From an uncultured Myxococcales bacterium (GTDB lineage: Bacteria; Myxococcota_A; Polyangia; Polyangiales; Polyangiaceae), in contig CALFNG010000163.1 in the NCBI GenBank assembly GCA_937902985.1, forward strand, positions 1 to 36,677: DNA of 36,677 nt, in the 5' to 3' direction. Each line of letters opens with the position of its first letter. Position 1 is the first letter of the stretch. The notes beneath the pieces were generated by a model. The model was not told the DNA's origin. It ran no database searches and saw only the letters and a list, made by a program, of their open reading frames with translations. Below, in pieces: positions 1 through 36,677 of this stretch. Position numbers and translations under genes: made by a program.

Positions 1-65
1 TCCATAGGGCGGAGCGCCGGCGATCGACGCCGGACGAGTCGCCCGAAAAGCCTGCTTGCGCAAGT

Positions 66-83
66 CCTTACCGTCTGGTAAGG
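66..83. promoter_or_regulatory. Palindromic operator in front of tetR-family gene
   Basis: CCTTACC-GTCT-GGTAAGG is a perfect 7-bp inverted repeat with a 4-nt spacer. It ends one base before the ATG at 85 and overlaps the ribosome binding site (GTAAGG). Position and symmetry fit an autoregulatory site for the TetR protein encoded directly downstream. Binding itself is inferred. Confidence 0.65.
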
Positions 84-84
84 C

Positions 85-774
85 ATGTCTGTCCAGATGG
101 TAGCGGCCCGTGCTCACGAAAACGACGTCCGCGCTTCGACGGTGGTCGAGGCGATGCGCCTCTTCGCGGCGCACGGATTCGAAGGCACGGCCCTTCAAGA
201 CATCGCCGACGCGGTGGGGGTCAGCAAACCGGCGGTCCTCCACCATTTCCCGTCGAAGGAACACGTCCGCCAGGCCGTGCTCGATGAGATCCTGTCACAC
301 TGGAACGAGGCGCTTCCCAGGCTTCTTCTCGCCGCGACCGGCAGCGGAGACCGCTTCGACGCCGTCTTCGGCGAGCTGTATCGTTTCTTTTCGAACAACC
401 CGGATCGCGCCCGCGTGGTCGCGCGTGAGATGCTCGATCGCCCGGGAGAGCTGCGCAAGCTCTTGCGCGGGTCGGTGAAGCCCTGGCTCGGTGCCGTGGC
501 CGGTTACATTCGCGCCGGCAAGGAGCGCGGCCTCCATTACGCCGACGTCGATGAAGAAGCATACTTGATCCACATCTTGCTCCTCGTCATCACGGCCACC
601 GCGTCGGCCACGGTGACGTCGTCCGCGCTGGAGACCGACCCGCGCTCCCGGCACGACCGATACGACCGCGAGCTTGCCCGCATCGCGCGCGCAAGTCTTT
701 TTCCCTCTGTTCCCGCAGCACTGAATCCGAAGAAAGCCGCGGGCGATTCCCGCAAGCGCAAGGCACCGAGGTAG
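85..774 (+). CDS. TetR/AcrR-family transcriptional regulator
   Basis: A 229-residue DNA-binding repressor-type protein. The N-terminal helix-turn-helix is clear at about residues 17-63: STVVEAMRLFAAHGFEGTAL, then IADAVGVSKPAVLHHFPSKE, the usual TetR pattern ending in the HFPSKE helix. The remaining ~160 residues are the helical ligand-binding and dimer region, with a basic tail (KKAAGDSRKRKAPR). The ATG at 85 lies one base after a perfect palindrome, which suggests autoregulation. Only five bases separate its stop from the acyl-CoA dehydrogenase start, so it is cotranscribed with the fatty-acid genes and probably controls them in response to an acyl-CoA or fatty acid. The ligand is inferred from context only; the family call is secure. 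Confidence 0.9.
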   Translation: MSVQMVAARAHENDVRASTVVEAMRLFAAHGFEGTALQDIADAVGVSKPAVLHHFPSKEHVRQAVLDEILSHWNEALPRLLLAATGSGDRFDAVFGELYRFFSNNPDRARVVAREMLDRPGELRKLLRGSVKPWLGAVAGYIRAGKERGLHYADVDEEAYLIHILLLVITATASATVTSSALETDPRSRHDRYDRELARIARASLFPSVPAALNPKKAAGDSRKRKAPR

Positions 775-779
775 ATCCG

Positions 780-2705
780 ATGGCCAGCTTCCTCACCGAC
801 AACGAAGATCTTCTCTACTATCTGAACCAAGGCGTCGACTGGACGACTCTGGCCGAAGTCACCGAGTTCGGCTGGCGCTCGCCGGAGGGATTCAAGAACG
901 GCACCGACGCCAAGCAGTTCTATGCGGAGATCGCCACGGCGTTCGGCGAGCTTGCGGCCGAGGAGTTCGGTACCCGCGGCGCGCAGATCGACCGCGAAGG
1001 AACGCGCCTCGTGAACGGCGAGGCGGTCGAGAGCCCGTCGATGAAGGCGGCGTTCGACGCGCTCGCCGCCGCGGACATGCACAAGATCTGCATCCCGCGC
1101 GAGTTCGGCGGGATCAACGCGCCGCTCCTACTCTACTTCCTCTGCGGCGAGATGATCGCCCGCGCCGACGTGGCGTCGATGGATCACTTCTCGTTCCACG
1201 CCGGCATGGCCATGGCGGCACTAGCGTACTCGGTCACCGAGGGGACGACGACGTTCGACGTGGGCTCGGGCCTCATCTCGAAGACGCGCTTCGCCGACGC
1301 GATCGCCGAGATCGCCCGCGGCGAGGCCTGGGGCTGCATGGACATCACCGAGCCGAACGCCGGCAGCGACATGGCGGCCCTCGGCACGCGCGCCAAGCAG
1401 GACGAGAACGGCAACTGGTCCATCACGGGCCAGAAGATCTTCATCACGTCTGGCCACGGCAAGTACCATTTCGTCATCGCGAGGACCGAAGACGCGAAGG
1501 ACCCGAACGATCCCTTCGCGGGTCTCTCGGGTCTCTCGATGTTCTGGGTCAAGACGTACGAAGACCTACCCGACGGGACACGCAAGCGTTTCGTCACGAT
1601 CGAGCGCCTCGAAGAGAAGCTCGGCCTGCACGGCTCGGTGACCGCCGCCCTCGCGTTCGAAAACTCCCCCGCGGAACTCATCGGAAAGCGGGGCGAGGGC
1701 TTCAAGTACATGCTCGTGCTGATGAACAACGCCCGCGTCGGGACGGGCTTCGCCGCCATCGGCCTCGCGCAGGCGGCGTACAACATGGCCAAGGCCTATG
1801 CAGCAGAGCGCCGGTCGATGGGCAAGACGATCGACCGCCACGAAATGATCGCCGACATGCTCGACGAGATGCGCACCGATATCGAGGGCATGCGAGCGCT
1901 GGCGGTCGCCGGCGCATTTCACGAGGAGATGTCGCGCAAACTCGAGCTCATCAGCAAGTTCGCTCAGAGCGCCGGCCCGGAAGAGGACGACAAGATCAAG
2001 CGTGAGCTGCCGAAGCACCGCCACCTCTCCCGGCGACTGACGCCGCTGCTCAAGTACTTCTCCACCGAGAAGTGCGTCGAGATCGCGCGGCGCAACATGC
2101 AGATCCACGGTGGCGTCGGCTACACGAAGGAGTACGGCGCCGAGCGCCTGCTCCGCGACTCGCTCGTTCTACCGGTCTACGAGGGCACGAGCCAGATCCA
2201 GTCACTCATGGCGATGAAGGACTCGCTGTTCGGTATCGTCAAGAGGCCGCAGGCGTTCGTCCAGCGCATGGCCCAAGCGCAGTGGCGCTCCCTCTCGTCG
2301 CGCGATTCGCTCGAGCGCCGTGTGGCCAAGCTGCAGGTGCTGTCGATGTCCACTCAGCAGTACCTCCTGACGCGCACCGCGGCGGGCAAGCTCAAGACGT
2401 TGACGGACATTCCCGTCGGACGGTGGGCCGATGCGCTCAAGGACTGGGATCCCAAGCGTGACTTCGCCCTCGCGATGCTGCACGCCGAGCGGCTGACGCG
2501 AATCCTCACCGACGAGGCGATTGCCGAGCTGCTCCTCGAGCAGGCCAAGCGCCACCCGAAGCGCCGCGAAGTGCTCGAGCGCTGGCTGGCCCGTGCCGAG
2601 CTCCGCTCGAAGGCGCTCCACGAAGAGATCACCACGACCGGCGAACGCATCCTCGCGTCGCTGGCCCCCGAGAACGCCGGCGGCGAGCGCGTCGCCGCGG
2701 AGTGA
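780..2705 (+). CDS. Acyl-CoA dehydrogenase (FadE-like, with C-terminal extension)
   Basis: A 641-residue flavoprotein dehydrogenase expected to oxidise acyl-CoA to trans-2-enoyl-CoA using FAD. Visible signatures are CMDITEPNAGSDMAALGTRA (substrate/FAD region), ITGQKIFITSGH, QIHGGVGYTKEYGAERLLRD and LPVYEGTSQIQ, where Glu468 of EGTS is in the position of the catalytic base. It is longer than the ~380-residue mitochondrial type, with an N-terminal extension and about 150 residues after the catalytic Glu; this matches the ~600-residue bacterial acyl-CoA dehydrogenases with an extra C-terminal domain. The start ATG follows GAGG in the end of the tetR gene. The MaoC gene begins four bases after its stop. 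Substrate chain length cannot be read from the sequence. Confidence 0.93.
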   Translation: MASFLTDNEDLLYYLNQGVDWTTLAEVTEFGWRSPEGFKNGTDAKQFYAEIATAFGELAAEEFGTRGAQIDREGTRLVNGEAVESPSMKAAFDALAAADMHKICIPREFGGINAPLLLYFLCGEMIARADVASMDHFSFHAGMAMAALAYSVTEGTTTFDVGSGLISKTRFADAIAEIARGEAWGCMDITEPNAGSDMAALGTRAKQDENGNWSITGQKIFITSGHGKYHFVIARTEDAKDPNDPFAGLSGLSMFWVKTYEDLPDGTRKRFVTIERLEEKLGLHGSVTAALAFENSPAELIGKRGEGFKYMLVLMNNARVGTGFAAIGLAQAAYNMAKAYAAERRSMGKTIDRHEMIADMLDEMRTDIEGMRALAVAGAFHEEMSRKLELISKFAQSAGPEEDDKIKRELPKHRHLSRRLTPLLKYFSTEKCVEIARRNMQIHGGVGYTKEYGAERLLRDSLVLPVYEGTSQIQSLMAMKDSLFGIVKRPQAFVQRMAQAQWRSLSSRDSLERRVAKLQVLSMSTQQYLLTRTAAGKLKTLTDIPVGRWADALKDWDPKRDFALAMLHAERLTRILTDEAIAELLLEQAKRHPKRREVLERWLARAELRSKALHEEITTTGERILASLAPENAGGERVAAE

Positions 2706-2709
2706 CCCA

Positions 2710-3621
2710 ATGGCCGTTCCCCTTCGATACACCCTCGCGCACGGTCCGGTGATCGCGGCCCTCGGTCGTGTGGCGCTCTCGGGTCTTCGCAATGACAAGC
2801 CCGCCCACCCTCCCGCGATCCCGAGCCCGTGGATCGAGGCGCGCCTATCGCCGCGTCCGCCAGAGATCGTCCGTGACTACATCCGCCACGTGGGCGGCGA
2901 CCCGGGCTGGTACCGCAACCGCGTGCCGGCGCACTTCTTCCCCGAGTGGAGCTTCCCTCTGGGCGAGCGCGCGCTCGAGGGTCTGGGCTATCCGCTCGCG
3001 CGCGGAATGAACGCCGGCTGCCGCATGGAGAACCGGGCACCCTTGCCGGCGGGCGAGCCCCTTCATGTGCGCGCTCGCATCGAGTCCATCGACGACGACG
3101 GCAAGCGAGCGATTATCGTGCAGAAGGTGATCACCGGGACGTCGCGCGTCCCCGAAGCCATCGTGGCCGAAATGCGCGTGTTCATTCCGCTTGGCAGCAA
3201 GGGCAGCAAGGACAGAAAGGGGGACGCGAAGAGACCGACGGCGCGACCTACCGTGCCGAGCAGTGCGCACGAGATCGGGTTCGCCCGCATCTCCGACAGG
3301 GCCGGGCTCGACTTCGCCAAGCTTACGGGCGACTTCAACCCCATCCACTGGCTCGCGCCCTACGCGCGCGCGTCGGGGTTCCGCTCGGTCATCCTCCACG
3401 GCTTCTCCACCTTTGCCCGCGCCATCGAGGCGCTGAACCGCGCACGCTTCGCTGGCGATCCCATGCGGCTCAAGGTAATCGACGCGCGCTTCTCTAGACC
3501 GCTCGTGCTTCCCGCGCGGGTCGGCGTGTACACAACGAGTGACGGAGGCCTCTGGGTAGGTGACGCGCCAGGCGGAGGCGCCTACCTCGAAGGACGCTTC
3601 GAGACGGAGACCCGACCATGA
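2710..3621 (+). CDS. MaoC-family (R)-specific enoyl-CoA hydratase/dehydratase
   Basis: A 303-residue double-hotdog protein. The C-terminal half has the MaoC hydratase signature FAKLTGDFNPIHWLAPYA followed by GFRSVILHGFST, holding the catalytic Asp/His pair. The N-terminal half resembles the degenerate first hotdog of long MaoC proteins (FPEWSFPLGERALEGLGYPL). It would hydrate 2-enoyl-CoA to (R)-3-hydroxyacyl-CoA, or the reverse. The two halves are joined by a charged, Gly/Lys-rich linker near residue 160. It lies between acyl-CoA dehydrogenase and the FabG-like reductase, overlapping the latter by four bases (ATGA), so translation is coupled. A MaoC followed by FabG4-type reductase and thiolase is a recurring bacterial arrangement. 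Confidence 0.9.
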   Translation: MAVPLRYTLAHGPVIAALGRVALSGLRNDKPAHPPAIPSPWIEARLSPRPPEIVRDYIRHVGGDPGWYRNRVPAHFFPEWSFPLGERALEGLGYPLARGMNAGCRMENRAPLPAGEPLHVRARIESIDDDGKRAIIVQKVITGTSRVPEAIVAEMRVFIPLGSKGSKDRKGDAKRPTARPTVPSSAHEIGFARISDRAGLDFAKLTGDFNPIHWLAPYARASGFRSVILHGFSTFARAIEALNRARFAGDPMRLKVIDARFSRPLVLPARVGVYTTSDGGLWVGDAPGGGAYLEGRFETETRP

Positions 3622-5039
3622 GCGACTTTCTCCTCGAACTCAGCAAGAATCCCCGCGCGCGCTCCCTCATCGGCGCGCTCGGCTTGCCCATTCCCCTGCC
3701 CCAGCCGCTCAAGCGCGAGCGCGGGCCGTGGGCCGCGCGGCCCCTGGCCGACGCGCGCATCGGCATCGGCGCGGCGTCGGGCGCCGAGCTCGTGCCGGCT
3801 CTCGCCGAGGCCGTGACGGCCGCCGGCGCCGACGCGTTCATCCAGCTGCCCGAGTCGCTCGCTGCCGCCTTCCGGGCGCCGGGTGAGACCTTCGGCCGGC
3901 CGGCGAAGAAGCTCGATTCGCTCGCCGAGGGCACCAAGCTCGACGCCCTGGTGTTCGACGCGAGCGGAGTGCGCGACATCAAGGGACTCCGCGCGGTCTA
4001 TGAGTTCTTCCAGCCGCTGGTGTCGAAGCTGGCGCGCTCATCACGGGTCGTCATCCTCGGGCGCGCGCCAGAGGGTCCGGATGCCGAGGCCGCGGCCGTT
4101 CAGGCCGCGCTCGACGGCTTCGTCCGGAGCGTCGCGAAAGAGATCGGACGCCTCGGAGCCACCGCGAACCTCATTATCGTGACGCGTGGCGCCGAGCGAC
4201 GCCTGGGCCCCGTGGTCCGGTTCTTCCTGTCCGCGCGGTCGGCGTTCGTGTCGGCGCAGCCGGTCGTGCTGACCGCTCGCGCCAAGGCCATCGACGAGCC
4301 CGCGTTCGTGCGGCCGCTCGAGAAGAAGATCGCACTGGTCACCGGCGCGGCGCGCGGCATCGGCGAGGCCACGGCGCACGCGCTCGCGCTCGAGGGCGCT
4401 CACGTCGTGTGCCTCGATCGACCCGGTGACGACGGGCCGACCAGCCAGCTCGCGCGCGCCATCGGCGGCACGGCCCTCTCGGTCGACATGGGCGACGACG
4501 ACGCCGCCGCGAAGATCTCGGCAGCCCTGGCCCCGCTAGGCGGGATCGACATCATCGTGAACAACGCCGGCATCACCCGCGACAAGACGCTCGGCCGCAT
4601 GAAGCCAGAGCAGTGGGACAGCGTCCTCGGGATCAACCTGGCCGCCGTCATCCACACGACGGCGGCGCTCGAGCCGCTCCTTCGCGACAACGGGCGCGTC
4701 GTGTGCCTGTCGTCGATCGCGGGGCTGGCCGGGAACATTGGCCAGGCGGCCTACGCGGCGTCGAAGGCTGGAATCGTCGGCTTCGTCCGCGCGACGGCCG
4801 AACGCCTCGCCGATCGCGGGATCACCGCCAACGCGATCGCGCCGGGCTTCATCGAGACGCGCATGACGGCCGCCATTCCCATCGCAATCCGCGAGGCCGG
4901 GCGCCGCTTGAGCGCCCTCGGCCAGGGAGGGCTGCCCGAAGACGTCGCGCAGGCCATCGTGTTCTTGTCGAGCCCCGGCGCACAGGGCATCACCGGGCGC
5001 ACGCTACGTGTTTGCGGCGGCGCGTTCATCGGCGCCTGA
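3618..5039 (+). CDS. fabG4: High-molecular-weight 3-oxoacyl-ACP/CoA reductase (FabG4-type SDR)
   Basis: A 473-residue short-chain dehydrogenase, about twice the length of classical FabG. The catalytic SDR domain occupies roughly residues 235-473: ALVTGAARGIGEATA (cofactor loop), NNAGITRDKTLGRM, and SSIAGLAGNIGQAAYAASKA with the Ser, Tyr and Lys of the active site. The N-terminal ~230 residues form the extra, non-catalytic Rossmann-like region seen in mycobacterial FabG4. It should interconvert 3-oxoacyl and 3-hydroxyacyl thioesters with NAD(H) or NADP(H). Its start overlaps the maoC stop (ATGA). With the MaoC and thiolase neighbours it gives either beta-oxidation via (R)-hydroxy intermediates or reductive chain extension. 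The gene symbol is by family resemblance. Confidence 0.88.
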   Translation: MSDFLLELSKNPRARSLIGALGLPIPLPQPLKRERGPWAARPLADARIGIGAASGAELVPALAEAVTAAGADAFIQLPESLAAAFRAPGETFGRPAKKLDSLAEGTKLDALVFDASGVRDIKGLRAVYEFFQPLVSKLARSSRVVILGRAPEGPDAEAAAVQAALDGFVRSVAKEIGRLGATANLIIVTRGAERRLGPVVRFFLSARSAFVSAQPVVLTARAKAIDEPAFVRPLEKKIALVTGAARGIGEATAHALALEGAHVVCLDRPGDDGPTSQLARAIGGTALSVDMGDDDAAAKISAALAPLGGIDIIVNNAGITRDKTLGRMKPEQWDSVLGINLAAVIHTTAALEPLLRDNGRVVCLSSIAGLAGNIGQAAYAASKAGIVGFVRATAERLADRGITANAIAPGFIETRMTAAIPIAIREAGRRLSALGQGGLPEDVAQAIVFLSSPGAQGITGRTLRVCGGAFIGA

Positions 5040-5065
5040 CGGCAACGTTTTAGGAGAGCAAAACC

Positions 5066-6370
5066 ATGGCGACGGACAAGAAGAACGGACGGCGAGCGGT
5101 CGTGGTGTCGGGCGTGCGCACGCCCTTCGTGAAATCGTTCACGGACTTCACCAAGCTCGACACGATTGCCCTCGGCGTGGCCGCGGTGACGGGGCTCTTG
5201 AAGAAGAGCGGTCTACGACACAGCGACATCGAAGCGATGATCTGGGGAGGCGTCATCCTCCCGACGACGTCTCCGAACCTCGCCCGCGAGATCGCTCTCG
5301 ACGTTCGCCTCGATCCTTCGTGCGAGGGGTACACGGTGACGCGGGCGTGCGCCTCCGGGCTGCAGGCGATCACGAACGCGGTCTCGGCCATCGAGCGAGG
5401 CGATAACGACGTGATCATCGCCGGCGGGAGCGATTCGACGAGCAACGCGTCGATCACCTTGCCGTCCAAGGTCGTGCACGCGATCGCGCCGCTCGCGCTC
5501 GGCGGCAAGGCGTCGGCTGCCGACTACCTCGGCGTCCTCAGCCAGCTGATGCCGATCAGCGAAATCCTTCCCCGCCAGCCCAAGATCGCCGAGCGGTCGA
5601 CCGGCGAAGTGATGGGCGAGTCGGCCGAGCGTATGGCCAAGCGCAACGAGATCTCGCGCCAGGCGCAAGACGAGTTCGCGGTTCGTTCTCACCATCGGGC
5701 CGCAGCCGCGATCGCCGCGGGGCGCTTCGATGACGAGATCGTTCCCGTTCAGACGCCTTCGGGCAAATGGGTTCACGCAGACGGTCTCGTTCGAGCCGAC
5801 ACGAGCGTCGAGAGGCTGGCCAAGCTGCGACCCGTCTTCGCCAAGGACGGTACGTTGACGGCGGGCAACTCGAGCGCGCTCACCGACGGCGCGGCGGCGG
5901 TCTTGCTCATGAGCGAAGAAAAGGCGAAGGCAATGGGCCTCAAACCGCTCGCCACGATCTCGGCTTGGTCGTACGTCGGAGTCGATCCGGCTGACCAGCT
6001 GCTCATGGGCCCCGCACTCGCCATCCCCAAGGCGCTCGATCGGGCCGGTCTCAAGCTGGCGGACGTCGATTTCGTCGACATGCACGAGGCCTTCGCCGCG
6101 CAGGTGCTCAGCGTCCTCAAGATGATGGCCAGTGCGCCGTTCGCGCGTGCGCGACTCGGTCGCGACTCCGCCGTGGGCGAAGTCGATCCCGCGAAGCTCA
6201 ACGTGCATGGCGGTTCCCTCGCGCTCGGGCACCCCTTCGGGGCGACAGGCGCACGGATGGTCACGACGATGGCGAACGAACTTGCGCGAACCGGCAAGCA
6301 GAGCGCGGTCCTCGGACTTTGTGCGGCCGGCGGCCTCGGCGCCGCAGCGGTCCTCGAAGCGATCAACTGA
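5066..6370 (+). CDS. fadI: Acetyl-CoA C-acyltransferase (thiolase, FadI-like)
   Basis: A 434-residue thiolase that cleaves 3-oxoacyl-CoA with CoA, or condenses acyl-CoA units in reverse. All catalytic parts are present: Cys95 in TRACASGLQAI (nucleophile), HEAFAAQVL, His389 in GGSLALGHPFGATGARM and Cys419 in LCAAGGLG. The length and the N-terminal VVVSGVRTPFVKSFTDF fit the FadI/trifunctional beta-type long-chain group better than short-chain acetoacetyl-CoA thiolases. A good AGGAG ribosome site precedes the ATG, 26 bases after the FabG4 stop. It is the last gene of the operon started by tetR. Direction of flux in vivo cannot be told from sequence. Confidence 0.93.
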   Translation: MATDKKNGRRAVVVSGVRTPFVKSFTDFTKLDTIALGVAAVTGLLKKSGLRHSDIEAMIWGGVILPTTSPNLAREIALDVRLDPSCEGYTVTRACASGLQAITNAVSAIERGDNDVIIAGGSDSTSNASITLPSKVVHAIAPLALGGKASAADYLGVLSQLMPISEILPRQPKIAERSTGEVMGESAERMAKRNEISRQAQDEFAVRSHHRAAAAIAAGRFDDEIVPVQTPSGKWVHADGLVRADTSVERLAKLRPVFAKDGTLTAGNSSALTDGAAAVLLMSEEKAKAMGLKPLATISAWSYVGVDPADQLLMGPALAIPKALDRAGLKLADVDFVDMHEAFAAQVLSVLKMMASAPFARARLGRDSAVGEVDPAKLNVHGGSLALGHPFGATGARMVTTMANELARTGKQSAVLGLCAAGGLGAAAVLEAIN

Positions 6371-6637
6371 CCACGCGGGCGACGCCCCGAGGAATGAGCA
6401 CGAGAATCTACGAAGACCGAGCCCGCGCGGGGGCGGCTCGAGGTTTCAGCCGGCACGCGCGCGGTCGCGGAGGTAGTCTTACCCCGTAACCGCCGCGCAC
6501 AGGATGCGCCAAGGCAGCGCCACGCGGGCATCCAGGCGCCCGGACGTGCAGCTTGCGAAGGCACGCTGGCCGTGAAACGATCCTCTGTAGGCGGCTAGGA
6601 GGGAGACACGAGTCCCACCGGCCGGGTTCGATCTGCA

Positions 6638-8101
6638 ATGCGACCGCGCGAAGACGAGCTCACGGGCACGCAAAAGCACGCGTTCCTCAACGCGGGACGC
6701 CCACATGTCGTTGCAATGTGGCCAGGAGGCACCATCGCGAAGGAGCTCCCGGAGGGCGCTCGACTCACGGTCGGCCGGTCTCGGACGTGCGATCTCACGA
6801 TCGATCACGGATCCGTCTCCCGTGAACACGTGGCCTTCCACGACGGGCGGCCGGTCGAGGTCGAGGATCTCGGGAGCACCAACGGCACGACCGTCGGCGG
6901 CGTGCGGATCCCGAAAGACACGCGGGTCCCCGTCGAGCGCGGGCAGGTCGTCATCGTCGGAGCTGCGGTCCTCGTCGTGCACGGTGCATTCGAACCGGCA
7001 GTGAGCCCGCCGACGCCTCGCCGCGCGTCACCGGCTTCGCGACCCGACGAACCGCCGATCATCATCGCCGACGACGCGATGCGCGAGCTTCACCGCATCG
7101 TCGATCTGGTCGCGAAGGGCGACCTCTCCGTCGTGCTCCTGGGCGAGACAGGCACCGGGAAAGACGTGCTGGCCGACGCTCTCCATCGCCGCTCGGCCCG
7201 GATCGGAGCGGCCTACGTGCGCCTCAACTGCGCCGCGTTGCCCGATGCGTTGCTCGAGAGCGAGCTCTTTGGCTACGAGCGGGGGGCGTTCACAGGCGCA
7301 GTCCAGGCCAAGCCGGGCCTGCTCGAAATCGCAGACGGCGGCAGCATGTTTCTCGACGAGGTCGCCGAGCTTCCGCTGACCGTTCAGGCCAAGCTGTTGC
7401 GAGTCCTCGAGAACGGGGAGATCACGCGAGTCGGTGGGCTCCGTTCTCGGCGCGTCGACGTGAGGATCATCTGCGCGACCAACCGCGATCTGTCGGCCGC
7501 GGTGCGCACCGGTGTATTCCGGCAGGATCTCTTCTTCCGCCTCAACGGCATCACACTCACGATCCCTCCGCTCCGGTCGCGGCGGAGCGAGATTGCCCCG
7601 CTAGCGCGGGAGTTCGTCCGCGAGATCTGTCGCCACGCCGGCAGGCCGACGCTTCCCATCAGCGACGAAGCCTTCGCTTTCCTCGAGAGTCAGAGTTGGC
7701 CAGGAAACGTTCGGGAGCTCCGGAACGCGATCGAGCGAGCGGTCACGCTCTGCACCGACGACAGCATCGAACTCCGGCATCTGGCGTCGATCGACGGCGG
7801 GTTCGCTCATCAACTCGCGCTCGTCGACGACCGCGCGACCACTCCATTACTCTCCGTACCCCCGTCGCTCCCTACGCTCCCTGACGGAGGGCCACCCGCC
7901 GACGTGGGTCTCCAGGAAGACGCGAGGCGCGCCGCGCGAGCTCTCGAACGCCGGCGCATCGCCGAAGCGATGGACCGCTGCGGTGGCAACCAGACCCGCG
8001 CTGCTCAGCTTCTCCAAATTTCCCGCCGAACGCTCGTCGCTCGGCTCACAGAATACGGCTTCGCGAGGCCGCTCAAGGATCGACGGTCGGGCTCGGAGTG
8101 A
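6638..8101 (+). CDS. FHA-domain sigma-54-dependent activator, paralogue 1
   Basis: A 487-residue bacterial enhancer-binding protein. Residues ~43-90 form an FHA phosphothreonine-binding domain (VGRSRTCDL, SVSREH, DLGSTNGT). The AAA+ domain follows at ~145-375: Walker A GETGTGKD (169-176), the sigma-54 contact loop GAFTGA (216-221), Walker B MFLDE (237-241) and the RQDLFFRLN arginine-finger region. The C-terminus is a Fis-type helix-turn-helix (NQTRAAQLLQISRRTLVARL). The FHA domain suggests control by a Ser/Thr kinase, as known for several myxobacterial activators. It aligns without gaps to the protein at 25097-26548 for over 200 residues, including the shared start (M-R/L-PRED). I see no convincing sigma-54 site upstream of this copy. 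Target genes are inferred from context. Confidence 0.94.
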   Translation: MRPREDELTGTQKHAFLNAGRPHVVAMWPGGTIAKELPEGARLTVGRSRTCDLTIDHGSVSREHVAFHDGRPVEVEDLGSTNGTTVGGVRIPKDTRVPVERGQVVIVGAAVLVVHGAFEPAVSPPTPRRASPASRPDEPPIIIADDAMRELHRIVDLVAKGDLSVVLLGETGTGKDVLADALHRRSARIGAAYVRLNCAALPDALLESELFGYERGAFTGAVQAKPGLLEIADGGSMFLDEVAELPLTVQAKLLRVLENGEITRVGGLRSRRVDVRIICATNRDLSAAVRTGVFRQDLFFRLNGITLTIPPLRSRRSEIAPLAREFVREICRHAGRPTLPISDEAFAFLESQSWPGNVRELRNAIERAVTLCTDDSIELRHLASIDGGFAHQLALVDDRATTPLLSVPPSLPTLPDGGPPADVGLQEDARRAARALERRRIAEAMDRCGGNQTRAAQLLQISRRTLVARLTEYGFARPLKDRRSGSE

Positions 8102-8742
8102 GCGCTCTTCACGGTCGCGTCGACGGGAGCTACTCTGAAACCAGCTCTGGACCTTGCGGGCTAGGAGCACGTCGCCCGACACGCCGAGGCGCCCCGTCGC
8201 GATCGCCGTCAAGCCCCCGAGCTTGCCACTCGCGAGGCGCTGATCTCGTCGTCCGATTTACCGGCGATTGCATCCGCCAACCCGACCCGATCGTTCACGG
8301 CAGCAATATCTACCTGCATTGACATAGCTCCTGAGTGCGTATGCGTCGCTGGGTCACGTGGGCACGCACATCCCGGGCGAACCTATGCAGGTTCCCTTCC
8401 ACCTTGCAAAGCTGAGAACGCCGCCGAGGGGAGGCCCATCAACACGCGCGCCCGCTTGCTGCGCAATTAGCGCGACAACAAGCGAAAATTGCGTCCCGCA
8501 CCACGCAAAAGTCGCGTCCTCACCCATTTCGTAGGCACACGCTTTTTATGGCTCCAGTGGTCCGGCGATCAATTTTGATTGGGAAATTGACCCATCCCGC
8601 GAAACGCGACCCACTTGGGACATTGCGGGCACATTGGGTGCCCTCACGTGCCTGCTCTCTCGAGCGGCGTCGGCTGCATCGGACTGTCCCGAGTCCAGAT
8701 ACGCCCACTGAGAGAGCCAAATGTCGACGGAATGAGGAAGCA
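8102..8742. other. 641-bp intergenic region
   Basis: No convincing gene. The region is less GC-rich near 8460-8600 (AATTAGCG, CGAAAATTGCG, and the palindrome ATCAA-TT-TTGAT at 8568-8579), consistent with regulatory DNA. A possible -24/-12 promoter lies at 8627-8642. GAGGAAG at 8734-8740 is the ribosome binding site for the copper lipoprotein at 8743. Short open frames here lack recognisable protein features. Confidence 0.5.
8627..8642 (+). promoter_or_regulatory. Possible sigma-54 (-24/-12) promoter
   Basis: GGGCACATTGGGTGCC has GG and GC twelve bases apart and matches 8 of 12 positions of TGGCACG-N4-TTGCW. It lies ~100 bp before the copper lipoprotein start. The same bases form an inverted repeat (GGGCAC-N5-GTGCCC), so it may instead be an operator. 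Weak call. Confidence 0.3.
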
Positions 8743-9861
8743 ATGAAAATAGTTACCATCATTGGAATTTGTGCGCTAACGGGCGCGACGGCGCTCGGCT
8801 GCAGCGGAAGCAGCGGCGCCTCCTCTCTCGGAGACCTGACCGGCGACGATAGCGGCGCTACCGGTTCGTCCTCCGGAACGTCGTCGAGTGGTTCGACTGG
8901 CACCAGCAGCGGGTCGTCGGGCGTAAGTAGCAGCGGGTCCTCGAACGGCTCCTCGGTCACGAGCGGCAGCGACGGTGGAATCTCCGTCACCACCGGCGGC
9001 GATGGCGGCTCGGCCCTGAACGACCCCGAGACCGACCTCACCCAGACCAAGACGATCCAGATGGATCCCTTCCCGGTCCCGGCCAACCAAGAGGTCTTCT
9101 ACTGCCAGACCTTCAAGAACCCCTGGGCGAAGCAGGTCGACATCAAGACCTATGACCTCTCGATGGACACGGGCTCCCACCACATGTTCGCGTTCTATTC
9201 GCCGAACGCTACAGACGGAGCCGTTGCTCCTTGCGCGGCTGGCGGTCTGACGTTCGGCGCATTCACATTTACGTCGCAATCGCCGAAGGTCACGCAGACG
9301 TACCCGACCACGGTCGGAGCAACGATCCCGGCGACGACGGGCTTCAATATGATGGCCCACTACGTCAACTCGAGCAGCACGCCGCTCATGGCCCACGTCG
9401 TGTTGACGATGTACGTCGGCAAGGCCGGCGCCGTCACGAATCATGTCGGCGTCATCTTCGACAACAACGCGAGGATGACTGTCCCGGCGACGGGTCAACC
9501 GTACGTGAGCACACAGTCGCTCGCGATCAATCAGGACGTGAACATCCTCACGGCGTCGAGCCACATGCACAAGTACGCCAGCCTGTTCGTCTCGACCGCG
9601 ACGCCGCCAGGTGGCCAGCCAATGCCCCTCTACACGACGACCGCGTGGGACGAACCCAAGGCGACGACCTTCGCGACGCCGCTTCATCTGCCGTCCGGAA
9701 CGATCATCACGTGGTCGTGCACCGACACGAATACGACCGGCACGACACTAACGTTCGGTGAGTATGCCAACACGAACGTCATGTGCATCTCCGTGAATAT
9801 TTTCTATCCGGTTGCCGACGTGAACAACCCGGTCCTTGGAAGCGCCATCGGCGGCTTCTAG
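8743..9861 (+). CDS. Lipoprotein with PHM-like copper type II monooxygenase fold
   Basis: A 372-residue exported lipoprotein. The signal peptide ends at a lipobox (ATALGC, Cys20). Residues ~21-90 are a Ser/Gly/Thr-rich tether. The rest carries the ligand pattern of peptidylglycine alpha-hydroxylating monooxygenase (PHM) and dopamine beta-monooxygenase: His146-His147 (TGSHHMF), His206 (MMAHYVN), His274-X-His276 (SSHMHKY) and Met347 (NTNVMCI). Spacings between successive ligand groups (59, 68 and 71 residues) are close to those of PHM (64, 70 and 70). The ATG at 8743 has GAGGAAG in front; an in-frame ATG at 8548 would put ~65 basic residues before the signal peptide and is rejected. The substrate is unknown; copper binding and oxidation are inferred from the ligands. 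A strong terminator follows. Confidence 0.85.
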   Translation: MKIVTIIGICALTGATALGCSGSSGASSLGDLTGDDSGATGSSSGTSSSGSTGTSSGSSGVSSSGSSNGSSVTSGSDGGISVTTGGDGGSALNDPETDLTQTKTIQMDPFPVPANQEVFYCQTFKNPWAKQVDIKTYDLSMDTGSHHMFAFYSPNATDGAVAPCAAGGLTFGAFTFTSQSPKVTQTYPTTVGATIPATTGFNMMAHYVNSSSTPLMAHVVLTMYVGKAGAVTNHVGVIFDNNARMTVPATGQPYVSTQSLAINQDVNILTASSHMHKYASLFVSTATPPGGQPMPLYTTTAWDEPKATTFATPLHLPSGTIITWSCTDTNTTGTTLTFGEYANTNVMCISVNIFYPVADVNNPVLGSAIGGF

Positions 9862-9890
9862 TCGGTCACGGCGCTGCGCAAAGCAACGCA

Positions 9891-9944
9891 CGAATGCGCG
9901 GCCGCCCGGCTGAATGAGAGCCGAGCGCCCGCGCATTCGCTTTT
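9891..9944 (+). terminator. Rho-independent terminator after copper lipoprotein
   Basis: CGAATGCGCGG (9891-9901) pairs perfectly with CCGCGCATTCG (9929-9939). A second inner stem (CGGCT/AGCCG) lies in the loop, and a TTTT tract follows at 9941-9944. It sits 30 bp after the lipoprotein stop codon. Confidence 0.75.
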
Positions 9945-10002
9945 GTGCTGGAAAAGCCCGGCTGACTTTCCCCTTCGAGTTGCGCACCTTCTCGCGGGAC
10001 GA

Positions 10003-10018
10003 GCGCACGCGCGTGCGC
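10003..10018. repeat. 16-bp perfect palindrome
   Basis: GCGCACGCGCGTGCGC is self-complementary over all 16 bases. It contains GCAC...GTGC arms, recalling the TGCACA...TGTGCA dyad at 24911-24932. It lies ~375 bp upstream of the candidate pfaD promoter. It could be an activator site, but GC-rich alternating sequence makes chance palindromes more likely. Confidence 0.3.
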
Positions 10019-10392
10019 ACCTTTGCGCGGCCTGCGCAGTGATGACGGGTTCGAGACCTTTCCCAGAAGGCGACTCGCCAGCACCGGCATCGGCGGCGTC
10101 GATCGCGCTGGCGATCGAGCCTTTCCACGACGCCGCGTGAGACGCGGCCCCTCCCCGCAAGCTCCCCAAACCCCTCGCGATCGAACGGGCGAGAGCTTGA
10201 AAAGCTCGCGCGAACTCTCACGAACGACGCGGGTGAAGGGGGGGCGAACGCGTGGGAAACGACGTGTTTAATTCCGCCCAGGGCGTTGCGGGCACTGACG
10301 CCTCGCGTCGTTCGTCCACTGCGGTGAGAAATGCATAAAACGCGGCCTTTTCCTGCGTTTTGGTTGGAGCTCCCTCCGGTGAATCGCCTATG

Positions 10393-10408
10393 CGGCACGT
10401 GCGCTGCA
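10393..10408 (+). promoter_or_regulatory. Candidate sigma-54 promoter of the lipid synthase operon
   Basis: CGGCACG-TGCG-CTGCA matches 10 of 12 positions of the -24/-12 consensus TGGCACG-N4-TTGCW, including the invariant GG (10394-10395) and GC (10406-10407) twelve bases apart. Transcription would begin near 10419, giving a ~100-nt leader before pfaD. Two GAFTGA-bearing activators are encoded in this window. Confidence 0.6.
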
Positions 10409-10518
10409 AGGTATGGTTGCAGGCTAACTTCCCGAATGAAAACCCGCGCCACGATGATCTCTGACCCCAGGATTGAAGACGCCATCCTGCGTCCGTCTAC
10501 TCGGGCCGAAAACGATCC

Positions 10519-12156
10519 ATGATGCCTGCAAATACCCTCGAGAACGGCGCGGTCGATGGGTACGTGGGAAGGAACGTCGAGCTCGACGTGGCCGCCGACT
10601 TCTCCGCGAATGCGCTGGTCGCCGCCGCCGCCCGGTGCCGCGAGGCGGTTCACATCTTCCGGAGCGAGCCGACCGGTCGAATCGGTGTGTCTTTTGGCGA
10701 TCGCGTCGACGCACTGGCCAACGACTACTCCCACGTCGCGTCGCTTCCCGGTGTCTATCCGGAGTGGCTCGGTTCCTCGGAGTTCCTCGAGACTCACGGG
10801 GTCCGGTTTCCGTACACGAGTGGCGCGATGGCGCACGGTATCGCGAGCCCTCGCCTGGTGCTCGCGATGGCGCGGTCGGAGCTCCTGGCATTCTACGGCT
10901 CGGCCGGCGTCGCTCCCTCGGACGTCGAGGCGAACATCCTCGCCATCCAGAGCGAGCTCGCGAATACGGGTGCGAGCTGGGGCTCCGACCTGATTCACAC
11001 GCCGCACGACCCGACCATCGAGGACACCCTCGTCGATCTCTACCTCCGCCATCAGGTCCGTCGCGTGTCGGCGTCGGCGTTCATGCGACTGACGCCCGCG
11101 GTCGTCCGTTACGCATGCACCGGGTTGTCGCTGGCGCCCGACGGGACCATCCGGCGAGCCAACCACCTCTTCGCCAAGCTCTCGCGAGCCGAGACGGCTC
11201 GGCTCTTCATGGCGCCGGCACCCGCGGAGATCGTGAGCGCGCTCGTGCAGCGAGGCCTCCTTTCCGAGCGCGAGGCGACCCTCGCGGCCCACGTGCCCCT
11301 CGCGGGAGACATTACCGTCGAAGCGGATTCCGGAGGTCACACCGACAACCGGCCACTCACGGCGTTGCTCCCCGCGCTCTTCGAGCTGCGGGCCGAGCTC
11401 CAGGCGACCCATCGCTTCGCGCGCGCCATTCGAATCGGCGCCGCGGGGGGCATCGGTACGCCGGGCGGCGTGGCCGCGGCGTTCGGACTTGGCGCCGCCT
11501 ACGTGATGACGGGCTCGACCAACCAGGCGAGCGTCGAGGCGGGAACGTCTGAACTCGCCAAGGAGATGCTTGCGGCCGCCGAGCTGACCGACGTGGCCAT
11601 GGCGCCGTCGCCGGACATGTTCGAGATGGGCGTAAAGGTGCAGGTCCTCAAGCGAGGGACGATGTTCGCGGGGCGCGCGTCGCTCTTGCGGGAGCTGTAT
11701 CGCGCACACGCCAGCCTCGAAGACATCCCGGCCGAGACGGTCGCCCGCATCGAGCGCGAGATCTTTCAGCGCCCGCTGGCCGACGTCTGGGCAGAGACGC
11801 GCGGGTTCTTCGCCGGGCGCGACGCTCGCGAGGTCGAGCGCGCGGAACGCGACCCGAAGCACAAGATGGCGCTCGTCTTCCGCTGGTACATCGGGCTCGC
11901 GAGCCACTGGGCCATCCAGGGCGTTCCGGGCCGCAAGACGGATTTTCAAATCTGGTGCGGCCCGGCGATGGGGGCCTTCAATCGGTGGGCAAAGGGCTCG
12001 TTCCTGGCAGACCTGCCAAACCGGTCCGTAGTTCAGATCGCTCTGAACCTGCTCGAGGGCGCGGCGGTGATCACACGCGCTCAGCAGTTTCGGAGCATCG
12101 GGCTCCCGGTACCCGACGCCGCCTTCGCCTACGCGCCGAAACCACTCGCGTGTTAG
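10519..12156 (+). CDS. pfaD: PfaD-type enoyl reductase of a PUFA/secondary-lipid synthase
   Basis: A 545-residue FMN-dependent TIM-barrel protein of the PfaD family, the trans-acting enoyl reductase of polyunsaturated fatty acid synthases. Diagnostic stretches are EADSGGHTDNRPL (about residues 268-280, His274), RIGAAGGIGTPGGVAAAFGLGA (FMN phosphate region), MTGSTNQASVEAGTS, and the C-terminal helical part with RDPKHKMALVFRWYIGLASHWA and DFQIWCGPAMGAFN. The length is normal for the family. It is the first gene of the synthase operon, as pfa1 is in myxobacterial pfa clusters, and a good -24/-12 promoter match lies ~110 bp upstream. The start is ATG at 10519; a second ATG follows at 10522. It should reduce the enoyl thioester carried by the single ACP of the next gene. 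Confidence 0.93.
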   Translation: MMPANTLENGAVDGYVGRNVELDVAADFSANALVAAAARCREAVHIFRSEPTGRIGVSFGDRVDALANDYSHVASLPGVYPEWLGSSEFLETHGVRFPYTSGAMAHGIASPRLVLAMARSELLAFYGSAGVAPSDVEANILAIQSELANTGASWGSDLIHTPHDPTIEDTLVDLYLRHQVRRVSASAFMRLTPAVVRYACTGLSLAPDGTIRRANHLFAKLSRAETARLFMAPAPAEIVSALVQRGLLSEREATLAAHVPLAGDITVEADSGGHTDNRPLTALLPALFELRAELQATHRFARAIRIGAAGGIGTPGGVAAAFGLGAAYVMTGSTNQASVEAGTSELAKEMLAAAELTDVAMAPSPDMFEMGVKVQVLKRGTMFAGRASLLRELYRAHASLEDIPAETVARIEREIFQRPLADVWAETRGFFAGRDAREVERAERDPKHKMALVFRWYIGLASHWAIQGVPGRKTDFQIWCGPAMGAFNRWAKGSFLADLPNRSVVQIALNLLEGAAVITRAQQFRSIGLPVPDAAFAYAPKPLAC

Positions 12157-12178
12157 CCCGGGGGCCGTCGAAGGACGC

Positions 12179-12196
12179 GTCACCGTTTCGGGTGAC
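12179..12196. repeat. Small inverted repeat between pfaD and the KS gene
   Basis: GTCACC-GTTTCG-GGTGAC is a perfect 6-bp stem with a 6-nt loop in the 100-bp gap between pfaD and the KS-AT-ACP gene. No T-run follows, so a full terminator is unlikely; it could be a processing or attenuation hairpin. Confidence 0.3.
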
Positions 12197-12256
12197 CTCA
12201 AAAGACCTCGCTCCTCCCACCACTCATATGACCGCAACTCGAAGCAAAGGCAGCGC

Positions 12257-15200
12257 ATGAGCGTCCGAAGTCAGGCAGATGGGATCGCGATCGTCGGGAT
12301 GGGCGCGCTCTTTCCCGGCGCGCTCAATCCGGCCGACTTCTGGCGCAACCTCTTGAGCGCACGTCAGCTGATTCGCGACGTGCCAGAAGGGTACTGGCTC
12401 GCCGAGGACTTTTACGACCCGAATCCGCGCGTACCCGACAAGGTCTACGTGAAGCGCGGCGCCTTCCTCGATCCGGTCGACTTCGATCCGATGAAGTACG
12501 GCGTCCCGCCGAAGCTCTTGACGAGCACCGACACCTGCCAGCTCCTCTCGCTCATGGTCGCCGACCAGGTGCTGCGCGACAGCTTCGGCGGCCGCTTCGA
12601 TCACGTCAGCCGCGAACGCGTCGGTTGTGTGCTCGGCGTCTGCTCCGGGCTCGAGCTCGTCGGCGAGATGGCGGGCCGGCTCCAGCGGCCTGCCTTCGTG
12701 AAGACGCTCCGCGAGCACGGCCTGCCAGAAGACGAGGTGCAAGCAATCTCCGAAGCCATCGTCGACCTGGGGCCCGAGTGGAACGAGAGCACCTTCCCCG
12801 GGCTCTTGAACAACGTCGTTACCGGCCGCATCACCAACCACTTCGATCTCGGCGGCCCGAACTTCACGACCGACGCGGCATGCGCGAGCTCGCTCGCCTC
12901 GGTGGCGATGGCGTCGTACATGCTTCGTCAGGGCGACGCCGATCTCGTCATCGCCGGCGGCGCCGACACGACGAACGACCCGTTCACGTTCATGTGCTTC
13001 TCGAAGACGCCGGCGCTCTCGATGAGCAGCACCTGCCGTCCATTTTCAGAGAGTTCGGACGGCACGATGCTCGGCGAGGGCATCGGGATGCTCATGCTGA
13101 AGCGCCTCTCCGACGCGGAGCGCGACGGCGATCGCATCTACGCCGTCATCCGTGGCATCGGCAGCTCCTCCGACGGTCGCGCCAAGAGCATCTATGCGCC
13201 CCGCTGGGAGGGCCAGGTGAAGGCGCTCCGCCGCTGCTACGAGGAGGCCGGCTACGGGCCGGACACGATCGATCTGACCGAGGCGCATGGCACCGGCACC
13301 AAGGCGGGGGACCTCGCCGAGTTCAAGGCGCTGACCGAGGTGTTCGCCGCCACCGGGCGCGAAGACAAGCAGTGGTGCGCGCTCGGCTCGATCAAGTCGC
13401 AAATGGGCCACACGAAGGCCGCCGCCGGAGCCGCCGGGCTCATGAAGGCGGTCCTCGCTCTGCACGACAAGGTGCTGCCGCCCACGTTCGGCATCGACAA
13501 GCCCGCCACCAAGCTCGAGATCGAGAAGACGCCCTTTTACTTGAACACGACGCCCCGGCCGTGGATTCGCGAAGGGGACCATCCCCGGCGCGCAGCGGTG
13601 AGCTCGTTCGGGTTCGGGGGGACGAACTTCCACCTCACGCTCGAGGAGTACACGGGCAAGCGCGAAAAGGCGCTTCGCCTCCGTGCGTTGCCGACGGAGC
13701 TGGTGCTCTTCTCGGGGGACGACCGAGCGGCGATTGCGAAGGCCGCGCGCGAGCTCGCCGCCGTACCTCCCCGCGCTGGAGTCATCGCGCACATCGCGCG
13801 AGAGTCGCAGCAGCGTTTCAGCGCGTCGGCGAAGGCCCGACTCGCGGTCATTGCTGCTGATGCCGACGAGCTGAAGACGCGTCTCGAGCAAGCGATCAAG
13901 GCGCTCGACGAGCTCGATGCGAAGAAGGCCACGACGTTCACGGTCCCCGGTTCGATCGTCTACTCGGAGCAGGTCGCTGACGGCGGGCTCGCCTTCGTGT
14001 TCTCGGGCCAGGGTAGCCAATACGTCTCGATGGGCTCAGACGTCGCGCTGACCTTCGACGACTCCCGCGCGGTGTGGGACGAAGAAGCCGCAGCCAAGGT
14101 CGGCGACGTGCCGCTCCATCACGTCGTCTTCCCGAAGCCGGTCTTCACCGACGAGGACCGCGACGCCGCCGAGAAACGCCTCCGCGCGACCGAATGGGCG
14201 CAGCCTGCGATCGGCGCGGTGAGCGCCTCGCTCCTCGCGCTTCTCGAGACCGCCGGGGTGAAGCCCGACTGTGTTGCGGGTCACAGCTTCGGCGAAGTGT
14301 CCGCGCTCTATGCGGCCGGGGTCCTCGACCGTCGGAGCTTCCTCCGCGTGGCCCGGCTACGCGGAGCGCTGATGGCCGCGGCCACCGGCAGTGGAACGGG
14401 GGCCGATGGCGGCGGCATGTCGGCTGTCGCGGCGCCGCTCGACAAGGTCGAGTCGATCCTGAAAGAGGCTGCGTCAGGCGCGGTCGTCGCCAACCACAAC
14501 GACCCGAAGCAGGTCGTGATCTCGGGACCGATCACGGCCATCGAAGAGGCCGAGAAGCGCTTCGCGGAGGCGGGTATCAAGGTTCAGCGACTGCCGGTTG
14601 CGGCGGCGTTTCACTCGTCGATCGTCGCCGGTTCGGTCGGACCGTTCGCCAAGGCGCTCGACGGGATCGCGTTCCAGTCGCCGGCGTTCCCGGTCTTCGC
14701 CAATGCAACGGCCGAGGCATACCCGTCGACCCCCGAAGCCGCGCGCGATCTGCTCTCGTCCTCGATCGCCATGCGCGTGCGCTTCGTCGACGTGGTGGAA
14801 GCGATGTATGCGCGCGGCGTCCGGACTTTCGTCGAAGTGGGGCCCGGCTCCGTTCTCACCTCGATGATCGGGCGCATCTGCGGAGACCGACCGCACCGCG
14901 CCGTGCCGCTCGATCGTGTGGGTCGACACGGCGTGACGAGCCTCTGGCAAAGCCTGGCACAAGTCGCCGTTGCGGGTCACGCCGTTGACTTCTCGGCGCT
15001 CTGGCGCGAGTTCGACCTCGGGCCGGATCCGAGGGCAGAACCCAAACCCAAGATGACGGTTCGCATCAGCGGCACCAACTACGGCAAGAAGTACCCGCCC
15101 GAAGGGGGAGCGGCGGGGTTGCCTCGCCCCAATCCGCCGCGAGCGCAGGTCGCAAAGCGAGCCAACGGAGTCAACGGAGAAGTCATGGAACACAAGTCGT

Positions 15201-16129
15201 CTGCCGCCCCCGAGACCGCGATGCCCCGAGCCCCGGCTGCGAAGGCCGCCGCCCCCTGGCCGTACGAGAACGGCAACGGCGTCGCAACCAACGGCAGCGC
15301 GAGGGCGCCGCATCGCGAAGCGCTCGCGGAGTCGCCCACGAACGGAACCTCCGTGGTCTCGCGCACCCAGGCAGGGGCCTGGCGCGGCGGCGAGGCCAGT
15401 CACTGGCTGAGCGCTTACGAAGCGATCCAGTGCCGGACGGCCGAGGCGCACGCGGTCTACCAGCAGACCATGGCGCAATGCCACCTCGCGTTCCTCCGTA
15501 CAGCCGAGCAATCGGCGCTGGCGCTCGCGTCGCTGGCCATGGGCGCGCCCTCGGCAGCCATCCCGGCGCTGTCGGCCTCGCGTGGAATGGCCCTGCCGCC
15601 GGCGCACGACCCGCACGATTCGTTCGCGATGCCGACGCAGGCCATTCAATGGTCGGCGCCCGCCCAGACGCACGCCCCCGCTCTCGCGAAGGCGCCGGCG
15701 CCCAAACCGGCCCCGACCCCCGTCCCCGTATCGGACGCGGGGCTCGTCGCTCCGCCGGCGCCCGCGATCCGCGCACCCGGCCCTGCTTCCCACCCGGCGC
15801 CGGTCGCGCCGGTGCCGACCACTCCTCCGAGGACCGCGGCGCCAATGGGCATGCCGGCCGATGGCGACGTGAAGACGTTCCTCTTCAACGTCATCGCCGA
15901 GAAGACCGGCTACCCCGTCGAGATCTTGAACCTCGACCAGCAACTGGAGGCCGATCTCGGGATCGACTCGATCAAGCGCGTCGAGATCCTCTCGGCCTTC
16001 GAGGGTCAGATCCCGGATATCAAGGACGTGAACCTCGAAGAGGTCGCGAGCCTCAGCACGCTGCGCGACGTCGTCGGCTTCATGGAGAAGTTCTCCGACA
16101 AGCTCGGCCTCGCAAAAAAAAAAGAGTAG
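12257..16129 (+). CDS. KS-AT-ACP subunit of an iterative PUFA/glycolipid-type synthase
   Basis: A 1290-residue type I synthase subunit. The ketosynthase (~8-460) has Cys209 (TTDAACASS), His344 (EAHGTGTK) and His385 (QMGHTKAAAG). The acyltransferase (~575-890) has Ser677 (GHSFGE) and His786 (AAFHSS), a malonyl-CoA pattern. After a ~250-residue Ala/Pro-rich linker, with a helical AEAHAVYQQT stretch, comes one ACP at ~1205-1280 with the phosphopantetheine Ser1238 (LGIDSIKRVEIL). PUFA synthases usually carry several tandem ACPs; here there is only one. AAAGG precedes the ATG. The frame closes at 16127-16129, immediately after a ten-A run; the ketoreductase-dehydratase continues in the -1 frame. 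With a frameshift the product would be ~2090 residues, KS-AT-ACP-KR-DH. Confidence 0.93.
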   Translation: MSVRSQADGIAIVGMGALFPGALNPADFWRNLLSARQLIRDVPEGYWLAEDFYDPNPRVPDKVYVKRGAFLDPVDFDPMKYGVPPKLLTSTDTCQLLSLMVADQVLRDSFGGRFDHVSRERVGCVLGVCSGLELVGEMAGRLQRPAFVKTLREHGLPEDEVQAISEAIVDLGPEWNESTFPGLLNNVVTGRITNHFDLGGPNFTTDAACASSLASVAMASYMLRQGDADLVIAGGADTTNDPFTFMCFSKTPALSMSSTCRPFSESSDGTMLGEGIGMLMLKRLSDAERDGDRIYAVIRGIGSSSDGRAKSIYAPRWEGQVKALRRCYEEAGYGPDTIDLTEAHGTGTKAGDLAEFKALTEVFAATGREDKQWCALGSIKSQMGHTKAAAGAAGLMKAVLALHDKVLPPTFGIDKPATKLEIEKTPFYLNTTPRPWIREGDHPRRAAVSSFGFGGTNFHLTLEEYTGKREKALRLRALPTELVLFSGDDRAAIAKAARELAAVPPRAGVIAHIARESQQRFSASAKARLAVIAADADELKTRLEQAIKALDELDAKKATTFTVPGSIVYSEQVADGGLAFVFSGQGSQYVSMGSDVALTFDDSRAVWDEEAAAKVGDVPLHHVVFPKPVFTDEDRDAAEKRLRATEWAQPAIGAVSASLLALLETAGVKPDCVAGHSFGEVSALYAAGVLDRRSFLRVARLRGALMAAATGSGTGADGGGMSAVAAPLDKVESILKEAASGAVVANHNDPKQVVISGPITAIEEAEKRFAEAGIKVQRLPVAAAFHSSIVAGSVGPFAKALDGIAFQSPAFPVFANATAEAYPSTPEAARDLLSSSIAMRVRFVDVVEAMYARGVRTFVEVGPGSVLTSMIGRICGDRPHRAVPLDRVGRHGVTSLWQSLAQVAVAGHAVDFSALWREFDLGPDPRAEPKPKMTVRISGTNYGKKYPPEGGAAGLPRPNPPRAQVAKRANGVNGEVMEHKSSAAPETAMPRAPAAKAAAPWPYENGNGVATNGSARAPHREALAESPTNGTSVVSRTQAGAWRGGEASHWLSAYEAIQCRTAEAHAVYQQTMAQCHLAFLRTAEQSALALASLAMGAPSAAIPALSASRGMALPPAHDPHDSFAMPTQAIQWSAPAQTHAPALAKAPAPKPAPTPVPVSDAGLVAPPAPAIRAPGPASHPAPVAPVPTTPPRTAAPMGMPADGDVKTFLFNVIAEKTGYPVEILNLDQQLEADLGIDSIKRVEILSAFEGQIPDIKDVNLEEVASLSTLRDVVGFMEKFSDKLGLAKKKE
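16114..16123 (+). other. Ten-A slippery run: candidate programmed frameshift or transcriptional slippage site
   Basis: Ten consecutive A (read as GCA AAA AAA AAA GAG TAG) directly precede the stop of the KS-AT-ACP frame. A -1 shift, one added A or two lost A would join the frame to the downstream KR-DH coding region. Runs of nine or more A are established slippage sites for bacterial RNA polymerase, and A AAA AAA is a classic -1 ribosomal heptamer. Lysine elsewhere in the window is nearly always AAG, so this run looks deliberate. A homopolymer sequencing error is the main alternative. Confidence 0.6.
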
Positions 16130-18528
16130 CGGCGCCGCAGACTGAGACGACTGCGAGTGCCACGGAAGACACGTCGCCGCCTGCGGGCATCACGCGGTTC
16201 TCGCCTGTCCTCGAAGTCTCGCCGGCGCCGGGCTTCGCGCTCCCTGGGTTGCTCGCCGGCGGGCGTGTTGAGGTCGTCGACAACGCGGGCGACGCCAGCG
16301 GGGTCGGCGCGCGGATCGCGGCGCGACTGCAGGCGCTCGGAGTCGACGCTCACGCGGTCACGCTCGCGACCAGCGAGGCCTCGGGAATCCTCTTCGCGAA
16401 GGGCATTCTCGCCAGTGATGCGTCGCAAGACGACGGCATCGCGGTTCAACGTGCCGCGCTCGCAGCCGCGAGGACTTTCGCGCGACGCGAACGGCGAGAC
16501 TCCGAGCACCGCTTCTTCGTGACCCTGCAGGACACGGGCGGCGACTTCGCCGCGTCGGGCCGCGCGGGCGAACGCGCCTGGGGCGGAGGGCTACCGGGCC
16601 TGGTCAAGACGGCCGCCGCCGAGTGGCCCGACGCCGCGGTGAAGGCCATCGACGTCGCCACAGCCGGCGCGTCTCCCGACGCAGTCGCCGAGCGCGTCGT
16701 CGCCGAGCTTCTCCTTGGGGGCCGCGACGTCGAGGTGGCCCTCGGCGCCGACGGTGGGCGCGCGACGTATCGGCACCGCCCAGTCGCCTATCGGCCGGTC
16801 CCTGCGCGCATCCGACGCGGCGCCGTCCTCATCGTGTCGGGCGGCGCTCGCGGGGTCACGGCCTCGTCGCTCGCACCCCTTTGCAAGTACGGCCCGAAGC
16901 TCGCGCTCCTCGGTCGCACCGCCCTCGTCGACGAGGCGCCCGAGACGCGCGACGCGAGTACGGACGCTGAGCTCCGACGCGCGCTCCTGGCCCGCGCGAC
17001 CGCCGCGGGATTGCCACCGAATCCGAAGGAGCTGGCGCGCGCCGCCAAGCTGATCCTCGATTGCCGCGAGATTCGCGGAAACATCGCCGCGCTCGGACGC
17101 GCGGGTGCGGAGGTGAGCTACTACCCGATCGACGTGCGCAGCGCGGGGGCCGTGCGCGAGTGCGTCGACGCGATCCGGCACGCCTGGGGCCCAATCCACG
17201 GCGTCATCCACGGAGCTGGGGTCCTCGCCGATGCGTTGCTCGCCAACCAGACCGACGAGCAGTTCGACCACGTCTTCGGCACCAAGGTCGACGGGCTGCG
17301 GCACTTGCTCTCGGCTACGGCAACCGATCCTCTCGAGCTCCTGCTCGTCTTCTCGTCGGTGGCGGGCCGCTTCGGCAACGCCGCGCAGTCCATCTACGCG
17401 ATGGCCAACGAGGTGCTCAGCGTGGTCGCGGCCAACGAGCGCGCCCGCCGAGTCGACTGCCTCGTCCGCTCGCTCGCCTGGGGTCCGTGGGACGGAGGAA
17501 TGGTCACCCCCGGGCTCGCGAAGCTCTTCGAGAAGGCCGGAGCGAAGCTCATCGCGCTCGACGTCGGGGCCGAGGCGCTGGCCCGCGAGGTGGCGAGCGA
17601 CGATGGCGCTTCGCAGGTCGTGTTGATGAACGGCGAGCCGCCGCTCACGGGACGCCCCGTTCACGGGGGGCGTACGTTCAACGGGGAAGAGCGCTTCGAC
17701 GTCCTCGTCAACGCCGCGACGTTCCCTCAGCTGACGGGCCATCGCATCACGCCAGGCGGCGTCCCTGTCGTACCCGTGGCCTTCGTGGTCGAGTGGTTCT
17801 TCCGGGCGGCGCAGTCGTGCTTTCCCTCGCTCGTCGCTCGCGGCGCCCGCGACGTGAAAGTCCTCCGGGGCGTGCCGGTCGAAGACTTCGACGGGCGCGG
17901 CGTGCGCCTCATCGTGCACGCTCGCGTGCTCGAGACTACGGCGCCGGCGACGACGCTCGAGGTGAAGCTCTTCGACGAACACGACAAGCCCCGCTACATA
18001 GCGACGGTCGAGATGGGCGCGTCTCACGCGCAGCTTGCCCCGCCGGTCGCGTCCGACGACGCACCGGGAAGCGGAGAGGGCGCGACCTGGTCGATCGAGC
18101 AGGTGTACTCGGAGGTCCTCTTTCACCGACCTCCGTTCGCGGGCCTCCGCTCGCTCGATCCGGTCTACGACGAGCGCGCGAGCGGCGAGCTCGCCGGCCT
18201 CCGCGCGGCGGCATGGCCCGACGCGCAGTGGTCGTTCGATCCTGCGATCATCGACGGCGGGCTTCAGCTCGCCTGCGTCTGGGGCCGTCACGTGCTCGGC
18301 GGCGTTCCCCTGCCGACGAGCGTCGGCGCCTTCGAGCTGTATCGAACGGGGCCCGTCGACGAGCCCGTGCGCTGCGTCTTGAAGGGACGACGCGCAGGGC
18401 AGCGCCGCGTCCTGGTCGACCTCGCTTACGTTGCCGAGAGTGGGCACCTGATCGCTTACCTTCGAGATCTCGAGATGCATTTGCCGCTCGTCGTCGACGG
18501 CAGCATCAAATCGAATGGAGCCGCGTAG
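16123..18528 (+). CDS. KR-DH region of the synthase, reached by -1 frameshift
   Basis: About 801 codons in the -1 frame relative to the KS-AT-ACP gene. A structural half-ketoreductase comes first (RFSPVLEVSP onward). The catalytic ketoreductase follows, with VSGGARGVT for NADPH and FSSVAGRFGNAAQSIYAMAN holding the Ser/Tyr. Last is a complete polyketide-type double-hotdog dehydratase, with its His at base 17740 (GHRITPGGVPVVPVAF) and its Asp at 18253 (FDPAIIDGGLQL). No ATG or GTG occurs in this frame before the catalytic ketoreductase. The only early candidate is a TTG at 16249, which has no ribosome site and would delete the first strand of the domain. Expression therefore most likely needs frameshifting at the A-run. 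The coordinates begin at the first codon after a -1 slip. The stop is eight bases from the next start, whose AGGA site overlaps it. Confidence 0.85.
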   Translation, partial: RVAAPQTETTASATEDTSPPAGITRFSPVLEVSPAPGFALPGLLAGGRVEVVDNAGDASGVGARIAARLQALGVDAHAVTLATSEASGILFAKGILASDASQDDGIAVQRAALAAARTFARRERRDSEHRFFVTLQDTGGDFAASGRAGERAWGGGLPGLVKTAAAEWPDAAVKAIDVATAGASPDAVAERVVAELLLGGRDVEVALGADGGRATYRHRPVAYRPVPARIRRGAVLIVSGGARGVTASSLAPLCKYGPKLALLGRTALVDEAPETRDASTDAELRRALLARATAAGLPPNPKELARAAKLILDCREIRGNIAALGRAGAEVSYYPIDVRSAGAVRECVDAIRHAWGPIHGVIHGAGVLADALLANQTDEQFDHVFGTKVDGLRHLLSATATDPLELLLVFSSVAGRFGNAAQSIYAMANEVLSVVAANERARRVDCLVRSLAWGPWDGGMVTPGLAKLFEKAGAKLIALDVGAEALAREVASDDGASQVVLMNGEPPLTGRPVHGGRTFNGEERFDVLVNAATFPQLTGHRITPGGVPVVPVAFVVEWFFRAAQSCFPSLVARGARDVKVLRGVPVEDFDGRGVRLIVHARVLETTAPATTLEVKLFDEHDKPRYIATVEMGASHAQLAPPVASDDAPGSGEGATWSIEQVYSEVLFHRPPFAGLRSLDPVYDERASGELAGLRAAAWPDAQWSFDPAIIDGGLQLACVWGRHVLGGVPLPTSVGAFELYRTGPVDEPVRCVLKGRRAGQRRVLVDLAYVAESGHLIAYLRDLEMHLPLVVDGSIKSNGAA

Positions 18529-18536
18529 GACCCGCC

Positions 18537-21500
18537 ATGCAGAAGCGACTCGGTGACTCAAGAACGGACACGACGGTCGAGATCGAACGGATGCCTCGCG
18601 CGCCGGCGCGACCCGAAGCGATCCCACCGAGGCGCTCGACGCCCCCTTCGACCGCGGGCGTGGTCCCGGCGGGACACCCCGTCTTCGCTCATCATGAGCG
18701 CGTGTCGGCGGCGCACACCGAGTTCCTTCGAACTCAAGAACGGGTGCACCTCGAGTTCCTCGCCCACCGCAAGCGCCTCCTCGAGTGGCTCGATGAGGCA
18801 GGCCGGCATGTGGAACCAGTCGCGTTCGAGCAAGGGCCGCTCCCTACGTGGTCCGTGCCGGCGCCCATCGCCGCGACCGAAGCGAGACCGCCGCTCCCTA
18901 TGCCCGCCGCCGCCGTCGTCCCGCCCCCTTCTCCGACTGGCGAGCGACGTACCCTTGCAATCACGTGGGACGATGCGCTCCTCGACTCCCACGTAGCTCC
19001 CCTTGCGCTCGTCTTTTCTGCCCTGTCGGGGATCGTCTCCGAGAGCGCGAACGGCATCGCCGAGGGCCACTTCGGCGTACTCGATTGCGAGCTCCGCGGC
19101 CTCGGTACCCTCGCAGGGTCGGGCGACACGATCGTCACCGATCTCGTTGCGCCGCCTCGCGTGACAGGCCCCGCGCAGACGCCGTTCCGCCTCGTCGCGC
19201 AGGTCGTTCGAACGGGACATGGCGAACAGCCGCTGGTCGAGGTTCACGGCGTTCGCTCGACGGATGCGCTCTCGGCACAAGCGCCTCCGCGGGGGCCCGC
19301 CGCGGGCGCGCCTGTAGCCAACCACGTCCCGCGCACATGGACGGCGAAGCGTAAGCTCACGGAGCGCGAGGTCGCGGCCCTCTACGAGGGCGAAATCCTC
19401 TCGACCTTCGGCGCCGGCTTCGAGCGCGCCGGCAGCCACACGCGCACGCCGCCCCTCCCGGGCGGCTCGGTCGTTCGGCTCACCGGCGTGAGTGGCATCG
19501 ATGCCACGGGCGGCCCGTGGTCGATGGGCTCGCTCAGCGCCAGGGCCGCCCCCCGCGTCGGAGATCCTCTCGTCCCCAACGACCCCGGCCTTCGCCTCGG
19601 CCGCGTGTTCCAAGGTGCCCAGCAGGTGCTCGCGCTCTTCGTCATGGCGGCCGGCGGAACGATCGCGCGCGACGGATGGCGCTTCGAGGCGACCGTCGAT
19701 CACGCGAGCCATCTGCGGTTCTTCGGCGCACCGCCGCCCGACGCGCCGCTCGACTACGAGCTGGTCGTCGAGACGCTCGAAGGCGGCCCTTGGTCGAAGA
19801 TCGTGGGCGACGTCAAAGCCTGGGCAAACGGACAGCTCGTGATGAATGCCGAGCGGGTGGCGCTCCAGCTCGTCCCCGATTTTCCGCTGACGAGCAATCG
19901 GGGCCTCTACGCCGACGGGCAGGCGGACCACGTGTCGGGCCGGCCCGCGGCGGACATCGACGGCTTTCGCCTCGACTACGCGTCGTTGGTGGCGGGCGCC
20001 GTGGGCCGACCGACCGATGCGTTCAACCAGGCGGGCGCGTTCTTCGAGACCGGCGAGCGGCAGATGCCGCGGTTGCCCGGGCCGCCCTACCACTTCGTCA
20101 CGCGGGTCACCCACGTCGCCGGGGAACGCCTCTCGATGCGGCCCGGGGCCGAGGCGACGATGGAGTACGACGTCCCGGTCGACGCCTGGTATTTCGACGA
20201 AAACGGCAACCGGTCGATGCCGTGGTGCGTCCTCCTCGAGGCGGCGCTGCAGCCGTGCGGATGGCTCTCGGTCTACGTGGGGTGCCCCATCGTCGCGAGC
20301 GAGAACGTGTTCTTCCGTAACCTCGACGGTGCTGGCAAGATGACCGGCGAGGTCTTCGGCGGCAGCACGGTACGAACGCACACCAAGGTCACGTCGGTCT
20401 CGAGCCTGTCCGGGATCATCCTGATCTCCTACAAGATCGAGTGCCACGTCGGAGACCGCGAGGTCTGCAACCTCACGGCGGCCTTCGGGTACTTCCCGAA
20501 TTTCGCGCTCGACGCACAGGGCGGGCTGCCGACGAAGCCCGAGCAGCGGACTCGCCTCCTGGTCGAGTCCCCCTTGCGCTTCGATCTGTCGGAGCGGCCC
20601 GAAAAATACTGCGCTGGTCCGTTGCGCCTGCCCGGCCCGATGTTGCTCATGATCGACCAGGTCACCGGTTTCTGGCCCGACGAGGGCCCCATCGGAAAGG
20701 GACGTCTCCGGGTCGAGAAGGCCGTGAAGCCGCGGGAGTGGTACTTCAAGTCGCACTTCTACAGCGACCCGGTGCAGCCCGGCTCTCTCGGCATCGAGCA
20801 GATGCTCCAGGCGCTCCAGTTCTACGTGATCGAGGAGAACCTCGCGGCGGGGATCGAGAAGCCCTACTTCGAGCCGCTCGCCCTCGACAGCCACGTCTCG
20901 TGGAAATTCCGCGGCCAGGTGCGGCCCGAGAACAAGCACATCGTCTCCGAGGTCGACATCGTCTCCATCGAGTCGACTCCCGAGGGCGTGACCGTGCTCG
21001 CCAACGGGTCGCTCTGGGTCGACGGAGTGCGCTGCTACGAGGCCAAGGCCATCGGCGTACGCGTCCGCGGCCATCGCGAGGTGCTCGCGCTGCCCCCGCG
21101 CGTGATCGACAGCGTGCTCGATCCGGCGGTCGATGCCTGGGTGACCGATCACCGTCCGAGTTACACGGTGCCGGTGATGCCCATGATGAGCATGGTCGAT
21201 CGCCTCGCCTCGGCGGCGCTCGAGCACGTTCGTGCGTCGTACCCACGCATCGACGGCGCGCCCGAGTGGGTCGTCGTCGCGGGCAACGACCTACGAGCCC
21301 TCGGGTGGCTCATCTGCGATCGACCGAAGAACCTGCGCACGGAGGTGCGTACCGTCCTCGCTCGTGCCGTGCATCGCACGGAGGAGGTCGACGTCCTCGC
21401 CTCCCTCTACGACCTGGGCGACGGCGGAGCAGCACCCAAACGCGTCGCCTCGGGCCGAATTCGCATCGCGCGGGCGTTCGCCAGGCCTCCCGCGGCCTGG

Positions 21501-22298
21501 CCGCCGCTCGAAGATGGAGTCGCTGCGCCGAACCCGTACACGTCGGGATCGATCTTCTGGGGACCGAAGCTCCAGGTGCTCAGGCGGCTCGCCCTGAGCG
21601 GGCGCGGCGCGTCGGCCGACCTCGACGCGGCCGGCGCCGACGCGCCCGTCGGCGCCATCCATCACATCTTGCTCGACGGCGCCCTCCACGGCGTGCCTCA
21701 CGACGAGCTCGAACGTTGGTCCGACAAGATCTCGCCGGGACACATGGGGGTGCCCGTGCGCTTGACCGCGCAGTTCTTCGGGCCGCCGCCCACCGCGGGG
21801 ACCGTTCGCGCGGAGGTTCGCTTCGCCGGTTTCGATGGCGCCAACGCCTTCCCGATGTACCTGATCCAGATGATCGGACCCGACGGACGCGTGTGGGCGA
21901 CGCTCCGCCACGTCGAGATGTTGATCCCGTTCGGACATCGGGCGCTCTCGAAGGCGGACCGCATCCCCTTCCTCGTCGAGCGACGCTACCAGGCCAAGAC
22001 CGGCCTCTCCGAGTTCCACGAGGGCAGGACCACTCTGCGCGCGGCTGACGTGAAGCGTATGGACGGCCTCCCAGGCAGCGTGGCTCACGTCTACGGTCTG
22101 GAGCGCGACGCACCCATCGACAACCGGGTCATCGCGATCAAAGACCATGTGGGCCAGCTGGCCAAAGCGCATCCCGGGAACGTCCATGTCACCCCTGCGC
22201 TCACGGAAGCGTGGAGCGACGCCGAGCCGGCGAAGCGCTATCCGGTCGTGGTCGAGTTGCACGGCGCGGATGTCGTGATCCGCGACGTCTCGCGATAA
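18537..22298 (+). CDS. PfaC-like multi-hotdog dehydratase subunit lacking KS-CLF
   Basis: A 1253-residue protein matching the dehydratase part of PfaC/Pfa3. Residues ~45-90 form a charged helix (HERVSAAHTEFLRTQERVHL). Then come three FabA-like hotdog regions: a degenerate one (~280-440), one with WYFDENGNRSMPWCVLLEAALQ (~560-585), and one with HFYSDPVQPGSLGIEQMLQ (His740, Glu754, spaced as the catalytic pair in FabA/FabZ). The C-terminus is a second double-hotdog dehydratase with His872 (DHRPSYTVPVMP) and Asp1047 (LLDGALHG). Only the third FabA-like unit and the C-terminal one keep their catalytic residues. Canonical Pfa3/PfaC proteins begin with KS-CLF, and myxobacterial Pfa3 ends in an acyltransferase; both are absent here. 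The ATG at 18537 follows AGGA in the previous stop region. Confidence 0.88.
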   Translation: MQKRLGDSRTDTTVEIERMPRAPARPEAIPPRRSTPPSTAGVVPAGHPVFAHHERVSAAHTEFLRTQERVHLEFLAHRKRLLEWLDEAGRHVEPVAFEQGPLPTWSVPAPIAATEARPPLPMPAAAVVPPPSPTGERRTLAITWDDALLDSHVAPLALVFSALSGIVSESANGIAEGHFGVLDCELRGLGTLAGSGDTIVTDLVAPPRVTGPAQTPFRLVAQVVRTGHGEQPLVEVHGVRSTDALSAQAPPRGPAAGAPVANHVPRTWTAKRKLTEREVAALYEGEILSTFGAGFERAGSHTRTPPLPGGSVVRLTGVSGIDATGGPWSMGSLSARAAPRVGDPLVPNDPGLRLGRVFQGAQQVLALFVMAAGGTIARDGWRFEATVDHASHLRFFGAPPPDAPLDYELVVETLEGGPWSKIVGDVKAWANGQLVMNAERVALQLVPDFPLTSNRGLYADGQADHVSGRPAADIDGFRLDYASLVAGAVGRPTDAFNQAGAFFETGERQMPRLPGPPYHFVTRVTHVAGERLSMRPGAEATMEYDVPVDAWYFDENGNRSMPWCVLLEAALQPCGWLSVYVGCPIVASENVFFRNLDGAGKMTGEVFGGSTVRTHTKVTSVSSLSGIILISYKIECHVGDREVCNLTAAFGYFPNFALDAQGGLPTKPEQRTRLLVESPLRFDLSERPEKYCAGPLRLPGPMLLMIDQVTGFWPDEGPIGKGRLRVEKAVKPREWYFKSHFYSDPVQPGSLGIEQMLQALQFYVIEENLAAGIEKPYFEPLALDSHVSWKFRGQVRPENKHIVSEVDIVSIESTPEGVTVLANGSLWVDGVRCYEAKAIGVRVRGHREVLALPPRVIDSVLDPAVDAWVTDHRPSYTVPVMPMMSMVDRLASAALEHVRASYPRIDGAPEWVVVAGNDLRALGWLICDRPKNLRTEVRTVLARAVHRTEEVDVLASLYDLGDGGAAPKRVASGRIRIARAFARPPAAWPPLEDGVAAPNPYTSGSIFWGPKLQVLRRLALSGRGASADLDAAGADAPVGAIHHILLDGALHGVPHDELERWSDKISPGHMGVPVRLTAQFFGPPPTAGTVRAEVRFAGFDGANAFPMYLIQMIGPDGRVWATLRHVEMLIPFGHRALSKADRIPFLVERRYQAKTGLSEFHEGRTTLRAADVKRMDGLPGSVAHVYGLERDAPIDNRVIAIKDHVGQLAKAHPGNVHVTPALTEAWSDAEPAKRYPVVVELHGADVVIRDVSR

Positions 22299-22441
22299 AA
22301 CCGTGACGATTCCGGAAGGCCGCCAGATGCGTCAGCGTGGCGCCCGGGGGCGGTGTGCTCTCGGGATGTCGCTCAACGACGCCCTGAGACGCCATCACGT
22401 GGCGCCTCCGAGCTAGGGCAATAGACTGCGGCGGCGATCGT

Positions 22442-23443
22442 CTACCCGCGCTGCCCCCACTGCTCGAACACGCTCTGACGGGTACGAGCCACCACCTCGA
22501 GCGCGTGCTTCATGCGAACGGGCACGGGAACCTTGGCGTCGGCGCCTTCACTCGGGAACAGAACCTCGCAGACGCCCTCGAAGGCGCGGCGGAGCGGTGG
22601 GTCTGCCGGCCACTGGGGGAACTCGGCGCGGATCTTCGTGTCGATGTCGGCCTGCTTGCGGAACGCCATTCCGAGCATGCTGCGCGGGTCGACCCCGATC
22701 TCGATGAGATCGCGTTCGATCGTCTTCAGACTGAAGAGCGTCGCCACGAGCAGATCGAGCTGGAACGCCGCAAGGCTGATGGCGCCGGGCATCGACAGCC
22801 TCGCCACCATCTGCGGGACGAGCTGGATGCCGAGGCCGATATGCCTCGCTTCGTCGCGCTCGTAGTACGTCATCAGCTCGCTCAGCACGGGCTCGACCTC
22901 GATCTCGCGAACGCGCTGAAAGGCGACGAAGGCGACGGTCTCGACCGTCAGCTGCATCCCGATCAGCTTCTTCAAGAGGTTGTTGGTGCCGAGCGTCCGC
23001 TGCAGGACTCGCTGCGCCCAGAACTCGAGCTTCGCCGGCTTCTCTCCCAGCGTCTCGAGGTAGTCGTGCATCACGTAGAAGTGGCGGGCCTCGTCGTGCA
23101 CCTGACTCGCGGCGGCCAGCTTGGCCTCGAGGGGAACCAGCCGGTCCGCGAGCTGCGCGCTGATCTTCCAGGCCGCGAGCTCGCCCCACATGATCATCCC
23201 GAACACGCGCGCCAGCGCTCTGCGCTTCTCGGGCGCGAGGTTGGGCTTGCCGTACTTGGCGATCGCTTGCGCCAGGACGTCGCGCCCGTCCCAGATCTTG
23301 GACTGACCCACGTGGTAGATGTTCTCCATCCGGCGCGCGCGACGAGCCTCAGCCTCCGGGTAGGCCACGTCGAACATGTCGTACGGGAGGGCGGTGCTTT
23401 CGTCGTGACGACCGAAGAGAGCCAGGAGACGGTTCGACATCAT
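22442..23443 (-). CDS. Ferritin-like di-iron protein (putative lipid oxygenase/desaturase)
   Basis: A 333-residue helical protein with the full carboxylate-bridged di-iron ligand set: Glu88 (MWGELAAW), Glu118 and His121 (VHDEARHFY), Glu168 (LTVETVAF), and Glu198 and His201 (ERDEARHIG). This is the ferritin-like oxidase arrangement shared by acyl-ACP desaturases, AurF-type N-oxygenases and related enzymes. The exact family is not clear to me, so the reaction (hydroxylation, desaturation or N-oxidation) is open. Its ATG overlaps the TGA of the upstream glycosyltransferase (ATGA), so the two are translationally coupled. Convergent with the synthase operon 143 bp away, it is a plausible tailoring enzyme for the synthase product. 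No membrane segments are evident. Confidence 0.82.
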   Translation of the reverse strand: MMSNRLLALFGRHDESTALPYDMFDVAYPEAEARRARRMENIYHVGQSKIWDGRDVLAQAIAKYGKPNLAPEKRRALARVFGMIMWGELAAWKISAQLADRLVPLEAKLAAASQVHDEARHFYVMHDYLETLGEKPAKLEFWAQRVLQRTLGTNNLLKKLIGMQLTVETVAFVAFQRVREIEVEPVLSELMTYYERDEARHIGLGIQLVPQMVARLSMPGAISLAAFQLDLLVATLFSLKTIERDLIEIGVDPRSMLGMAFRKQADIDTKIRAEFPQWPADPPLRRAFEGVCEVLFPSEGADAKVPVPVRMKHALEVVARTRQSVFEQWGQRG

Positions 23444-24768
23444 GCTACGGCGCTCTCCGTGTCGAGGGGCGGAAGGAGTTGCAAGATGGCCGTCGCCGTG
23501 ACGGGGTGCTCCCGCGGGTCCTTGTGCTGCAGGAAATCGTGGATGTGCAGCGCCGCACGGCGGCGCCCATCCATGCGCGAGATGCGCGCGGCGAGCTGCC
23601 GACAGCGCTCTCGATAGCGTGTCTCGTTCAGGACCTTGCGCACTGCCTTGTCGAGCGCTGGGCCGCTGTACTCCTTGTTCGACATCTGGATGCCGATACC
23701 GAGCGCTTCGACCTGACGCATGTTGATCTCCTGGTCGAACATCGTCGGGAAGCCGATGACGGGAACCCCGCACGACAGGGCCTGGTATACCGTGCCGTTG
23801 CCGCCGTGCGAGACGACGACGTCGCTCACGGCCATCAGCGCGTCGCCAGGCGCGTACTTCGCGATGAACACGTTGGAAGGCGGGTTCGGAATCTCGGCGA
23901 GTCCACCTGTGGTGATGAGCACCTGGAACTCGGTGTTCCCGAAGACCCGCACCGCCTCTTCGAAGAACTTCGTGTCGCCGGTAGAGCCCATCGTGAAGTA
24001 AATCGTGGGCCGGCCCGGCTGCAGCTTCGAGAACCAGGACGGCAGGCCGATGTTCGCGTCCCAGAGCAGCGGCCCGATGTAGCGGAAGCTCGGAGGCGTG
24101 TTGCGTACGACGGGCATGAACTCGGGCAGGTCCGGCATCAGAGTGATGTCGCCCTCGACGGCCTCCCACATCGAGCGGAGGGGTGGCAGACCGTGCCGCT
24201 TCCGTGCGTCTTTGTATCCCAGGGCCCCATACTTCATCTGGAGCTCGATCAGCTTCGGGAACGCCGCCTTCGCCAGCCACTTCCCGAGGACCTTCGACGT
24301 GATGTGCCCCTCGGGTGGCTCGATCGGCTGCGCGAAGCGGTCGGTCCAGCACGCATTGGCAACGGCGACGTAGGGGATGCCGAAGGCTCGCGCGCTCGTC
24401 GACATCGACCAGCGCATGTCGGCGACCACAGCGTCGGGCTTGATGGCCTCGAGCGCCTGCAGGTCGGCCGCCACCGACTGATCGCAGATCGACTTCCACC
24501 AGCTCAAGCGGGGAGGCGTCCCTTTGCGCGCCACGTCCATCGTGATGTCGCGGTTCACAGTGAACACCGGCACCACCTCGAAACCAGCGTCGCGGGGGAT
24601 GTGGGTGTAAGGACCGTCGCAGCAGAAAACGACGCGATGACCGAAACAGTGGCGCAGCGCCCGCCCCACCTCGAACGATCGCGTTACATGCGCAAGGAAG
24701 CCGCCATCGCAGAAGACTGCGATCGTCTTTTTCGCGTTGCGCGCGCTGCGACCCTGTTGTCTCGCCAT
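23440..24768 (-). CDS. GT1-family (MGT/UGT-type) glycosyltransferase
   Basis: A 442-residue GT-B glycosyltransferase. The N-terminal acceptor domain starts TIAVFCDGGFLAHVTR, with His26 in the position of the usual catalytic His. The C-terminal nucleotide-sugar domain has FTMGSTGD (258-265), FIAKYAPGDALM, HGGNGTVYQALSCGVPVIGF (321-340) and DQEINM (345-350), the family's donor-binding signature. Related enzymes glycosylate lipids and polyketides from UDP- or dTDP-sugars, including rhamnosyltransferases of the RhlB/MGT type. The ATG at 24768 has GGGAG upstream. A TTG at 24828 lies inside or before the candidate sigma-54 promoter and is rejected. The gene is coupled to the di-iron gene, and a complete dTDP-rhamnose set lies 2-5 kb away, so rhamnose transfer to the synthase product is the leading but unproven guess. 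Confidence 0.87.
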   Translation of the reverse strand: MARQQGRSARNAKKTIAVFCDGGFLAHVTRSFEVGRALRHCFGHRVVFCCDGPYTHIPRDAGFEVVPVFTVNRDITMDVARKGTPPRLSWWKSICDQSVAADLQALEAIKPDAVVADMRWSMSTSARAFGIPYVAVANACWTDRFAQPIEPPEGHITSKVLGKWLAKAAFPKLIELQMKYGALGYKDARKRHGLPPLRSMWEAVEGDITLMPDLPEFMPVVRNTPPSFRYIGPLLWDANIGLPSWFSKLQPGRPTIYFTMGSTGDTKFFEEAVRVFGNTEFQVLITTGGLAEIPNPPSNVFIAKYAPGDALMAVSDVVVSHGGNGTVYQALSCGVPVIGFPTMFDQEINMRQVEALGIGIQMSNKEYSGPALDKAVRKVLNETRYRERCRQLAARISRMDGRRRAALHIHDFLQHKDPREHPVTATAILQLLPPLDTESAVA

Positions 24769-24811
24769 TGCGTTTTGCGCTCCCGGGAGTTGCTCGTCGA
24801 CGATCGAACGC

Positions 24812-24827
24812 TGCAGCCCTCGTTCCA
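24812..24827 (-). promoter_or_regulatory. Candidate sigma-54 promoter of the glycosyltransferase/di-iron operon
   Basis: Read on the minus strand, TGGAACG-AGGG-CTGCA matches 10 of 12 positions of TGGCACG-N4-TTGCW, with the invariant GG and GC correctly spaced. Transcription would start near 24801, ~33 nt before the ATG at 24768. This also argues against the upstream TTG start. Confidence 0.58.
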
Positions 24828-24910
24828 AGGCCCAGGGCCTCGATCGCGCCCGATTTCATCGGGCGAATTGACCCAAAGAAAGGTGCGCTCAACCGACTTG
24901 AGTAACATAG

Positions 24911-24932
24911 TGCACAGGGTGAGCGCTGTGCA
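24911..24932. promoter_or_regulatory. TGCACA-N10-TGTGCA dyad, candidate activator-binding site
   Basis: A perfect 6-bp inverted repeat with a 10-nt spacer. It lies between two divergent sigma-54 promoter candidates: about 85 bp upstream of the glycosyltransferase promoter and about 100 bp upstream of the promoter for activator 2. That is the usual distance for an enhancer-binding protein site. Binding by the FHA activators is inferred. Confidence 0.45.
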
Positions 24933-24988
24933 GCGCTTGCGCGCAGATCCGTTCTCACTATACAGCTAGGTCAAGCGCACGTCCTTCG

Positions 24989-25010
24989 TACCGTCTGTAT
25001 GTGGTAAGGC
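24989..25010. promoter_or_regulatory. Partial copy of the TetR operator sequence
   Basis: TACCGTCTG and GGTAAGGC, separated by TATGT, repeat the bases at 69-84 (TACCGTCT-GGTAAGGC) except for the insertion, which moves the half-sites apart. It lies upstream of activator 2. It may be a decayed or variant operator, or coincidence. Confidence 0.3.
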
Positions 25011-25034
25011 CGGAAGGGACCATCTCGAGCAACT

Positions 25035-25050
25035 TGGCGCGCGAATCGCT
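25035..25050 (+). promoter_or_regulatory. Candidate sigma-54 promoter of FHA activator 2
   Basis: TGGCGCG-CGAA-TCGCT matches 10 of 12 consensus positions with GG (25036-25037) and GC (25048-25049) twelve bases apart. Transcription would begin near 25061, 36 nt before the ATG at 25097. It implies positive autoregulation by a sigma-54 activator. Confidence 0.55.
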
Positions 25051-25096
25051 TATGGCTCCAATTGCCCGCAGACCCGCGGTTGCCGAAAGCCTTCCG

Positions 25097-26548
25097 ATGC
25101 TACCGCGTGAAGACGATATCACCGGAACAGAGACCCACGCCCGCGTCGCGCTCGCTCGCCCCCACCTGGTGGCCATGTGGCCCGGCGGGTCGGCGGTCAA
25201 AGAGATGCCCGCGGCGGGAACCCTGTCGATCGGTCGGTCGCGAAAATGTGACCTGTGCATCGATCACCCGTCGGTTTCTCGTGAGCACGCGATCTTCTAC
25301 GGGAGTAACCCGGTGACGGTCGAAGACCTCGGGAGCACCAACGGCACGACAATCGCCGGCACGCGAATCCCGAACCGCACCCGCGCGGCCATCCAGCGAG
25401 GCCAGGTCGTCGCCATCGGCGCGGCCGTCATCGTGGTCCGCGCCGCCCTCGAAAACGACGCTCCGCCCGTTCCGCAACCGCGCGCGACATTGCGGGCGAA
25501 CCACCAGGCGCCGCCGGTCATCGTGGTCGATGACGGGATGCGCGAGCTCTATCGCGTGGTCGATCTGGTCGGGAAGGGTGACCTGTCGGTCATCCTCCTC
25601 GGCGAGACTGGGGCCGGGAAGGACGTCATCGCCGACGCGATCCATCGCAGGTCGACGCGCGGCTCGGCCGCGTACGTTCGAGTCAACTGTGCCGCCCTGC
25701 CAGACGCCCTGCTCGAGAGCGAGCTTTTCGGCTACGAGCGCGGCGCCTTCACCGGCGCGGTCCAGGCGAAGCCCGGGCTCCTCGAAGTGGCTGACGGCGG
25801 CACGCTCTTCCTCGACGAGATCGCCGAGCTACCCCTGGCGATGCAGGCCAAACTCCTGCGCGTCCTCGAGAGTCGCGAGGTTACGCGTGTCGGTGGCCTC
25901 AAGTCGCGCTCGATCGAGGTGCGCTTCGTCTGCGCCACCAACCGCGACCTCGTTGCACTCGTCCGGTCGGGCGCGTTCCGGCAGGATCTGTACTTCCGGC
26001 TCAACGGCATCAGCCTCGTCATCCCGCCGCTCCGGCAGCGACGCGCTGAGATCGCTCCCCTCGCGCAGGCCTTCGTGATCCAGGCATGCCGCGACGCCGC
26101 CCGGCCCGAGGTCCCCATCACGGCCGAGGCGATGCGCCAGCTCGAGGCTCACGATTGGCCCGGCAACGTGCGCGAGCTGAGGAACGTGATCGAGCGCGCC
26201 GTGACGCTCTGTACGGGCACGGCGATCGACATTCACCATCTGCCGCCACCGGAGCTCAACTTCGGGGTGACCGGGTCGTTCGAGACGGCGCAGCGTGCGA
26301 CCATGCCCTCGCCCAACAACGGCAGCCTGGGCGCCTTCGACGCGGCGCCGCTCGGGCTCCATGACGCCGCGCGACGCGCCGCGCAATCCATCGAGCGCAG
26401 ACGCATCGCCGAGGCCATGGACCGCTGCGGGGGCAACCAGACTCGTGCCGCTCAGTTGCTGCGTATCTCACGGCGCACGCTGGTCGCGAGGTTGACGGAC
26501 TACGGGTTCGCGCGCCCGTTGAAGAAGCGCGCCCCCGAAGCCGACTGA
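25097..26548 (+). CDS. FHA-domain sigma-54-dependent activator, paralogue 2
   Basis: A 483-residue enhancer-binding protein built like the one at 6638-8101. It has an FHA domain at ~43-90 (IGRSRKCDL, SVSREH, DLGSTNGT), an AAA+ domain with Walker A GETGAGKD (169-176), GAFTGA (216-221) and LFLDE, and a Fis-type helix-turn-helix (NQTRAAQLLRISRRTLVARL). The recognition region is identical to paralogue 1 apart from single changes, so both should bind the same DNA site. The ATG at 25097 (MLPREDD) was chosen because it aligns with the paralogue's start. A GTG at 25001 and an ATG at 25052 are in frame but lie before or within ten bases of the predicted transcription start. A candidate sigma-54 promoter precedes it. 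The stop is 12 bp from the convergent rmlD stop. Confidence 0.93.
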   Translation: MLPREDDITGTETHARVALARPHLVAMWPGGSAVKEMPAAGTLSIGRSRKCDLCIDHPSVSREHAIFYGSNPVTVEDLGSTNGTTIAGTRIPNRTRAAIQRGQVVAIGAAVIVVRAALENDAPPVPQPRATLRANHQAPPVIVVDDGMRELYRVVDLVGKGDLSVILLGETGAGKDVIADAIHRRSTRGSAAYVRVNCAALPDALLESELFGYERGAFTGAVQAKPGLLEVADGGTLFLDEIAELPLAMQAKLLRVLESREVTRVGGLKSRSIEVRFVCATNRDLVALVRSGAFRQDLYFRLNGISLVIPPLRQRRAEIAPLAQAFVIQACRDAARPEVPITAEAMRQLEAHDWPGNVRELRNVIERAVTLCTGTAIDIHHLPPPELNFGVTGSFETAQRATMPSPNNGSLGAFDAAPLGLHDAARRAAQSIERRRIAEAMDRCGGNQTRAAQLLRISRRTLVARLTDYGFARPLKKRAPEAD

Positions 26549-26560
26549 CCGATAGCGATG

Positions 26561-27439
26561 TCACTGGCGAAGAGCGCGCGCAAGCGCTGCTCTCCAGGGT
26601 GGAAGCGCGATCCCGAAGCGGTGCTGCAGCTTCTGGCAGTCGAGGGGCGCGAACGCCGGGCGGGGTGCCGGGAGCGGATAGTCGCTCGTCGGGACCGGAA
26701 CGACGTCTTTCACGCGATGCTCGCTCGCGCGCGGATCGCTCGCAATCGTCGCGGTGGCGAGGTCGAACCGGGTGGCCACCCCGCCGCCGGCCATGTGATA
26801 CACGCCGCGCGCGTCGTCGATGGCGCCGAAGGGATCGTTGCGAACCCCGTGAATGAGGAGCGCCGTCGCCATCGCGAGGTCTCCAGCGAAAGTGGGGCTC
26901 CCCGACTGGTCAGCCACGATGCGCAGCGACTCGCGCTCGCGCGCCAGGCGCAGGATCGACGCGACGAACGACCGTCGCCCGGGGCTGTAGACCCAGGCCG
27001 TTCGGAGCACGAGCGCAGGCGCGCCGGCGAGCGCCAGCGCCGTCTCGCCGGCGAGCTTCGACCGACCGTACGCGCCGAGGGGAGCCGTCGGGTCGTCTTC
27101 CCGATACGGTCGACTCGTCTTCCCGTCGAAGACGAAGTCGGTGGAGTAGTGCACGAGCCCAGCGCGAATGGCCCGGCACTCTTCGCCGAGCACCCCGACG
27201 ATGTCGCCGTTGATCCGCGTGGCCATCGCCTCCTCGCTCTCGGCGCGGTCCACGTCGGTGAACGCCGCCGCGTTGACGACCACGGCCGGCCGGGCTGCCC
27301 GGAGCGCACCGACCACGGCATCGGTGTCCGAGAGGTCGAGTGTCGATCGGTCGTAGGCCGTCACGCGTGCGAAGCACCCGAGCGCGCCGCCGAGGGCGAC
27401 GCCGACTTGCCCGGCGCTCCCTAGTAAGACAATCTCCAT
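26561..27439 (-). CDS. rmlD: dTDP-4-dehydrorhamnose reductase
   Basis: A 292-residue extended SDR that catalyses the last step of dTDP-L-rhamnose synthesis, reducing dTDP-4-keto-L-rhamnose with NAD(P)H. It has GSAGQVG (7-13) for the cofactor, NAAAFTDVDRAE, HYSTDFVFDG (98-106) with the conserved Ser/Thr, and YGRSKLAGE with Tyr124 and Lys128. The length is typical. The ATG at 27439 follows GAAGAG; the frame remains open 53 codons further upstream, but the Rossmann strand EIVLLGSAG begins exactly here. It is transcribed away from rmlB across a 103-bp divergent region. A weak 8/12 sigma-54-like match (27475-27490, minus strand) is noted but not claimed. Confidence 0.93.
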   Translation of the reverse strand: MEIVLLGSAGQVGVALGGALGCFARVTAYDRSTLDLSDTDAVVGALRAARPAVVVNAAAFTDVDRAESEEAMATRINGDIVGVLGEECRAIRAGLVHYSTDFVFDGKTSRPYREDDPTAPLGAYGRSKLAGETALALAGAPALVLRTAWVYSPGRRSFVASILRLARERESLRIVADQSGSPTFAGDLAMATALLIHGVRNDPFGAIDDARGVYHMAGGGVATRFDLATATIASDPRASEHRVKDVVPVPTSDYPLPAPRPAFAPLDCQKLQHRFGIALPPWRAALARALRQ

Positions 27440-27542
27440 CTCTTCGCTCTTTGGACCGTGGGTCTGGTCGACTACGCTTGCATCCTGCCATGAACCGACC
27501 GCGCATGATCCGCGAAGACGACCGAAGTGACCGGAGACTGCC

Positions 27543-28628
27543 ATGAGGATCCTCGTCACCGGGGGGGCCGGCTTCATCGGTTCGAACTTCCTCAACATGT
27601 TCGTCCCGCGCTACCCCGAGCACTCGTTCGTCTGCTTCGACAAGCTCACGTACGCCGGCAATCCGTTGAGCCTGACCGGCATCGACAGCGCCAAGAATTT
27701 CTCCCTGGAGGTAGCCGACATCGCCGACGGCGATGTCGTGAACCGCATCTTCGGCGACTTTCGGCCCGACCTGGTCGTGCACTTCGCGGCCGAGTCCCAC
27801 GTGGATCGCAGCATTCACGATCCGGGCGCGTTCGTGCGCACGAACGTGGTCGGGACCATGCAGCTGTTGAACGCCGCGCGGGCGCTGTGGAAGGACCCGA
27901 GCAGCTCGACCGCGCGCTTCCACCACGTGAGCACCGACGAGGTCTACGGTTCTCTTCGCGAAGAGGGGGCGTTCACGGAAGACAGCCGCTACGATCCGAG
28001 CAGCCCCTACGCCGCATCGAAGGCGTCGTCCGATCACCTCGTCCGCGCCTTTCACCGGACATACGGCCTCCCGATCACGATAACGAACTGCTCGAACAAC
28101 TACGGGCCGCGCCAGGCGCCCGAGAAGCTGATCCCGCTGACGATTCTGAACGCGCTCGAGGGGCGCGAGCTACCCGTCTACGGCTCCGGCGGCAACTGTC
28201 GCGACTGGCTCTACGTCGACGACCACTGCGAGGCCATCTGGAAAGTGATCGAGTGCGGGCAGGTCGGCCAGACGTACAACGTCGGCGGCAACGAGGAGCG
28301 CACCAACATCGACGTCGTGCGGGCTCTTTGCGAGCTCGTGGCACAGCAGACGGGCCGCTCCGCCGCAGACGTCCTCGGCCTGATTCGCTTCGTCGAAGAC
28401 CGGCCTGGCCACGACTGGCGCTACGCCGTCGATTCGTCGAAGTTGAAGCGCGAGCTCGGCTGGGAGCCCACACTCCGCTTCGCCGAGGGGCTCGCGAGGA
28501 CGCTTGCCTGGTACATCGCGAACCCTGCCTGGGTGAAGGCGGTACAAGCTGGCGAGCACCAGAAGTGGCTCGAGAAGAACTACGACCGCCGCTTGCGAAC
28601 CGCGAACGACGGAAGGACGAACTCATGA
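27543..28628 (+). CDS. rmlB: dTDP-glucose 4,6-dehydratase
   Basis: A 361-residue extended SDR that converts dTDP-D-glucose to dTDP-4-keto-6-deoxy-D-glucose, the second step of the rhamnose pathway. Signatures are the Rossmann loop [23 protein letters not shown], the active-site stretch [12 protein letters not shown] (Thr-Asp-Glu), [10 protein letters not shown] with the Tyr/Lys pair, and [10 protein letters not shown]. The length is standard. GGAG lies ahead of the ATG, and a weak sigma-70-like pair (TTGGAC at 27451, TACGCT at 27473, 16-bp spacer) is in the divergent region. Its TGA overlaps the rmlA start (ATGA), so rmlBAC is one operon. Confidence 0.95.
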
Positions 28629-29500
28629 ATCGCGGGATCATCCTCGCCGGCGGCACGGGGTCTCGCCTGCACCCCGCCACGCTGGTCGTGAGCAAACAGC
28701 TCATGCCGGTCTACGACAAGCCGATGGTCTACTACCCGTTGACCACGCTCATGCTCGCGGGCATCCGCGAGGTCCTGATGATCACGACGCCCGACGACGC
28801 CCCGCTCTTTCACCGGCTCCTGAAAGACGGTCACCAGTGGGGCATCCACATCCAGTACGCGATGCAGCCGCGCCCGAGCGGCATCGCTCAGGCCTTCATC
28901 ATCGGCCGCGACTTCGTGCGAAGCGACGGGGTCTCGCTGGTGCTGGGCGATAACATCTTCTACGGGCACGGGCTGCCTGAGCTCTTGCAGCGCGCCGCGG
29001 CGCAGACGTCGGGGGCGACGCTCTTCGCCTACCGCGTCCGCGATCCCGAGGCGTACGGCGTCGTCGAACTCGACGGCGATCGCGCGGTCTCGATCGAAGA
29101 GAAGCCGAAGAACCCCAAATCGAATTACGCGCTGACTGGCCTCTACTTCTACGACTCTCAGGTGGTCGACATCGCGGCGTCGCTCAAGCCGAGCGCGCGC
29201 GGCGAACTCGAGATCACCGACGTCAGCCGCGCCTACATGGAGCGCCAGCAGCTGCGCGTCGAAAAGCTCGGGCGCGGCGTCGCCTGGCTCGATACCGGCA
29301 CGCACGACTCCCTGCTCCAGGCATCGGACTTCATCAGCGCGATCGAGCAACGGCAGGGCCTCAAGGTCGCGTGCCCTGAAGAGGTTGCGTATTCGCTCGG
29401 GCTCATCGACGCCGAGCAACTGCTCCGTCTCGCGGAGCCGCTCCGCAAGAGCGGTTACGGCGAGTACCTCGTCAACCTCGTCGAGGGAAAGCGCGCGTGA
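28625..29500 (+). CDS. rmlA: Glucose-1-phosphate thymidylyltransferase
   Basis: A 291-residue nucleotidyltransferase that makes dTDP-D-glucose from glucose-1-phosphate and dTTP, the first step of the rhamnose pathway. The N-terminus [20 protein letters not shown] carries the nucleotide-binding GGTGSRL motif, followed by [26 protein letters not shown] holds the metal-binding Asp; [14 protein letters not shown] and [13 protein letters not shown] are further family marks. The length is typical of RmlA. It overlaps rmlB by ATGA and rmlC by GTGA, so expression is tightly coupled. RmlA is usually feedback-inhibited by dTDP-rhamnose, which is family knowledge and not visible here. Confidence 0.95.
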
Positions 29501-30048
29501 ACGTCACGCCCACGGAGTTGCCCGGCGTCCTCGTCATCGAACCGCGCGTCTTCGGAGAGGCGCGCGGCTGGTTCAAGGAGACCTGGAACGCGGCGCGCTA
29601 CGCCCCGCACGGGATTCCGACCACGTTCGTACAAGACAACGTTTCGTACTCGATCCCGGGCGTTCTACGCGGCCTCCACTACCAGCTACCCAACGCGCAA
29701 GGGAAGCTCGTGAGCGTCCTCGAAGGAGAGATCTACGACGTGGCGGTCGACATCCGGCGCGGATCGCCGACGTTCGGTCGAGCGGTCGGCGTGATCCTTT
29801 CGAGCGACAATCACCGCCAGCTCTGGGTGCCGGAGGGTTTCGCCCACGGTTTCTACGTCAAGAAGCCGGCCCTCGTGGGCTACAAGGTCACCGCGCTGTA
29901 CGACCCCAAGGCGGAGCGCGCCATTCTCTGGAGCGACGCCGACCTGGCCATCGAGTGGCCGGGCCACGAGCCGGTGCTCTCGGACAAAGACGCCCGCGCA
30001 CCGCGGCTGAAAGACATACCGGTCGATCTGCTTCCGCGAAGCTCGTAG
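29497..30048 (+). CDS. rmlC: dTDP-4-dehydrorhamnose 3,5-epimerase
   Basis: A 183-residue cupin epimerase that converts dTDP-4-keto-6-deoxyglucose to dTDP-4-keto-L-rhamnose. Family marks are [37 protein letters not shown] with the catalytic His, [18 protein letters not shown], and [12 protein letters not shown]. The length is standard. The start is a GTG that overlaps the rmlA stop (GTGA). With rmlA, rmlB and rmlD it completes dTDP-L-rhamnose synthesis; such sets also serve O-antigen and exopolysaccharide, so use in the lipid pathway is not exclusive. No obvious terminator follows. Confidence 0.94.
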
Positions 30049-30063
30049 TCGTACCGGCAGACT

Positions 30064-30089
30064 ATTGAACCTTTGGCCATTGAACCTTT
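30064..30089. repeat. Two direct copies of ATTGAACCTTT
   Basis: ATTGAACCTTT occurs at 30064-30074 and again at 30079-30089, a 15-bp period with GGCC between. It is unusually AT-rich for this DNA and lies ~170 bp upstream of the lipoprotein at 30260, so a direct-repeat operator is possible. Confidence 0.5.
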
Positions 30090-30228
30090 CCAGCCACAGC
30101 TCAATATCAACCGCCGTGAGCGCCGAGGGTACGAATCTGAGCGTCTGGACTACTTGTTCGGGTATACCGACCGGGTAAGAGAAATGCGGGCATCTGCTTG
30201 CGCAGCGGGCGCTAGAGCCCTGCAGAGC

Positions 30229-30254
30229 TATAAAATTGTATGTCTACAAGGAGG
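30229..30254 (+). promoter_or_regulatory. AT-rich -10-like box and strong Shine-Dalgarno
   Basis: TATAAA (30229-30234) resembles a -10 box, but no matching -35 is seen at proper spacing. AAGGAGG (30248-30254), five bases before ATG 30260, is a near-perfect ribosome site and decides the start against an upstream TTG at 30236. Confidence 0.45.
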
Positions 30255-30259
30255 TCGCG

Positions 30260-31870
30260 ATGGCGCGCATAGCAAGGCCCTTCGTCGCGATTGTCATGCT
30301 CGCGGCAACCGTTTTTCTCTGGATGTCGGGCGGATGCGGTGGCAACAAGGACAAGGGAACGCTCGGCGTCGATCAAAACTCCGCCGACGACGCGGCCACG
30401 TTGGACCCTGACGCGAATGTTGGCAGCTCGGGCGGTGCAAGTGGCGGCGTGGGCTTCGGCGGCAGCAGCGGCTTCCAGGGCGGCGGCGACAGTGGAAACG
30501 CCCCCGACTGTCCGGCTGGCGCTCCGCTCAGCTGCTACGTCAACACGATGTGCGCGGGCGGCGCTCAGACAACGCTGACCGGCAAGGTCTACGATCCGGC
30601 CGGGAAGAACCCGATCGAGAACGTCGTTGTCTTCATTCCCAACGACCCGAAGACGCTGCCGGTCATCAAGTCGGGCACGAACACTTGCAGCACGTGCGAC
30701 ACCCCTGTGGGCGACTACGCGACCGCCGCGCTGACCGACAACACCGGAACGTTCACGCTCAAGGGCGTGCCGACCGGCAAGAACCTCCCGATCGTCATCC
30801 AGATCGGCAAGTGGCGGCGGTTGATGACGGTAGCGAGCACGACCGATTGCAAGACGGTGACGGTGCCGGCCAGCGGGCCGGGTCAGCTCCGCCTTCCGAA
30901 GAATCAACAAGAGGGCGACCTTCCCCAGATGGCGCTGCTCACGGGCGGCCTCGACGATCTCGGCTGCTTCTTGACGAAGGTCGGGTTGGACCCAAAGGAG
31001 TACTCGGCGCCGCACGGCGGCGGAAAGCTCGACGTCTACCAGGGGCTCGGGATCGCAGGCGGCGGCATCTTTGGCGTCGGGGCGGCTCCAGCCCTTTCGA
31101 CGGGCACCGCCGGCAACTGCACGAACACGAGTTGCCCGCTCTGGTCGAACAAGGCGAGCCTCGAGTCGTATGACATCGTGTTCCTCGCCTGCGAGGGCGA
31201 TACGATGGATCCCGACGAGAACGTAGACGGCGGCGGCGGCGGCTACGGCGGCGGGAGCGCCAACGTCACCAAGGCGGGCAAGCAGGCGATGCACGACTGG
31301 CTCGACGAAGGCGGAAAGGTCTTCGCCACTCACTTCCACTACACCTGGTTCAAGAACGGGCCGCCCGACTTCCAGTCGGTCGCAACGTGGCTCGGCTCTT
31401 CGGTCGGCAGCGGCACCTGCACGAACTGCACGATCGACACGACGCTCCAGTCCGGAAAAGATTTCCAGGCCTGGTTGATGAGCGTCGGTGCGCTGACTGG
31501 AAGCGGGATCACGTTGACGGGGGTTGCTGACAGCGTGTCGGCCGTGAACCCGGCGACGACGTCTCGCTGGATCTACGGGAACAGCGGTATTACCACCGGT
31601 GCGATGGACACGAAGTACCTGTCTTTCGAGACCCCCATCGGCGGCGTTCCCATCGACGGCGGCGAAGTCGTGGGCAAGCAATACTGCGGCAAGGCGGTCT
31701 TCACGGACCTGCACGCTGGCGGCGCACCCTCGGGCAACATCCCCGGCAAGTGCATGGCGGCCGATCTCACCGCTCAGGAGAAGGCGCTCGAATTCCTGAT
31801 TTTCAATCTGGCGTCGTGCGTGAGCGACGAGTCGAAGCCCATGGTGATTCCGCCGCCGCCCCCGAAGTAA
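30260..31870 (+). CDS. Exported lipoprotein with carboxypeptidase-regulatory-like domain
   Basis: A 536-residue secreted protein, probably lipid-anchored: basic start (MARIARPF), hydrophobic core, then WMSGGC (Cys26; the lipobox is imperfect). Residues ~27-80 are a Gly/Ser-rich tether. Residues ~104-200 look like a carboxypeptidase-regulatory/beta-sandwich fold (LTGKVYDPAGKNPIENVVVF, DNTGTFTLKGVPTGKNLPI). The rest is a Cys-rich globular part with LLTGGLDDLGCFL, SYDIVFLACEGD, MHDWLDEGGKVFATHFHYTW and a poly-Gly stretch; I do not recognise a defined enzyme. The C-terminus is a proline run (IPPPPPK). Proteins of this build are common in myxobacteria as surface lipoproteins. The function is unknown. 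Confidence 0.78.
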   Translation: MARIARPFVAIVMLAATVFLWMSGGCGGNKDKGTLGVDQNSADDAATLDPDANVGSSGGASGGVGFGGSSGFQGGGDSGNAPDCPAGAPLSCYVNTMCAGGAQTTLTGKVYDPAGKNPIENVVVFIPNDPKTLPVIKSGTNTCSTCDTPVGDYATAALTDNTGTFTLKGVPTGKNLPIVIQIGKWRRLMTVASTTDCKTVTVPASGPGQLRLPKNQQEGDLPQMALLTGGLDDLGCFLTKVGLDPKEYSAPHGGGKLDVYQGLGIAGGGIFGVGAAPALSTGTAGNCTNTSCPLWSNKASLESYDIVFLACEGDTMDPDENVDGGGGGYGGGSANVTKAGKQAMHDWLDEGGKVFATHFHYTWFKNGPPDFQSVATWLGSSVGSGTCTNCTIDTTLQSGKDFQAWLMSVGALTGSGITLTGVADSVSAVNPATTSRWIYGNSGITTGAMDTKYLSFETPIGGVPIDGGEVVGKQYCGKAVFTDLHAGGAPSGNIPGKCMAADLTAQEKALEFLIFNLASCVSDESKPMVIPPPPPK

Positions 31871-32141
31871 GCGCCGAGAGCGTCGCGACAGATAGCGCGG
31901 CCCTGTGGGTCGCGCGCATCCCTGCACCGCGCGTGTAATTCTTCGTGCGCAGGCGTCGGGCGCTCGCCGGAGGTAGCACGTTTTTGCGCACTATATTGCG
32001 CAGGTCGCGCCCATCCTTTCGCAGTTTGGGCGCGCAGGCGCGCTGTGCCTGCGGGCCTCGAGCGCCAAAATCGCGTAGTATCCTGAGAGCTCGCGCACCG
32101 CGGGGAAATGGTCCACGCCGTGCAAAGCTCGCAGGTCAGGC

Positions 32142-33164
32142 ATGGCGACAGCTTCCTTCGTTTCGGTCCGCGAGAAGCGCATCTCCGTTCGGCTGATGTG
32201 GCCGTTCCTCCGGATCAGCGACGAGAGCCCGAGCCCCTTTGCCACCGGCTTCCTCCAGCAAGCGGGGATCACGGCGGTCGAGCTGGCCCGGCCCGAGACG
32301 CGCATCCCGCACCGATTGGTGATGGCGGTGCTCGAGGGCATGGTCGCGCGCACGGGTGACGAGACCATTGGTCTTCGCGCCGGTGCGAGCGTAGAGCCCG
32401 GCGACCTCGACACCATCGAGTACGCCGCGCGAAGCTGCTCCACGTTCCGCGAAGGGATCGAATGCGCCGCCCGCTACATACACCTCGTGCATGAAGCGGC
32501 GGAAGCATCGCTCATCGACTACGGGCCGCACGTTCTCTGGCGCACGCGCGTCACCGACGGCGTCCCCCAACCGCGGGCCGCCAACGACTTCGTCATCGTG
32601 AGCGCCGCGCGGTTTTCGCTTCGTTGCGTCGACGACGTACGTCCCGCGCGCGAGATCCACTTCATGCACTCGGCTCCCTCCGATCTCGGCTCGTATGCGG
32701 CTTTCGCGGCGTCAGCGCTCAAGTTCGACATGCCGCACAACGGCTTCGTCCTCGACCGGGAGCAGCTCGATCGACCGATGCGCGGCGGGAACGCGCGCAT
32801 GCACGCGGCCTTCGAGACCTACGCGCGCGAGCTCTCGGAGCGGGCGGCCCTCGGCATTCGCAGCCGCGCTCGCGAGGCCATCACGCTGCGGCTCGGCACG
32901 GGCGAGATGTGCATGGAGGCCGTCGCCGCGGCGCTCGCGATGAGCGTGCCCACGCTGCGCCGCCGTCTCGAAGACGAAGGCACCACCTTCACTGATCTGG
33001 TCGACGACGTCCGACGCGATCTCGCCGAGCGCTATCTGCGTGAGCCGCAACGGAGTATCAGCCAGATCGCGATCCTCCTCGGGTTCGCCCACGCGCCCGC
33101 GTTTCACAAGGCCTTCCGGCGATGGAAGGGAGTCACGCCCTCCGAACATCGCGGCCGGATCTGA
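32142..33164 (+). CDS. AraC-family regulator with Arabinose_bd-type N-terminal domain
   Basis: A 340-residue transcription factor. The N-terminal ~200 residues match the OruR/ArgR-like sensor type (GFLQQAGITAVELARPETRIPHRLV; GDLDTIEYAARSCSTFREGI). The C-terminal ~100 residues are the double helix-turn-helix of AraC proteins: MCMEAVAAALAMSVPTLRRR, then ISQIAILLGFAHAPAFHKAF and RWKGVTPSEHR. The start ATG has AGGTCAGG upstream. It stands alone between a lipoprotein and a convergent kinase, so its targets are not evident. The upstream region has repeated TGCGCA words (near 31944, 31983 and 31994) and an AT-rich ACTATATT, perhaps its promoter. The ligand is unknown; members often sense amino acids or fatty acids. 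Confidence 0.9.
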   Translation: MATASFVSVREKRISVRLMWPFLRISDESPSPFATGFLQQAGITAVELARPETRIPHRLVMAVLEGMVARTGDETIGLRAGASVEPGDLDTIEYAARSCSTFREGIECAARYIHLVHEAAEASLIDYGPHVLWRTRVTDGVPQPRAANDFVIVSAARFSLRCVDDVRPAREIHFMHSAPSDLGSYAAFAASALKFDMPHNGFVLDREQLDRPMRGGNARMHAAFETYARELSERAALGIRSRAREAITLRLGTGEMCMEAVAAALAMSVPTLRRRLEDEGTTFTDLVDDVRRDLAERYLREPQRSISQIAILLGFAHAPAFHKAFRRWKGVTPSEHRGRI

Positions 33165-33234
33165 GATCGCGACTTACCAACGTCTCGAGAGCCGTCCGAG
33201 AAGAGAACGGCGAGTCCTTCCGCTCCGCTGCACG

Positions 33235-34788
33235 CTAGCGGTACGGGTTGTTGAGCATGTCGCTCGGGACCGAGGCGGCCGGGCGAGGGGGGCCGTCTGG
33301 GACAAGGGAGGGCCCGGGGGCTGGCCGTATCGGCCTCGCTGCGGCGATTGCGGTTGCGTGTTGCGGAGGGGCCGTGTGGACGCTCGCCGTTGCCGGTAGC
33401 GCGGCCGGAGCGTCGGAAGAAGCCGGAGGGGGCGAGAGTGGCTCGTCCGGGCCCGGCGCTCGTTCGATGGGCTTGTCGGCCGGACGCGGGGGCGCTGGGG
33501 CCTGGGCCGCGAGGGCCTGCACTTGCGTCGCGGCAGTCGGTGCGGCCTCGTGGCCGCGTCGCCAGCGGACGACGCCAGCCGCGGCTGCGACGGCGACCAG
33601 AGCGACCAGAGCGACCAGAGCGGCGGATAGCACTCTCGGGCGCGTGGCGCGTGCCGAGGGTGCCTGGGAATCGGAGCCGGTGTGAGCGCCCAACGATCCC
33701 GACTCGAAGAGCGAAGGAACGTAGGCGCTCACGTGCGCGCCGTGAACCAGTTCGAGACCGACTGGCCCGGCGTCGGGCCCCGAATCGGCCGGCGGGAGGA
33801 GGCTCCTTCGCTCGGTGTCCGCGATCCACGCGCGCAGATCGGCGCGCCGCTCGGACAGATCCGTGCCGAGCACATCGGCGACGCACGCGGCCACTTCGCG
33901 GTGCGAACCGAGCAAGTCGAGCGACCGCGCTGCGGTCTCGAGCGCATCGGAGAAGTCGGCCGCGGTCGCGTACCGCTTCGAGAGGTCGCGCATCAGAGCC
34001 CTTGCGCAGACATCCGCGAGCTCGCGCGGGATTGCCGGGTTCACCCGATCGACGTCGGGGATCGGCTCATAGAGCAGCCGGTTCAGCGTCTCGCTCTCGG
34101 CATCGGCCTTGAAGAGACGGCGACCGGCCAGCATCTCCCAGAGGCAGATGCCCATCGCGAAGACGTCGGCACGCCGGTCGATCGTCTCCGAGCGAGCCTG
34201 CTCCGGAGCCATGTACGCGATCTTGCCTTTGAGCTGACCGGTGCGCGTCACCGCGAGGCGCGACGCGGCCCGCGCGATCCCGAAGTCAGTGATGCGCGCC
34301 ACGCCGTCGATGCTGACGAGGATGTTGTGCGGGGAGACGTCGCGATGCACGACCTCGAGCAGACGCCCCTCGTCGTCCGTTCCTTCGTGCGCGGCATGCA
34401 GGCCCGCCAGGACGTCGAGCACGATGCGCACTGCAACCCGCGGTGGGATGGGCTTCTTCTCCTGCGAAGCCGCGTGGAATAGGTGCCCGGCGGTGTCGCC
34501 CTCCACATATTCCATCACGAGGTAGTGCCCAGCGTCGGTGGTTCCGATCTCGAGGATCGGGACGACGTTGGGGTGGTGGATCCGCGCGGCCAGACGCGCC
34601 TCGTCGAGAAACATCTCGATGAACTCGGAGTGCCGGGCCAGGTGTTCGTGCAGGCGCTTGATCGCGTAGAGGCGCTGGAACCCGCCCGCGCCGCCGAGGC
34701 GCGCGAGAAAGACCGTGCCCATTCCGCCGCTCGCAAGCTCGGCAATGAGCTCGAACCGATCGAGCTTCGTTCCGATGATCTCCGTCAC
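33235..34788 (-). CDS. Eukaryotic-like Ser/Thr protein kinase, membrane-anchored
   Basis: A 517-residue kinase of the PknB type. Kinase domain, ~10-290: glycine loop ELASGGMGTVFLAR, Lys44 (YAIKRL), Glu63, HRDVSPHN with catalytic Asp150, DFG Asp168 (ITDFGIARA), MAPEQAR. Then a ~95-residue linker, one membrane helix (~386-408, built on an ALV repeat from three GACCAGAGC units near 33596-33622) and a Pro/Ala-rich tail outside the membrane. The chosen start is GTG at 34788 (VTEIIGTKLDRFELI), where GGGAG lies upstream and myxobacterial kinases normally begin; a GTG at 34878 would add 30 residues. It could supply phosphothreonine signals to the FHA activators, but that link is only suggested by proximity. 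Confidence 0.92.
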   Translation of the reverse strand: MTEIIGTKLDRFELIAELASGGMGTVFLARLGGAGGFQRLYAIKRLHEHLARHSEFIEMFLDEARLAARIHHPNVVPILEIGTTDAGHYLVMEYVEGDTAGHLFHAASQEKKPIPPRVAVRIVLDVLAGLHAAHEGTDDEGRLLEVVHRDVSPHNILVSIDGVARITDFGIARAASRLAVTRTGQLKGKIAYMAPEQARSETIDRRADVFAMGICLWEMLAGRRLFKADAESETLNRLLYEPIPDVDRVNPAIPRELADVCARALMRDLSKRYATAADFSDALETAARSLDLLGSHREVAACVADVLGTDLSERRADLRAWIADTERRSLLPPADSGPDAGPVGLELVHGAHVSAYVPSLFESGSLGAHTGSDSQAPSARATRPRVLSAALVALVALVAVAAAAGVVRWRRGHEAAPTAATQVQALAAQAPAPPRPADKPIERAPGPDEPLSPPPASSDAPAALPATASVHTAPPQHATAIAAARPIRPAPGPSLVPDGPPRPAASVPSDMLNNPYR

Positions 34789-35005
34789 GTCCGCAGCACT
34801 CCCGAGCTTGGCTCTTACGTCCTCATTAAAGCACCTTTCGACCCCCTTGGCCGGCCGACCCACCCGGCCGGCGCGCACGGAAGCGGCGGCGACCAGTCAC
34901 CAGGGCATGTGCCTCCGGCCGGGCCGCAAGCTGCGGCCGTCGGGAGCCTGTCGTACAAGTGATTACCTGGAGCATGCATGCCTCCTCGTTGTACGTTGCC
35001 TCCGC

Positions 35006-36223
35006 TTGAACAGAACTTCGAAAGCGCGACGCCTGCTCGCGGGCTTCGCCATGGCGATGGCCGCCCTGCTCGTCGTGCTCTGCGCTTGGTCGTACGAAGC
35101 GTGCGCGGTCTACGATTCGTCGCTGCTCCTTCCCGCTGATGGCGACGCGGCCGCCTCCGCGGATGCCGGCCCCGATCCATGCCTGCACGCTCGACCGCCG
35201 GGCCACCCCGACGGGGGCGTGAGCGGCGGAGGGACCATTCAGGTCGTCGCCGCGTTCAAGACGATCGACATCGGCTTGACGGCCGATGCGAGCGCGCCGC
35301 GTCCCCCGTTCGGATACGACCTCGATGGCGTGTGCACCTGTCCAGGACCACCGAGCTGCATCCAGGTCCCCGGCGCGCCCAGGAGCTGCGACGACGACGC
35401 GGGGAGAGACAACACGGACATCGATCTCTTCCGCGGTCTCGGCGGCGCCGCGTCGACGGGCACGGCCCAGATCGACGACGGCCTTCAGAGCGGTCAGTAC
35501 GGCCTGCTCCTCGTCATCGACGGCTACAACGGGATGGCGGACGATGAGAACGTCACGGTCAGCTACTACGTGTCGAACGGAGTGAACCGGACCGCCGACG
35601 GAGGCATCCCGACGCCGACCTTCACGGGAGGCGATCTCTGGACGGTCGATCCCGACTCGCTGCAAAACAAGCCACAGGATCCCGCAAGCATCCCCAGCTG
35701 CGCTCACAACCCGCAGTGCCAGTCAGTCTTCTCCGACGATCGAGCCTACGTCTCGAATTACGTCGTCGTCGCTCACTTCAACCAGCTCACCGTCGCGTTC
35801 GGGGATCGATCGTTCCTCGGGGGTGCCACGATGGCGCTCTCGACCGCAGTGGTCGTCGGACAGCTTCAGCCCGTGCCGATTCAGCAGGGCGTGTTCGGCT
35901 ACGACCTCGTCGGCGGGACGATCGCCGGTCGCTGGCCGACGAAAGCTCTTCTGCAGACGCTCGCGACGATCCCCGCGAACGACGGCGGCTTTCTCTGCGG
36001 CAATGGAAACCTGTACTACGAGATCATCAAGGAAACCGTTTGTGGGGCGGCCGACATCTCGCAAAATCAGGCGAACGACAACATGAACGTTGCGTGCGAC
36101 GCGGTCTCGGTCGGCATGACTTTCGCGGCGGGCCCGGCGCAGCTCGGGGCGGTCCTCGCGGTCCCGCCGGCGCTCGCGGGCTGCGCCGACGGTAGCGTCC
36201 CGTTCACTGACAACTGCCCATAA
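35006..36223 (+). CDS. Exported Cys-rich protein of unknown function
   Basis: About 405 residues if started at TTG 35006 (NRTSKARRLLAGFAMAMAALL), which gives a proper signal peptide with a basic n-region; an ATG at 35051 gives a shorter one lacking the basic residues. Neither has a good ribosome site, so the start is uncertain. After the hydrophobic core comes EAC-AVYDSSLLLPADGDAA, with Cys33 as a possible lipidation site, although the lipobox is not canonical. The mature part has scattered Cys (CTCPGPPSC, SCAHNPQC) and beta-rich stretches (YGLLLVIDGYNGMADDENVTVSYY) but no domain I can name. The CAVYDSSLL-type start recurs in exported myxobacterial proteins. It is divergent from the kinase gene. 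Confidence 0.65.
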   Translation: MNRTSKARRLLAGFAMAMAALLVVLCAWSYEACAVYDSSLLLPADGDAAASADAGPDPCLHARPPGHPDGGVSGGGTIQVVAAFKTIDIGLTADASAPRPPFGYDLDGVCTCPGPPSCIQVPGAPRSCDDDAGRDNTDIDLFRGLGGAASTGTAQIDDGLQSGQYGLLLVIDGYNGMADDENVTVSYYVSNGVNRTADGGIPTPTFTGGDLWTVDPDSLQNKPQDPASIPSCAHNPQCQSVFSDDRAYVSNYVVVAHFNQLTVAFGDRSFLGGATMALSTAVVVGQLQPVPIQQGVFGYDLVGGTIAGRWPTKALLQTLATIPANDGGFLCGNGNLYYEIIKETVCGAADISQNQANDNMNVACDAVSVGMTFAAGPAQLGAVLAVPPALAGCADGSVPFTDNCP

Positions 36224-36620
36224 AACCTCGCATCTCGCGGCCCTTTCGAGCCCAGATGAGGCCCGCCAGCGCGAAACGAGCAAGAAACAATTTGGACCTC
36301 GTCCTGATCGCAGGAACCCGAAGTTCGAGGGACTCAAAGGGGTTCCTCGGACTTTCTCCCGATGCCTTCAACCCATCGGCATTGCAAATGAAAATGCTCA
36401 CGACGCACTGCTCCGAAGACGGACCACGCTTTTTTGGGGTGAGGCCCAAAAAAGAGACTTTGTGAAACCTTCGTGAAATCGGCTCAGCAGTACCTAGCTC
36501 GTCAGGCGGACACCTCGCGACTGGCCCCGCGCCTGTCGGCACCACGCCGACGTAAGCGCACCAGAAGGGGCGACCCGTTGCGGCAAACGTCAGCCGATGT
36601 CCCTGCGGAGGAGTTTACTG
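36224..36620. other. 397-bp intergenic region
   Basis: No convincing gene. It contains a perfect A/T-rich inverted repeat (36429-36454), two GTGAAA words 11 bp apart (36462, 36473) and a GGAGGAG ribosome site (36607-36613) for the partial gene at 36621. A short open frame (36256-36465) has no ribosome site or protein-like features. Confidence 0.5.
36429..36454. repeat. 10-bp perfect inverted repeat, terminator-like
   Basis: CTTTTTTGGG-GTGAGG-CCCAAAAAAG forms a 10-bp stem with a 6-nt loop. The A/T tracts lie inside the stem, as in some bidirectional terminators, but the GC part is only three pairs. It lies ~205 bp after the exported-protein gene. Confidence 0.45.
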
Positions 36621-36677
36621 ATGAGAAGGTCCACAACTGCCGTACTGCTTTTGGTCGCGTGTTTATCGGGAGCAGGT
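36621..36677 (+). CDS. Start of an exported lipoprotein gene, cut by the window edge
   Basis: Nineteen codons are visible: MRRSTTAVLLLVACLSGAG. Two arginines followed by a hydrophobic stretch and LVAC (Cys14) look like a short lipoprotein signal peptide. GGAGGAG seven bases upstream supports the ATG. Nothing can be said about the mature protein. Confidence 0.6.
   Translation, partial: MRRSTTAVLLLVACLSGAG

Follow-up and report, generated by a model that had tools for sequence, protein, structure and literature searches.

A probable programmed slip site at the ACP/KR junction of a Myxococcales pfaA-type gene, with counterparts in relatives from several phyla

The split gene and its A10 tract

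The 36,677-nt stretch of DNA analyzed here (the window) carries a gene cluster in which a synthase gene is divided between two reading frames at a run of ten A residues. The features are the following.

10519-12156, forward strand: pfaD (enoyl reductase; TIGR02814, 607 bits), directly upstream of the split gene and in the same cluster
12257-16129, forward strand: KS-AT-ACP product of the 0 frame, 1,290 amino acids, C terminus ...GLAKKKE-stop
16114-16123, forward strand: A10, the putative slip site; 0 frame GCA AAA AAA AAA GAG TAG, with A_AAA_AAA in phase
16127-16129, forward strand: TAG stop of the KS-AT-ACP frame, one codon past the slip site
16123-18528, forward strand: about 801 codons of the -1 frame that encode KR-DH, lacking a nearby start codon of their own
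18537-22298, forward strand: third cluster gene, a FabA-like dehydratase protein without a detected KS/CLF

In a profile search, KS, AT, and PP-binding domains were found before A10 and KR and PS-DH domains after it, which gives the order KS, AT, ACP, KR, DH expected of PfaA, albeit across two frames and with one ACP only. Both halves are PfaA-like by TIGR02813 (scored apart, 994.2 bits for KS-AT-ACP and 256.6 bits for KR-DH; the NCBIfam cutoff is 1010.1, and the joined protein was not scored), and the pfaD neighbor at 10519-12156 is likewise what a pfaA gene should have. The split gene is a pfaA-type subunit, i.e., of a polyunsaturated fatty acid (PUFA)/secondary-lipid synthase. Canonical pfaC, unlike the third gene of this cluster, has a KS/chain-length factor; neither domain was detected in 18537-22298, and the site of the cluster's KS/CLF was not found. 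Two FHA-domain sigma-54 activators (6638-8101 and 25001-26548) lie one on each side of the cluster.

The initial annotation had proposed that KS-AT-ACP stops right after the A run and that KR-DH continues in the -1 frame, and both points hold: the -1 frame is open to 18528, and its translated KR looks intact, S-Y-N residues included. If the frame slipped by -1, or if the mRNA gained a single A, the product would run on through KKKRVAAPQ into KR-DH. At the level of sequence, this anatomy is demonstrated. No second A10 exists in the 8.3-Mb genome, which has in addition four A9 and 34 A8 runs (both strands counted), and the window has no further A run of at least nine (0.01 expected from dinucleotide shuffles). 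The three consecutive AAA codons are, as previously remarked, atypical, because Lys is encoded before A10 by 48 AAG and only 4 AAA codons. As a separate observation, the same GAAAAAAAAG run opens three contigs of the window's genome (G000:C43, C296, and C418; positions 4-13), probably as a shared repeat at assembly breaks.

How might KR-DH be translated? The first start codon in its frame past A10 is TTG 16249, which lies 125 nt in and has a weak Shine-Dalgarno (SD) match (-2.5), in keeping with the earlier view that it is the sole early option and a poor one. The accompanying claim that no ATG or GTG precedes the KR needs rewording: such codons exist, the nearest in frame being 468 nt upstream, where the DNA codes for KS-AT-ACP and offers no SD, and what survives is that no usable start is present. 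The site has what is expected for -1 ribosomal frameshifting, namely, an in-phase X_XXY_YYZ heptamer (A_AAA_AAA) and a long -1 open reading frame, and also what is expected for transcriptional slippage, namely, an A/T run of at least nine at which slippage restores the frame. An SD-like stimulator and a downstream stem-loop are common in -1 programmed ribosomal frameshifting but are not obligatory. The window has no SD-like element upstream of the slip site (percentile 0.82 versus same-locus controls) and no notable downstream hairpin (z, -0.35).

The ACP/KR junction in relatives

KR-DH homologues were drawn from the window's own relatives, GTDB contigs, Paenibacillaceae, Acidimicrobiia, the order of Actinomadura, the phylum of Pelagicoccus, a Bradymonadales-like order, and plasmids; the plasmid search added the Persicobacter loci. 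Each locus was called split or fused by comparing the frame of the last ACP with that of the KR, and heptamers played no part in the selection. Short KR-DH open frames at first resembled many splits; most proved to be contig ends in the ACP array. Among about 180 junctions compared, the frames agree in 156 (fused) and disagree in 23, two of which were left out (L097, with an N gap, and L133, with a break inside the ACP and no heptamer). Among the 21 remaining splits, a -1 shift would restore the frame in 20, the window among them, and a shift in the opposite direction in one (L074). The 20 genomes represent at least five phyla (Myxococcota, Actinomycetota, Bacillota, Verrucomicrobiota, and Bacteroidota, with Bradymonadales listed apart by NCBI), and the break falls exactly between the last ACP and the KR. 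By Pfam, the split halves are KS-AT(-ACP) and KR(-DH); in L129, PP-binding gives no hit at the cutoff, yet an ACP motif is present. For two cultured split species, Paenibacillus curdlanolyticus YK9 and Actinomadura barringtoniae, the predicted short forms have about 1,350 and 1,160 residues, and the long forms would be larger by about 780 residues.

All 20 of the -1 splits have an in-phase X_XXY_YYZ heptamer 6 to 27 nt (at most nine codons) before the stop of the ACP frame; those beginning with A read A_AAA_AAG, A_AAA_AAA, or A_AAA_AAC. The forms are distributed as follows.

A10: the window
A_AAA_AAG: five Paenibacillaceae (Cohnella included), L215/L216
A9 or A6 forms: L085, L090
C_CCA_AAA: L049/L056
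G_GGA_AAA: L070
G_GGA_AAG: L087, L198, L196
G_GGA_AAC: L208
C_CCT_TTG: L108/L129
C_CCT_TTA: L170

Slip sites thus demonstrably recur at this junction. The density of such heptamers in fused junctions is 0.0047 per codon, or about 4 to 5% per ten codons, and the enrichment in splits is not circular, since splits were chosen by frame alone. Related slip sites are not independent; by arithmetic, a chance origin of the split heptamers would be negligible even with about ten independent lineages. Parsimony on the KR-DH tree gives 16 changes between slip and no slip, and because the tree is weakly supported, we claim only repeated gains and losses. Conservation of the window's exact site cannot be judged, because the gene is missing from both same-genus genomes and the nearest KR-DH shares only about 44 to 46% identity with the window's.

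Three further irregularities were seen in these loci. In addition to its A_AAA_AAG site, Cohnella faecalis (L083/L176-L177) shows another frame break, within KR-DH; L168 (G314:C703) and L169 (G037:C40), from the window's order, are pfaA-like copies with one in-frame TGA each near the end of the KR-DH match; and in-frame C11 (L018, about 389 nt upstream of the KR match) and C9 (L091, about 428 nt upstream) tracts in the ACP region are possible further slip or contingency tracts.

Most relatives carry the upstream signal that the window lacks, and several carry the downstream one. Anti-SD pairing 4 to 20 nt before the heptamer has a mean percentile of 0.11 at 28 sites versus same-locus controls (KS p = 7e-13), and most sites have GGAGG, GGGAG, or AAGGAG about 8 to 14 nt upstream. 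Hairpins beginning 5 to 7 nt downstream occur in L108, L129, L102, L195, L196, L215, and L090; taken together, the sites surpass controls (p = 0.0045), with strong hairpins at 6 of 28 sites versus 3 of 277. Nearly all these heptamer types shift at more than 0.1% in Escherichia coli (PMC4066793).

Fused relatives do not have a raised total density of in-phase heptamers at the junction (51, versus 47 and 36 in the other phases). What some of them do have is a mirror layout, in which the gene is fused, the heptamer sits at the same position, and slipping by -1 leads to a stop one codon later. This layout occurs with CTG GGA AAR in L086, L096, L102, L103, L200, L202, and L204 (Bradymonadales and relatives) and with CCG GGA AAG in Persicobacter JZB09 (L195), while the close relatives L087, L198, and Persicobacter psychrovividus L196 have the same heptamer in the opposite, split layout. 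A heptamer followed by a -1 stop within two codons was found at fused junctions 17 times in phase 0 and 0 and 2 times in the other phases, and the phase-0 arrangement is 3 to 4 times as frequent there as elsewhere in the gene. The same heptamer serves both layouts; therefore, it is the pair of products that appears to be kept, not the direction. As far as can be read from sequence comparison, the mirror layout strengthens the inference of two products.

Is KR-DH used where it is split off? For KR-DH of the Paenibacillaceae splits, dN/dS is about 0.11 to 0.16 (dN, 0.08 to 0.15; dS, 0.6 to 1.3), and for the Acidimicrobiales splits, it is 0.15; in L049/L056, pN/pS is 0.56, and the divergence is too great to judge. 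Substitution rates thus indicate that purifying selection demonstrably acts on KR-DH in split relatives where this is testable. Almost no split has a good start codon close to the break, the clearest exception being L087. In the Acidimicrobiales L129 (6757-8295) and L108, the downstream frame ends after the KR (about 513 amino acids in L129), and a TGA is read through in G322; the DH in L108/L129 may be lost or reached via a second recoding event.

Proposed slippage at A10 and the competing explanations

The A runs form a class of their own among these junctions. Runs of at least ten A residues number seven in 839 kb of these genes, and six of the seven lie in the junction, which makes up 4.9% of the sequence. 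At all seven junction runs of at least nine A residues, two frames stop within seven codons and one continues for more than 740. The direction of the shift is not conserved among homologues, as would be expected of transcriptional slippage: it is -1 in the window and L085 and +1 in L074 (A10), and L089, L104, L107, and L122 are in frame. Variable direction has been tied to transcriptional realignment, A9 to A11 runs gave 40 to 63% in magnesium chelatase cassettes (PMC3711429), and selection against slippage becomes visible in many genomes once runs reach nine (PMC1088944). Based on the variable direction and the nine-run threshold, the window probably belongs to this transcriptional class, and because the window lacks an SD and a hairpin, RNA polymerase slippage is the most likely mode of action of its A10, with a -1 ribosomal slip on A_AAA_AAA as an alternative or an addition; the level at which the site acts is unproven.

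In this model, most expression would yield the short KS-AT-ACP, terminated at TAG 16127. In some events, RNA polymerase would add one A (or the ribosome would slip -1 on A_AAA_AAA), and KR-DH would be appended to give a protein of about 2,090 residues. Many relatives would make the same two products via a translational signal in which a heptamer is combined with an SD-like element and, at some sites, a hairpin. What would thereby be set, as for tau and gamma, is the number of ACP-bearing condensing subunits relative to those bearing KR-DH, perhaps in KS heterodimers. Production of both proteins and the setting of a subunit ratio are inferred, with no expression data. We nonetheless hold with considerable confidence that A10 acts as a programmed slip site through which a pfaA-type gene gives two products, with the caveats that expression is unproven and that the run length is unverified in a metagenome-like assembly.

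That last caveat leads to the rival that deserves the most attention, which is that the true run is 8 or 11 A residues and the gene is simply fused. A homopolymer within a 563-contig assembly invites such an assembly or base-calling error, and most relatives are plainly fused; however, the genome's only A10 sits exactly at the relatives' slip position, the four in-frame relatives named above also carry A10 or A11 at the junction, and cultured isolates (Paenibacillus, Actinomadura, and Persicobacter) also have genes split at short heptamers. Even an in-frame A11 would be a slip site giving the short form, because in-frame relatives carry A10/A11 here. We regard an error as unlikely. Phase variation, in which the length of the DNA tract differs between cells and switches KR-DH on or off, has only a slim chance of being correct: replication slippage is expected at a mononucleotide tract such as A10, but homologues have nonhomopolymer heptamers in that position, accompanied by SDs and hairpins, and these do not constitute DNA contingency loci.

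It is harder still to credit that a recent indel has left KR-DH dead in this genome. A close relative with the same tract was not found, and the absence of an SD or hairpin would fit such a loss, yet some 800 KR-DH codons remain open, the KR motif residues are intact, and it would have taken a coincidence for the indel to fall on a recurrent slip position. We give equally little credence to two separate proteins, with KR-DH made by internal or coupled initiation. This reading can point to TTG 16249, to L087, where a GTG overlaps the stop and has a strong SD, and to published split pfaA1/pfaA2 genes (PMC3098273), but the window's TTG has only a weak SD match and sits 125 nt into the frame, a start close to the break is lacking in most splits, and coupling does not need X_XXY_YYZ heptamers. 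The initial annotation had stated that slippage would be refuted if relatives showed one continuous frame with no A run or had a separate KR-DH gene with its own start. Neither is met in simple form, given the 156 fused junctions on one side and the 20 genomes with the same -1 break and an in-phase heptamer on the other; the latter, with the clustering of A10 or longer runs at the junction, support slippage.

Known systems and implications

The nearest precedent is dnaX, which yields tau and gamma by a -1 ribosomal frameshift in E. coli and by transcriptional slippage at A9 in Thermus and A10 elsewhere (PMC3711429, PMC1088944). As in dnaX, one gene would give two products with a common N terminus, and both layouts occur (PMC3711429, PMC1088944), with A_AAA_AAG plus an SD and hairpin in some species and A9/A10 in others. 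The SD-like element and hairpin of the pfaA relatives, both absent from the window, are also found in E. coli dnaX. Unlike dnaX, the gene encodes a fatty acid/polyketide megasynthase, and the switch would add or omit the KR-DH catalytic domains. The -1 magnesium chelatase cluster, whose A-run frameshifts were tested in E. coli cassettes, is likewise a metabolic gene split by A runs of varying length and fused in other taxa (PMC3711429); it differs in the enzyme, and the pfaA genes have more varied heptamer types and a mirror layout too. The "split pfaA" Types D and H also carry KS-AT-ACP and KR on two open reading frames (PMC3098273), although these were described as separate genes, with no frameshift proposed (PMC3098273, PMC13291983); Type D/H junction sequences were not compared here. 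We found no published frameshift in pfaA, a polyketide synthase, or a ketoreductase, with supplementary tables and most subscription journals outside the search. The main text of one survey (PMC3711429), where a polyketide cyclase is a translational-coupling entry, and the accessible portion of a 2016 review (PMC5009743) name no ketoacyl/polyketide synthase frameshift.

Thus far, we think it likely that pfaA-type megasynthases of many phyla have a recurrent programmed slip between ACP and KR, ribosomal or transcriptional, in which either form may be the shifted one and a fixed mixture results, and that this is the first such control known in a fatty acid/polyketide megasynthase. ACP number or dosage sets or limits PUFA synthase productivity (PMC5067506). 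If the proposal is true, genes annotated as broken or as two genes would encode a two-form synthase, which suggests that unequal numbers of ACP-bearing condensing and KR-DH subunits may matter in PUFA/secondary-lipid synthases. For engineering of these pathways, the site would then be a tuning element supplied by nature; it would also be, as in dnaX, a case of transcriptional and ribosomal slippage replacing one another at one site.
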